Program-made: the position numbers and the translations under genes
The notes under the pieces: model-generated
Database searches by the model: none
What the model was told of the DNA's origin: nothing
The model's input: only the letters and a program-made list of their open reading frames with translations
Source: Euborellia annulipes
Lineage: Eukaryota > Arthropoda > Insecta > Dermaptera > Anisolabididae
Assembly: GCA_023213315.1 (NCBI GenBank)
Contig: JAKCPI010031751.1
Location: forward strand, 62,001-126,000
Direction: 5' to 3'
Length of the DNA: 64,000 bases
Shown: positions 1 through 64,000 of the stretch, piece by piece
Position numbering within the stretch: position 1 is the stretch's first letter
Layout of the letters: each line of letters opens with the position of its first letter

Positions 1-1400
1 TGATAAACGAATGTAAAAGTGTTCGTCCTCTTCAAAAACATCATCGTCAATTACGGAAACGCGAAACGTTTGAAACGTTTCTCCAGGATGGAAGACCAAT
101 GTGCCTTCAACACCGACATAGTCGGAACCGGCATTGGCTGTGCCGTCTTCAGTGGCATAATCGACCATCAAAGTACCGCTCAAATCACCCTCTCTAACAA
201 CTCTGACTTCGAATTCTCCCACACTTTCCATAACAGTATAATGACCTGGATCAAAAAAGATGCGAGTTCCCAATTCATCCTCCCTTTGAATCTCCTCTTT
301 GACCTCGCTTAGATCACTCTGAGCTCTTTCTTGAATTTTTTTCATAATATTCCCACCTCCCATCATTTTTCGTGTTGCTTGAATTCGATAGAACGCCCTA
401 CTTTTCGGCCCCTTATTCAAAACTTCCTCTTGGGCAAGAATTTCTAGTTGTTCTAATTCCATTGCCGGAAATTTTTTTCGTAAATCACGTAAAGTTTGAA
501 TATATTCCCGTCTATTTTGTTCAAATTCGCGTACTTCATCTGATTGGGCCTCTTCAGCAAGATGTTTTAACGCCCCATCAACGTGATTTGCTTTTTCAAC
601 CATTTCAAGATCGCCCTCTGTTTCTACAATAACGCCACGACGATTCATTCTATAACTTTTATTTAAATATTTATAAATTAATAGTTGACGATCGGCGATA
701 TAGGCAGTAATAACAGTTGCTGGGAAGAATAAAAAGGTGAGAACCCCCTCCCAAACCTCGACTATGCCGGGGGAGATAATAGCAAGGATTAAATATAACC
801 AGACATAAGCAAAAACAGACCAGGTAGCTGTTACAAAGAAGACACGGAGATGTTTAATTCTTCTAACCTCCCCATTTGGGATAACATAAACACATAGGGC
901 TATAATTACAAAGAGATTATAAGCCGCTGAACCTACAATGGTACCTGGACCTAGATCGCCAGCCTCAAAATTCTTCCCACCAATTTCAATAATAGAAAGA
1001 AGAATCTCAGGAGCGGATGACCCTAAAGCCATCAGCGTTAAATTTGCCACCGTTTCATTCCAAACGCGGACAACTACAATTTGTTTTTCACCATTTTTTT
1101 CTTTACAGTAATCTCTCTTTCTTGTGAAGTTATCACTTCAATAGCAGCCATGAAACGATCAGAAATAATCGAAACGCCAATAAAGAGATAAATCATTGCT
1201 GAAAAATAGACGAGTCCTCTGGCAAGCCTATCGCCAACTGAGAGATTCTCATCCGGAAGCCACACAGGTAAAAGAAGTCCTGGCTGACATTTTGCAAGTA
1301 AATCGGGATTGGACGAAGAGTTGTCACCATGGGCCTCGGCAGCCGTGATAAGGAATGACACCGCCGTCGCCGCCGCTACCGCCCCCACAGTCGCGGCCAT
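1..1400 (-). CDS. Na+/Ca2+ exchanger (NCX/CALX family), N-terminal coding exon, partial
   Basis: Plasma-membrane antiporter that moves Na+ against Ca2+. Reading from the ATG at 1400 there is a hydrophobic signal-like start, then an Asn-rich luminal stretch, TM1, and the hallmark segment DRFMAAIEVITSQEREITVK. After that come VWNETVANLTLMALGSSAPE (alpha-1 repeat), GDLGPGTIVGSAAYNLF, a VRRIKHLRVFFVTATWS segment like that of other NCX proteins, the basic/amphipathic start of the cytosolic loop, and a Calx-beta domain (FDPGHYTVMESVG, DYATEDGTANAGSDY, HPGETF, DDDVFEEDEHFY). About 467 codons are present and the exon continues beyond base 1, so both the second Calx-beta domain and the alpha-2 repeat are missing. 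The frame shifts by one base in the A-run near 1097; the downstream frame fits exactly one missing base. Family assignment is very secure; the frameshift is more likely a consensus error than a real break. Confidence 0.95.
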
Positions 1401-1750
1401 TGTTCCACTCACACACAATCACATCCACTGGCTGATAAACATGGAAATGTTTTTTTTTTTTTTAATTGAAAAAAAAATAAAAAAACAAATGGGATACCAG
1501 GTCACAACATGGTAGAGACGCGAACACGAGCTCGGCTCGCTGAGGACTGAATTGGCAGAGCGCGTTGCGGCTCCCAGCGCTCAGGTCCCCCTTTAGGTCC
1601 CCTCTTTGGCGACTACGGCGCAACCCAGCGGCGCACAGTTTAAGTTGGGGCTTTGGGATCGTCATCGTCAGTGTCATCCTGTATGGTCGGCAACCACCAA
1701 GACATCTAGCTGGCACCCGGGGGTCTTTTATTCATCAAATAATAGACCAG
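1401..1750 (-). promoter_or_regulatory. Probable 5' UTR / promoter region of the exchanger gene
   Basis: The 350 bases upstream of the exchanger start are clearly less AT-rich than their surroundings between about 1510 and 1735 and contain no recognised repeat. Long A/T runs at 1446-1490 and 1770-1784 flank this patch. I infer 5' untranslated sequence or proximal promoter from position and composition only; no splice junction or core promoter motif could be fixed. Confidence 0.35.
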
Positions 1751-1971
1751 CCGATTTATATATAAATCCAAAAAAAAAAAAAAATAATTAATACCCCACT
1801 AGTTTCTTTTAAAATAGATAATCAGGGGATCTTTTGTTCTTATAAGAATATCCTAATACCTTTATAAATTATCTTCCAAGTTATCTCCTACTTATGCTAA
1901 AGAATAAATTTTCTTTTAAGGTGTAACTTATAGCCCATTATTTGAAGGTATTGTCAATGAACCGTTGCGGA

Positions 1972-2218
1972 GCCCTCGAGGCTTGGTGTAGGGGTTAGCG
2001 TGCTAACCTCGTATACCAAAAGTCGCGGATTCGGGCCCCAGGCAGTCCGATTATTTTATTTAAGCCATTTGGATACCAAATGGACCCTCAATAGATATAT
2101 TAAACATACGAGTATCATTTAAAGTCTTAAATGGCCCAAGTTGTCGAAAAGACTGTGTGTATGTGTGTGTGAATGTGAGTGTGAATGAGAAAAAAGTGTG
2201 AGTGTTAGAAAAAAAAAA
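1972..2218 (+). repeat. tRNA-headed SINE, copy 1
   Basis: The head has a pol III A-box-like segment (TTGGTGTAGGGGTTAGCGTG) and B-box-like GGATTCGGGCC, followed by the family signature: CCAGGCAGTCCGAT, a short palindrome around ATTTGGATACCAAAT, and the tail GGCCCAAGTTGTCGAAAAGA running into GTGTGTGAATGTGAGTG and an A-run. It sits directly upstream of a Helentron-like repeat. Confidence 0.8.
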
Positions 2219-2243
2219 TCCGTTGCGGATATTCTTTCTACTT

Positions 2244-2934
2244 ACTTTCTCTTATGTATATATATATATATATAGAGAGATAGAGAAAGTATTGGATTCA
2301 TGTCAAACATTCGATGACGAGATTTTGATGGAAATATTGTATGTTTTGAGGTCTCATAAGTCCAAAAAAGTGAGTCCCGCAAAGAAGTCTGTCTGAGTGT
2401 GTGTCTGTCTGTGAATAAAATATCCTAAGAACGAAAAGAGCTAGGAGGTTGAAATTTGATATTTAAGTTAGCTGCCCCCTGGCTCGTAACACGAAGCTTT
2501 TGAACAAAATCAGCCAAAGAGTACTAATACTTTATTGATGTACTTTTTCAATTCGTTCAAACGATTTTGATTAAAATTCATAAATCAATTTTTTTTTTTC
2601 ATATCCTCTTTAAAATTTATTATTTCATTTTGACCGAAAAATTGTTTGAAACGCACTTACTCTTGTTTTTCATAGGAAAGATAGAATAAATGGTAGTTAT
2701 TCTAACAAAATATAAATATTTTATTTAAGATTAATTAGTGATGCCAAGCAGGGGGGGTAATTACCCCCCCCCCCCGAGATTTGAAAAAAATTCTTTTTTT
2801 TTAATGCAAGATTTTAAAAATTAAGACTTAAAAATTTGATTTGTATTAATATTCTTGCAAACAACTACAGAATGCGCCTTTAAATTACCGAAATTAAGAA
2901 AAAATTGTGTGCTGTGCGACCAGTCACACCAGAT
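2244..2934 (+). mobile_element. Helentron-like (HINE) repeat, decayed copy
   Basis: It starts at the 5' hairpin (ACTTTCTCTTATG...AGAGAAAGTATT), continues through the TCTG/GT microsatellite near 2390 and the CAGCCAAAGAGTACTAATAC segment, and ends with the terminal hairpin half CAGTCACACCAGA at 2934. A G/C-run element (about 2749-2880) interrupts the 3' part. The copy is diverged. Confidence 0.75.
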
Positions 2935-3179
2935 TACCCCCTCCCCCCGAGAAACACCTCTGGATCCGCCCTTGATGCCGAGAGACATATAATTCAAAAC
3001 ACCACACGACGCTTTAAGAAGATCTTGGTCTGTTTCAAGAAATAAATATTTTTCCATGTAAAAACAACTATACCTCCTAATATATTGTATTTAAATGAGT
3101 TAAAGTCATATCATATGCTATGATGCCGAAAAAAAAAAATTTCTCTTGTTTATAAATTTGACATTTTAAACCTCTCCCC

Positions 3180-3330
3180 TTAGTGACCGAGAGGTTATAG
3201 ATGTTGACAAATATCAATAAATGAAAATCTTAAACCCATGGGGTGCGGATCCCAGGCAGTCCAATGAATATTTATTTAAGCAATTGTTCAGTGCGACCAT
3301 CACACCAGATTTTTATATTATTTCTTTTAT
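3180..3330 (+). repeat. SINE with Ser/Leu-tRNA-like head, fragment
   Basis: It begins TGACCGAGAGGTTATAGATG, a class II tRNA-like A-box region, and then has GGTGCGGATCCCAGGCAGTCC, the same B-box/CCAGGCAGTCC junction as the other SINEs. It runs into a Helentron-like 3' hairpin end (CATCACACCAGATTTTT) at about 3300-3318. Confidence 0.6.
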
Positions 3331-3910
3331 TTAATGACACTCTTTTGTCACTATTTATACTATTATGTGGTCTATATCAATTTTCATAAATGTTGAGATC
3401 GGTTGAGTTCAACATTGCTGAAAAATTTTAAATAAATTAAAAGTTTTTTTTTATCTTTTATATAGGTCTACCTCAGTCTTTTAAGTTGTTTGGGCTTTAT
3501 TTATTTATTTTATAACTTTTAAGATAACATTATAGGATTTTAAATATTTTCTTAACCCAATGATATCAGTTACTCTAAACTTTTTGTGTAGTATTTAAGT
3601 CACCCTCCTAAAATGCGACGAGGTGTTAACTTTTTTTTTCTTAAATAATTGATCTGAGATGTTATAAATTTTTAAAATATTTCACTGCAGTCTGGTTATT
3701 CAACTTTCTTTTGTTGGTTTAATGTGTTAAGAGTGTGAAATTTTAAAGAGATTTTTTTATATTATTATACATCAGCGATGTCCGATGTCTATATTGATAG
3801 CCGAACTTTCTAAAAAGTGATAATATAATTAAAAAAGTAAAATGTATTTGAATTAATTCTAAAATAACAAAAAATTTTCGCTATTTGAATAACAATTAAC
3901 TATATTTGAA

Positions 3911-4179
3911 GCCACGGGGCGTGGTGTTAGGTTGCGTGCAACCTCATCCAAACGTGGGGTTCGGACAGGCAGTCGATGATTTATTTAAGCCATCTGGATA
4001 CCAGATGGCTTAAATAAAAATGCCTGGACCCTATCTATATATATAAAAATTATATATAAATTCATAAATAACGGTTATCGTAAATGTCTTATATGGCCTG
4101 AGTCCGAAAAGACAGGTGAAGTGTGTGGAGGTGAGGTGAAGAGAAAAAAGGTGAAGTTAAAAAAAAAAAAAAAAAAAAA
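3911..4179 (+). repeat. tRNA-headed SINE with target-site duplication
   Basis: This copy is bounded by a 13-bp direct repeat AACTATATTTGAA (3898-3910 and 4180-4192) and ends in a long A-run, so it is an L1/RTE-style retroposed insertion. It has a tRNA-like head (GGTTGCGTGCAACC, GGGGTTCGGA), the CAGGCAGTC junction, the TCTGGATACCAGA palindrome and the tail GGCCTGAGTCCGAAAAGAC. Confidence 0.85.
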
Positions 4180-4894
4180 AACTATATTTGAAAACGTGCT
4201 TTTTTTTAATTACATTTATGTTTCAATAGTGATTTATTAAATTCCGGCCAAAAAATTTCATTTAAAAAAAGCTTTCATCAATAACTACTAAAATATCTAA
4301 ATTTATTTTTTTATTAGTTTTTTAGACTCTAAAAGATACGCATCTTATTTTATCTTATACTATTAAACGAGAAATGTACGTTTATTTGTTTGTTTGTTTG
4401 TAAGCATATCGGTTCTCGAAAACGGCTCTAACGATTTTTTTTCAAATTTAAAAAATATAGGCCCTACTATTTCTGACACCAATATGAAATTGCACTAGGT
4501 TTCATTTTTGGGAAAATTTGGGTACTAGTATTTACTGATGTACTTTTTTTCACTTTTCGAAATTCCCTTTACCGATTTCTTTCAAATTCTAAATATTTAC
4601 TATTTGCAGTAAGCTTATAGAAAATAAATTACGCTAGGTCTCGTCTTATGGGAAACTTTGTGTATGTACTTTTTACTGATGTACTTTTTTAGTTTTTTCC
4701 ACTCCTCCTGAAACTCACTTTAAAGATTTCTTTCAAATTCTAAATATTTTCTATTTCTGGTATACATAACATACTTCGTCAGGCCTTTGGAAGACTTCGA
4801 ATACTAGTTCTTTATTGATGTACTTTTTTAGCTTTTTCCAATTTTATCAAACGAAAAAACCACCGAGCTCCAGCTCGGTCATTGCGGAACTTAT

Positions 4895-5078
4895 AAATAC
4901 GATATACAGTATGTAGTAGTCCAGGCATTTTTTATTTATAGGCTACCGATTGGTATCTAAATGATTTAAAACTAACTATTCATCGGACCGCCTGGTATCT
5001 GAACTCGCACTCCTTGGCTTTTATGGATTATTGATATTGACACTTATCAACATTTCTAGTCCTCTCAGTCGTGGGGGG
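4895..5078 (-). repeat. SINE, reverse orientation
   Basis: On the minus strand it reads a CGACTGAGAGGACTAGAAATG head, GTTCAGATACCAGGCGGTCCGATG, a palindrome around GATACCAAT and AATGCCTGGAC. These are the head and body of the SINE family with a class II tRNA-like start. It is diverged. Confidence 0.55.
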
Positions 5079-5099
5079 GGGGGAGGTATTAAATATTAA

Positions 5100-5296
5100 A
5101 ACAAATTATATTAATAAGAGGGTAGAAAATGAGAGAGAAATGATTTTCTTTATTTATTTAATTCGCACGGCTTTCCCAGCTCTGAAGATAGTTCAAACAC
5201 AGAACCGAAACATCAGCTATGTGGATTAAATAAATAAAGAAAAAACCTTAGCTGCATTTCTTATTTTCTACCCTCTTATTAATATAACATCACAAC
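5100..5296. mobile_element. Palindromic element with hammerhead core
   Basis: Inverted arms (ATTAATAAGAGGGTAGAAAA at the left, complement at 5263-5286) surround a hammerhead-like core at 5178-5218: CUGAAGA, a GUUC/GAAC stem II, GAAAC, and an AGCU/AGCU stem I. The stem III bases read ACAU instead of ACGU, so this copy is probably inactive. Confidence 0.6.
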
Positions 5297-5791
5297 TATA
5301 AATTGCGTTTTAAAACAAATTAGTTTTGTAGACACTTAGTAGACATTTATCTTATCCTATTATAAACCATAATCAGCTGAAAACTTCTTCAGGACTATAG
5401 GCCTATGCGTTTTGTTATGTCCTAAATTTCAACTAAAAATAATAATATATTAGACCAATATTTACACACACTGTTTTCCACAAATCTTTGTTTGACATCC
5501 AGACAAGGGTTTCTGGGAAACCGAATGTCAGTATTTCTGTCATTTATTTTGCACCGATAGATCCCCCAATTATAAACTTGCTATCTCTGTTCATTCTGCC
5601 CTCCACCCTCCACTTCGGCGCTGATTAGATCGACCATATAATACATGAATATAAATTTGAAATATAACTTTGACGTTGCCCGTATTTGTCTGAAAACTGG
5701 GACTAAATAATTTGCTTACTTATTGTCCATCAAGAGAGAATCTTGATAAATTAAACATAACCCCTTCATTTCCTAATTATTTTCATAAAAT

Positions 5792-6082
5792 ATGTTCGAA
5801 GTAGTGGCTGTGAGATGTGAAGATGGATAATTATGGGCAGGAGCAGCAATAAATAGACTCTGTATGCAGATTCAATCACCGGAGACGTTTCGGTTCCTTT
5901 TATTTAAGAACCATCTTCAGTTCTTACTAGAAATATACATATAATATACACTGTTAATATTATATGTATATTTCTAGTAAGGACTGAAGATGGTTCTTAA
6001 ATAAAAGGAACCGAAACGTCTCGGTGATTGAATATGCATACAGAGTCTATTTATTGGCTGCTCCTGCCCATAATTATCCATC
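5792..6082. mobile_element. Palindromic hammerhead element with 14-bp target duplication
   Basis: It is flanked by TATTTTCATAAAAT at 5778-5791 and 6083-6096. The two arms are near-perfect inverted repeats of about 130 bases meeting near 5950. Each arm holds CUGAAGA, a GGUUC/GGAACC-type stem II and GAAACGUC (plus strand about 5978-6028, minus strand about 5884-5930). Stem I is poorly paired. The long target duplication indicates insertion by target-primed reverse transcription. Confidence 0.75.
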
Positions 6083-6158
6083 TATTTTCATAAAATTTAA
6101 AACTGTAATAAATTTTTTTTTTACTCTTTTCGGCATCTTGGGCCATGAGGCCATCAGA

Positions 6159-6370
6159 GCCAGAACTGCCTAATCCACATTTCACTTTTTGGGTTTTATG
6201 CCTTAGTATCTATTAAATCGTGAATTCCAGAGTAGCACAGTACTTCTCAAGATATAGTAGTACAGTACTACTCATGATACAGTAGTAAAGTACTGCTCTG
6301 GAATTCACAATTTAATAGATACTAAGGCATAAAACCAAGAAAGTGAAATGTGGGTTAGGCCGTTCTGGCA
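6159..6370. repeat. Palindromic (foldback) element
   Basis: Arms of about 90 bases (GCCAGAACTGCCTAATCC at the left, complement at the right end) flank a centre of repeated AGTACTG/CAGTACT dyads. It abuts a SINE tail (CTTTTCGGCATCTTGGGCC, minus orientation) on the left and a Helentron-like fragment on the right. No target duplication was seen. Confidence 0.6.
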
Positions 6371-6600
6371 AAAATTGTTTGAAGACCACTTTACTCTAGT
6401 ACTACATAGGAAAGATAGGAGAAATGATAACAAAATATAAATATTTCCCCATGTTAATAAATTTTATTACATCTTGAATTTAATTAACCTTTCGGCGGAA
6501 ACTAAATATAACATACACAAAAAGTCTGGTGTGCCAAGCACAGAACACAACTTTCGATTACCGAAGATAAGAAAAAGTTGTGTGCTGTGCGACCAGTCAA
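6371..6600 (+). mobile_element. Helentron-like repeat, 3' part
   Basis: This piece holds the conserved 3' block (GAAGACCACTTTACTC, ATAGGAGAAATG) and the terminal hairpin with internal GATTACCGAAG. The 5' half is missing. Confidence 0.65.
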
Positions 6601-7392
6601 TCTTACATTTTAATGTTAAGACTGTTTAGATCTAATTGTTTGCCAATGTATTTATAAAAATCTGGTGTCTTAACATTAAAATGTAAGATTATCATAAAAA
6701 AAGCTTATATTATCAAATCCGTTGTTTTTTATTCTCCTTTTTCTCTGAAAATAATTTAAATAAACCTCCTCTGGGATGAATAGAGAAAGATGAAACGACA
6801 TATAAATAGACAAAATGTAACTTCTCCTTCCCTTTAGTATTTTCAATGAGGGAATTGGAGATTTTCAAAAATTAATTCCTCCCAATCTCTCTCTCTCGTC
6901 CAAAGGGAATTTGAAACCTTTCTATGTATTAATCTCTAGTTACATATGAAAACTAATTTCAAAATTCCTCTGGGAAGTTCAAATTTATTTTTATCATATA
7001 AATAGCTAGAATAACGAATTGTCTGATGCAAGAAAGGACGTTATTCCACAAAATATTTTTTTAAAGTTTTCATTGAGACAAAGCGGGACAAATGGGATGA
7101 AATCGGCCTAAACCGTAACCGAAAAATCATTTTCTTTTTTTTTTTTTTTTAAGTATACGATTTTTGTCCAATCTTTTCAAACTCTTTGGCCGAAACCGAA
7201 ACTTCGGTCGGTTAAAATAATAAATAATAAGTAAAATAATTTTGCAGCACAATTAAAATAGGAAATGCTGATATTTTTTAAAAAGCTGGACATTTTTAAA
7301 AATTGGCGAGAAGCGGGTTAGTCCTCCAAAACAGTCTCTGTCCCGCCAAAATCGGGACGTGTGGTCACTTTATTTCAGCTAAATATACTAAT

Positions 7393-7621
7393 AAAAAAAT
7401 CTGGTGTGCTGGTCGCACATCATACAGTTCTTACTTTCAGTAAGAGTTGTGTTCTATCCTTGTCACACCAGATTTTTTGTGTCGACACATATTTAGTTTC
7501 CGTCAGTACGGTACATTCGAATTCAAGATGTAAAATTTATAAACATGGGAAAATATTTCCATTCCTCCTATCTTTTCTATGAAGTAGAAGAGCAAAGTGT
7601 GCTTCAAAATAGTCAAATATG
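7393..7621 (-). mobile_element. Helentron-like repeat, 3' part, interrupted
   Basis: It opens with the terminal hairpin TCTGGTGTG...CACACCAGA (about 7399-7473) and continues through GTCGACACATATTTAGTTTCC into the TCTCCTATC-like block. It stops where a palindromic element begins. Confidence 0.65.
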
Positions 7622-7870
7622 GGACCATTTTCAGGGCCAGATTAATGTCTGAATAAAAATATATTAATCCTCGCCAAGTTATATTGGGCATGCACAATTG
7701 TAAGTAGCTCAAAATTTATTATTGTCATACCATGGACAGAGAGTGAATGTCATTCACATTATCATGATTGAGCAACAGTACTTACAATTGTGTATGCCCA
7801 ATATAACTTGGCGAGGATTAATATATAACCTGGCCCTGAAGATGGACCCATATGTGACCGAAAGTCGGCT
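7622..7870. mobile_element. Palindromic element with degenerate hammerhead core
   Basis: Arms containing CCTCGCCAAGTTATATTGGG and its complement converge near 7735. On the plus strand at about 7825-7870 there is CUGAAGA, a weak stem II and GAAAGUC, with a short stem I (GGCC/GGCU). The ACGU stem III motif is broken, so this is a decayed member. Confidence 0.5.
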
Positions 7871-7909
7871 CTGGCTTGACAATAAAGTGAAATATACCAT
7901 AGATTAGCT

Positions 7910-9040
7910 GCTTTGCTCATTCTTTCTACCAAATTTGAAAATTACAATAATATTTTAATTTCATTTTATTATTATATATGGTGTAGGGCGCTTCGACAAC
8001 AAGGGCCAACCATACACGCTACAAATAATCATTATAGCCCAAGACCGAGGAACCAAAGTCCACAATACTAAATCCACACACTATTCAGGCAAAACTATAT
8101 TTTTTATTTTATATTATGTGATGAATTTCCAAATATTGATATTTCGGAGACCTAATGGAACTCCTTCCACTGGATTTCAATTTATAAAATTTCCCCATAA
8201 ATTATCTAATATTTTGGATCTTTTATTTTAGTTTCTCCTATAAACTAAATTCTTTCTAAAAAAACAATTTAAAAAGCAAGCAAAAAAAATAATATATGAC
8301 CACTTTCGGATCTACAATATAAATCGTCTAAGGTACTGTGTGTGTATTGCAGAAATGTCATTTTTTTGTAGGCTATATAAAAAATTCCCACTTGACAAAG
8401 GTCATGTAATTTTTCAAATAGACTTTTCGAGATTAAACCGGAAGAGAATAATAATAACAAGTCGCGTTATTTTCATGACTTGATTACTTAAATCAAACCC
8501 GGCCTTGAAAAATAAATTTATAAAACTGATGTCAGATTAATTAACATTCTTTTTACTTTCTCTAATTTTCAAGTAAATTTCTAGGAAATGATTGTTAAAA
8601 TTCTTGTATGATTACAAATCACTCTTCTTTCTCATCTGGAACATTAATTTAGTACATAATCTTTAATATCAAATTATCTTAAAAGGTTTTAATAAATGAA
8701 TTGATGGGAGCGGATTTTAGCAATATCTTTTGAATGCACAATCATTTAAGTATAAAGGGTCTCATCTCTTATCCATAGAAATTGGATTATTCTTCCCCTT
8801 CCCTTCCTTTGTATATATAACATAGGGAAAGGCTTGTGATTAACGTCTTAATTGCTACTTAATTTGCCCTAAATTTAAAGATTTGGTCTAGAGGATGCTG
8901 AGAAATCTTTTTTTCCGACTCTTACGGTACAATTCACTCCAAATTTTAATATTCCTAGAATCTCTTAGGTCTATAAATATGTAGAATTTTATCCTTTTTA
9001 ATGGATTGTTGCTATTATTAATAATATTTTGAGAAGAGGA
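7910..9040. other. Stretch without recognised features
   Basis: AT-rich sequence with no gene, splice-bounded exon or clear repeat. A 63-codon open stretch on the minus strand around 8269-8460 has no coding signature. Confidence 0.4.
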
Positions 9041-9068
9041 AGATTTATTGCAAATCGTGAAACCAAGG

Positions 9069-9328
9069 TTTTTTTTTCACTTTTTTTCATTTATACTCAC
9101 ATTCACACACACATACACACAGTCTTTTCGGCAACTTAGGCATATAAGACTTTTTACGATAATCGTTATTATGAATATATATACCGGTACATTGGGGTCC
9201 AGGCATTCTTATTTAAGCCATTTGGTATCTAAATGCCTTAAATAAATTCATCGGATTGCCTGGGATCCGAACCCCCGACCCTTGGTATACGAGGCAGGCG
9301 CGCTACCAACTACGCCAAGCCCGGGGCG
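9069..9328 (-). repeat. tRNA-headed SINE, near full length, reverse
   Basis: On the minus strand the head reads GGGCTTGGCGTAGTTGGTAG (A box) and GGGGGTTCGGATCCCAGGCA (B box into body), followed by the ATTTAGATACCAAAT palindrome and the tail TTGCCGAAAAGACTGTGTGT. One of the best preserved heads in the window. Confidence 0.85.
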
Positions 9329-9371
9329 GATTTAGAGATAAACCTTAATAAAAAAAAAAAAAAAAACTAAC

Positions 9372-9940
9372 ATTTAAGGGTCGCGGGAGCGGATCCCAGG
9401 CAGTCAGATGATTTTATTTAATCCATTTGGATACCAAATGACTTAAATAAGAATGCCTGGACCCCAAGTCCGATGATTTTATTTAAACCATTTGTATACC
9501 AAATGGCTTAAATAAGAATGCCTGGACCCCCAATATGTATATTAATTAATAACAGTTTTCGTCAGTCTTATATGTCCCAGGGGCGTATATAGAAATTTTT
9601 TTTTCGGGGAGGAGGGGGGGGGGGGCTGAACTCAAAAATTTTTTCTGCAGAAAATTTTTTTTTTAAGAAACAAAATTTTTTTTCACGAAATTTTTTGCGG
9701 AACATTTTTTCTTTTTTGGAATCAAAGTTTTCCACCCTGCGGAAAAATTTGTTGCGCTGATGTCTGTATATCCCTAGGGCCTATATATGTATATGTGTTT
9801 GGGAAATTACGGGGGGAGGGGCCCTCGGCCCCCCTTATATACGCCCCTGATTTGTCCTGAGTTGCCGAAAAAACTGTGTGTGAGTGTGAGTGTGAATGAA
9901 AAAAAGTGAGTGTTGAAAAAATGTATCGGCGGAAATTAAA
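9372..9940 (+). repeat. SINE with hAT insertion, 5' truncated
   Basis: The body (GCGGATCCCAGGCAGTCAGA, palindrome, AATGCCTGGACCCC) is present with its middle part repeated once. The tail continues after an inserted hAT element as TCCTGAGTTGCCGAAAAAAC and GTGTGAGTG. Confidence 0.75.
9578..9849. mobile_element. hAT-type MITE inside a SINE
   Basis: The terminal inverted repeats are CAGGGGCGTATATAG / TATATACGCCCCTG. The flanks ATATGTCC (9570-9577) and ATTTGTCC (9850-9857) form an 8-bp target duplication with one mismatch. The interior is homopolymer-rich and non-coding. Confidence 0.8.
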
Positions 9941-10679
9941 TACAATATATACAGAAAAAAATCTGGTGTGACAAGCACAGAATAAAACTTTCTCTTACCA
10001 AAGATATATTAGGTATAGGTATATAGGTATGATTTTATTTTGTTTTTTATTTAGGACGATGAGTTTAGAGATAACTTGATTGGCGGAAAGTAAATCCTCA
10101 GAGAGGAAAAAAAATACTTGGGAGGGAGGAGAGAGACATTCTCGTAAAAAGCGAGTTAGATTCTCCATCATTGCCTAGAGAGCTTTCTCAGCTCGAAATA
10201 AATTAAAAGAGAGAACTCATTAGACGATCCTCCTTTTATTTAAAAGAAAATTAGTTCTGCGGATCCTCAAACACCTCAGCCTGCCACCTCACCCTTTATT
10301 TCTGTGGGATTCTTTTTTTTATGAAAAAAATTTCGTTACAAATATTCAAATGGTGGTACAGGTGTCATAACTAGAGAATTTTATTGAGAAACAAAGTAAT
10401 GTATTCACCTCAAGATGTTTGAGACGTTTTAAATTATTTTTGACTAATTTTCTTGTTTCTTCGTTCGGATCTTCCAAAAAAACTTTCTCTTGTCAGTACC
10501 AGATATAATTGTATACGATTCTTGAATAAAAAATTTTTTTGTAAAAATTGTATTTAGCGAATATCAATTGCAACGTTCGAAAAATAACAAAAAAAAATCA
10601 TAAATATCAACTTTACGTTCACAGACATATAATGGGGAATAATGGGGGGGCCGGGAAGAAATTTTGAATAGGGGGGGAA

Positions 10680-10818
10680 AAAATTTTTTTTTAAAAAAAT
10701 AAAAATATTTAATTTTTAAAATTATAAAAAAAAAAAAAAAAAAAAATTTAAAAAATTTTAAAAAAAAAAAATTAAAAAATAAAAAAAAAAAAAAAAAAAA
10801 AACCCCCCCCCCCCCCCG
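10680..10818. repeat. Low-complexity A- and C-run block
   Basis: Long runs of A/T followed by 17 C. An open frame through this block is an artefact of the homopolymers. Confidence 0.85.
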
Positions 10819-11500
10819 ATCAAATGTGCCCAAACTTAGTGACAAACTTGACAAGTAGAAATTATATATTTAATAGAGCAGGGGAAATATGTTTGACATT
10901 TTTTTTGAAATGTACATTGGTTTATAATTATATCTCACTCAGGGGATCACACCTTCTGGGTACATGAATGGCTTCGTTCTAATCGAACTAAGGCAAGCAT
11001 TTCTTTCATTTCTTATGTCACCTTTCCTTTGCATCAGACGTAATTTAACTAAATACAATAAACAGCGAAAATGGTATTTTGATAATTGTATTTTGTAAAA
11101 AGCCCTATGGCCTCGGCTAAAAGGGCAAGTAAAAAAAAAAAAAAAAAAAAACAGCGAGAATAACAGAAAATTATAAAAAAGTGTCTAATTATTTTAAATT
11201 AATTTATTGTAATTAAAATATTTACTATTTTTCATAAAAATCATTCAAAACTGTTTTTTTTTTTTACATTCTCTTACCTCTATATATATGTTAACATATA
11301 GAGAAAGTATTGGATTCATGTCAAAAATTCGATGTCATGATTTTGACGGATATACACGTTTTGACAGTATTTACTAGTATTTTAGTGATGTACTTTTTCA
11401 GTTTTTTTTTTTTCCAATTTTCTCAAAATCCTCTCTAACGATTTTGATTAAAATTCAAAAATCAATTATTTTTTAGATGCTCTTTAAAATGTATATTCTC

Positions 11501-11936
11501 AAGATATGAGTAGGATGGCAGCCAGGAGAGAAATCGGACAAAAATTCAAACAATTTTTATCTAATTTTATTACGATTGCCGACGTTTCGGACGCAAATCG
11601 CGCCCTTCCTCAGGATAGTTAATGAAATACAGATGGACGTATTTTTTTAATTAAAATTTAATGCGAAAGGCGTCAATGAATGACAGTGAAATATATACAG
11701 TACAAAACAATGCATCTCACACCCGTGGATTATGTTTTTATATTGTTAATTAAAAAAATACGTCCATCTGTATTTCATTAACTATCGATTGTCCTGATGA
11801 AGGGCGCGATTTGCGTCCGAAACGTCGGCAATCTTAATAAAATTAGATAAAAATTGATTGAATTTTTGTTTGATTTCTCTCCTGGCTGCCATCCTACTCA
11901 TATCTTCTAATAGTTCAGCCATCATGCCAATCTTAT
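11501..11936. mobile_element. Palindromic hammerhead element with 11-bp target duplication
   Basis: It is bounded by TGTATATTCTC at 11490-11500 and 11937-11947. Inverted arms (GGATGGCAGCCAGGAGAG outward, TACGTCCATCTGTATTTC inward) surround a unique centre. The plus-strand hammerhead at 11787-11833 is complete: CUGAUGA, stem II GGGCGC/GCGUCC, GAAACGUC, stem I GAUUGUC/GGCAAUC. The right end has an extra unpaired 30-base tail, giving the asymmetry expected of a reverse-transcribed copy. Confidence 0.85.
11787..11833 (+). ncRNA. Hammerhead ribozyme motif, type I topology
   Basis: The conserved core is present: CUGAUGA (11794-11800), a 6-bp stem II with one G-U pair, GAAA (11819-11822), then C-G-U-C. 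Stem I forms 7 pairs (one G-U) between bases flanking the core and bases after the predicted cleavage site. Stem III is only the self-complementary ACGU, which could pair between two RNA copies. Predicted cleavage is after the C at 11826. Confidence 0.75.
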
Positions 11937-12442
11937 TGTATATTCTCATTTTGCCCTCAAAATTGTTTGAAGCACTTTACTCTTGAAGCCATTCTAATAT
12001 ATCGGCGGAAACTAAATATATCTCGAAACAAAAAATCTGGTGTGACCACACCTTAGGTAAAAAGCAAGTTGTGTGCTCTGCGACCAGTCACACCAGATTT
12101 ATTTAAAGAAAAAATATTGTTTGAAAATAGAGCTAAGACATGATTTGAATTTTATCAAATCGTATTTCGATAGCGTTGGGCATCTGGTCTTGAAAGCTGG
12201 GATAATGTGCCAAGAGCCTCCTCCCAAGGGATAAATGCATCAAACCCTTTCGAGTGCTAATTCAGCACTTCCTTGCTGCCTCTTCTCTAAGGGACCAATT
12301 TATTGCACACATTTTACTGTATTTAAAATTATTATTTTATAGTATATTTACATAAAAATTGTTGTTATGTAAAAATATACCTGGTATAGTAAATTTCAAA
12401 ATAAATATCAACAAATGATGAGTGAAACTACAACTAAATATG

Positions 12443-12787
12443 AAAAATCTGGTGTGGCTGGACGCACAGCACACAACTTTCTCTTCGCGAATTTTGAGAA
12501 AATCGTAAAAGTCTATTTGTAAAGTAAAGTACTGGTACTTTGGACTATTTTGTTCAAAAGCTTCGTGTCACATGCCAGGGGGATGCCTAACTTTAATATC
12601 AGCTCTCAGTCTTTTTTTCGTTCTTGAGATATTTTGTATATAGACAGGGAAAGCATTTTGCGGGACCCGCTTTTTGAACGCAGGGTCCATAAAAAAAAAA
12701 ACTCGACATCATCAAATTCTTGATATGAATTCAATACTTTCTCTCTATATATCTTAACATATAAGCTTAGCCTATAAGAGAAAGTAA
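12443..12787 (-). mobile_element. Helentron-like repeat with internal deletion
   Basis: It runs from the TCTGGTGTGGCTGGACGCAC terminal hairpin half to the 5' hairpin at 12735-12785. The second half of the 3' hairpin and the block after it are missing. Confidence 0.7.
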
Positions 12788-13844
12788 AATGTATTTATAT
12801 ATTGTAATATTTTATATAAAGAGGATCAGAAGAATGGCTATCATCAAATCTTATCAAAATTCGATGTCTAAATACACGTTTTGGGTTAAAGAAAGTGGGC
12901 CCAGCAAAATTATCTGTTTTTTTTTTTGTTTTTTTTTTCTTTTTTTTTCTTGAACTATACTGAATATTGAAAAATTTATTAAAATTCATAAATCACCTTT
13001 AGACCAGGGCTTTTTAAACTTTTTTCAATCACGTCCACATTTATGATTGTGAGTTTTTTCGCGTCCCCAAATAAATATAAAATAAATTTATTTTTAATTT
13101 ATTCTCTCTTAAATAAATTAGAGTCACCTCCTGTTGAGAGTTAATAAATTATTATTTTTATTATTATTATTATTATTATATTGTAATATTAATGGTTGTA
13201 GTAGCGCTCTCTATGGTAGGGAGGTGGGGGAGGGGCTATAGAATTGGTCCAAGGGCGCCAGAATTTGGGGGCAGCATAAATATATAAAAAAATATTTTTT
13301 TTTTTGTAGGGGGGCTCAAATTATAATCTTGGCCCGGGCGCAAGTTTTCCTTGGTGCGGCCCTGTATACAGCGTATACTCTATGCACTTATATTCCCCCG
13401 AAAAATTACTTTTTTAATTTTTGTTTTTTCGGTATTATAGGCTATTTAGTCTATACACAATACTTATATTAAATTACTATATATATTGGGATCCAGGCAT
13501 ATTTATTTATAAAATTTGGAATCCAAATAATCTGAATAATTCGAATTCAATCATCGATTGAAGACATTTTGTTTTTAGTTGCTAGAATTTCAACTAGAGG
13601 GTAGCATCAACTTATTTCTCTCACATCATCTGACACTGTGAGGGAAAATAAGGTTATATAAAAATAACTCTTCCTTTTTTAGCTCTATGTCTAGTAGAGG
13701 AAACTCTGGCCTCCTCTACCCCTCCTTCCCCCGTGAACAGAAAAAATTGTAATATCAATTATTTGTTAATGCTAATTTGAATCCAGAACTAAAACTAAAA
13801 ACAAAATCCTGGGATCGCTAGTGAGGAAAAGAATCATATTTTTA

Positions 13845-13893
13845 CTTTCTCTTACCCTATATATGAAATATATATAGAGAAAGTATTTTTTAA
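13845..13893 (+). repeat. Solo 5' hairpin of the Helentron-like family
   Basis: ACTTTCTCTTACCCTATATA followed by ATATATAGAGAAAGTA stands without the rest of the element. Similar solo ends occur near 18500, 20028 and 49360. Confidence 0.6.
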
Positions 13894-13984
13894 ATTAATT
13901 ATATAATTTATATATTATCCAGATTCATGGAGATTAATATAGAAATTGAAATTGTTTATTAATAATTATATACTATACAGTCCT

Positions 13985-14105
13985 TGGGCCATGGCTCAGT
14001 AGTAGAGTTTCTGCCCCTTGTGCTAGGGGTCAAGGGCCAGACTCATGCGACAAAAATTTATTTCATTTGAATTGACTACCAATCAATTGAAATAAATACT
14101 GTTCT
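13985..14105 (+). repeat. tRNA-derived SINE with Ala/Gly-like head
   Basis: GGGCCATGGCTCAGTAGTAG is a good A-box/D-arm, followed by an anticodon-arm-like stem and a degraded B box. The downstream body (CATTTGAATTGACTACCAATC) differs from the main SINE family. Confidence 0.5.
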
Positions 14106-15423
14106 CTCTATTATCATTTTATTTTCCATATGCATTGTTATTGTTAACCAAATTTGCCGCATACTTTTAGAATTATTGATTTTCACAAAGCTTTAGTCTT
14201 TTAAACTAGCCGCTAGGTCGTAGCAGAATACCTTTAAAAATTTTAAAATATAAAATATAATTTCAGGAAATGAGACAAAAATATTTCTTTTAAATAATAA
14301 ATCTCAAATGTGAAATCGAACTTGTAATATTGAGTTATTTTAAGGCAACGTGCTTTCATAAAAAGAAATTAATTAAAATACTTCAAATCGGCCAAACCCT
14401 ATAAGTACCCTCTAAATTCTAAATTAGAAAGGGATCCAACTAAATAATTTAGGAATGAATGATTATAAATTAAATAGCATTACATATAAGGGATTGGAAA
14501 ACAAAATCTAATTCATTGTAAAGTGCTGCCACCTTGCGGAATACTTGCCAATTAAATTTCCAAATACAATTACTTTTTTTTTTTTTATTAATAATATTTA
14601 TATCATTCGTTCATAGACGCCGGAACTGAGGGGGGGGCAAGGGTTCATTGCCCCCCCTCTGGCATCCTATAGGAGGGGGCAGTAAAGGAAATTAAGATTA
14701 TTTATTTCCTTCATATAGTAAGCTTATATAACAAATCTATTAGGGCTATAATATAGTTTTATATTATAGAATTACAAAAAAATTTTTTTAAACAAAAAAC
14801 CTACTATATAGTCTAAAAAAGCAAATTTTAAAAAATTTACAAGTCATTCTATTAAAAATTTTTTTAGACTATGCGTATGTTCCTTTATCCTTCCGCGATT
14901 GGAACAATCTTTCTATTATTTTTTTCCAAACATATTCTCACCTCAACAAGCATCTTTTTTAATCTCCTCTCTGAGTTTGTTCACCATCTTAATCCTATTC
15001 TTTTTGGTTGAACCTTATGCAACCAGTTAGTTTCCAAAAAAATATTTTTTTTTCTTGTTCTATTTCTTCTTAAAAATCTCATTAGCCCCTGGAAAAGATT
15101 AATCCAACTCTGTAAATTCCCTCCTGACCGTTTCTTTCTTTTAAAGTTTGTAATTTAATTTACAAGTTCAACTGCGTGAAAATATTCGGCATCAGAGTGA
15201 AGAGAAAAAGAACGATAGGTGAAATTTTAAATTCACTTTTTTTTTTTTTAATTTAGATAGCCTGTCATAAAAAATTTGCTTCCTTAAAGAAATATTTCTA
15301 ATTAAAAGCCAATAGCAAAATATGAAATTAACTTAATTAGTTAATACTTGACTGTTTGTAACGTCAATAAGCTCGACACTGATGTAAGATATACAATCTC
15401 TAATCATTCTCCCCTACACCTTC

Positions 15424-15892
15424 CAGTGGCGTAGCTAGGCGTGGGCAAAGTGAGCCCTCGCCCACGATCTCGGACTTAAAGGGGCCTTCTTAAATGCGAT
15501 ATCATCAGACTTAAAATTCCCGTCTATTTTTAAATTCAATAAAAACCTAAAAAATATTGCCCACACTCGTTACAAACTGGCAACATCACTTAGCTTTGCA
15601 AAACTAATAAAAAAAAAAACTTGCTGAAAATTTATCCTTTTTCTTTCATAAAAAAATATTATTAAAAACTACTTAAGAAACAATATGAAGCAGGACCGAC
15701 TGTCTGGTTTAGCAAAACTCTGAATCGAAGCAGATTTAGTTGCAAAAATTAATTAGAAATCCTTACTAGAGGACTTCAGTAAATCATGTTTGGTAAGATA
15801 GATTTATTGGGTAGATCTTGGGAACAAAAGAAAAGGGCCTCTCTCTGCGACTTCGCCCACGTATATACCAATTAATCCACGCTACGCCACTG
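15424..15892. mobile_element. hAT-type element
   Basis: The terminal inverted repeats are CAGTGGCGTAGCTAGGCGTG / CACGCTACGCCACTG. The 8-base flanks match at six positions (ACACCTTC and CCTCCTTC), a decayed target duplication. Non-coding interior. Confidence 0.65.
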
Positions 15893-16389
15893 CCTCCTTC
15901 CTCCCCAAAAAATATATAATACTGAGTGAAAGCAAAATAATTAATTAGGTTCGGTTTAAAATACAGTATTTCTCAACTCTTTTTATTGCTACTCGTATCT
16001 AAAGGCCGATAAATAAATAAATAATAATAAATACATACTTACATTAAAAAAAAAAATTTCAAGTTTTAATAACAAATATACATATATTTTATTTTTAAAT
16101 AACCGATACATTATTAGATTAAAAAATAGGAAGAAACCTTTTTCAAACTTTGATTGATGTATTGAAAAATAATTTTCTCAATCTTTATTAGGCAATTCTA
16201 TTAATATTTTTAACTAGACTTTTTTTTTTTTTTAAATAAATAAAAACAGAAATTGAAAATATCACAAATTGCCCATAAAATAAATCACTTATAAAAAAGA
16301 ACACATTGATGAAAAAATTTAGAAAAAATTTTTTTTTTTTAAATGGCACCAAAGGATTAAGGGATATAATTAATTTCATTTAATAAAAT

Positions 16390-19300
16390 TTATTCTTTAG
16401 TTTCTTTAGTTTTTCCATTTATTTTAAGCCATGCTTCGATTTCTGGACCTACACGTTCCCGCCAAATTCTTTCCTCTTCAAGATTAGGCTCGGAAGATTT
16501 GACCAGATTTTCAACTGTTTTGTCGCCATTTGTAAGTTTTTCGTTTAAAATCTGAAAAATTTCGCTATTTTGGAAGTGTTATTCTTAAAAATAAAGGGTC
16601 GGACTAAGCCGAGCGTACAACTTTGCCCACCCACTCAAGAAAAAAATATTGCACTCCCTCCCATATAGAGGCCGCCTAATGTTCCGATGTTTTACATATT
16701 ATATATCATTTTACTCGGGAAAAAGTCTAGTTTCTGAATATATAAAAAAATTATAGATTATGTAAGAAAAAAAATATTAGCCCCCCCCCCCTAATGGTCC
16801 AATGTTTACCAAAAGCGTTTCAGTTCTTGGCCTCTACCCCTAGTTTATGTGTGCAAAATTTCAAAACAACAAATAAATAAAAAAATTGAACAAATAGTTT
16901 TTGAATTTTCGTTGACGAAAAAAAAAACCACAGACATACACACAGACACACCCACACACAGGCATCATTCCAAAAAGTACTTAAATGGATTCTGGGGACC
17001 TCAAAACGCATTTTGGCAGCTTCAGTTCAATTTAGATTTTTTTACGATAGGCCTACTTTACCACCCAACCTACTGTTAGTGGGCAAAGTTAAAAATTATT
17101 TTAATTCAAGTATTAAGTTCCCACTCAGAGAAGAAAAGACAAATTTTTTTTTTTTACCTTTTTGAAATCTTCATCTTTATTCAAATTTTCAATTGATGTT
17201 TTTAAGATAAGGGTAAATAAGTCGGGTTTATCTTTCATTCTGCAAAAATTCAAATTAATTTTTAACAAATTCTTACCATTCGAAGCTTTAAAATATTTAA
17301 TATATTCATTTAAAAAAAATAAAATAAAACATACTTCTCCGCTAGTGTATCCCAATTCGAGGCAAATAGCCGTTGCAGAGCTAGAGATCCAGATGGGTTA
17401 CCACTGATCGCATTGGCAACCATCCGAGCATCCCTCTCACTGAATCCTGCTCGTTCTCCTTCCAAGAAAACGGATCTTACCAATCTACAAATCAATTCAA
17501 ATTTTTTAAAATCAAATCACTATTTTAATGGTTATTATTTCTTTTAGTCATTTTAAGCTATAAAGACATCAAAAATTTAACAATATAAAGTGATACATTC
17601 TTTTTGGCTGTTTTATTTAGAAATTGAGGTGACTGGAATGCAGGCAGCCAAAAAGGAAATAAAAGCAAGCCTCTTTTTGTTTTTATTCGCGGGGTTGTCA
17701 AATAAAAATAAATAAAATAAAATAGTCTTTTTTTTATCTCCTCCCTTCATTAAGCTCAGGGGCCCACATCTTGTGGGTACGTGGATGGCGACCACGAGCT
17801 GCCCTAGCTGGGACTGACAGTAATTCTGTTCTTTGCATGCCAGTCTCATCCCTTCTATATTTTCAACAGGCGTCAGACCGTGCGACTGGCCGGCCTGTTT
17901 TATCCCTTCCCGGTCGCAAAAACCCATGAAACGCCGACACCGCACCGCGGGATTAAGGCAAAGAAAGAAGAAGATCTCCTCCCTTCATTCCATACACCTA
18001 AACTTAATTATATTTTAATTTATATTAATAATAAGTTGTTAATTAAATATTAACACTCACAGTTTTGTTAGATATATAAAAAGTTGATATAAATACATTT
18101 TCACTGAGGATCCGGATCCAGATCCTTTGACTTTTAAAATTAACAATTTCTCTAGGGATGAAATATTTAAAAATTTAAGAAAGCCGGACTTTAATTTGTA
18201 ATTTTTGGCCAGAGGTTTAGACCCTGAGCTACAAAAATTTGTTTAAATTACTTCATTGGCTACTATTTAATTTACTAAATGAAGAGAGCCTTCCTTGGTA
18301 AAAAAATGGTTTATCTCCATTTTGTATTCTTTAAAATCTATTTATTTGAGTAGACAAGGACATCGCCTTTCTCTTCTAAACCCTCCCTCTCCAAAAAAGT
18401 TTTGCTGATTTTCCCTATTGCCGATTATCAAATTCTTTTCGCATATTCCTTCCTATTCGATATGTTCCTTTATGAAAATAAAATATAATATAAAATTTTT
18501 ACTTTCTCTTACCCTATATTTTATTAATGGGTTAAACATGATTGAATAGATTCCTGAAAGAGCTTGGTACTACATTTCAATAGCTCATATGTATATTTGA
18601 GAACTACTATTACATTTTATCAAAACCCTCATCTAAATATCCAATTATAAAATACGTAAAGTGTAGATTGAAAATAATAAAAAAAAAAGTAATCTCAGTG
18701 AATTTTCTTTAATTTTATAGCTCTAATGGTCGTTAAATTTCACCAATATCTTATCTCTTTCTTTTATGGATAGCACTTACTTAAAAAGAAGTTTTGAGTC
18801 CCCTGTGCAGGCAGCCATTCGTGATAGAAGTAGAGAACGATCTGATTGAGATCGCTTGCTTGAAAAATGCGTTAATTTTTGCCAGGCAACTTCCCATTGA
18901 TCATTGAATCCATAATGAAACATCACGCAGTAATGGTTGGGGTCTGGCCTGAAGTAATGATTAAAATATTATAAAGTAAAGTAAATATTCAAAAATAAAG
19001 TTAAAAAAATCTGGTGTGACTGGCGCACAGCAAACAACTTTCTCTTACCTTCGGTAATCGAAAGTTGTGTTCTGTGCTTGTCACACCAGATCTTTTGTGT
19101 CGACATGTATTTAGTTTCCGACAGTAGGGTACAATTGAATTTTTTTTTTTTTAAACATTCACACTTTTTTCTCATTCACACTCACATTCACACACACATT
19201 CATACAGTCTTTTCGGCAACTTAGGCCATATAAGACTTTGACGATAACCGTTGTAGAGAATATATCTATTGTGGGGTCAGGCATTTCTATTTAAGCCATC

Positions 19301-22300
19301 TGGTATCCAAATGGCTTAAATAAAATCATCGGACTGCCTGGGTCCGAACCCGCGACGTTTGGTATAGGAGGTAGGCGCGCTACTTACTACGCCAAACCCG
19401 GGGGCTACAATTGAATTCAAGATGTAAAATTTATAAGTATGGCAAAATATTTATATGTTGTTACCATGGCAACCATTTCTCCTATCTTTTCTATGGAGTA
19501 CAAGAGTAAAGTGGTCTTCAGAAGATTTCAATCACAAAATGAGAATATACATTTTATTGAAGATCTAAAAAATAATTGATTTTTGAATTTTAAAAAAATC
19601 GTTGGAGAAATTTAGAGAAAATCGAAAAAAACTGAAAAAGTGCATCAGTAAAGTACTAGTACTCTTTGGCCGATTTTGTTCAAAAGCTTCGTGTCACGTC
19701 TCAGGGCGGTGCCTAACTTAAATATAAAATTTCAACCTCCTAGCTCTTTTCGTTCTTGAGATATTTTGTTCACAGACAGACACACACGACAGACAGACAG
19801 ACAGACCATGTCGCGAAAACCACTTTTTTGGATTCAGGGGACCTCAAAACGTGAAGATCCATCAAAATCTCGACATCCAATTTTTGACATGAATCCAATA
19901 CTTTCTCTCTATATATATATTACATATATACATAGGTAAGAGAAAGTAAAAATAATGATCTTTGTTCATCTTATATTAACACATTCAATTGAATTCTTAT
20001 CTTAAGGCATTTTTATCACTGCTCTGTTTTACTTTCTCTTACCCTATATATGAAATATATAGAGAGAAAGTATTTTTAGCTTACTAACTAGTTATTATCA
20101 TTTGGAGGTAAATAAAATTTATATACCATGGCGCGTCATCACTTTGTTGCCAAATCTTCCATGCTGCTTCCCCTTCTAACAAACATGATGAATGTCCCAT
20201 CTCACAGAGAGCTCGTTTTGTTTCAGCTAACAAAATTTTATTCTCTTCAAGTTGTTCGGTTGAGAGAGAAAGTGTATTATTTAATTCGTTGATTATATCA
20301 ACAATCATCAACTGTAAGGAAATACATAATATATACGGTATTTTGTTTATAGTAAGAAGTGTGTGAATTTAATTGAATTTTCAAAAGGGATCCGAGCTCT
20401 GAATTCTTTTTTTTTTTTTTTTTTCAAATTAACTAAACCATATTATTATCTTTGTAGAGATCTAATTAATAACAACTTACCTCAATGCCGGTGCTGTAAT
20501 TGGTGCCTGATAAGATTCGAATGACATGTTCTTGGATAGTTAAGAAAACATGCCATACTGCTGGTGATTTTTCCCGGTTTGAAAGTAATTTTGTTAAATT
20601 CAATGGAATTGTAAAACTCAACTCGCCACCAAGAGCTAAATTCCAGGCATCGTGCAGTAATTTAGCTCGAGTTAAACAGGGAATTTCTTCACGTTTTTCT
20701 GAGCCTAAGTATTCGATGAGAAGTTCCCAATTTGCCTGATCATAATTGACCATGAACATTCCTAAAAAAAAGATTTAAAAAAATGTTTTAAAACTTTTTG
20801 TTAGTATTATTGACTTTTTTTATTAAACAAATGACCCAAACCAATTCTGTTGTAGGCTTATATTAAAATTTTTCATTTTTGTATTTAATTGTTTAATCAC
20901 ACCTCAATTACTATAATTTCCTTTATTTTAAGTTATACAAATATATCAATTCAAGTATTTTTCATTTTTATTAAAATACATTTTTTTTAATATTCATATA
21001 TTCATATTCACTTGTGTTTACTATTTATATCCTTTAATATCTTTAGTACTTACCAATTTCATCGGGATTAACTATGATGAAATCTTTGGATTCTGGGAGA
21101 TTTTGAATTTGTGTATCGTTCGTGCTCAGCCAAGCAACGGGATGGATCGTAGCAGGGTCGAGATGAGACGGAGTTAGATACATGATAGGAATCCACCATA
21201 AAGGTCTTCCAGATCCAGAAGCTGCGCTATGTGGCCGCTCCCTCAGGAACATATGCTGAACCAAATTCAAATAAATTTAATTATGTAAATTAAAAATGTA
21301 TAATTTGGAAATAGAAAGATTACGAAAGTAAATTTTTTTACAAGAATCAAAGAATCTATCTTAAACTCAATAACTAAAAACTAAAAATTTATCTCCATTT
21401 ACCTGAGTAACTTCTGCAGATTTCGCTTCATAGTTCCGCGTAATAGTCACAACTGGAAACCTATCATAGATAATCCATGCTTGAGCAATATCCCAAACTC
21501 GAATTTCCGAATCAAGAGTTTTATCATTCCATGCTTGTTCGGTTAATGTGTTCCATAGTTCTGGTTCTGTATAAGTGCCAAAGCGTCTAAAAAAATTAAG
21601 ATAATTAATTAGCACAATACCAAAAAATAGAGGGAAAGGGGGGCTTTTTTTTTTTAATTAAATAAAAATAACGCTTACTTTTCTTGTATCATTTTACGGA
21701 GAGCAGCTTGGAAAGTTGAACCAGTCAATGTGTAATTGAGCATTCGGAAAAGGAAAATAGCTGTGAAAAAAATACTTAAATTTATTATGACTGATAGGAT
21801 TGAAAAAGTCTAATTAATAATTAATATAGCCTACTATTTTCGGTACCAATATGAAATTGCGCGAGGTCTTATTTATTATTAGTTGAAAGTAGAGTGGATT
21901 ATTTAAAAAAAATTGAATAAATTCGAAATTTCAAAATGGATGTTTTACTAAGTCAAAATTATTTGAATCTTCTAATTGACAATAATTAGTTGAAAATAAA
22001 ATAGTAAACTTACTCTTACGTACAATTCCATCATCAGAGGTTCGATGATTTGGTTGAGGCTTGCTGTATTTATAATACAAAGAATAATCAATTGATGATT
22101 TCCAATTTTTAGCATGCTTTAATTCCAGCTATAATAAGAAACATTATTATAAAAATATCAATAAAAAATTAAATATTAAGGCGGAATTTTCCAGATTAGT
22201 ATTCTTGGAAAAATTAAATTGATTAGGCCTACATACAGTACCTGAAGCATATGCGTTGTTGTTAAGAAATCAGCCAAGGCTTTACCGATTCTCGCATCTC

Positions 22301-25300
22301 GCCAGGATGCAGGAGTGATAAGGTGCCTAAGCCATTGGTTTTCAATTTCAGATGTAAGCAACCATGGACCCCAATGGGCATGGGCATTTCTTTCTTCGGT
22401 AGCTACAAGATCTCCTTCGCTAAAAACAATTTATTTCAATTTAACGATGAAAAACAAACCATCATTGACAATTGTGAGAGTCTCGAGATCAGAGTAATTT
22501 TAATTTAAAATACATGTATATAATTAATTTTTTGTTACTTTATAGAACAGGTTAAAATGAAAATTTTATATTCTTTTATTAGAGAGAGAATTTGAAACCC
22601 GAATGGGAAACGTTATTTTTAATGAGAATTTGAGTTTGGTTTATTGATAAACTTACGCGAAAATAACGAGGCCCCAATGGTCGGCTGGTAAATATGGAGG
22701 AAAATAAGGAAGAACGACCAAGTCGAGTTTTGGAAGTGGAAAGTCGCATTGAAGTTCCACTTGAAGAAGTTCTATTACTCGTCGAGCATCACTGAGTTCA
22801 CTTGTTAGCTGAGACAAGAAAGCCTTTTGCCCGTGTATTCGAACTTTAACCCCACCTGAGGAGAAAAAAATATTTTTGGATCTTTCAGATTCGAATAATT
22901 TCAAAAAAATATTAAATTTTGTTTACCTGATTGATTAGGAACTTCAACCTCCGGAAGGTGTTCCAAATCAGAAACAACAATTCCTAATGAAAACGGAGAC
23001 ATTGGAGGTGAAGGCTCGAAATGATCCCAAATCAAACCGGGGTCAGTTGTACTGAAATAATCACATTTTTAATATTATTGTCAGATCTAATACAGTTCTT
23101 TAAAATTGGTGTTAAATTTTTCTTTAATTGACATTAGATAGATTGTAAATTTATTGAAAATTTTTTTCTTAATTTATACATACCTAATCTGGTATTATTA
23201 GGTTGTTAATTATTTTTATAATAGAAGAATCTAGAAAATGAACTACGTCTAATTAAAATAGAACTTAAGTAAAGATTCTAAATACAATCAAGATTGATAT
23301 GTATTTTTTTAAAGAATAGATATCAAGAATAAAGCAAAACCTTTCTTCGGAGAGACGCAGAGGAGTACTAGCCATGACATTCATGTCTTTTGGCCTGGCA
23401 ACACTCAATTCAATAGTTGCTTTAAACCCCGGTTCATCCCAGCAAGGGAAGACGTGGCGAGCAAGTGCAGGTTTCAACTGGGTGGCAACGAACCATCTGT
23501 AATCCAAAATAAAAGAGAGCATAACCAATAGTTAATAGATTAATTAATGTTTTTTTTTATGTGAAATATCTAATGGCTCCTTAGGCCCATTTTGTGACTA
23601 GTTGACTTTCTCCGAATCGACGCACTCTCGACCATTACTCACAGCAAAATATTTAAAATTACGCCATAGGTATGTGCTTAACTAGGGGGGGGGGGTGTCT
23701 GCCCCCTCCCCTCACCAGAAGGCTTGGGGTCCCCCTACAGAAATTTCCTTTGTCCAAAATTTTATGTCACTTTTCAATTATTTTTGCTTTATAATATTAA
23801 AGTTGTGAGATTTTGGTATTTTAGGGATTAACCAATTTCAAGGATCACCTGTCAGCTGTACCTGTAGGCGACTTTGTTTTTTCGAGTGATCTCGTTGAAA
23901 AAAAAGCCATTTTCTTTTCCAACTTGATAACTTTCTAGCATACACAATCCCTTTTCATAAGAAATTATGCTTAATTTACGTACTGAGAAGGATAAATTTA
24001 AAATTTCCGGGAGAGAAACTCTCGTACCGCCACTTGAGCTGGGGAGGTATATACTTCATACCCCAGGCCGAATTCCCTAACTACGCCCATGCCGATAACT
24101 CAATTTCTTTTAGAATGTTGAAGGAAGAGAGGATGTCAGCCAAAAAGGAGCCTCTATCGAATAAAAATCTCCACTAAGAATTTCTTTTTAACCTTTGTTT
24201 AATAAATATCATACACCTACCTAATTTCCTTCGTTTCTGAATGTTTATAGCTGTTTCGAAACAATCCTTCAGTTTTATTGCCGTGAACCAATCCACTAAA
24301 CTGGATATTTAGGGAATATGATCCACCTTTACGAAGTTTTTCCCCGACTGTAATGGATAAAGTATCAGTGGCGGAATCTCGTGATACTTGAGTCACCTGC
24401 ACTGGTGTTTGTCCTTCTATCAGTCTAAAAAAAAAAATAATAATAGTTTTAATAATTAAAAATATTTTAATAAATTCACTATTTTATGTTTAGTCTAATA
24501 ATTACTTACGGAACAGATTGAATTTTAAGAGCCGCACTTTTTGGATCACTACTTACTCCACCTCCTAACCAGAGAACTTGAATATCCGATTCGTTTAACT
24601 AAAAATTCAAATTCATTTTAGTAAATAAATATTTAGGTTATTTACATGCTTAGAGGGTGGTGAGTGTAATAAATTATCAGTGGCGGTCGGGAGTCGGTTT
24701 AAAATTTTTTCTAAATTTCAAAAGTAAATTTAATATGTATATTTGATTAAATTTAATGAATTATATACCAATCGAGAAGAGAATGAAATGCTCTCCAATT
24801 CTTATTCTATGAAGTTTCGTTAAATTAATTACCAAAATAATATTTATTTTCAATTAATATTTAAAAAAAAAAAATTATTTTCCTAATGCTCTTAAAAAGA
24901 ATATTTTTTTTTCGAATTTTATCAATTCTTGTGGAAACTATTTTACAATGAGTCAGTTATTTGTAGCATTTATTTTAATGACTGAAAATGTGAAGAAGTT
25001 ACGAAAAGTGGGCGTAGAATAAAAAATTGTTTTGAATTACATTTACTTATACTAACTTTTGTTCTCTCAATATTATAGCAATGAATACTGTAACTCTTGT
25101 TTTGAAGGTGTTAAATTATGCATACCGACGTTCTAATTAGTAAAGTGCCTAACTCATTTTTGTTTATTTTTCAGGAGCAAAAAACACTTCATTGTCATTG
25201 TTAAAGTCACTGTTAAACACTTTTCGTGCAGCAACTTTTCGAACTGAAAAATTTGAAATACGCTCTAAACCAGTTCAGGACATAAGGAGAATGATATTTT

Positions 25301-25576
25301 TCAACAGAAAATACAAAAAAATGATTTTTGAAAATGGAGTTAGACACTTTTCTACTGACAGCGTCGATACATTACCTGAAGGGTGTGATGAGCATGAAGT
25401 AAAAATGTATCCACAGACTCTTCACATGTCAAATTGATTTTGACTTTTCCTAGGAAGATGCCCTCTTCGGCCTTCGGTATCAACTCAATTCGATACCCGG
25501 AAGGAATGAGATGCCTAGGAAGGTGAGTTGCTCTTCCTTGTATAACAGCATCAGCCAAATTTAACTCTCGTCGAAA
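16390..25576 (-). CDS. M1-family aminopeptidase-like ectoenzyme, probably catalytically inactive; 17 exons, 5' end missing
   Basis: I assembled 17 exons, all with AG/GT borders and consistent phase: 25376-25576, 24510-24598, 24221-24424, 23341-23496, 22927-23051, 22657-22855, 22242-22419, 22014-22128, 21679-21760, 21403-21586, 21054-21255, 20481-20761, 20127-20311, 18781-18948, 17335-17484, 17158-17239, 16390-16551 (TAA at 16390-16392). Total 2763 nt, 920 residues. Family signatures in order are LPRHLIPSGYRIELIP, FPCWDEPGFKATIEL, HWGLVIFAEGDLVATEE, the WLRHLITPASWRDA core, FRMLNYTLTGSTFQAALRKM, and an ERAP1-like C-terminal helical domain ending EERIWRERVGPEIEAWL. M1 enzymes trim N-terminal residues from peptides using Zn2+. 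Here GAMEN is replaced by PADH, HExxH by SEIEN, and the distal Glu ligand by Lys. No exon has a stop. The signal-anchor exon lies upstream and was not found. A peptide-binding, non-catalytic role is inference. Confidence 0.93.
17752..17973 (-). mobile_element. LINE-type 3' fragment with 16-bp target duplication
   Basis: A GC-richer 222-base insertion in the intron between the exons at 18781 and 17484 is flanked by ATCTCCTCCCTTCATT (17736-17751 and 17974-17989). On the minus strand it ends in a small hairpin CCCACAAGATGTGGG followed by CCCCTGAGC. The same end occurs near 57705-57735 (plus strand) and a diverged one near 10935-10985 (minus). Open frames through it are fragments. Confidence 0.75.
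19003..19947 (-). mobile_element. Helentron-like repeat, near full length, split by a SINE
   Basis: It runs from the 3' terminal hairpin (19009-19090) through GTCGACATGTATTTAGTTTCC, the CACACGACAGACAGACAGAC microsatellite and CCATGTCGCGAAAACCAC, to the 5' hairpin ending GGTAAGAGAAAGT at 19947. It lies in an intron of the M1-like gene. A SINE was inserted later at 19142-19406. Confidence 0.9.
19142..19406 (-). repeat. tRNA-headed SINE inserted in a Helentron-like repeat
   Basis: An 11-bp duplication ACAATTGAATT (19131-19141 and 19407-19417) brackets it. The minus-strand head has GGGTTTGGCGTAGTAAGTAG (A box) and CGCGGGTTCGGACCCAGGC (B box). The body palindrome and the tail TAAGTTGCCGAAAAGACTG are present, ending in a T/A-run. 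Confidence 0.9.
20028..20078 (+). repeat. Solo 5' hairpin of the Helentron-like family
   Basis: ACTTTCTCTTACCCTATATA with complement TATATAGAGAGAAAGTA, next to an M1-like exon that ends at 20127. The rest of the element is absent. Confidence 0.6.
22242..22419 (-). CDS. Exon covering the zinc-binding position of the M1-like gene
   Basis: It reads AEGDLVATEE ... LLTSEIENQWLRHLITPASW ... RIGKALADFL. Aligned by QW, LVT/LIT and the W of WWND/SWRD, the first zinc His is Ser and the second is Asn. The Glu between them is kept, and the third ligand (Glu of NEGFA) is Lys in GKALA. The usual zinc site cannot form. Confidence 0.9.
22657..22855 (-). CDS. Exon covering the exopeptidase (GAMEN) position of the M1-like gene
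   Basis: Acceptor CTCCTCAG and donor GTAAGT are clear. The exon ends ...YLPADHWGLVIFA. In active family members the residues before WG are G-A-M-E-N; the Glu that anchors the substrate N-terminus is absent here. The following WGL and aliphatic residues are conserved, so the alignment is unambiguous. Confidence 0.9.
23664..24094. mobile_element. Possible decayed hAT-like element in an intron
   Basis: The ends CATAGGTATGTGCTTAACTA and TTCCCTAACTACGCCCATG are imperfect inverted repeats around a G-run/C-run region. No target duplication could be confirmed. Confidence 0.4.
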
Positions 25577-25599
25577 CTAAAAAAAAAAATTCCTTTGTT

Positions 25600-25640
25600 A
25601 TAATAATCGGGGGGGGGGGGGCCGACTGTAACAATTGTTT
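25600..25640. repeat. G-run
   Basis: Twelve consecutive G just upstream of the first recognised M1-like exon. Similar runs are inside several hAT-type elements; no element borders were recognised here. Confidence 0.5.
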
Positions 25641-25852
25641 TTCGTAGAATGATGTTGGAGAACTGAATATATTACAATTCAAAATTCATTCGCAGAACTA
25701 CGGTGGGAAAATATTTGTGAACTGACTTCGACCTTTTACATAAACTTATCGAATATCTTTAGCATATTTGTTTTTCCAGAGTCTTTTCTAGAAAAAAAGA
25801 AAATGAATCAAGTTTACAATGAGACTTGCTTATTTATTTAAATTAACATTCT

Positions 25853-26055
25853 TTAGCCGAGAGGCCTGACAAGAGCAAGGGTCAGCATAATCATTGCAGT
25901 TAAGCAATGCCAAGCGCGGGGAAAGCTCGGGACTGGTGACCCTAAGTAATCAGGCGTGGAACGTCCCCCGGTAATTTAAAATATATACCGTATAATAAAG
26001 TCATACCCCTAAATAGCCCCAGTAGCCGAAAAGGGTTTAAAAAACCTTTATTTGA
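25853..26055 (+). repeat. 5S-rRNA-headed SINE, copy 1
   Basis: AGTTAAGCAATGCCAAGCGC matches the 5S A-box/intermediate element region, and CTCGGGACTGGTGACC matches the 5S C-box region. The head is followed by an unrelated body and the tail CCAGTAGCCGAAAAGGGTTT. The spacing of the internal promoter parts matches 5S rRNA, but the flanks do not fold as a full 5S gene, so I call a SINE3-like retroelement and not an rRNA gene. Confidence 0.7.
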
Positions 26056-26704
26056 TTTTGACCCCTCTCTGAGCTTTTTTTTAATATTAAACAACGTAAT
26101 TATCTTTCTAAACATTCATTTTTATTATTTTTATCAGAAAATAATAGGCTCATGACAATATTGCAACAAACATCTCATTTATTTCAACAGATGTTTTTCC
26201 AAGCGGAATTAATTTCTCATTATCATAAATGTATATTTCTATGCCCAGTTGTGCATTCGAATGAAAACATTAAAGATCCCCAAGCAACTAGTTCTAATAT
26301 GCCGATTATACTGTGATATATTACAATTACCGACAATATTCCGCTCTGAGGGGACTGTCTGTATATAATTATTATTACTGCTTGAACTAGGGTCGTGGTG
26401 TTAGCAATATTATGGTTATAATCTAATTACATTGGCTCAGCTATCGCCAAGATATTGGGCGCTAGACGACCATCAAAGATCCTGAGGCATGCATAGGCGA
26501 CTAATGGTTTGCTAATTTAACGACAAAGGAGCCCGGGAGGTCCAGAACGGGGATCCTTTGTAAATCCCAAAAGGAAATTTAATTCTATATAAAAATTATG
26601 GGAAATGTTATTAATATAATAAATAGTTTTTTGACTAAATGCTTTTTGAACGAGGCTAAGGTGTTGGGTAAGAAGAAAAATGAATTAATCCAATGTTGAG
26701 ATAC

Positions 26705-26945
26705 ATACAAATTTCTTAAATTTCTCGCGTCCGAGAGGTTAGATATGTAGACAAATGTTTGTATAGATTACCTGAAAGTCAAGGGACGTGAGTTCGATAA
26801 ATACTTATTTAAATCATTTGGATACCAATTAGTAGGCTTACCATAATTATGTCTGGATAATTTGTATCGTAATATTTATTTATCGTGTATAGTTTAAAGT
26901 CTATATGGCCTAAGATGACGAAAAGACTAAAAAAATTAAAAAAAC
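26705..26945 (+). repeat. SINE with Ser/Leu-like head
   Basis: GTCCGAGAGGTTAGATATGT resembles a class II tRNA D-arm, with GGACGTGAGTTCGATAAA as B box. The TTTGGATACCAA motif and the tail GGCCTAAGATGACGAAAAGA complete the family pattern. Confidence 0.65.
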
Positions 26946-26999
26946 TAAAACTCATAGACTGGTTTATAAAGATAAATATAATTTCCAAAATAAGTCACA

Positions 27000-27560
27000 T
27001 CCCATGGCTGAAAGGTTAAAAATATTGTAATTATCAATATCGGCTACAAGGGTTGCATCCCAGGCGGAAAATTTACTCATAGGCGCCGGAACTGGGGGGG
27101 GGGGGGGCAAGGGTACATTGCCCCCCCCCTGGCATCCTACAGGGGGGCAGAGGGGGGGCAAAATTTCTTCTTTTATTTCATTTATTTTTAAAAATGATAT
27201 ATTTTTACTTTTGAAAAATAAACTCTTCTAAATTAAAAAATTTAAAAAAGTAAGAAATTCATTTTTTTTTCAAATTTTTTCCAAAAATTTTTGATAAAAT
27301 CACTAGCAAATTTTTTAAAATTTTAATTTTATTAAAATTGTGATTTTATTTAAAATTTTTAAAGCTTTATAGTAGATTTGTTTTTGTTTTATACTATTTG
27401 AACATATTAAATTATTTTAATTTTCTAAAAAATATTTTTTTGCCCCCCCCCCTGATTCAAATTCGTTCCGGCGCCCCTGAATTTACTTACTTAAATTTGT
27501 TACCAAATAATATAAATTATACTTTTATTAGGCTATAAATAAAAATATAATATTATAATA
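27000..27560 (+). repeat. Degenerate SINE split by a hAT element
   Basis: CCATGGCTGAAAGGTTAAAA and GGGTTGCATCCCAGGCGG precede the inserted element. TTAAATTTGTTACCAAATAA after it fits the SINE body palindrome. Confidence 0.45.
27078..27479. mobile_element. hAT-type MITE with perfect 8-bp duplication
   Basis: The terminal inverted repeats are CATAGGCGCCGGAAC / GTTCCGGCGCCCCTG. The duplication AATTTACT is at 27070-27077 and 27480-27487. A related left end (CATAGACGCCGGAACTGAGG) lies near 14611 with the same GGCAAGGGTTCATTGCCCCC hairpin. Confidence 0.88.
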
Positions 27561-27947
27561 TTGCTTCAAAAGACGAAAAAAATTCCAATTAAAATCATTA
27601 GAGAAAAAGAGAAAGTAAAAAAGAGATTGGCATAATTAGCCTGCCTGCTTCATTAGTTGTTTTTTACCCATAATTATCTTTAAAAAAAATGGGCTATTTA
27701 GCTTTATTTTTTACAAATTAAATTAGGAATTAAGAATTTAAATTAACTTCCATTAAGAAAGTTTTAAACCACCAAAAAATGAAGTCTATTTCTTAGCTAA
27801 CAAGGTCAAAAGGAAAATAAATAAAAAAAAAAGTGATTTAAAAAATCAATCAATTAAAATAAAAATGGCTTCAGATGCCGAAAAAGACCTTAAATAGGTG
27901 AATATAAATTTAAAACTCACCCCACACAAAAAGTATATTATTTAGAG

Positions 27948-28869
27948 CAGTGGTTCCCAACCTGGGGGCGATTTGGGTTTTCAGGGGGGCGATAACTAAG
28001 CGGGGGGCGATTGGGGGGCGATGAGTATTCAAAGGGAGAAAAATTATTTACTAAAATTTAAAAAAATAAAAATCAATTACAGGATGGTCACGATAGAAGA
28101 AGACAAAATATTATGATAAAAATAAAATAGTCTGAAGATAATTCCAATCTAGAATTGAAACGTTACTTTTAACTCAAATTCTAAATTTCAATTTAAAAAA
28201 ATCATTTTTTTCAAATTTTTTTGATGGGAGCCTTCGGGCTCTTTAAGCTCGAATCTTAAAATTTCAATTAAAAAAATCATTTTCTTGAAATTTTTTTCTT
28301 CAGGGCCCGGGCCCTTTAAGCTCAAATCAAGTTTAGTCTTTTTCACGACTCAGGATAGCTAAAAATGCAGATTTCAGTGGCTAATTTTCAAAAAATTTTC
28401 CATACCCCCAGATTCCCCCGGAAATCCTCTGTCCAGATCTGGCCTCGATAAATTAAAACTTTGTAACTCTTTGTTTAGGATATTTTGAAAAAATTTTATA
28501 TAACTTTATTTAAATAAATATTGTAAGCTATGAATAACTATTTCAAAATTTGTGTCAAAAACTGTGTAAAAAATTGTTGGCATGAAGGACACAATAGCCT
28601 TTTACATACTAGAAAAAAAACTTTTTTTTTTTGGGGGGGGGGTGTTACTAAGTATTACTAAGTAGCTCCGGGGCCTGTCAAGTCTGTCTGCGGCCCTGTA
28701 TATAGGCCTACGGTAATAAAATTGTTTAAAATAATAAAACAGCTTTATTATTTACACTTTACTTCAAATTAAAATTAGGTATACAATGAAAATGTAAGGG
28801 GGGGGGGGCGATAGGTGTTAGTCAACCTCCAGAAAGGGGCGATGGGTCAAAAAAGGTTGGGAACCACTG
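27948..28869. mobile_element. hAT element (CAGTGGTTCCCAACC type) with nested relative
   Basis: The terminal inverted repeats are CAGTGGTTCCCAACCTGGGG and GGTTGGGAACCACTG. The duplication ATTTAGAG is at 27940-27947 and 28870-28877. Inside, bases about 28290-28698 match, in reverse orientation, the left part of the hAT element at 41151-42000. No transposase frame remains. Confidence 0.9.
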
Positions 28870-29362
28870 ATTTAGAGTATTAGGTCAAATAATAAATTAG
28901 ACTGTTACAAATTTAGATGAATATCTCTTGAAAATTTTAATAAAATAATTCGAATTTTCCATAATAAATTATTTAAATAACCATTTGCCATTTGATGACA
29001 TTCTCAATTTCCAGTAACATCCATTTAATAATTGAACAAATGGTTTAACAGACATTGGAACTTATTTCTATTGCCTAAAGGGGGATAAAAAACAATGAGT
29101 CGAAAATTAAATTGCGAGTATTTTTTATTATTAAATACTAGCCGTGGCACACCCCTCCAGAGAAACACCTCTGGATTCGCCCTTGTTAGGAGTAGGTAGA
29201 AGAGAAGGGGTGGGTGAGGGTTCGCCTATTAAAAATCATTCTTTAATTCACTTACACTAAAAACTTTTCATTTCAAACATAAGATATTTTTTTTCTTATT
29301 ATTTATTTACCCAGGGGTAAATTAAGGGTTAAAAATAGCTCTATATTGTATCTAGGCTACAC

Positions 29363-29385
29363 ACACACACACACACACACACAGA
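29363..29385 (+). repeat. AC microsatellite
   Basis: Eleven to twelve AC units in an uninterrupted run. Confidence 0.9.
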
Positions 29386-29499
29386 CAATTAATGTCATTT
29401 ATTTGTAATATTTTCAATATGGGAATTTTTGTACAAGTTTCTTTGATAAGCATAGAGGGAAAATATAAGAAAGATTCTTAAAAATATTCTCTTTTGCAG

Positions 29500-29583
29500 A
29501 TATAGTGTCTCCAGTACAAAGTGGACTTCAGGGCTGAGGCGATGGAGGACGTCGACTTCAAAGCCCCTAGGAGAACAACAATG
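29500..29583 (+). other. Possible short exon
   Basis: CTCTTTTGCAG precedes and GTAAGATT follows an 84-base segment of higher GC content. One frame is fully open, and another begins MEDVDFKAPRRTTM. It could be a 5' exon of the GPCR-like gene downstream or of an unseen gene. Support is only splice-like borders and composition. Confidence 0.3.
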
Positions 29584-30559
29584 GTAAGATTATGCATGGT
29601 GCGAGAATGGGTAAACGAGAATCAGGGAGGGATGTCGTTTGCCGGGATAGCCTGGATGTAAATAACGCATCAGTGGCGATAATAATCTGAATTTTTCTAT
29701 TTGATTGATCACTAAACAAATAAATCTCGGAAATTTTGAACAGCTTGGAAAATCCATGCAAATCAAAGATAAATAAAAATATTTTTCGTTTAATAATCAA
29801 AAGAAAAATAATCCTGCATTACAAACTCTCCCCCCTACTCTCAAAAATACTTCTAATTCTTTAAATCAGGAAATTGGAAAAGATTTTTAAAGTATACACA
29901 ATGGAATGCCTCTATCTAATCTAAATCAATTATTTTCCTACTTTTACAAAAAAAAAAAAAAAAAAAAAAAAAATGGGTGAAGGGGGATTCTGGGGGAGAG
30001 AATTGGAGAATCATTCTCAAACTACACACATTGCAATGAAATGAAAAAGTAAATCCTATTCCACCAAATTATATGTGAAAAAGGTGAGTTTAAAAATTTA
30101 ACATCTTTGAAATTTAAAGTGATAGTAAAATATGCCATAAAGTGATTCTATTGCTATTCGTAAATTGTTTTTAGGAAAATAATTCAATCCCAAATTTAAA
30201 GGTACCCTTGGGATGTACGTACAGTAGAATGAAATATCCCGTTGTTTCCAACATATTGTTTAAATCATTTCTATTAAACAAACGAGTTAAAATAAATAAA
30301 TCATTGTATCAGTTATTCATCCGGCTATAAATTTTAAATAGCTATCTATATATCGAAATTAAAATAAATATTTTAATTAAAAAAATGTTTTTAATTAACA
30401 TTCTAATTAGGATTTTAATAGTTTCGAATTTTTGTTGAGTGAAAGAAGTCTTTCTGCAGTTTTTAGGGCAAAGCACTTTTCTTATTTCCGTTGTCTTAAG
30501 ATCATTTAATTATGAAAATTTCTAAATTTGTTTTTGGGACGAAGTTCTTTAACGCGGCT

Positions 30560-30720
30560 TACGCAGGGTGAATTGGGAGAAAATGTAACAAAAATGCGTT
30601 CCCAGCGCCCGAACGACGGCGGAGGAAGGCGAGATTAGCCGAAGTCTTGGCGAGGCCACGCCCACCTTCTTCTTATTTCCTTCTATCTACCGTAGGAGGT
30701 AGGTTCCAGCAGGCGCAGTT
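30560..30720. promoter_or_regulatory. GC-rich patch, possible promoter
   Basis: The sequence contains several CpG-rich words (CGCCCGAACGACGGCGGAGG) in an otherwise AT-rich setting. It is about 5 kb upstream of the first recognised M1-like exon, so it could mark that gene's start, but nothing confirms this. Confidence 0.25.
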
Positions 30721-30839
30721 CCCTGGCTATTTAAATAATATTCATATTAAATTAAATTCTGAGTTGAAGAAAAGGCGTGAGGAACTTCGTTCCTGCCGGG
30801 GGACCTACGTTACGACCCCACATGTTTGCTTTTTATTTA

Positions 30840-30970
30840 ATTTACTTTTTGGAGCTGATGGTTTCTCAAATCAAGGTCGCAAGTTCGGATCCCAGCCAGT
30901 TCGAATTTATTTAAATCATTTGGGTACCAAATGATAAAATTAAATATGCTCAGTGCCAATATATACGTAA
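30840..30970 (+). repeat. SINE fragment
   Basis: GGTCGCAAGTTCGGATCCCA (B box into body) and CATTTGGGTACCAAATG with a degenerate continuation; head and tail are lost. Confidence 0.55.
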
Positions 30971-30979
30971 TTATAATGA

Positions 30980-32690
30980 TTAAATTTTAATATTTTTAAC
31001 CATTTATATCTACTCTAAATGCCATTTGTGAAATGGAATCACATTGAGGTCCATATGGTGCAGAACATTGGATATATATCTAACAGTTTGAATCAAATAA
31101 AAAAACTAAATAAATCCCCCCCAAGTTCTTAAGATCATTCAAACGATGTCGAGAGGAATTAATGAATGGGAACGCCTAGTTGTTAGGCATCAACGTACAT
31201 CAGAGAGAGCATATCAAAGCGAAAAAAAAAACGAAATTGAAGTAAAAAGGCATAATTATTTCCAATGGTGTGGTTGCTTTCTAAACTCCCCTCCAGAAAC
31301 TATTAACCTCAACCTCTAGAAACAATAGAGTTGGTAAGGAAGCCTAGAAGGATATGAACCAAAAGCCGATATTCACATTGAATCAATGGGACAGGAAGGA
31401 TTAGAGTATCTATCGATGTTTTGTTTTTTTTGGCCAATGGGTTGTAGCATACAAACAGGTAACTTTTCCAATCCTTCACAAAATGTTTATTCGATATTTT
31501 GCTGGAGAAAGCTTGATATCTATTTAGATTATCAATACTTATTCAATAGTAACTTATCAGCATCAGCCCTTTGAGATATTATAAATATAATAAATTTCCT
31601 TAGGTTATAATTTAGGTTTTAATCATGAATGTGTTTATTAATGTTTTTGTGTTTTGTATTATTATTATTATTATTATTATAATGGGAGTTTTTAATTATA
31701 GACCACATTGTCTAGCCTTATTATAATTATTTATTAAAAATATAAATATCGACTGCTTATTCTGAAGTCGTTTTCAAGTACTGTACACTTGCTCCGACTC
31801 AAGTGAACTAACCTCTAAGAGACAAACCACTACATGCATTTTATCTCTATGACCACTTGTTTATTTTCTTTTTTTATATACGTTTGGAATGTCTCCCTGT
31901 ACCGGCCATCGATCCAGTTCATATACAATACATATGTAAAAAATTCCTAAATGTTATCGGTAGCTGAGAGATAAGATTGAAGATTTTTGTGGGTTTAATC
32001 CTTTGACTAGGTATAGAAATGAACACCGAATTTTCAAAGATCACCCCCATTGGTTAAAATCTTCTGTTTGTATGGATATCTCAAATTGTAAAACGAATAT
32101 GTTTAAAAAGAGAAAATGAAAAAAAAAAGAAATAAAAATATATTTGGCGTTTATTTGTACAGAATTAAGAAAAAAAAATATTTATATTTTGTGAGTTTAC
32201 CGATGTGAGGTCCAGAGTCATTAATTTAATAAAATAAAGCATATTAATAATAACTATTAAAAGCTTTTAAAGTTATATGTTATTGATTAAATTCATAATT
32301 GACATGTCCAATTTCTGCTTTTTTTTTAACTAGCCAGAGGATAAAAACAGAATCAAATGATAAAAAGTGTAGACTATATGTGAGAGCTACATTTTTATCA
32401 AAGACCAGAAAATAACAGTGACAGTAGAAATTAATTTTTTATGTAATCAACTTTAATGAATACGTCAGGATTTAGAACAGTTCTACGTTTATTCTACTCT
32501 TTTATTATTTAATTCCGCTGATTCAATGTCTCTTGAAAAAGGATATAATTAAATACAAAAGTGAAGAAGTAAATAACAAGTGACAGAATTCTATTATAGT
32601 CATTATTATTAAATAGTAGATCTAAGATTTTCTTTATTATTAAGCTAAATTTATTTTGAAATGACAAAAATCTTTTGTCTTGCTTTTATA
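30980..32690. other. Stretch without recognised features
   Basis: AT-rich sequence with a short ATT repeat at about 31658-31680. A 62-codon frame at 31386-31574 has no family resemblance or splice support. Confidence 0.4.
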
Positions 32691-32691
32691 A

Positions 32692-33193
32692 AAAAAAATC
32701 TGGTGTGACTGTCGCACAGCACACAACTTTCTCTAACCTTCGGTAATCGAAAGTTGTGTTCTGTGCTTTTCACACCAGATTTTTCGTGTCATGTATTTAG
32801 TTTCCGTCAGTAGGGTAAATTCGATTTTCAAGATGTAAAATTTATAAGTATGGGAAAATATTTATATTTTGTTACCATGGCAACCATTTCTCCTATCTTC
32901 CCTATGAAATACAAGAGTAAAGTGGTCTTCAGAAGATTTCAATCACAAAATAAGAATATACATTTTAAAGAGCATCTAAAAAATAATTGATTTTTGAATT
33001 TAAAAAAAAATCGTTGGAGCAAATTTTGAGAAAATCGAAAAAAACTGAAAAAGTACATCAGTAAAGTACTAGTACTCTTTGGCCGATTTTGATTAAAAGC
33101 TTATTTTTCCGGTCCCGGGGGGTGTTTAACTTAAATATAAAATTTCAGCCTCATAGCTCAATTCCTTCATGCTTAAAATTGAACACAGACACT
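32692..33193 (-). mobile_element. Helentron-like repeat, 5' end missing
   Basis: It starts at the 3' hairpin (TCTGGTGTGACTGTCGCACA) and runs to the ATTGAACACAGACAC border of the microsatellite. The 5' third is absent. It opens the dense cluster of this family. Confidence 0.85.
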
Positions 33194-33218
33194 AAGGTGT
33201 CCCTTATTTTTCGATTTT

Positions 33219-33918
33219 ACTTTCTCTTACCTATGTATATATGTAATATATATATAGAGAGAAAGTATTGGTTTCATGTCAAAAATTCGATGTCGAGATT
33301 TTGATGGATCTTCACGTTTTGAGGTCCCCTGAATCCAAAAAAGTGGTTTTCGCGACATGGTCTGTCTGTGGGTGGGTGGGTGGGTGGGTGGGTGTGTGGG
33401 TGGGTGTGTGTGTGTGTGTGTCTGTGTTCACTTTTAAGCATGAAGGAATTGAGCTATGAGGCTGAAATTTTATATATAAGTTAAACACCCCCGGGACCGG
33501 AAAAATAAGCTTTTAATCAAAATCGGCCAAAAAGTACTAGTACTTTACTGATGTACTTTTTCAGTTTTTTTCGATTTTCTCAAAATTCGCTCTAACGATT
33601 TTGATTAAAATTCAAAAAATCAATTATTTTTTAGATGCTCTTTCAACTGTATATTCTCGTTTTGCCCTCAAAATTGTTTGAAGACCACTTTACTCTTGCA
33701 CTCCATAGAAAAGATAGGAGAAATGGTTGCCATGGTAACAAAATATAAATATTTTCCCATACTTATAAATTTTACATCTGAATTCAAATATTCCCTACTG
33801 CCGGGAACTAAATACATGTCGACACAAAAAATCTGGTGTGACAAGCACAGTACACAACTTTCGATTACCGAAGGTAAGAGAAAGTTGTGTGCTGTGCGCC
33901 AGTCACACCAGATTTTTT
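33219..33918 (+). mobile_element. Helentron-like repeat, full length
   Basis: A complete copy: ACTTTCTCTTACC 5' end, 5' hairpin, TTTTCGCGACATGGTCTGTC, a GTGGGTGG/GT microsatellite, TTGCCATGGTAACAAAATAT, subterminal GGTAAGAGAAAGT, terminal hairpin, and CACCAGATTTTTT at 33918. The next copy starts at the very next base. Confidence 0.93.
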
Positions 33919-36152
33919 ACTTTCTCTTACCTATGTATATATGTAATATATACCGGGTGGGCCATTAGTGCGTGGACGGAAGATTGTGGGCTTATTAAGC
34001 GACATTTTAAAATTTTCTCGATGGAGCATAATGTGGGGCCTTTAGAGCTACAACTTAAAAATATTTTTGTTCCAATTGCACCTAATATACAGGGTGGTCC
34101 ATATCAAAGTTATGTTTTTTTAAATGGAACGCCCTGTATATTATTGCATATTTGGATTCTGCGGCCAATTTTAGTATGAGTTTATGTCATGCAATGTATT
34201 CTAAAACAAACCGTTTAGCCGCAAATCGGGCTTTTGTGAAAAAACTGCTGTCTGGAAAAAATTGAATATCTCGCGAACCATAAAACTTAGGGAGTGTTCT
34301 TTTGGGATCTTACTAACCATGAAATGAACTAATGTAGGCCAGATGGGTAACCCGGAATTATTCTTGTGTTGGGAGATATGGCTATGCCAATTTGGAAAAC
34401 TTCAATCATGGATAACTTCCTTATTTCAAATGGAACATGCTACTTTTTTTATGCCATGGGACGTAAAATTTAATTCGCTTTCAGATGATATAAGGTTGTC
34501 TATATCTATCTTTGGTAATTTTATTTTTATTTCAAAATATCTGATTAATTTGACTTACGAATGGAGAAAACAATTAAAATAACAATCCAAATGCAAAATA
34601 AAATTGTATTGCAATAATAAATGGAAAAGATATTGTTAAATATTCGAAAATGTATTTAAATTTTCTTTAAAAAAATTTATTTAAACTCCTCAAAGAAGTC
34701 CCGCTTGCTCGAATTAGGGTTATGATTTGTCAACAAGATGGCGCACCTTTTAACCTGAACGTAACCCTAATTTCTTTTTCTAGAAGTTTAAATAAATGAT
34801 ATTAAAGGAAATTTAAATATAGTTTCGAATATTTAGCATATCTTTTCCATTTATTACCATTTTATTTTGCATTTGGATTGTTATTTTAATTGTTTTCTCC
34901 ATTCGTAAGTCAAATTAATCAGATATTTTGAAATAAAAATAAAATTACCAAAGATAGATATAGACAACCTTATATCATCTGAAAGATAATTAAATTCTAC
35001 GTCCCATGGCATAAAAAAAAGTAGCATGTTCCATTTGAAATAAGGAAGTTATCCATGATTGAAGTTTTCCGAATTGGCATAGCCATATCTCCCAACACAA
35101 GAATAATTCCGGGTTACCCATCTGGCCTACATTAGTTCATTTCATGGTTAGTAAGATCCCAAAAGAACACTCCCCTAAGTTTTATGGTTCGCGAGATATT
35201 CAATTTTTCCAGACAGCAGTTTTTTCACAAAAGCCCGATTTGCGGCTAAACGGTTTGTTTTAGAATACATTGCATGACATAAACTCATACTAAAATTGGC
35301 CGCAGAATCCAAATATGCAATAATATACAGGGCGTTCCATTTAAAAAAACATAACTTTGATATGGACCACCCTGTATATTAGGTGCAATTGGAACAAAAA
35401 TATTTTTAAGTTGTAGCTCTAAAGGCCCCACATTATGCACCATCGAGAAAATTTTAAAATGTCGCTTAATAAGCCCACAATCTTCCGTCCACGCACTAAT
35501 GGCCCACCCGGTATATAGAGAGAAAGTATTGGTTTCATGTCAAAAATTCGATGTCGAGATTTTGATGGATCTTCACGTTTTGAGGTCCCCTGAATCCAAA
35601 AAAGTGGTTTTCGCGACATGGTCTGTCTGTGGGTGGGTGGGTGGGTGGGTGGGTGTGTGTTCAATTTTAAGGATGAAGGAATTGAGCTACGAGGTTGAAA
35701 TTTTATATTTAAGTTAAACACCCCCGGGACCGGAAAAATAAGCTTTTAATCAAAATCGGCCAAAGAGTACTAGTACTTTACTGATGTACTTTTTCAGTTT
35801 TTTTCGATTTTCTCAAAATTTGCTCCAACGATTTTTTTTAAAATTCAAAAATCAATTATTTTTTAGATGCTCTTTAAAATGTATATTCTCATTTTGCGAT
35901 TGAAATCTTCTGAAGACCACTTTACTCTTGTTCTCCATAGAAAAGATAGGAGAAATGGTTGCCATGGTATCAAAATATAAACATTTTGCCATACTTATAA
36001 ATTTTACATCTTGAATTCAATTGTACCCTACTGCCGGAAACTAAATACATGTCGACACAAAAAAATCTGGTGTGACAAGCACAGTACACAACTTTCGATT
36101 ACCGAAGGTAAGAGAAAGTTGTGTGCTGTGCGCCAGTCACACCAGATTTTTT
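33919..36152 (+). mobile_element. Helentron-like repeat split by a 1.56-kb palindrome
   Basis: Bases 33919-33952 and 35512-36152 together form one full-length copy; its 5' end abuts the previous copy and its 3' end abuts the next (36153). The insertion is at a TA inside the 5' hairpin. Confidence 0.92.
33953..35511. mobile_element. Large foldback element with TA duplication
   Basis: It begins CCGGGTGGGCCATTAGTGCG and ends with its complement. Arms of about 730 bases are almost identical and are separated by a unique centre of about 100 bases (34686-34784). Comparison with intact neighbours shows duplication of TA only, which fits the Tc1/mariner-like group. Internal secondary ends TATACAGGGTGGTCCATATC and complement lie about 140 bases inside each tip. 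No transposase frame was recognised. Confidence 0.88.
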
Positions 36153-36845
36153 ACTTTCTCTTACCTATGTATATATGTAATATATATATAGAGAGAAAGT
36201 TTTAGATTCATGTCAAAAATTCGATGTCGAGATTTTGATGGATCTTCACGTTTTGAGGTCCCCTGAATCCAAAAAAGTGGTTTTCGCGACATGGTCTGTC
36301 TGTGTGTGTGTGGGTGTGTGGGTGTGTGTGTGGGTGGGTGTGTCTGTGTTCAATTTTAAGCATGAAGGAATTGAGCTATGAGGCTGAAATTTTATATTTA
36401 AGTTAAACACCCCCGGGACCGGAAAAATAAGCTTTTAATCAAAATCGGCCAAAGAGTACTAGTACTTTACTGATGTACTTTTTCAGTTTTTTTCGATTTT
36501 CTCAAAATTTGCTCCAACGATTTTTTTTAAAATTCAAAAATCAATTATTTTTTAGATGCTCTTTCAAATGTATATTCTCATTTTGCGATTGAAATCTTCT
36601 GAAGACCACTTTACTCTTGTATTTCATAGGGAAGATAGGAGAAATGGTTGCCATGGTAACAAAATATAAATATTTTCCCATACTTATAAATTTTACATCT
36701 GAATTCATATGTTCCGTACTGTCGGGAACTAAATATATGTCGACACAAAAAATCTGGTGTGACAAACACAGAACACAACTTTCGATTACCGAAGGTAAGA
36801 GAAAGTTGTGTGCTGTGCGCCAGTCACACCAGATTTTTTTTTTTT
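36153..36845 (+). mobile_element. Helentron-like repeat, full length
   Basis: Third member of the head-to-tail run. It is complete from ACTTTCTCTTACC to the CACCAGATTTTT end, with a GT/GGGT microsatellite near 36303-36350. Confidence 0.93.
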
Positions 36846-36865
36846 AGTTTTACCTTCTAATTTTT

Positions 36866-37918
36866 ACTTTCTCTTAGCCTATATATGAAATATATAGGAG
36901 AGAAAGTATTGCGATCATGTCAAAAATTCGATGTCGAGATTTTGATGGATATACATGTTTTGAGGTCCCCTGAGTCCAAAAAAGTGGGTCCCGCAAATTG
37001 GTCTGTGTGTGTGTGTGTGTGTATTGTGTGTGTGTGTGTGTGTGTGTGTGTCTGTATGTGTGGACAGATTTTTAGCATGAAGGAATTGAGCTACCGGATT
37101 GAAATTTTATATTTAACTTAGGTACCTTCCCACACGCTCAAAATAAGCTTATGAACAAAATCGGCCAAAAAGTACTAGTACTTTACTGATGTACTTTTTC
37201 AGTTTTTTTCGATTTTCTCAAAATTCCCTCCAAGGATTTTTTTTAAAATTCAAAAATCAATTATTTTTTAGATGCTCTTTAAAATGTATATTCTCATTTT
37301 GCCGTTGAAATCTTCTGAAGACCACTTTACTCTTGCTTTTCATAGGAAAGATAGGAGAAATGGTTGCCATGGTAACGGAATTTAAATCTTTTTCTTTTTA
37401 TTAGATTAAAAATCAATTATTATTTAAATTCCCATTTATTTTTATTTTATTTCTGTTTTTAATTGTTTCCAAGAAAACATATATATATATCTCTCCCACT
37501 TGCAAACATTATCGTCTCTCTCTACTCTTTTTAAATTCCCTTTCCACCTTATCTTCGCATAGAAACAATGTTAATTTCCTATAGGGATTTGTATGTTAAT
37601 TTCGATTCAAAAGGGGGTCCCCTTTGGAACTTTTTAGACATTTAAAATTTTTTTTTCCAATTCTTATGAAATTTTGTATTTATTTACGATTCTATATTGT
37701 GTATAAAATGTCCAAATATGAGATTAAAATTTTGAAAAATAACCATAGTTTATTTCAAGCAGTCAACATTTAAAATGCAAGTTTGAATTAAGGTGCTATG
37801 GGAAACTAAATATATCTCGACACAAAAAATCTGGTGTGACCAGCACAGTGCGCAACTTTCTCTTACCGAAGGGTAAGAGAAAGTTGTGTGCTGTGCGCCA
37901 GTCACACCAGATTTTTTT
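36866..37918 (+). mobile_element. Helentron-like repeat, interrupted
   Basis: The 5' part at 36866-37377 (with a GT microsatellite at about 37009-37061) and the 3' part at 37800-37918 (GGGAAACTAAATATATCTCG and terminal hairpin) are separated by 420 bases of unrelated AT-rich sequence. Confidence 0.75.
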
Positions 37919-38924
37919 ACTTATATTATAAAACACTCGTAAATGAAATTTACAATCGGATTTCATTTACCCGCCCCGACCGTCTTGGGCGGGATTTAAA
38001 AAAAAAAAAATTTTGCGTATACGTTCTTGTTTTTCGGTCATTCTAGAAACAACACAGTAGCGTAAGTAGGTGGGGGAGAAGAGGGCGCTCCTTCACCCCT
38101 GCTCCAAGCACATAAAGATCTTAGTAAAGGATTAAAAAGAGTTCCCAAATCGAGAAATCGATTGAAAAAATGACACTTCGGTACCATTAATGAGAAAACA
38201 ATAAGGAATTTTGTATTGATGTCAATTAGAAAAAGTTGTAATAATGTATGATGCAAAAATTAGGATAAAAAATTTGAGGGTTGTTAAAAGAAATAAGGGA
38301 GAAAAAAAATAAAAGAAGGGAAATGACAAAATTAAAAAATAGGAAAGTCGTTGTTATTTTAGTATAGAGAGATAAAACAGAACGCCTGCAGATCAAGACC
38401 AGACAACCAAATATACAGATCTGAGATGAAGAGAATGAATTAAGCAGTAAATAAATATGAGGGGATAAAGGATAACTTTTATCTTCTTTTTAATTTGTAA
38501 GAATTTGAGAAAGAAGATGACAGTGGCGGACGTTGAAAATTTTGCCACCATCTATTAAAGTCTAAGAAAATTTAACACCTGAACGAGGTCAATTGGTTGA
38601 ATTTGGTAATGAAAAGGCCTGAGGTGAGTCAGTAACAAAAGGCAAACATGCCAGTATAAACAAAGGAAAATTTTCTTGTACCATCTATCCTTCCATTCTT
38701 GCATAAGACCTCTTAAATCTTTTTTTTTTTCAAGTGGAAAAATCAGGTGCCTGAAAACAGGCAAATTTATATTTTTATTAAAATTTTCATTTTCTTTTAG
38801 AGACGTAAAAAATGAGAAATAAAACAAATTGATCTTATCATGAATTTAATTACAAAATTTATTGTTGATATAGTAGTCTACTCTTATCTTTAAACAAATA
38901 ATGGATTATTTAATTAGTCAAAAG

Positions 38925-39606
38925 AAAAAAATCTGGTGTGACTGGCGCACAGCACACAACTTTCTCTTACCTTCGGTAATCGAAAGTTGTGTACTGTGCT
39001 TGTCACACCAGATTTTTTGTGTCGACATGTATTTAGTTTCCGACAGTAGGGTACAATTGAATTCAAGATGTAAAATTTATAAGTATGGGAAAATATTTAT
39101 ATTTTGATACCATGGCAACCATTTCTCCTATCTTTTCTATGGAGTACAAGAGTAAAGTGGTCTTCAGAAGATTTCAATCACAAAATGAGAATATACATTT
39201 TATAGAGAATCTAAAAAATAATTGATTTTTGAATTTAAAAAAAAATCGTTGGAGCAAATTTTGAGAAAATCGAAAAAAACTGAAAAAGTGAATCAGTAAA
39301 GTGCTAGTACTTTTTGGTCGATTTTGTTCAAAAGCTTCGTGTCACGTCCCATGGGGGTGCCTAACTTAAATATAAAATTTCAACTTCCTAGCTCTTTTCG
39401 TTCTTGAGATATTTTGTTCACAGACACATACACACACACACACACAGACAGACAGACAGACAGACCATGTCGCGAAAACCACTTTTTTGGATTCAGGGGA
39501 CCTCAAAACGTGAAGATCCATCAAAATCTCGACATCGAATTTTTGACATGAATCCAATACTTTCTCTCTATATATATATTACATATATACATAGGTAAGA
39601 GAAAGT
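38925..39606 (-). mobile_element. Helentron-like repeat, full length
   Basis: A complete copy from the 3' hairpin (38932-39013) to the 5' end GGTAAGAGAAAGT at 39606, with an AC/CAGA microsatellite near 39425-39463. Confidence 0.93.
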
Positions 39607-39609
39607 AAA

Positions 39610-41140
39610 AAAAAAAGTAAATAAAAACCACTTAAATTACTAATCTAAAAGTTTCGTGTTCAGAACTTGATTTCCTCCTTTTCTACATGGTGTTCAAATT
39701 CATTTAAGATGTTCATTAACCTTTGAACAACTAACCACTTAAGTTTGGTTCGCCAGAGGAAATTACGTTAAAAGGAATTTAAACGTATTTTCTATGAAAC
39801 AAAGTTAGCATCAGCAGGTGAGTTAGATGATAATTAAAAAATAAATGTACCAGGAAGTATAAAAAAGTAATCGTATAATTTTAAGAATTTAAGTGTTGTT
39901 TTTTCTTTTCGGCTACTTAGGCCATTATTAACGATTTATAATTTATTCCACGCCACAAAAAAGTTGAAAAAATATAAATTTCTAGAATGCCTTCACGTCT
40001 ATTGTTATTTGTTTGATCAGAGTGACATTTGAAATTGTCTTATGTCTAATGCAATCATACAAATAGTGATCATTAATCACCCGAGAGGGTCTATTAAAGT
40101 TGACTTGCACGCACTTTCACCACTTGATACGAGGGTTGGTTGTAATCTAAAACAATTTGAATACCCCACCCTAATAATCATGACAATTAAACGCTTCTGT
40201 TACTTTTGATTATTCTGTTTATTATTTTTTTTTTTTTAATTGACAGTGAGATATTTCAAAAAATATTCATCGATTGAATTGATCAAATCAATCACAGAAA
40301 GACTCTGATTGTGCGCAATGTTTATAAATAACTCCGTTGGGCCAAAGGGCTGTATCGAACGTGCTTGCTCGATTGTCCAGGACAATCTGGATAATTTTTT
40401 TTAATAAATCATATACTGGATACAAAACAAATTCCGATTACAAGGAACGTGATATCAGAAGACGGACATTTTTATCATTGACAATAAATATTTGAAAATG
40501 GTATAGTACCGATAGAATTGAGCGGCGTATTTTGGACCGCTTTTGTTACGTCGGGGTATTGAAAAAATACCTTATGAATGAAAAGTTGAAATTTTTTATT
40601 TCATAAAAATAAAATGTTGATATAAAGACACGATCACTTGGGAACTATTTGTTCAAAAAGTATTGTTCTATTATACGAAAAAATTTTGTGCTCTACGCTT
40701 GTCGTATAAAAATAAAGAATCGTTGGCGAGGGAAAAAAAAGAAACAAATGGCGAATCAATAATATTTGAAGTTGGAACATATAAAAAAAAAAAAAAAAAA
40801 ACAGTGAAAACAAAACGAAACAATATTTTTTTTTATTAATATATATAAAAAGGACAACAAAGTTGGAAAACTTTAGAAAAATGTTATTAATATTTGAGAT
40901 ATTCTAATAAAAAATACTATTATGCATATTATAATATATAACATTTATAAAGTATTCATTGTTAAAAGATCAATGAAAATCAACCAAATACATTAAATTA
41001 TTTGCTACCATTCTGACATCTCTTGGCAAATTTTCGTAATAGGTGTTTTTTTGGCTTACTTTTTAAGACACACAACGCCCTCTTCTGGGGAAAAACATGC
41101 GTAACATTTACACTACTAAACCCCCTTAAAGAACCACTTT
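39610..41140. other. Stretch without recognised features
   Basis: AT-rich. One isolated tail-like motif, CTTTTCGGCTACTTAGGCC (39907-39925, minus orientation), suggests an eroded SINE end. No exon recognised. Confidence 0.4.
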
Positions 41141-41150
41141 CACATTAGTG

Positions 41151-42000
41151 CAGGGCCGCAGACAGACTTGACGGGCCCCGGGGCTACTTACTAATACGGG
41201 CCCCCCCAAAAAAAAAAAAAAACTTAGTTTTTTTTGTATATAAAAGGCTTTTGTGGCCTTCATGCCAACAATTTGTTACACAGTTTTTGACACAACTTTT
41301 GAAATAGTTATAGATAGCTTACAATATTTATTTAAATAAAGTTATTTAAAAATTTTTCAAAAGTTCCTAAACAAAGAGTCACTTTAATTTATCGAGTCCA
41401 GATCCGGACAGAGGATTTCCGGGAGAATCTGGGGGTGTGGAAAATTTTTGAAAATTAGCCAGTGAAATATGCGTTTTTAGCTAGCCTGAGTCATGAAAAA
41501 GATCAAACTTGATTTGAGCTTAAAGGGCCCGGGCCCCCTGAGGAAAAATTTCAAGAAAATGATTCTTTTTAATGGAAATTTTAAGATTTGAGCTTAAAGG
41601 GCCCGGGCCCCTTGAGGAAAAATTTCAAGAAAATGATTCTTTTTAATGGAAATTTTAAGATTTGAGCTTAAAGGGCCCGGGCCCCTTGAGGAAAAAATTT
41701 CAAGAAAATGATTCTTTTTAATGGAAATTTTAAGATTTGAGCTTAAAGGGCCCGGGCCCCTTGAGGAAAAATTTCAAGAAAATGATTCTTTTTAATGGAA
41801 ATTTTAAGATTTGAGCTTAAAGGGCCCGGGCCCCTTGAGGAAAAATTTCAAGAAAATGATTTTTTTTAATGGAAATTTTAACCATGAAATTTAATTTTTA
41901 TTAGAATTTTAAGGTAGAGGCGCAATGGGCCCGGGCCTCCTCGGAGGGCCCGGGCCCCGGGGATATAGCCCTCCCTGCCCCCCCCCTGTCTGCGGCCCTG
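41151..42000. mobile_element. hAT element with internal 74-bp tandem repeat
   Basis: The terminal inverted repeats are CAGGGCCGCAGACAG / CTGTCTGCGGCCCTG. The duplication CATTAGTG is at 41143-41150 and 42001-42008. The interior carries about five tandem units (41511-41881). A related, internally different copy lies reversed in the element at 27948-28869. Confidence 0.92.
41511..41881 (+). repeat. Tandem repeat, 74-bp unit, five copies
   Basis: Units start GATTTGAGCTTAAAGGGCCC at 41511, 41585, 41659, 41734 and 41808 and are almost identical. Each contains the self-complementary GGGCCCGGGCCC. Confidence 0.93.
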
Positions 42001-42329
42001 CATTAGTGTATTTGATGATATTTTGGCCCAACGCCAGGTCCTCTTCATACATAATAATTAAAATAGATTGGAACTATTTAATTTTAACATAATTTGATGG
42101 AGCGAAAGTGTCAAAACAATGTTAAAAATTACATTAAAAAAAAAACTTAAGATTTTTATATGATAAAAAGAACGTCGCTAACCATTGGCCTAGTGAAGGA
42201 TTGGATGAAAAGGTTTAGATGTTGATGAATATACAAATCCAATGATTTGAATATCAACGTCCCACAATTTAGCTATAAAGTTGTTACGTTCGGACAATCA
42301 AACACACTTTTAAATCTCTTACTTATATA

Positions 42330-42452
42330 CTGTACGTATGTGTTTAGTTTTGCGACCATTTGATGTTGAGATATTGATGGAAATACATTTTAACCGAAGT
42401 TAAAAGAAAATTGTGTGCTGAGCGATTAGTCACACCAGATTTTTAAAATCAT
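42330..42452 (+). mobile_element. Helentron-like fragment with large internal deletion
   Basis: TTTGATGTTGAGATATTGAT (5' region) is joined almost directly to AAATTGTGTGCTGAGCGATT and CACACCAGATTTT (3' end). Confidence 0.55.
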
Positions 42453-43296
42453 TTTATTTACTTTTTTTTTCGGAAATAAATTTCACGGAAAAGGTTTTTA
42501 GAGGTTGGTAAATGTAATTTTATATGTTTAACCTTATGAAATGAAATTTCCCTGAGGAAGAGGAGAAGAAGGAGGTTAATATTATATTTAATCTAGCTAC
42601 ATCCTGGAGATGTTTTCGTTTTTCATAAGATTTGATGAAAAGGTCAACAATTAAATTGAAATTCTTTTATTGGATAAAGAAAGTCGTAGTTGATCATTAT
42701 TAAAGAAGCAGAGGCAGGCATTCAAAGGTTTGGAAAAATATCTCAAGGGAATTTCAAAAAGATTTTTTTATAATCAGAACATTCCCTAAAAAGTCTAATT
42801 ATGTTATGAATGTTAAGTGTATAACGAAATTTTGTAAAATAATATTAAATCAAATTGTTTTTAATTAAAATATTTTAGTTATATTTTAAATGCATAAATG
42901 AAAAATCGGAATTCGATTGAATTTTTCTTTGATGATTAAAACCTCTGAGTCTCTCCGGAAGCCATCGATAAAAGTCAAATGGCCTCTGCAGCCGAAATGA
43001 CTTTAAAAAAAAACCCCTGAGTGGAGAGGAAATTTTTTAAAAAGCCTAATTATTATATAGAAGGAATGTAAATTAATTAAAATTTGGAGTTAAGGGCAAG
43101 TAGGAGCCAAATTTATTTATTTTTGCTAAGGGATGGCTTTAAAGGCCTTAAGGAGTGAGCCACAACACAACTCTCACGAAAATTTTGCCAACAGATGGCA
43201 GGATGATAGTGAGGCAAAATTTTTAGAGATCTTTTGGCCTAACGACCCCTTTTTAATCCGCAATACTAATGATTGTTTTTTTTTTTTGATCATCAG

Positions 43297-43435
43297 ATGT
43301 GGGTAAGAAGCGATTGGAGACGGGATGTCGAGTTCTCCGGGGTTGGCTGCAATCCTCACCGTTATCAGCATCCTTGGACTCCTCCTCAACGGCTACGTTC
43401 TTCTGGTCGTGATGCTTGCACGACAAGTTAGCACG
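43297..43435 (+). CDS. GPCR-like gene, start exon with first transmembrane helix
   Basis: The exon is bounded by TCATCAG and GTGAGT. After an in-frame TAA the ATG at 43325 opens 37 codons, MSSSPGLAAILTVISILG followed by LLLNGYVLLVVMLARQVST. The hydrophobic helix with N-G near its middle fits TM1 of rhodopsin-like receptors (N1.50), and a short positively charged end fits the first cytosolic loop. There is no signal peptide and the extracellular N-terminus is very short. It ends in phase 0 and continues at 45147. Which receptor this is cannot be told from one helix; another small multi-pass membrane protein is possible. Confidence 0.6.
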
Positions 43436-43672
43436 GTGAGTGTATTATTATTCTTCAATTAAAATTAAATGGAAATGTAATTACTTTGCTTCAGTAGTTT
43501 ATAAACAATTAATTGTTTTTGTATGGTGATCTTCTTCCCATAGAATAATTTAGAAGGGGCGTTTGAGTCTTCTTCTTAGTAGTTTTGAAATTACATTAAA
43601 AGTAATTAAAAACTTAATTGTTGTTGTTGACTTTTCTATTATTACTATTCTATTAATCTTTATTATGAATAG

Positions 43673-44040
43673 ATAGATAGATAGATAGATAGATTTATTT
43701 ATACGGGCAAGAGCTATACAGCTCCATTTACCCTCATAGGTTACAATAATTTACATTCTTATCATTTATATCAGTTTACATTTTCAACGTTTCATACTAT
43801 TTACTTTGCCGACCTCTTGGATTTAATTCATCTTACATTCGAAACACTCTCATTTTTTCTCTCCCCATCATCCACCTCACACACGCCGCGGCCGCGAACG
43901 AGGCCGCAGAAATGCTGGTCGCACTTTATGAATTAGATTTTTCACGCTATCAGTTCAACTGGATCTATCCTTAGCAACACGGTCACGTCCGAGCCGATCT
44001 TAGAGAAGAAAGCGTTTCTCTCAAATCCGTTTGTGAAAAA
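43673..44040 (-). mobile_element. LINE 3' end with TCTA microsatellite
   Basis: On the minus strand the sequence GGTAAATGGAGCTGTATAGC, then CTCTTGCCCGTATAAATAAA, runs into (TCTA)n. This resembles the 3' end of a non-LTR retrotransposon. The GC-rich part at about 43880-44000 may be its upstream UTR. Confidence 0.5.
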
Positions 44041-44126
44041 AATATTATTATAAATAGAAACATAAACACAAATATTTTTGTGTCGTTATATGTTTAGTTT
44101 CCGGCAGTAGGCCTTATATAGTAATT

Positions 44127-44278
44127 CAGAGAGGAAGGGCAGAGGCAGCCAAAAGGAAATAATTCTGAATGCTACAACAATTTTCCGGAGACGTTTCGGT
44201 GTATTTAGAATTATTTCCTTTTGGCTGCCTCTGCCCTTCCTCTCTGAATTATCATCACAGCCACCACACCTTAGCTTA
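44127..44278. mobile_element. Palindromic element with half hammerhead and 12-bp duplication
   Basis: The duplication TATATAGTAATT is at 44115-44126 and 44279-44290. The arms contain GAAGGGCAGAGGCAGCCAAA and complement. Only the 3' half of the hammerhead core remains (CCGAAACGTCTCC on the minus strand near 44196-44208). The right end has an unpaired tail as in the 11501 copy. Confidence 0.7.
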
Positions 44279-44424
44279 TATATAGTAATTTGCACCCACC
44301 CTGTATATATATACAAAAAACTTCAATTTTCTCGTTGTCGGTGTTGGAATATTTTTTCTGCGGACACCCTGTTCAAAAGTAGATAAATTAGAAATTAGAT
44401 TCACCAAATTAAATTTATTTATTA

Positions 44425-45095
44425 CTTTCTCTTACCTATGTATATATGTAATATATATATAGAGAGAAAGTATTGGATTCATGTCAAAAATTCGATGTCG
44501 AGATTTTGATGGTTATACACGTTTTGAGGTCCCCTGAATCCAAAAAAGTGGTTTTCGCGACATGGTCTGTCTGTGGGTGTGTGGGTGTGTGGGTGTGTGT
44601 GTGTTCAATTTTAAGCATGAAGGAATTGAGCTAGGAGGTTGAAATTTTATATTTAAGTTAAACACCCCCGGGACCGGAAAAATAAGCTTTTAATCAAAAT
44701 CGGCCAAAGAGTACTAGTACTTTACTGATGTACTTTTTCAGTTTTTTCGATTTTCTCAAAATTTGCTCCAACGATTTTTTTTTAAATTCAAAAATCAATT
44801 ATTTTTTAGATGCTCTTTAAAATGTATATTCTTATTTTGTGATTGAAATCTTCTGAAGACCACTTTACTCTTGTATTTCATAGGGAAGATAGGAGAAATG
44901 GTTGCCATGGTAACAAAATATAAATATTTTCCCATACTTATAAATTTTACATCTGAATTCAAATGTTCCGTACTGTCGGGAACTAAATATATGTCGACAC
45001 AAAAAATCTGGTGTGACAAGCACAGTACACAACTTTCGATTACCGAAGGTAAGAGAAAGTTGTGTGCTGTGCGCCAGTCACACCAGATTTTTTTG
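44425..45095 (+). mobile_element. Helentron-like repeat, full length, in an intron
   Basis: A complete copy with both hairpins and a GTGGGTGT microsatellite (44573-44605). It lies between the two GPCR-like exons. Confidence 0.93.
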
Positions 45096-45146
45096 TTTTT
45101 GTTATTAAATACGTTTGTCAATTAACTAGTAATATTTATCATTTAG

Positions 45147-45228
45147 ACAAATGAATGCAAAACATGTCCATGGGTGATTGGAATCGAGAGATTTGAATTA
45201 AAAGACGATCTGTTTCTGTTAATGCTCA
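45147..45228 (+). CDS. GPCR-like gene, second exon (loop and start of TM2)
   Basis: It lies between TTATCATTTAG and GTGAGT. In phase with the previous exon it reads TNECKTCPWVIGIERFELKD then DLFLLMLS. The charged stretch followed by DLFLLML is compatible with the end of the first cytosolic loop and the start of TM2. The loop would then be about 20 residues, long for this family. The next exon was not found within the following kilobases, so the gene continues with long introns or leaves the window. Confidence 0.5.
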
Positions 45229-45529
45229 GTGAGTTTTTTTTTTTTTTTAAGAAAGATTGACTGTCGTTGGCAAACACCACGATTTATCAATTCAGACTCT
45301 TGTTTCATTAATAAAAGAAAGAGAAATCATTTTGATTTTAACAAAAATGATTATTTGAATCCTAATATTTTTGTATTTGCCCTTTGATTTATTTGAAAAA
45401 TAGAGAACTTATCTCTAGTAAAAGAGGAACAAGTAGATAGGGAAAGAAAGTGATTGATTAAATATTTTAATTTTATGATTAAAAAAAATAATGTGTGTTT
45501 TTGATCAAAAACTCTGGATCAGCTGGCTC

Positions 45530-45665
45530 AGTTAACTGTGAGGTCTGGGTTTGTCAGGTCTTCTCAGTTCTGGGGAGCTTGATTGGGTGAATCTCCAGTG
45601 TCAAGAACTCTGTGAGCTTTGAATCAGCTTCCATCGTATAGGATCGTTTTACACATTTCGTCGTC
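45530..45665 (-). other. Possible further coding remnant beside the unknown exon
   Basis: GC-richer sequence just downstream (minus strand) of the unknown exon contains a 26-codon frame beginning MEADSKLTEFLTLEIHP. No convincing acceptor precedes it. It may be 3' UTR or a terminal exon. Confidence 0.25.
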
Positions 45666-45726
45666 AACAACAGATTTAACCCATTTTAAATATCTTATTC
45701 CTGAGAATCACGCACCATTGAGTCAC

Positions 45727-45985
45727 CTGAACTGAAGAATCTGTATCATCGTTTCTCTTTAGAACAGCAAATATAGTTTCTCCTTCAACAGAATTCTCTA
45801 TAGAATTGACCAGGTACCATCTGCAAGGGTCGTCGAATCTGTCCAATACACTCTCTTCGAGTGTCCAATTTATATTTCTTTGAGGGAGTAATATTTGCCA
45901 GAGTTTGTTAGACAGGGTGGTGATTGAGATAGGGTGGCATCGTTTTTGGGGACGATATCCTGTTGCATTTGATGGGATCAATGTC
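45727..45985 (-). CDS. Exon of an unrecognised protein
   Basis: The acceptor is AATTTGTTAAG and the donor TTCAG/GTGACT. The exon holds one base plus 86 codons, open throughout, with non-repetitive composition: LIPSNATGYRPQKRCH, then LWQILLPQRNINWTLEESVL, then FDDPCRWYLVNSIENSVEGE, TIFAVLKRNDDTDSSVQ. Cys, Trp and acidic residues are spread as in a folded domain. It matches nothing I know. It is opposite in strand to the GPCR-like exons, so it belongs to another gene, probably one overlapping the end of that locus. Confidence 0.5.
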
Positions 45986-47383
45986 CTTAACAAATTGTAA
46001 TAATAAATAAATAGTAAAATATTTTGATTTATATCCGAAAAATTCGTAATCAACTAAAATAATGAAACTTTACATAAATTGGAGTGAATTGATCCAGAGA
46101 GAAAAAAATTTTGTCAATTGATTGCTTTTTTTATATAAATAGTTATGATAAAAAATTTAATAAAGGCCGAATAATAAATTCGCTTATTTAAAAAAAGTAC
46201 TTTCATTTTGAAATTATTTTTCAAATGACTTTTGTTTGTTTATTGAAAACTTATTGAGACATTAAAATAAAATGTTAAATATTTATGAATTTTTTTTATA
46301 TATTACCATATCCATTACTCTTTTATAGAATTTTCGATAGAGTGAAAAACATGATGAAAGAAAATCCAGAGGGATGATCATATTGATTGACTAAATTATT
46401 ATGCTCACAAAGTGTGATAAATGAAATCCGATGACGAAAATTAGAAATTTATTCAACTTATAAAACCAATTGCAATGCTGTGATCAAGAGATAGAGTCGA
46501 GTACAAAGTCGATTATCGTCTGTACCTTCTTTTTCGGTTGTTTAGAAGTTAATAAAATAATTACGAGTTGCTTAATATAAATTACATTAAGATTTATTTT
46601 TCATTTCTTGACTCCTTGTGAGCTTATTTGTAAAGACACGAGGTAAGTGAAATAATTACTTTATATAACTCTCATAATAATATTTAATGGCTGGAAATAT
46701 ATGTAAATAGGATATGAAAATGCAGGCACCCTACGTCCTAAATTAGTTATTACATTTCTTAAAATATTAAAGTAAATATTCAAATTACCTTATTGTATAT
46801 ACTACTTCAATATTATGCACTACTACAATATTACAAACCTGTTATTTTCATTCCAATTTTATAAATTTTTTTCTACTTTTCATGTACTATTTATTTTATA
46901 AAAATCTCTAAAAAATATTAAAACAAAATTATAAATATTCAAATGTAGCAACTAATATGGGTCGGAGCAGGGGCGTAGCGAAGAGATTTTTCAGGGGGGG
47001 GGGGAGAAGGCCAAAAATGCCAACTAAATTTAATCAATTTGCCAACTGTACAATTCACCTTCTTTTTCATCCTACATATATTAATTTACTAGAGGCTAAA
47101 CCCGAGGCTCTCTAGTCCCTATATGTCATGTTGTTTGAACGTTAAGTCCCCTCCCCTTCACTTTGCTATTTTAATATTAAAAAATTAAAGGATTAAACAA
47201 AATTTTTGATAGAAATATAATTAAGACAAGATTTTTTTCAAATGAAAGATTCCTCATATAATTACAATCAATGAAAAATTTTGTCGTGTATTATACACGA
47301 CTCTTACCGACTAAAACTCTCTTCTATTGTCTTGTGTAATTTACCGGGGTGTTTTGAGCAATTCCAGGGTTTTTATATAGGAT

Positions 47384-47654
47384 CAGGGCCGTGCTTAGGG
47401 GGGGGCGACCGGGGCCTTCGCCCAGGGCGCAAATTTTGAAGGGGCGCAAGTGCAGATGAAAAAAATTTTGGTTCCGGGGGCGCCACACGGGAAAAAATTT
47501 CGGCCCCGGGGGCGGAAAAAATTAGCGTCTCTAAAAAAAAAGGTAAAACATTTTTCTGGACTGGAAACATTATTGTGGCAATGTAAAAAATATATACAAA
47601 GGGCGCTAAAGGACTAACTTGCCCCGGGCGCTAAATAACCTAGGCACGGCCCTG
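47384..47654. mobile_element. hAT MITE nested in the 1.9-kb hAT element
   Basis: The terminal inverted repeats are CAGGGCCGTGCTTAGG / CCTAGGCACGGCCCTG. The duplication TATAGGAT is at 47376-47383 and 47655-47662. Confidence 0.92.
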
Positions 47655-47803
47655 TATAGGATACCCTAATTCCAAAAATACCATAAGTTTTTCTCCATCA
47701 AATTTAGTTTTAGAGATTTAGAGAAAATTAAATTTTAATAGAAAATGATCTCTAGAGCGACTCTTATTTGGAATTTTCTGACTTTACCCCTTAAAAAGAA
47801 ATA

Positions 47804-48066
47804 CAGTAGAACCTCGCTTAGGGAGCACCTCTTATAACGAGCAATTCGCATAAATAGTAAAAAAAAAAACGGTGAAAAATGACTTGCTTGACGAGTGACG
47901 TTTCGCATAACAAGTGGAGAGGAGAGAGAAAGTCTCGGATTGTGCTCATGTTACTTACATCAGTCAGAGTCATGATGGGGAGAATGTTATTGTTTCGCAT
48001 AACGAGTGTTTCGCTTTGTTAGTATGATTCTGGAACGAATTATGCTCGTTAAGTGAGGTTCCACTG
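47804..48066. mobile_element. pogo/Tigger-type MITE
   Basis: The ends CAGTAGAACCTCGCTTAGGG and TTAAGTGAGGTTCCACTG are imperfect inverted repeats flanked by TA (47802-47803, 48067-48068). The GAACCTCG end is typical of pogo-like elements. Interior segments TTATAACGAGC and GCATAACGAGTG repeat the end motif. Confidence 0.75.
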
Positions 48067-49233
48067 TACATAGAAATATAAAGTTTCAGCCCAATTGGAG
48101 GCGATTTAGTGGTGCAAAACATGGCCTAAATTTTAGAAAAATCGAATTTTTTTCAGTTTTTTCAACTTTGGACACCACTAATAGATAACTTTTAGCTGTG
48201 TTTTGCACCAATAAGCCATCTCCGTTTGGGCTCAAACTTTAGTATAGACCTCTATTTCTATGTATTTCAACTCTCTGCATATTTTTAAGGAGTAACGACT
48301 TAAAAATCTAGAAAATTCAAAATAAGAGTCGATTTTGAGGAGATTATTTATTAAAATTTAATTTTCTCTATACCTCTAAAACTCGAGCTAAGTAGCGCTA
48401 CCACATACCCAGGAATAGCCCTAAATTTCAATGCAACAAATAAAAACTTTTTGTTGACCTGTATAAAATTTCTATTTCTATCAAAAACATTGTTTAATTG
48501 GAATTCATTATTTTTAGAATTATAGTAAATGAAAATTATTTCATTTGCAATAACAAATGAACGACTGAGGTTTCTTTTATTTGTTCAAATATTTTATTTT
48601 TTCCTTTAAAATAATCCTAATGATTTTTTCTAAGTGTTTGCATTATAAATATAATAAATTTATATTCAGTAAAAAAGAAAATAAATTTATTTATTTGAAA
48701 ATTAAAAAAAAATTTTTTTTAATAGATGAAAATATAAATAAAGAAAATTTAATTTTTTTTTTAAATTAAAATATAAATTAATTTTTAACTTTATTTTGCC
48801 AACTGGTCTTGATTTTGCCAACTCGATCCGACCTGGGGGGGAGACTCCCCCCCATCCCCCCCCTTGGCTACGCCCCTGGGTCGGAGAGAGTTACATAAAT
48901 AGGATATAAAAATACAGACAGCTAAAAATAAAAACACTCTCGATACTCTGTGAACGTTCAGACGTTTCGGGTAAAATTTATTCACCCATCCTCAGTGAAC
49001 AGTTCTAGTGAGAGAGAGTTATGTCATTATAATTATACATAGATGACTTTAGTTATTCTATGTATTCTATTTAGATAATATGATGATAAATACTGGCTTG
49101 AAAATTTTGTAAATATTATAAAAATATATAAATTTAATATTATAAAAATAAATTAAATATTATAAAAAAAATTTCAAGCCTGTATTTATCATCATATTAT
49201 CTAAATAGAATAACTAATGTCATCTATCTATAA

Positions 49234-49461
49234 CATTGGCGTAGCAAGAAATTTTTGATGGGGGGATCAAGAAATTTTTTTCAAAAATTTAAGATTATTT
49301 TAGGGTATTTATAAATCATTTTGGTTTGTTTTTTTAGCTAGAGTAAATTATTATCTTTTACTTTCTCTTACCCTATGTGAAATATAATTTGTATTAAATA
49401 TCTAGTCATGACTTGGATCCCATGGGGGGGGGGTGAACCAACCCCCCTGGCTACGCCTATG
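49234..49461. mobile_element. hAT-type MITE
   Basis: The ends CATTGGCGTAGCAAG / CTGGCTACGCCTATG and the duplication ATCTATAA (49226-49233, 49462-49469) define it. It carries a solo Helentron-like 5' end (ACTTTCTCTTACCCTATGTG) at about 49358. Confidence 0.85.
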
Positions 49462-49501
49462 ATCTATAATTATAATGACTTAATTCTCTCTCTCTAGAAC
49501 T

Positions 49502-49546
49502 GTTCACTGAGGATGGGTGAATAAATTTTACCCGAAACGTCTGAAC
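49502..49546 (+). ncRNA. Hammerhead ribozyme motif
   Basis: GUUCA - CUGAGGA - U GGGU loop ACCC - GAAA - CGUC - UGAAC. All core positions are canonical (N7 is G). Stem III is the self-complementary ACGU. Predicted cleavage is after 49541. Confidence 0.7.
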
Positions 49547-49744
49547 GTTCACAAAGTATTGAGAGTGTTTTTATTTTTGGCTGCCTGCAGTTTCATATCC
49601 TATTTATATAACTCTCTCCGTGCCATATTAGTTGCTACATTTGAATATTTTTCTACTGATTATTATTAGTACTGATGATTTTATAATTTTGTTTTAATAT
49701 TTTTTAGAGATTTTTATAAAATAAATAGTACATGAAAAGTAGAA

Positions 49745-50441
49745 CAAAAAATCTGGTGTGACTGGCGCACAGCACACAACTTTCTCTTACCTTCGGTAAT
49801 CGAAAGTTGTGTTCTGTGCTTGTCACACCAGATTTTTTGTGTCGACATATATTTAGTTCCCGACAGTACGGAACATTTGAATTCAGATGTAAAATTTATA
49901 AGTATGGGAAAATATTTATATTTTGTTACCATGGCAACCATTTCTCCTATCTTCCCTATGAAATACAAGAGTAAAGTGGTCTTCAGAAGATTTCAATCGC
50001 AAAATGAGAATATACATTTTAAAGAGCATCTAAAAAATAATTGATTTTTGAATTTTAAAAAAAATCGTTGGAGCAAATTTTGAGAAAATCGAAAAAAACT
50101 GAAAAAGTACATCAGTAAAGTACTAGTACTCTTTGGCCGATTTTGATTAAAAGCTTATTTTTCCGGTCCCGGGGGGTGTTTAACTTAAATATAAAATTTC
50201 AACCTCCTAGCTCATTTCCTTCATGCTTAAAATTGAACACAGACACACCCACACACACACCCACCCACACACACACCCACCCACACACACACAGACAGAC
50301 CATGTCGCGAAAACCACTTTTTTGGATTCAGGGGACCTCAAAACGTGAAGATCCATCAAAATCTCGACATCGAATTTTTGACATGAATCCAATACTTTCT
50401 CTCTATATATATATTACATATATACATAGGTAAGAGAAAGT
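49745..50441 (-). mobile_element. Helentron-like repeat with known empty site
   Basis: A complete copy with AC/ACCC microsatellite (50240-50297). The opposite arm of the surrounding palindrome (46880-46920) preserves the pre-insertion sequence: GTAG, seven A, TTTAT. Here GTAGAA precedes and AAAAATTTAT follows the element, so nothing was duplicated or lost. Confidence 0.95.
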
Positions 50442-50564
50442 AAAAATTTATAAAATTGGAATGAAATTAACAGGTTTGTAATATTGTAGTAGTGTACAAT
50501 ATTGAAGTAGTATATACAATAAGGTAATTTGAATATTTAATTTAATATTTTAAGAAATGTAGAA

Positions 50565-51575
50565 ATGAAGAAAATATAAATATTTTCTTTCTGATTGGTT
50601 GCATTGGCCATTGGTCATCATAAATTTTTCGATCTTATTTACATACAGTGTAGGCTATCAATTTCCAAAAAAAAAAAAACTTTTTAATCTGCCTTCCCTG
50701 GAGAAACTTCTATGCACTCCCATGTACCGTAATCCCCTATAATTTATTTCCCACTAAAGCCCGATAAAGTTAAATTAATTTCTATATTTAATCGATCACA
50801 TTCCATTTGTAATTTATTACATTCTTAAAAAAAAAAAAAAACTTTTGGAAACATCAGTCTTAATATATCAATAAAAAGTTTTCAATAGTTATTCTCATTT
50901 CATAATATAATGTGTCAAAAGTTTGTTTTTGTTTTTTAATTAAACTTGAAAATTTGCAAAGTTTTCAATATAAATGTAATAGAAACGAAATAAATGATCT
51001 GATGGATATATGTTTGTGCGAGAAAAAAAAAGAGAGTAAACAGTCTTTCTCCCTTTTGAAGTGCTGCATATTGAATCACGTCCGGTACTCTCCGGTACTC
51101 CGGCACTCTGAGTGAGTGCGTTGACGTGATTTTGTCGTCATCGCCGTCGTTGTCGGCGCACATGCAGATTTCGGTCCCTCCCCAAATCTAAACAAAACCA
51201 GCACACCGTGACATTATCACAGAATGGCCAGCATCCATCCTCTCTCAGGATATTGATAATCTTTATACTCCATTATTTTCCCACATAAAATATATAAAAT
51301 TCGTATATTATATAAAGATAAAAACAAACACTCTCTTCCTCTCAAAAAGCGACATGTTTATATAAAATTCAAAATAGTAGAGGAATATTTTTGAGTACGG
51401 CTTAAGGGTAAAAGGGAGAGATAATATCTTTTTAATCATCTCAATTCATCTATGATTTAAAGATATGCTTGATAAAACAAAATTAACTTAACCGAGTAGA
51501 CTAGAAGATAGAGATGAAGTGACCAAAAAAAAGAGAAAGTAATAAATAATGAGGAATTATTCTTTCTCTAGTCAT
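50565..51575. other. Stretch without clear gene; GC-richer patch at 51080-51190
   Basis: Mostly AT-rich. The patch near 51080-51190 (CTCCGGTACTCCGGCACTC and CGTCATCGCCGTCGTTGTCG) stands out and may be a promoter or exon remnant; no splice pattern could be fixed. Confidence 0.3.
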
Positions 51576-51580
51576 TTTTT

Positions 51581-51960
51581 ACTTTCTCTTAACCCATAAA
51601 ATAGATAGAGAAAAAATAAAGTATTGCGATCATGTCAAAAATTCGATGTGAGATTTTGATAGATATTTGAGGACCACTGAGTCCAAAAAAAAGGAGTCTC
51701 GCAAATTGGTCTGTGAACAAAATATCTCAGAAACAAAGGGGGGGACAAGGTTGAAATTTTATTTTTGACCCCCAAGGGATGAAAATAAGCTTTTGGACAA
51801 AATCGGCCAAAAAGAGTTAGTACTTTACTTGATGTACTTTTTCAGTTTTTTTCAATTTTCTCAAAATTCGCTTCAACTATTGTTTAGATGCTCTTTAAAA
51901 AGTATATCAGTGAAAATTGTTTGAAGTACACTTTACTAATGTGGAATCATTCATAGCTCA
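51581..51960 (+). mobile_element. Helentron-like repeat, strongly diverged
   Basis: The 5' hairpin, CATGTCAAAAATTCGATGTG, the shortened microsatellite region and AAGTACACTTTACTAATG are recognisable. The 3' end is represented only by fragments near 52010-52045 and 52465-52535. Confidence 0.65.
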
Positions 51961-52264
51961 GCGCCATCTATGAATCATCGCGTGGTCAAGTTTGGAACTA
52001 AAGTGCTAAGAGCAACTAAATATACCTCGTCACAAAAAATCTGGTGCGCCATCTATGAATCGCAAGTCAAGTTTGGAACGTTGCGTACACCCCCGTAAAC
52101 CCCGCGATGCGGAGGATCCGCTGCCCGAGGGGACTTTAAAGACCATGAAAAAATTACGGGCGGGTACTGGCGGTTAGCAACTCTAAATAAACCTAACAAA
52201 AGGTCGCGGAAGGCCCAGCTAAAATACGTTACGCCACTGGAACATAAGACAACTAAATATATCT

Positions 52265-52429
52265 CTTTATGTTAAACTGCTACAGCTACACTCGCCGCAC
52301 AGGATCTAGGTGTGTTTAGGGTTAATTTAAAAAATCTCGAAGTATTTTTTAAATATTCGTTTAATTTTTTTCAGATCTTTTTACCTAGATCCTGTGCGGC
52401 GAGTGTAGCTGTAGCAGTTTAACATAAAG
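52265..52429. repeat. Perfect 47-bp inverted repeat
   Basis: The left arm 52265-52311 (starting CTTTATGTTAAACTGCTACA) and right arm 52383-52429 are exact complements, with a 71-base AT-rich loop. The arms are far richer in GC than the loop. The 12-mer TAAATATATCTC is found just left of the structure (ending 52264) and again at 52466-52477, a possible target duplication that includes a 36-base tail. Confidence 0.9.
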
Positions 52430-53269
52430 GTAACAAAAACCTCGTCACAGAATTGAATAAAACTTTAAATATATCTCGACACAAAAACTCTAGTGTGACA
52501 AGCACAGTACACAACTTTCTCTTGCCGAAGGGTAAAATTTTTTTTTAGTTAGTTTTGTATATTTACAAAAATATTCCTACCAAATTTTCGGTCTTTAAGA
52601 GTATATTTTAACAATTTGTCATATTTTTCTCTCAATTTTAGTAAATTAGTCAAATATCCTTTCGAGGCTCTTCTTTGTATGCCTGGAGGTCTTTTTCGGC
52701 CATTAATTGCAATAATGTCAATATTTCATATTGAAATAGACGGGTGGTTTCTCTCTTTCCCATTAATTACTAAAATTTAATATCTTTTTTATTAAATGAT
52801 GATTAAACAAAGAAAAAAATATTAAAATTTTAATTTACTTTTGCTACTTAAATATAAGTTGCCTCTCTTCATTTATTTCTTTAATCCAATAATCAATATA
52901 TATTATTCAAGATGATTTGAGACTTTATTTCAGTCTCATGTTTAAGATCAGGGGAGATCTAAAAATAAAACTCCATCTCTGGCCTCTCCCACTCTCTCGT
53001 ATTGACGGAATGTATTTTCGGAGGGTCGAAGGTCGCCAAGTGCTTCAACATCGATTTGACCATCTTCTTACTTATATTCAAGCATCGAATTCTCTAAATG
53101 GACATTTTGTCACCTCCTCTTCTTTTTTATTCAAATCCCCCCCCCCCTCCCTGTTCAATTCTATCTACTCAAGTCACTCAAAGTCATTCAAAATTAGGCA
53201 TTTTTTTTATTAAAAGGGATTTTATCAAAGTTGAATGTTCCTATTCGAATTTTTCATTGAATTTTTTTT

Positions 53270-53946
53270 ACTTTCTCTTACCTATGTATATATGTAATAT
53301 ATATATAGAGAGAAAGTATTGGATTCATGTCAAAAATTCGATGTCGAGATTTTGATGGATCTTCACGTTTTGAGGTCCCCTGAATCCAAAAAAGTGGTTT
53401 TCGCGACATGGTCTGTCTGTGTGGTGGGTGGGTGTGTGTGTGTGTGTGTGTGTTCAATTTTAAGCATGAAGGAATTGAGCTATGAGGCTGAAATTTTATA
53501 TTTAAGTAAAACACCCCCCGGGACCGGAAAAATAAGCTTTTAATCAAAATCGGCCAAAGAGTACTAGTACTTTACTGATGTACTTTTTCAGTTTTTTTCG
53601 ATTTTCTCAAAATTTGCTCCAACGATTTTTTTTTTTAATTCAAAAATCAATTATTTTTTAGATGCTCTTTCAAATGTATATTCTCATTTTGCGATTGAAA
53701 TCTTCTGAAGACCACTTTACTCTTGTGTTTCATAGGAAAGATAGGAGAAATGGTTGCCATGATAACAAAATATAAATATTTTCCCATACTTATAAATTTT
53801 TATCTGAATTCAAATGGACCGTACTATCGGGAACTAAATATATTTCGACACGAAAAATCTGGTGTGACAAGCACAGTACACAACTTTCGATTACCGAAGG
53901 TAAGAGAAAGTTGTGTGCTGTGCGCCAGTCACACCAGATTTTTTTT
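53270..53946 (+). mobile_element. Helentron-like repeat, full length
   Basis: A complete copy from ACTTTCTCTTACC to CACCAGATTTTTT, with a GT microsatellite at 53418-53453 and both hairpins. Confidence 0.93.
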
Positions 53947-54436
53947 CGAAAGTTTTTTGTTGCTTTTTATAGCAGCCTAGATAGAACCGATTTGAAATAG
54001 AGACCTTTTCTCGATAAAGTAATTCACCTTTGTTAGATTAATTAATAAAAGATCTAGTAGACCATATGAAACAAAAATTACTCTAAGATAAATAAGATGC
54101 GGGTAGGAACTGAACAAAGTCTAACGAACTGCTCAAAAGTTGGTTAACAATCGATAGAGGTAGTTTCTGAAGGAAGGAGGGGGGATATATCCACTAAAAA
54201 ATACTGGGCGAGGGCGAAAAAAAGACTGTTAATAGAAAAATATAGTGCTGTATAAAATAATAAAATGCTTTGTAAAATAATAATGTTATGTAAAATAAAT
54301 CTAGGCATATATACATGGGCGTAATCAGAAGAGGGCAGGGGGGACCATTGCTCCCCCTCCCCCTGTCGTAGCCTGAAAATTTTTTGTCTATTAAAAACAT
54401 TCCCATTGTGAATTTTTTTTTTAAATGAGCTTATAA

Positions 54437-54945
54437 GGACCCTGTTATGCATTAGTGTGTCAAGCGCCAAAAAATTTAAAAATTGAGTTAAGCACGGAAT
54501 ATTGTTTCAAATGCTATAATTAATAGTATTTTTTATGAAATATGTCCTAAAAAATTTATATTTAATGTTACTTGCACAATTGACAAACATTATATATGGA
54601 CACTGTTATGCAATAGTGTGTCAAGCGCCAAAATTAAAAATTGAGTTAAGCACGGAATATTGTTTCAAATGCTAAAATTAATAGTATGTTTTATGAAATA
54701 TGTCCTAAAAAAATTTATATTTATTTATATTTAATGTTACTTGCAAAATTGACAAAAAAAAATTATATATAATCCAATGAAAACAAAAAAACTTTAATGT
54801 TAATTTTCTCAAAACTCGGTAGGTGGCGCTTGACACACTAATGCGTAATAGGGTCCATATAATCTAATCAAAACAAAAAACTTGAATAAAAATTTTTTCA
54901 AAACTCGGCAGCTGGCTCTTGACACATTAATGCGTAACAGGGTCC
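54437..54945. mobile_element. Clustered MITEs with GGACCCTGTTATGC ends
   Basis: The ends GGACCCTGTTATGCATTAGT and their complement (TAATGCGTAATAGGGTCC) recur at 54437, 54598, 54858 and 54945, so at least two copies are overlapped or nested. The second end motif GTGTGTCAAGCGCC is inside each tip. Confidence 0.7.
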
Positions 54946-54949
54946 ATAT

Positions 54950-55945
54950 CAGAGTTGGGCACCAACTAAATGTTGAAAATTAGTTAAAGTAAACAAATCA
55001 TATCAAGAATCAGTCGCTCTATTTAATTTGAGTAAAAATTTAGTTAAACTAAAAATAACAAATCAGATTTCTGATATGATTAAATTAATTTGAGTAAAAA
55101 TTTAATCAAATTAAATTAATTTTAATCAGATAACTAAACTTAACTAAATTTTGATTAATATACATTTCTTATGTATTTAATGATTTATTTTATAGTTTTT
55201 TGACTTACAAATTGTTAGTTCAGCAACTAGTGAGCTGATTTTAAAAATTTGGACCAAAGATGCTTATAAATTAAATAATAAACTTTATAGGATGGATTTC
55301 TTTCTTATAACATTAGTTATCTCAGCAACTAGGAACTGAATTTAAGATTTTTCATTGAAATATTATGAGATCAACTTTAGAGTATTTTTAATTATATATT
55401 ACTAGCCGCGCCGGTTGGGAAGTTGGTAAACAGAGCGTGAAGAGGAAGAGGACACTCGCAATTATTATAAACAGACAAGAAAGAAACCCACCAGTAAGTT
55501 TAAAATTAAAAATACTCGTAAAGTTTATCTGAATAATATTTCAATGAAAAGTCTTAAATTCAGTTCACTAGTTGCTGAGATAACTAATGTTATAAGAAAA
55601 AATCCATCCTTGTAAAGTTTATTATTTAATTTATAAGATCTTTGGTGAATTTTTTAAAATCAGCTTACTAGTTGCTGAACTAACAATTTGTAAGTAAAAA
55701 ATATAAAATAAATATTAACATAAGAAATGTATATTAATCAAAATTTAGTTAAGTTTAGTTATCTGATTAAAATTAATTTAATTTGATTAAATTTTTACTA
55801 AATTAATTTAATCATATAGAAATCTGATTTGTTATTTTTAGTTTAATAAATTTTTACTCAAATTAAATAGAGGTACTAGATTCTTGATATGATTTGTTTA
55901 CTTTAACTAAATTTTTAATCAACATTTAGTTGGTGCCCAACTCTG
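54950..55945. mobile_element. hAT-type foldback MITE with very long arms
   Basis: The ends CAGAGTTGGGCACCAACTAA and complement, and the duplication GTCCATAT (54942-54949, 55946-55953), define it. Arms of more than 400 bases are near-perfect inverted repeats. The short centre contains ACTAGCCGCGCCGGTTGGGA, similar to a motif at 63171. Confidence 0.9.
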
Positions 55946-56103
55946 GTCCATATAAGGAAAATGACTTTTTATTAAAATATATTTTTTTAAATAAATAATT
56001 AATAATAATCTATGTATATTAATTGCATACCCCCTGCCCCTATCGCCCTAACGAGTGGTTGGCCCCCCCTCTAGCAAAATATCTGGCTACACCCTTGCAT
56101 ATA

Positions 56104-56336
56104 TGGACCCTGTTACGCATTAATGTGTCAGCGCCAGCTACCGAGTTTTGAGAAAATTAACATTAAAGTTTTTTGTTTTCATTGGATTATATATAATTTT
56201 TTTGTTAATTGTGATAAATTTTTTTAGGACATATTTCATAAAAAAAATACTATTAATTTGAAACAATATTCCGTGCTTAACTCAATTTTTAATTTTTTTT
56301 GGCGCTTGACACACTAATGCATAACAGGGTTTATAT
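56104..56336. mobile_element. MITE with GGACCCTGTTACGC ends
   Basis: TGGACCCTGTTACGCATTAA at the left and TGCATAACAGGGTTTATA at the right, with the same interior as the copies at 54437 and 58286. Confidence 0.75.
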
Positions 56337-56339
56337 AGC

Positions 56340-58280
56340 AACTAATATTTTTTCGAAAATGAATTTAATGATTTTGGTATTTGTAATATTTATTATTTCA
56401 TGTTGATGCTGGGAAATGGAATTTCTCTATTCGTCAGATGAAGCAATCTAACTGCAAAGATCACATTTTTGAAAGTTATCTTTTTTGACGATTAAATAAA
56501 AAAAAAAATCGAGGTGAAGGTAGGGCCTACTCTTGAATAAGTAAAAATGTCATTGTAAACAATTTTCTAAAACTACGGCAGAGGTTGATAAGAATAAAAT
56601 TCAAAGCACGTCATAGCAAACACTATATCAGGTCGTGATATGAAATTCAAAATTTGTTATGACGTGTTTTGAATAGACTTTATTAAATAAAATTCTACCT
56701 CTGTCACATTTGGTTTGTGGACTTAAGTTTACCATGATATTTTTGTTCTTTCAATATATACAAAGGCCAATTATTAATAATTATCTATGGGATTTTTTTT
56801 TAATATCCTCTTTAGAGATTTGCTAATTATAATATAAACTAACCCTATATCGTTTAAATTTGAATAGTATGTTAAAATTTTTCTAACTCAAGTTTGTAAA
56901 ATTGGTTTTAAAATTTACGATAATAAATAAAATTCGTAGGCTAAATTTAAATTATTCGCATTTTCTCAATTACTACACACTTTAAAGATAGAGGTTAAAA
57001 ATGTAATTAAAATAAAGCATAGCTGTTAGTTTTTAATACCGACTTTTTTATGGTAAATTCGTTAAAAAGGTACTATGTTTAAATTATTGTCTTTATGAAA
57101 ATTATAAAATCTTAATTTGCATATTTAATGAATGATACGCTCTGAATTTGCTTTAGATTTAATTGAACAATTCACTGACGGTAAATAAATTGAACCCAAA
57201 CGAAACATCTTAGATGTACACTTACATCTAATCCTAGAGACTTTTATTGGCTGTTGTTTTTCGCCTTTCTTTATCCACTTTCTAAAATAAAGCAACCAAT
57301 TAACAACTATTTTCAAACTAATTAAAAACAATTCACTTTGATCATTAAGTATAAAATACAATAAAATTAGAAAGCTCCGAGTTTAGATGATTATTCATTT
57401 GTAATTCAAAATTGACCGCAAATAAATCATTTTTCAGTTGAGTTATTTCATAAATAAATGTTATGTACGAGAATATCTTCATGTTTTGAATTTTGTTAAT
57501 AAAAATCCAAACAAAGCACAAATTTTCTCTATGTCGGCAACTTTATCAGGTTGATTTTATAACATACAATAATTAAAATCAAATTTTATATATTTAGACA
57601 AACCACCAAACTAGAAAAAACTTTCAAAAAAGTAGAGATCAATTTAAATTTTGGGAATTAAATTAACTTTTTTTTTCTCATTTAATATTGATGAACAAAT
57701 CGTCCCCACATGATGTGGGCCCCTGAGCAAAGACCAGAATCAATAGCAAAGAATAGAAATATTTTTCCGCCACTTAGACACTCAAAAGAGAAGACGTTTT
57801 AACAACATTTGGTAGGCTTAACTCAAAAATTGAATTTTCGGACTTTCGCCACTGCTGAGAATCTCAGCAGGCGAAATATCCTGTCACAATAAAATAAAAG
57901 CCAATGAAGAAGACAGCTACAAATTTTATTTTTTGATGCCTGGAAGATAGGCAACTCAAGTGACCAACTCACACTTAGGTATAATTTCGAATTATTTTAA
58001 TAACTTGCCCTGAGTGAAATTTCTCTTCTCTGAAGGAGCTGAAGCTCGCCCCCTCCCCCCCCCCCATCCGAAATTCTTTCTCCTAAAAAGTAGAGAACAG
58101 CAAACCAATATATAAATCTCGTTCATTACCTCCGATTCAATTTAACTTTATCATTAATTAATATAAGAAAATTTTATTAATTATCTCAAATATTAATGAA
58201 TTATTTTTAGCCATTCTACCATCAAAAGAAAAAAAATTCTATCGGTGTCGGAATTAAATTTTGGAATAATTTTCCGAGAT
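56340..58280. other. Stretch without recognised gene
   Basis: AT-rich. The only recognisable items are a LINE-type 3' end at about 57705-57735 (CCACATGATGTGGGCCCCTG) and a C-run at 58046-58066. Confidence 0.4.
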
Positions 58281-58285
58281 CATTA

Positions 58286-58545
58286 TATGGACCCCTATTA
58301 CGCATTAGTGTGTCAAGCGCCACCTACCGACTTTTGAGAAAATTAACATTAAAGTTTTTTGTTTTCATTGGATTATATATAATTTTTTTTGTCAATTTTG
58401 CAAGTAACATTAAATATAAATTTTTTTAGGACATATTTCATAAAAAATACTATTAATTATAGCATTTGAAACAATATACCGTGCTTAACTCAATTTTTAA
58501 TTTTTTTTGGCGCTTGACACACTATTGCATAACAGGGTCCTTATA
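58286..58545. mobile_element. MITE with GGACCCCTATTACGC ends
   Basis: An isolated, complete copy of the 54437 family: about 30-base terminal inverted repeats containing GTGTGTCAAGCGCC, TA-rich flanks, a 260-base total and no coding potential. Confidence 0.8.
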
Positions 58546-59164
58546 GAATAATAGTAATTGGAAAGTATTATTATCTTTAAAAAAATTTAACCTCCCTAAT
58601 ATTTTATTTACAATATCCTTAGCATATAAGGATTTCACTAAGGCAAAAAATAAATTTTTATGTGTTACTGTCTATGTAGGTACTAATTTGTTTATATTTC
58701 TGAAACAATTTGTCAAAGATAAATCTTGGCAAATTTTTAATCCTAGGCGAGTTGAGAATAAATTAATACCTATTTATATATTGTCAAAAGTTTTTTTATA
58801 AAAAATTTCTATAAATTAATTAATATTAAAACATGTATATAAGATATTATTTAAAAAAACTGCTTAAAAAACAGACACCATTATTTAAATTGAGTGAATA
58901 TGAAGAGAAAGTGATTATCTGGAAAGTTTATATCCTATTTCCATCTCTAAGGAACAAAAGCATCCAAAGTCCCAAAAGCCTAGTAAATAAACTTGTTCTC
59001 TAGTTAGAAGTCCTACTGCTATCATCCCATCGTTCGCTGTATAAACTTCTCAATTGGGCTAATCTAATTCTGTTTTCTTTTCTTCCCCCACTTAACTCTC
59101 TCTTAAAATGTAGAGGTTTGATGTTGCCAGCATAACAATATAACAATTTTTCAGATTGAATCAT

Positions 59165-59350
59165 CTTTTAATTTAGGATTTTTTTAAACCCTCTTCGGCT
59201 GTTGAAGTCATTTAGAGGTGTATCTTTATTATATAAATAGTTAAATACATATCGATGGCTACCGGGGACGTTTAACACGCTGATTGCTTAGGGTCACCAA
59301 TAATGAGCTTTCGCCGCGCTTGGTATCACTTAACGGATAAGATTGTGGTG
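59165..59350 (-). repeat. 5S-rRNA-headed SINE, copy 2
   Basis: On the minus strand it has GTTAAGTGATACCAAGCGCG, CGAAAGCTCATTATTGGTGA and CCCTAAGCAATCAG, then a body with ATAAAGATACACCTCTAAAT and the tail CAGCCGAAGAGGGTTTAAAA. It is collinear with the copy at 25853. Confidence 0.7.
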
Positions 59351-59839
59351 ACTGTTGTTCTTCTCCGTTGCCAGACCCCCCGGCATATTTAGTAATTAAT
59401 CGGCCTAAATTTCATATTATTATCGGACTATTTTTATAAGGAATACGGGAAAAATTATTTGTTGTTTTCTTCTCTCTTTTACCAATATATTTATTTATTT
59501 ATTTTAGAAATATTTATAAAAAAAAATTGGTGTGACTGTCGCACAGCACAAAACTTTCTCTTACCTTCGGTAATCGAAAGATGTGATCTGTGCTTGTCAC
59601 ACCAGATTTTTTGTGCCGACATATATTTAGTTTCCGACAGTACATTAGAATTTAAGATGTAAAATTTATAAACGTGGGAAAATATTTATATTTTGTTGAA
59701 TAGTAGAACGTGGCTGTAGCTGATATCTTGAATAGGAAAGAGGATTGAGCCTCTATTTGGTAATAAACACTCTTTATAATCAGGATTCGCAGGGACTTTG
59801 CAGCCAGGAGATTAAATAAAAAATCTTTTATTTAATTTT

Positions 59840-59888
59840 TATTTGCCGACGTTTCGGTCGCCAATCACGACCTTCATCAGGGCAAATA
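59840..59888 (-). ncRNA. Hammerhead ribozyme motif
   Basis: Mirror copy of the motif at 60769-60817 with identical core, stem I and stem II. It lies on the opposite strand in the left arm. Confidence 0.8.
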
Positions 59889-60033
59889 TTGTTAATTATA
59901 CACGATCTTAGGTATCTTATTATTCATTGCAATTAAACACAATTTCTTTTTAACTTTGATATGTACAAAATGTTATCATTTACTTGCTGCTCGGAGGTCT
60001 CTTATTCAAAAATTTTTTGTACATATCAAAGTT

Positions 60034-60705
60034 AAAAATCTGGTGTGACTGGCGCACAGCACACAACTTTCTCTTACCCTCGGTAATCGAAAGTTGTGTA
60101 CTGTGCTTGTCACACCAGATTTTTTGTGTCGACATATATTTAGTTTCCGACAGTACGGTTCATTCGATTTTCAAGATGTAAAATTTATAAGTATGGGAAA
60201 ATATTTATATTTTGATACCATGGTAACCATTTCTCCTATCTTTTCTATGGAGTACAAGAGTAAAGTGGTCTTCAGAAGATTTCAATCACAAAATGAGAAT
60301 ATACATTTTAAAGAGAATCTAAAAAATAATTGATTTTTGAATTTTAAAAAAAATCGTTGGAGCAAATTTTGAGAAAATCGAAAAAAACTGAAAAATTGCA
60401 TCAGTAAAGTACTAGTACTCTTAGGTCGATTTTGTTCAAAAGCTTCGTGTCACATCCCATGGAGGTGCCTAACTTAAATATAAAATTTCAACCTCCTAGC
60501 TCTTTTCGTTCTTGAGATATTTTGTTCACAGACACACAGACAGACACACAGACATACAGACAGACAGACCATGTCACGAAAACCACTTTTTGGATTCAGG
60601 GGACCTCAAAACGTGAAGATCCATCAAAATCTCGACATCGAATTTTTGACATGAATCCAATACTTTCTATATATATATTACATATATACATAGGTAAGAG
60701 AAAGT
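60034..60705 (-). mobile_element. Helentron-like repeat nested in the hammerhead palindrome
   Basis: A complete copy. The left arm of the palindrome keeps the empty site (CAATTTCTTTTTAAC). Here the flanks are GTT before and AAAAAGAAATTG after, again without duplication. Confidence 0.93.
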
Positions 60706-60768
60706 AAAAAGAAATTGTGTTTAATTGCAATGAATAATAAGATACCTAAGATCGTGTATAATTAACAA

Positions 60769-60817
60769 TATTTGCCCTGATGAAGGTCGTGATTGGCGAC
60801 CGAAACGTCGGCAAATA
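60769..60817 (+). ncRNA. Hammerhead ribozyme motif, best preserved
   Basis: UAUUUGCC (stem I) - CUGAUGA (60777-60783) - stem II GGUCG loop CGACC - GAAA (60802-60805) - CGUC - GGCAAAUA (stem I, perfect 8 bp). Stem III is the 4-base self-complementary ACGU, so full activity would need a second RNA copy. Predicted cleavage is after the C at 60809. Confidence 0.82.
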
Positions 60818-61419
60818 AAAATTAAATAAAAGATTTTTTTATTTAATCTCCTGGCTGCAAAGTCCCTGCGAATCCTGAGTAAATCTCCACAGCCAAAAAA
60901 CATCAACTCTTTATAATTTGTTACCATGGCAACCATTTCTCCTATCTTTCCTTTGAAGTATAAGAGTAAAGTGGTCTTCAGAAGATTTCAATGGCAAAAT
61001 GAGAATATACATTTGAAAGAGCATCTAAAAAATAATTGATTTATGAATTTTAAACAAAATCGTTGGAGCGAATTTTGAGAAAATCGAAAAAAACTGAAAA
61101 AGTGTATCAGTAAAGTACTAGTACTTTTTGGCCGATTTTGTTTAAAAGCTTATTTTCACGTTTCAGGGCGATTCTTAACTTAAATATAAAATTTCAACCT
61201 CGTAACTAAATTCCCTCAAACACACACACAGACAGACCATGTCACGAAAACCACTTTTTTGGACTCAGGGGACCTCAAAACGTGTACATCCATCAAAATC
61301 TCGGCATCGAATTTTTGACATAAATTCAATACTTTCTCTATATATTACATATATACATAGGTAAGAGAAAGTAAAAATCAACACAAAATAGTGGTTAAAG
61401 GAATTTCAAGAACAGTATT

Positions 61420-61500
61420 GTGTTTGTTGGACCTAGCCACCGAGGACTGGTGCCTCTAAGCGGGTCGTAATAAATTTATTTATTTATTTATTTATTTATT
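61420..61500 (+). mobile_element. LINE 3' tail with TTTA repeat
   Basis: GGACTGGTGCCTCTAAGCGG and GTCGTAATAAATTTATTT run into a (TTTA)n array, the usual 3' terminus style of RTE/Jockey-like non-LTR elements. Confidence 0.5.
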
Positions 61501-62314
61501 TAGAAAAGTCTGAAATCTTATTAATAAAAGATTAAATACTTTTCAAAACATCTTACTTTTTTGTATTACATAATCAATGGTATTTTAAAAAAATTGATTA
61601 AATTTCTAAGTCAGTGATACCTTAATAAGTCGATTTAAAATTCTAGACATTTTCTCTTAGGTGGGCCCCCTCGCGTCTCTCCCGGAATTGGCTTAATTAG
61701 AATTCCATTATTTGACGCCCCACAAGGGAAAGGATCAAATTCCTCTGATAATCTGAATAACTCTAGGGTCCGGGGTTCAAATTCAAATTATAGCCTCTTA
61801 TCAGAATTCTCTTCATTGTTGATTAAGAAATATAAATATTTTTTAAAAGGGGGCGAAATCATTTGGATATATTAACTTTTTTTTTAAAGCAACCCTGTTT
61901 ATAAATATTTTTTTATTTATTTATTTAAGGGAAAACTTTTGCTTTTGACTGATAAAAGAAATGACATTGTGTTGATTGAAAAGCCGATCAAGTGTATTCA
62001 TCGCTTCGCCAACATCTTTTGAACGAAAAGTCGTTCAAATAGAAATAAATATAATGCTATAATGTACTTCAAAGATGTTTTTTTATTGCTCTTTCATGTT
62101 AAGATGCTTTATAATGTATAAACCTGCTAAAAAAAGAGAGATAATAAGGAAGAATTCGCCTTTTTTTTAAGTAGGCCTACAAAAAATATATTTGCATATA
62201 AGTGTCTTTTAAGCAAAATTCTTTGTTAGGCATATGCTTAAAGCTCTTGAATAATAATAGGTAGATAATTGGGCAATTTACGAAAATTTTATTTCTCTTT
62301 TCCCACACCATGTC

Positions 62315-62956
62315 AAAAAAATCTGGTGTGACTGTCGCACAGAACACAACTTTCTCTTAACTTTGGTAATCGAAAGTTGTGTTCTGTACTTGTCACACCA
62401 GATTTTTCGTGTCGACATATATATAGTTTCCGCCGATATTTTAGAATTCAAGATATAAAATTTATTAACATGAGAGAATATTTATATTTTGTTACCATAG
62501 AAACCGAACCATTTCTCCTATTCTTCCTATGAAGAACAAGAGTATAGTGGTCTTCAGAAGATTTCAATGATAAAATGAGAATATATACTAAAAAGTATCT
62601 AAAAAAAAATTGATTTTTGCATTTTAATCAAAATCGTTAGAGCGAATTTTGAGAAAATCGAAAAAAACTGAAAAAGTACATCAGTAAAGTACTAGCACTT
62701 TTTGGCTGATTTTGATCAAAAGCTTATTTTCACGCCCTAGGTAGGTAAGTGTTTAACTTAAATATAGAATTTCAACCTTCTAGCTCAATTCCTTGATGCT
62801 TTAAATTGAACAGAGACAGACAGACACACAGACATACAGACCATGTCGCGAAAACCACTTTTTTGGATTCAGGGGACCTCAAAACGTATATATCCATCAA
62901 AATCTCAATGTATATGTACTATGTATATTAACATATACATATAGGTAAGAGAAAGT
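62315..62956 (-). mobile_element. Helentron-like repeat, diverged
   Basis: It runs from the TCTGGTGTGACTGTCGCACA hairpin to GGTAAGAGAAAGT, with the CAGACAGACACACAGACATA microsatellite. The 5' hairpin is shortened. Confidence 0.88.
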
Positions 62957-62959
62957 AAC

Positions 62960-64000
62960 AAAATAAAAAATCATTGTGTGGTTTTATGAAACCACGATGC
63001 AAGTGAAACTTTTTTCGGATCGTAGACGTTTAACTGAAAATTTTCAGAAAATTATTCAATTAAGGGTATTAAAATCGCGTTTTTAATCTTAACTTAATTG
63101 GAAAATGATGAATGATAATGGGAAATCAATAGACCCGTGTTAAAAACTGTGAACAATATTCATTTAGGAACTAGCCGCGCCGACCGCCGAAAGGAAGGCT
63201 TCGCTCCCCTGGAGCCCCCCACCACCTGGCTCGGGCCCGCCTGCTGTAAATGTAAATTAACAATAGAAAGGCGAGGGGATAATAATTTTAAATTTCAACA
63301 TTTTATACCCTAATCAAAATTAAGTTCCATCCAGAACCGAGCTCATGATCCCTGGATGATGTCATATCTGACCACTACTCCAAAGAACACTCACCAAGAA
63401 ATCTTTTAAAACGATCAAAGCAATGATATCTTCATAAATAATTTTTTTTAATAAGTAGCTGTATAAACAATCCCCAAAATGTAAATAACGAAAATGAGTT
63501 ATTTTTCTGCAAATATTTAAACAAAATTCTCAAATGAAAGATGATAGGAAATAAAATAAAAATAAAAAGAGCTCAAATGTGTTTGTTTTCGTTTATTTAA
63601 TAAGTGGTTAAATATTGAACAAAAATCTGAATCATTTAGAGAAGCTCTGTCCTTGAAAAATTATATTTTCAAACAAGAACTTTTTACTAAAAATCCTAAT
63701 TAAAAAGCAGAATTTGAAATTTATTTTGCTAATACAATCACGGGCAAAAAATATCAAATAGTTATAAAAAATTGATTTAAAATGTAAAGGAACCAAATTA
63801 ATGATTGATAAATTAAATAAGATTCTTAAAGTGACTATTACTTTAAAAAATAAAAAAATTTGTTCTCCCCTTTTTTTATCTTGAAAAAAATGAGAAAATA
63901 TGAAAAAAAAAAAAAAAAAAATATTTAGAAGGAATGAATTGATTTTTTTTATTTTCAATTGGATGGTTTTGATCGCTGACAATATCCTCCTCATGACTTG
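62960..64000. other. Stretch without recognised features
   Basis: AT-rich with one GC-richer patch at about 63170-63250 that begins ACTAGCCGCGCCGACCGCCG, resembling the centre of the MITE at 54950. A 120-codon open frame on the minus strand at 63632-63994 is low-complexity. Confidence 0.4.

Follow-up and report, generated by a model that had tools for sequence, protein, structure and literature searches.

The Palindromic Element E1 of Euborellia annulipes, with a Hammerhead Motif on Both Strands, Is Probably the Product of an ORF-less Penelope Insertion

Introduction

How does a palindrome arise that has one hammerhead motif on each strand and no coding sequence? The question is raised by E1, located at 59781-60905 of a 64,000-nt stretch of the Euborellia annulipes genome (contig JAKCPI010031751.1, positions 62,001 to 126,000; hereafter the window) and flanked by a 12-bp target-site duplication (TSD). 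The initial annotation related E1 to Penelope-like elements (PLEs) and considered its inverted-dimer form unusual. The analysis reported here indicates that E1 resulted from a Penelope insertion that lacks an ORF, rather than being something exotic. It is probably a non-autonomous Penelope-like insertion, in which a ~270-nt non-coding unit is present twice, the two copies having been linked head to head through the cycle proposed in the Discussion.

Minimal type I hammerheads of PLEs have lost helix III. In the excerpts of PMC7761336 and PMC6466107 used here, thousands of them are dispersed in non-coding DNA and some are in PLE pLTRs; the role of the scattered copies is noted as unknown in the excerpt of PMC7761336. 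The E1 hammerheads resemble those described in these excerpts in the loss of helix III and in dimer-type cleavage, which for E1 is only predicted.

Structure of E1

The features of E1 are listed below. R1 denotes the covariance model that was trained on 13 hammerheads from the E. annulipes genome.

59769..59780, no strand: left TSD ACTCTTTATAAT, exact 12-mer with its second copy at 60906-60917
59781..59970, minus (unit orientation): left arm, tailless, inverted repeat of the right arm
59840..59888, minus: hammerhead, stem I to stem I; model R1 58.4 bits, its own sequence being among the R1 training rows
59971..60014, no strand: 44-nt centre, mostly further 5' part of the left-arm unit
60015..60033, plus: inner end of the right arm, from the inverted-repeat comparison
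60034..60710, plus: later insertion of the dispersed ~677-bp repeat R, not part of E1, repeated elsewhere in the window
60711..60905, plus: remainder of the tailed right arm, from the inverted-repeat comparison
60769..60817, plus: hammerhead; pattern match and model R1 58.4 bits (training row)
60852..60895, plus: predicted stem-loop TGGCTG...CAGCCA, spanning the inner start site of reverse transcription
60878..60905, plus: tail, 28 nt, right arm only; the left arm stops opposite 60877
60906..60917, no strand: right TSD ACTCTTTATAAT, exact match to the left 12-mer

The initial annotation had placed the element at 59698-60909. A palindromic element is present there, but its start lies ~80 bp further to the right, as the TSDs give 59781-60905. 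The flanking duplication is likewise real, but it is a perfect 12-mer rather than 13 bp with one mismatch. The middle of that interval, 60034-60710, does not belong to the element; it is an insertion of the unrelated repeat R. The window contains more than 10 copies of R, partial ones included. Eight further matches in the window span from 60034 to at least 60677, and the ends are equally sharp in six other copies inspected. When R is set aside, 59777-59970 and 60015-60038 plus 60711-60881 constitute an almost perfect inverted repeat of ~195 bp. Because R is sharp-ended and dispersed and the arms match without it, R entered E1 later.

The unit is ~270-274 nt long, has the 5' end TCATTTGA and carries the hammerhead at positions 135-167. 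Its 3' end varies within a 12-nt stretch past the stem-loop. The left arm of E1 extends to unit position 4, and the right arm begins at unit position 44. No closed ORF of at least 150 aa, stop to stop, was found in the whole window, in agreement with the element having been described as non-coding.

Hammerhead class

The hammerhead cores of E1, at 59848-59880 (minus) and 60777-60809 (plus), were located by pattern search and are identical; none is expected in shuffles. As initially described, they have an 8-bp stem I (TATTTGCC/GGCAAATA), a 5-bp stem II (GGTCG/CGACC), and a stem III that consists of ACGU only, a 2-bp palindrome. Cleavage is predicted after C60809 on the plus strand and, on the minus strand, after the C at position 59848. 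One unpaired base stands between the core CUGAUGA and stem II. In the canonical type I hammerhead, stem II directly follows A9 with no extra base.

The Rfam hammerhead models, which the initial annotation had suggested as a check, gave no match in the window or the element, either at the gathering threshold or at E <= 10, but only sub-threshold hairpin noise. The extra base and the minimal, tetranucleotide stem III, two unusual features, probably account for this silence. Absence of a covariance-model hit, which the initial annotation had named as evidence against its reading, is thus the outcome for the Rfam models. Stem pairing was assessed directly on an alignment of 13 divergent rows, hand-picked from 47 distinct rows of a search that demanded a stem II of at least 3 bp; F8 and F9 are close relatives, so the 13 rows represent fewer than 13 families. 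In stems I and II, 90% of cells are paired and 41 cells are two-sided, a result reached in 0 of 500 shuffles, while slid controls gave 9-17. One of five covariation measures, the number of pairs with two-sided change, was not above shuffles (8 versus 7.1, 175/500). The alignment was later extended by three divergent rows whose stem I is poor. The resulting 16-row alignment has 55 two-sided cells and 86.9% paired cells (0/500 shuffles), one of the added rows (G16) being misaligned and perhaps a chance match. Stem I without any stem filter shows 3.94 of 5 pairs versus 2.30 in shuffles (largest of 2000 shuffles, 3.0).

Conservation that ignores stem pairing, which the initial annotation had likewise named as evidence against its reading, is not what is seen; stems I and II covary instead. 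As the stems covary across divergent copies, the E1 motif is, on this pairing evidence, a genuine hammerhead class in which stem II is preceded by an extra base and stem III is a palindrome of 2 bp. In the 13-row alignment (A1), U4, G5, A6, G8, A9 and GAAACGU are constant in 13/13 rows, C3 is present in 12/13, and N7 varies; most of the core letters were fixed by the search pattern, which makes their constancy in part a product of the search. A stem II of at least 4 bp is present in 38 of 63 distinct cores, many of which are E1 or E2 variants. One extra base precedes stem II in 37 of these and two in 1, and a core with zero extra bases was not seen. Stem III is palindromic in 35 of the 37 cores with one extra base (ACGT in 31, ATAT in 4), and 27 of the 37 contain an ATG formed by the core or by the extra base. 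Palindromic stem III of E1 would imply a dimeric ribozyme, as the initial annotation proposed, and dimeric double-hammerhead Penelope ribozymes are described in the excerpt of PMC6466107.

Other palindromes in the window and copy number

Three more palindromic elements are present in the window.

5779..5791 and 6084..6096, no strand: TSD ATTTTCATAAAAT of E4
5792..6083, no strand: E4, third palindromic element, tail on the left arm
5876..5928, minus, and 5976..6028, plus: E4 hammerheads with weak stem I (model R1)
11490..11501 and 11937..11948, no strand: TSD TGTATATTCTCA of E2
11502..11936, no strand: E2, second palindromic element, tail on the right arm
11573..11621, minus: E2 hammerhead, stem I partly deleted (model R1)
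11786..11834, plus: E2 hammerhead, intact (model R1)
48882..49620, no strand: E3, older palindromic pair, with hammerheads at 48953-49003 (minus) and 49499-49549 (plus)

The flanks of E3 were examined and no TSD was found. Model R1 detected 11 hammerheads in the window at E <= 1.4e-5, including four head-to-head pairs, which are mostly training rows of R1 or near copies of them. Three are single hammerheads, at 5174, 7828 and 28124, and none of the three is a training row. The pair TGGCTG...CAGCCA of the E1 stem-loop is also present in the right arm of E2, and in the tailed left arm of E4 the pairing is limited to GCTG...CAGC. Taken alone, the stem-loop at the reverse-transcription start is not significant (z -1.38); in three pieces tried it folds no better than shuffles, the E2 piece being cut too short.

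The 41-nt E1 hammerhead has 375 exact copies in the 903-Mb genome, and the reversed control has 0. Among 100 of the 375 copies that were listed, there are 10 close pairs, and all 10 are head-to-head (minus-then-plus), 60-320 bp apart from start to start. The other 80 listed copies are without an exact close partner among the matches listed.

The strict hammerhead pattern had 0 matches in viral contigs. The loose pattern gave 84 stretches in viral and bacterial collections, and among 80 loci only L080 shows three contiguous stem I pairs. L080 has no stem II by eye; the rejection of the loose-pattern matches rests on stem I. The bacterial match L001, read in part, looks like ordinary bacterial sequence, and the bacterial match L002 was judged by the stem I pairing screen only.

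Anatomy of the insertions

The best 40 matches to the tailed arm (E1 and L095-L133) were compared; two pairs have identical flanks, leaving 38 distinct insertions. A head-to-head partner arm is present in 40/40 (38/38 distinct), although that of L113 is partial and interrupted. The view that the inverted dimer is unusual for this group is not supported: it is found in every one of these best insertions, and the form itself is described for Penelope elements in the excerpt of PMC3846280.

A word of at least 11 nt is common to both flanks in 33/38 insertions. It is mostly 12-13 nt long (range 11-16 nt), and these words are 87% A+T. A flank score of at least 12 was reached by 32/38 true pairings versus 2/1406 cross-locus pairings. 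The longest shared word does not always lie next to the arms: in L107 it is a target repeat, with a shorter abutting word visible, and in L113, L114 and L132 the best word is away from the arms. Together with the TSDs of E1, the shared words support the target-primed insertion with duplication that was initially read from this locus.

One arm stops near unit position 234-245, while the other continues to about 260-274 and so includes the tail. Exactly one arm is tailed in 40/40 measured loci, 35 of which were picked by a tail-bearing query and thus exclude two-tailed cases only. Loci L154-L159 were taken from the list of exact hammerheads regardless of the tail; five were measurable, and in 5/5 a single arm is tailed, the left one in two of them. 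Four of L154-L159 have a TSD of 12-14 nt, and none is visible in L155 and L159. Left out of the 40 measured loci were L119 and L130, in which the outer left arm is truncated, L113, a complex locus lacking a TSD, L155 (edge cut), and L097 and L099, which have the same flanks as L096 and L098. L098 and L099 share flanks, yet their sequences differ. Later deletion or short-read assembly of palindromes could have changed some arms.

Seven pairs from other families were met incidentally. Three of them have a candidate TSD and 27-30 extra nt on one side only; these TSDs score 9-11 and are weak one by one, as 84/1406 cross-locus controls score at least 10. A fourth has 14 extra nt on one side.

Among the E2 loci, 16/20 are inverted dimers and 4/20 have no partner arm. 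Two of these monomers, L142 and L145, have their own TSD readable by eye. The presence of monomers, some with their own TSDs, indicates that inverted dimers seem to arise at insertion and that the dimer is not obligatory.

The anatomy was compared with three kinds of elements. The inverted arms and the TSD would also be seen in a foldback or MITE-like DNA transposon carrying a hammerhead-like sequence by chance. Such an element has symmetric TIRs and a fixed TSD length, whereas in E1 one arm is longer by the tail, the ends are asymmetric and the inner ends are variably truncated, and the shared flank words are mostly 10-16 nt rather than of one fixed length. Hammerheads found by the same model are also present in the pLTRs of a coding Penelope-type element (L160, below), and a DNA transposon origin appears very improbable. 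Metazoan retrozymes have direct tandem repeats and canonical hammerheads, while the listed close pairs are head-to-head. E1 shares with PLEs the inverted pLTRs, of which one is tailed (by 30-40 nt in PLEs and 28 nt in E1), a short AT-rich TSD and a minimal hammerhead in the pLTR. The ORF of PLEs, with reverse transcriptase followed by GIY-YIG, is absent from E1, and E1 can therefore be at most a non-autonomous derivative of an EN-containing PLE.

Coding Penelope-type elements

The initial annotation had suggested collecting the family genome-wide and looking for autonomous relatives. Beside the 375 exact hammerhead copies, the genome contains coding Penelope-type ORFs. Of 710 candidates, 150 were scored, and these gave at least 118 GIY-YIG matches at E <= 1e-3, in open frames of up to 852 aa. 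Neighbouring matches at a distance of up to ~5 kb are arranged minus-then-plus on nine contigs and on the same strand on two contigs.

The ORF of L160 is 849 aa long and encodes reverse transcriptase (2e-12) and, downstream of it, GIY-YIG (2e-5), which is the Penelope order. Model R1 finds one hammerhead just before the ORF, at 466-516, and another in the 3' repeat, at 3398-3448 (both 23.4 bits, E 1.3e-4). Both pLTRs of L160 thus contain a hammerhead of the same class, with AUAU as stem III, which supports the proposed relation of E1 to PLEs. The pLTR of L160 is unlike that of E1. The genome yielded no coding element that carries the pLTR of E1 itself, and the helper enzyme is inferred by class. 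Two candidate frames near E1 loci were rejected: the ORF near L098 is a LINE (RT and Exo_endo_phos_2), and the 608-aa frame of L101 has no Pfam match.

Source of the two arms

In 37 loci, 14 segregating variants of E1 are common to both arms, versus 1.9 when permuted (0/5000); 12/26 carriers have the variant in one arm only. In 14 E2 loci, with two duplicates removed, 14 are common to both arms versus 4.1 permuted (0/5000), and 10 are in one arm. As the shared variants are far above permutation, both arms of one locus are as a rule copies of one source. Locus-private substitutions are in one arm in 47 cases versus both arms in 9, as expected for post-insertion mutation. Shared variants are also compatible with two RNAs of one locus or with gene conversion between the arms.

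One way to place the same variants in both arms is a palindrome acting as master, with a transcript across the whole inverted dimer copied as one template, and it would also account for the constant two-arm form of E1. This is quite improbable, as the junctions differ among most loci, and the E2 monomers with their own TSDs mean that dimers form at insertion.

The lengths of the arms bear on whether one or two cDNAs were made. Among 40 loci, the tailed arm is the longer one in 17 and the tailless arm in 8. In 9 loci both arms extend to the 5' end, and in 4 the ends are matched inside the unit. The placement of arm starts near unit 1-13 is affected by 5' variants, and L100 is ambiguous. The excess of the tailless arm is 9-70 nt in the eight E1 loci and 47 nt in the E2 locus L140. 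The junctions of the 40 loci contain extra bases in 26, microhomology in 10, and neither in 4.

The four matched internal ends compare with 0.3-0.7 expected in the 40 loci, and with 0.4-1.1 in the 14 loci in which both arms are truncated. The probability is 5e-5 with a tolerance of 1 nt and 0.003 with 3 nt for the 40 loci, and 0.00015 and 0.016 for the 14 loci. Such symmetric junctions are what would be left by fold-back self-priming, in which the cDNA made from the tail snaps back at its 3' end and copies itself into an inverted second arm. Fold-back would account for the shared variants and the head-to-head order as well, and self-priming on an antisense template is what the excerpt of PMC3846280 proposes and favours for the inverted pLTRs of Adineta vaga. 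The support from symmetric junctions is weak, however, because two of the four (L129 and L133) sit on natural palindromes of the unit. Fold-back of a single cDNA cannot yield a longer tailless arm, and two cDNAs are needed in the eight E1 loci and in L140 unless the tailed arm shrank later. It also gives no reason for the second arm to end before the tail. Fold-back is considered unlikely.

The arm starts were also compared with the predicted cleavage site. The tailed arm starts upstream of it in 39/40 loci and the tailless arm in 38/40. An arm start within 3 nt of the site is seen in 1/40 E1 loci (L096, unit 170 versus 168); in the E2 locus L149 the arm starts at 168, with cleavage predicted after 169. 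The arm starts of the 40 E1 loci do not pile up at the predicted site and show no sign of the use of cleaved RNA. Judged by where the arms begin, the insertion templates would be mostly uncleaved, as for PAc (Poseidon PLE, Anolis).

Discussion

Shared variants, a single tail and the freedom of either arm to be the longer one favour the extension of both nicked target strands on the same RNA. One RNA copied from both target strands fits the same source, the one tail and the free lengths best. The cycle could be as follows. The unit, in the order of 5' end, hammerhead, reverse-transcription initiation stem-loop and tail, would be transcribed, and its RNA would be bound in trans by a protein with reverse transcriptase and GIY-YIG that a coding Penelope element supplies. 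This protein would cut both strands of an AT-rich target ~12-13 bp apart. Both target 3' ends would then be extended on the unit RNA, one from an outer start at the end of the tail and the other from an inner start ~30 nt upstream. The two cDNAs would finally be joined at their 5' (unit) ends. Both would come from the same source RNA, most simply from one molecule copied twice.

A sub-version of this cycle has two RNA molecules of one locus, for example brought together as a double hammerhead via the ACGU stem III, each priming one strand. It is possible, albeit with a rather low probability. It gives the same anatomy, the shared variants would follow if RNAs load near their source, and the stem III is palindromic in 35/37 distinct cores; but it predicts neither exactly one tail nor the excess of symmetric internal ends. 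The single-template form can be specified further, with somewhat less than even probability: Penelope may copy one RNA twice in a fixed order, the first cDNA starting at the outer site and including the tail, the second starting at the inner site because the tail has already been copied, followed by head-to-head joining.

Several parts of this cycle have counterparts in known systems. The purified lizard Penelope protein PAc cuts both strands and extends both, in vitro with no preference for either, and has two reverse-transcription start sites with the tail between them (PMC11167929). PAc also shares with the E1 family a hammerhead (at the ORF start in PAc), AT-rich targets and unprocessed RNA as the main substrate (PMC11167929). 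It differs in being coding and tandem, and the main text of PMC11167929 contains neither ORF-less inverted dimers nor a one-tail rule per insertion.

In the excerpt of PMC3846280, Penelope elements of the rotifer A. vaga have head-to-head inverted pLTRs, an optional 31-bp tail on one of them and a TSD of 8-10 bp. Like E1, they have palindromes at the inverted junction, and a few non-coding sequences are caught between solo pLTRs with TSDs. They are mostly ORF-bearing and low in copy number, whereas E1 and E2 are ORF-less, high-copy and mostly in the inverted-dimer form. The word "hammerhead" is absent from that excerpt; E1 carries hammerheads.

Metazoan retrozymes, in the excerpt of PMC7229834, resemble E1 as short non-coding retroelements with type I hammerheads that are probably mobilised in trans. 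They are arranged as direct tandem repeats, carry canonical hammerheads and have circular RNAs, in contrast to E1, which is inverted, has a minimal hammerhead and is known from DNA alone. In comparison with the minimal PLE hammerheads in the excerpts of PMC7761336 and PMC6466107, the dispersed E1 and E2 copies are mostly arms of inverted-dimer insertions. In the open-licence literature searched, no high-copy ORF-less family with the inverted dimer as its usual form was found, and neither was a one-tail rule per insertion nor a test of a common source for both arms.

The hundreds of short E1 hammerhead copies, which are inverted dimers where sampled, provide many readable products of Penelope integration. 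Each insertion records the TSD, two reverse-transcription start sites, the junction and the source variants in both arms. The choice among self-priming, two RNAs and one RNA copied twice becomes a counting problem with these copies. At least part of the dispersed minimal hammerheads can be explained as arms of ORF-less Penelope insertions.

R2 and LINE-1 use one-strand target priming. If one RNA is indeed copied twice in a fixed order, the palindrome would be the signature of two-strand target priming, unlike R2 and LINE-1, and the copying of one RNA twice would explain why minimal hammerheads are scattered as mirror pairs in animal genomes.

Head-to-Head Junctions and Alteration of the Arms

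In the centres of four insertions of the E1 type (L117, L118, L120, and L121), runs of T or A, about 11–28 nt long, lie at the head-to-head junction and are absent from the ~274-nt unit that makes up each arm. They look like untemplated or slipped synthesis at the meeting point of two cDNAs. Loci L098 and L099 share identical flanks and target-site duplication, while their left arms differ; they are probably one insertion, represented by two alleles or assembly versions. Palindrome arms can be altered by post-insertion deletion or by short-read assembly.

Single Hammerhead Matches and Possible Start Codons

The search of the window with the hammerhead covariance model returned three single matches (E values 6.7e-6 to 1.4e-5), for which no inverted partner was found in that search:
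5174, + strand, single hammerhead match
7828, + strand, single hammerhead match
28124, + strand, single hammerhead match

A self-inverse stretch, 7612–7858, overlaps at its end with the match at 7828. A large palindrome is also observed at 33947–35517, a 1.6-kb region matching its own reverse complement at 93%; the hammerhead model had no match in it.

ATG is present in 27 of the 37 hammerhead cores from the window and the loci, formed by A6-U7-G8, or by A9, an extra base U, and G10.1. From these sequences, it appears as if the overlap of a start codon with the ribozyme core is maintained, with varying register.

The Dispersed Repeat R

Copies of R, a dispersed ~677-bp repeat, adjoin or enclose two of the palindromic insertions of the window, E1 and E2. 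R has sharp ends, AAAAATCTGGTGTGAC ... GGTAAGAGAAAGTAAAAA, and carries a ~92-bp hairpin at the 5' end.
60034–60710, R copy within the right arm of E1
Further long matches to R:
38927–39611
49747–50446
44419–45092
36148–36838
35512–36151
53265–53943
33215–33917
62317–62961

Open Frame at L101 and GIY-YIG Matches

A 608-codon open frame at L101 (2945–4768, minus strand) had no match in the Pfam search. Matches to the GIY-YIG endonuclease domain in minus-then-plus order, spaced within about 5 kb, are observed on nine contigs (G000:C8739, C5672, C18298, C4577, C4726, C5102, C15649, C13254, and C10122); same-strand neighbours are found on C14340 and C13254. The minus-then-plus pairs suggest that head-to-head insertion may also occur for long Penelope copies.
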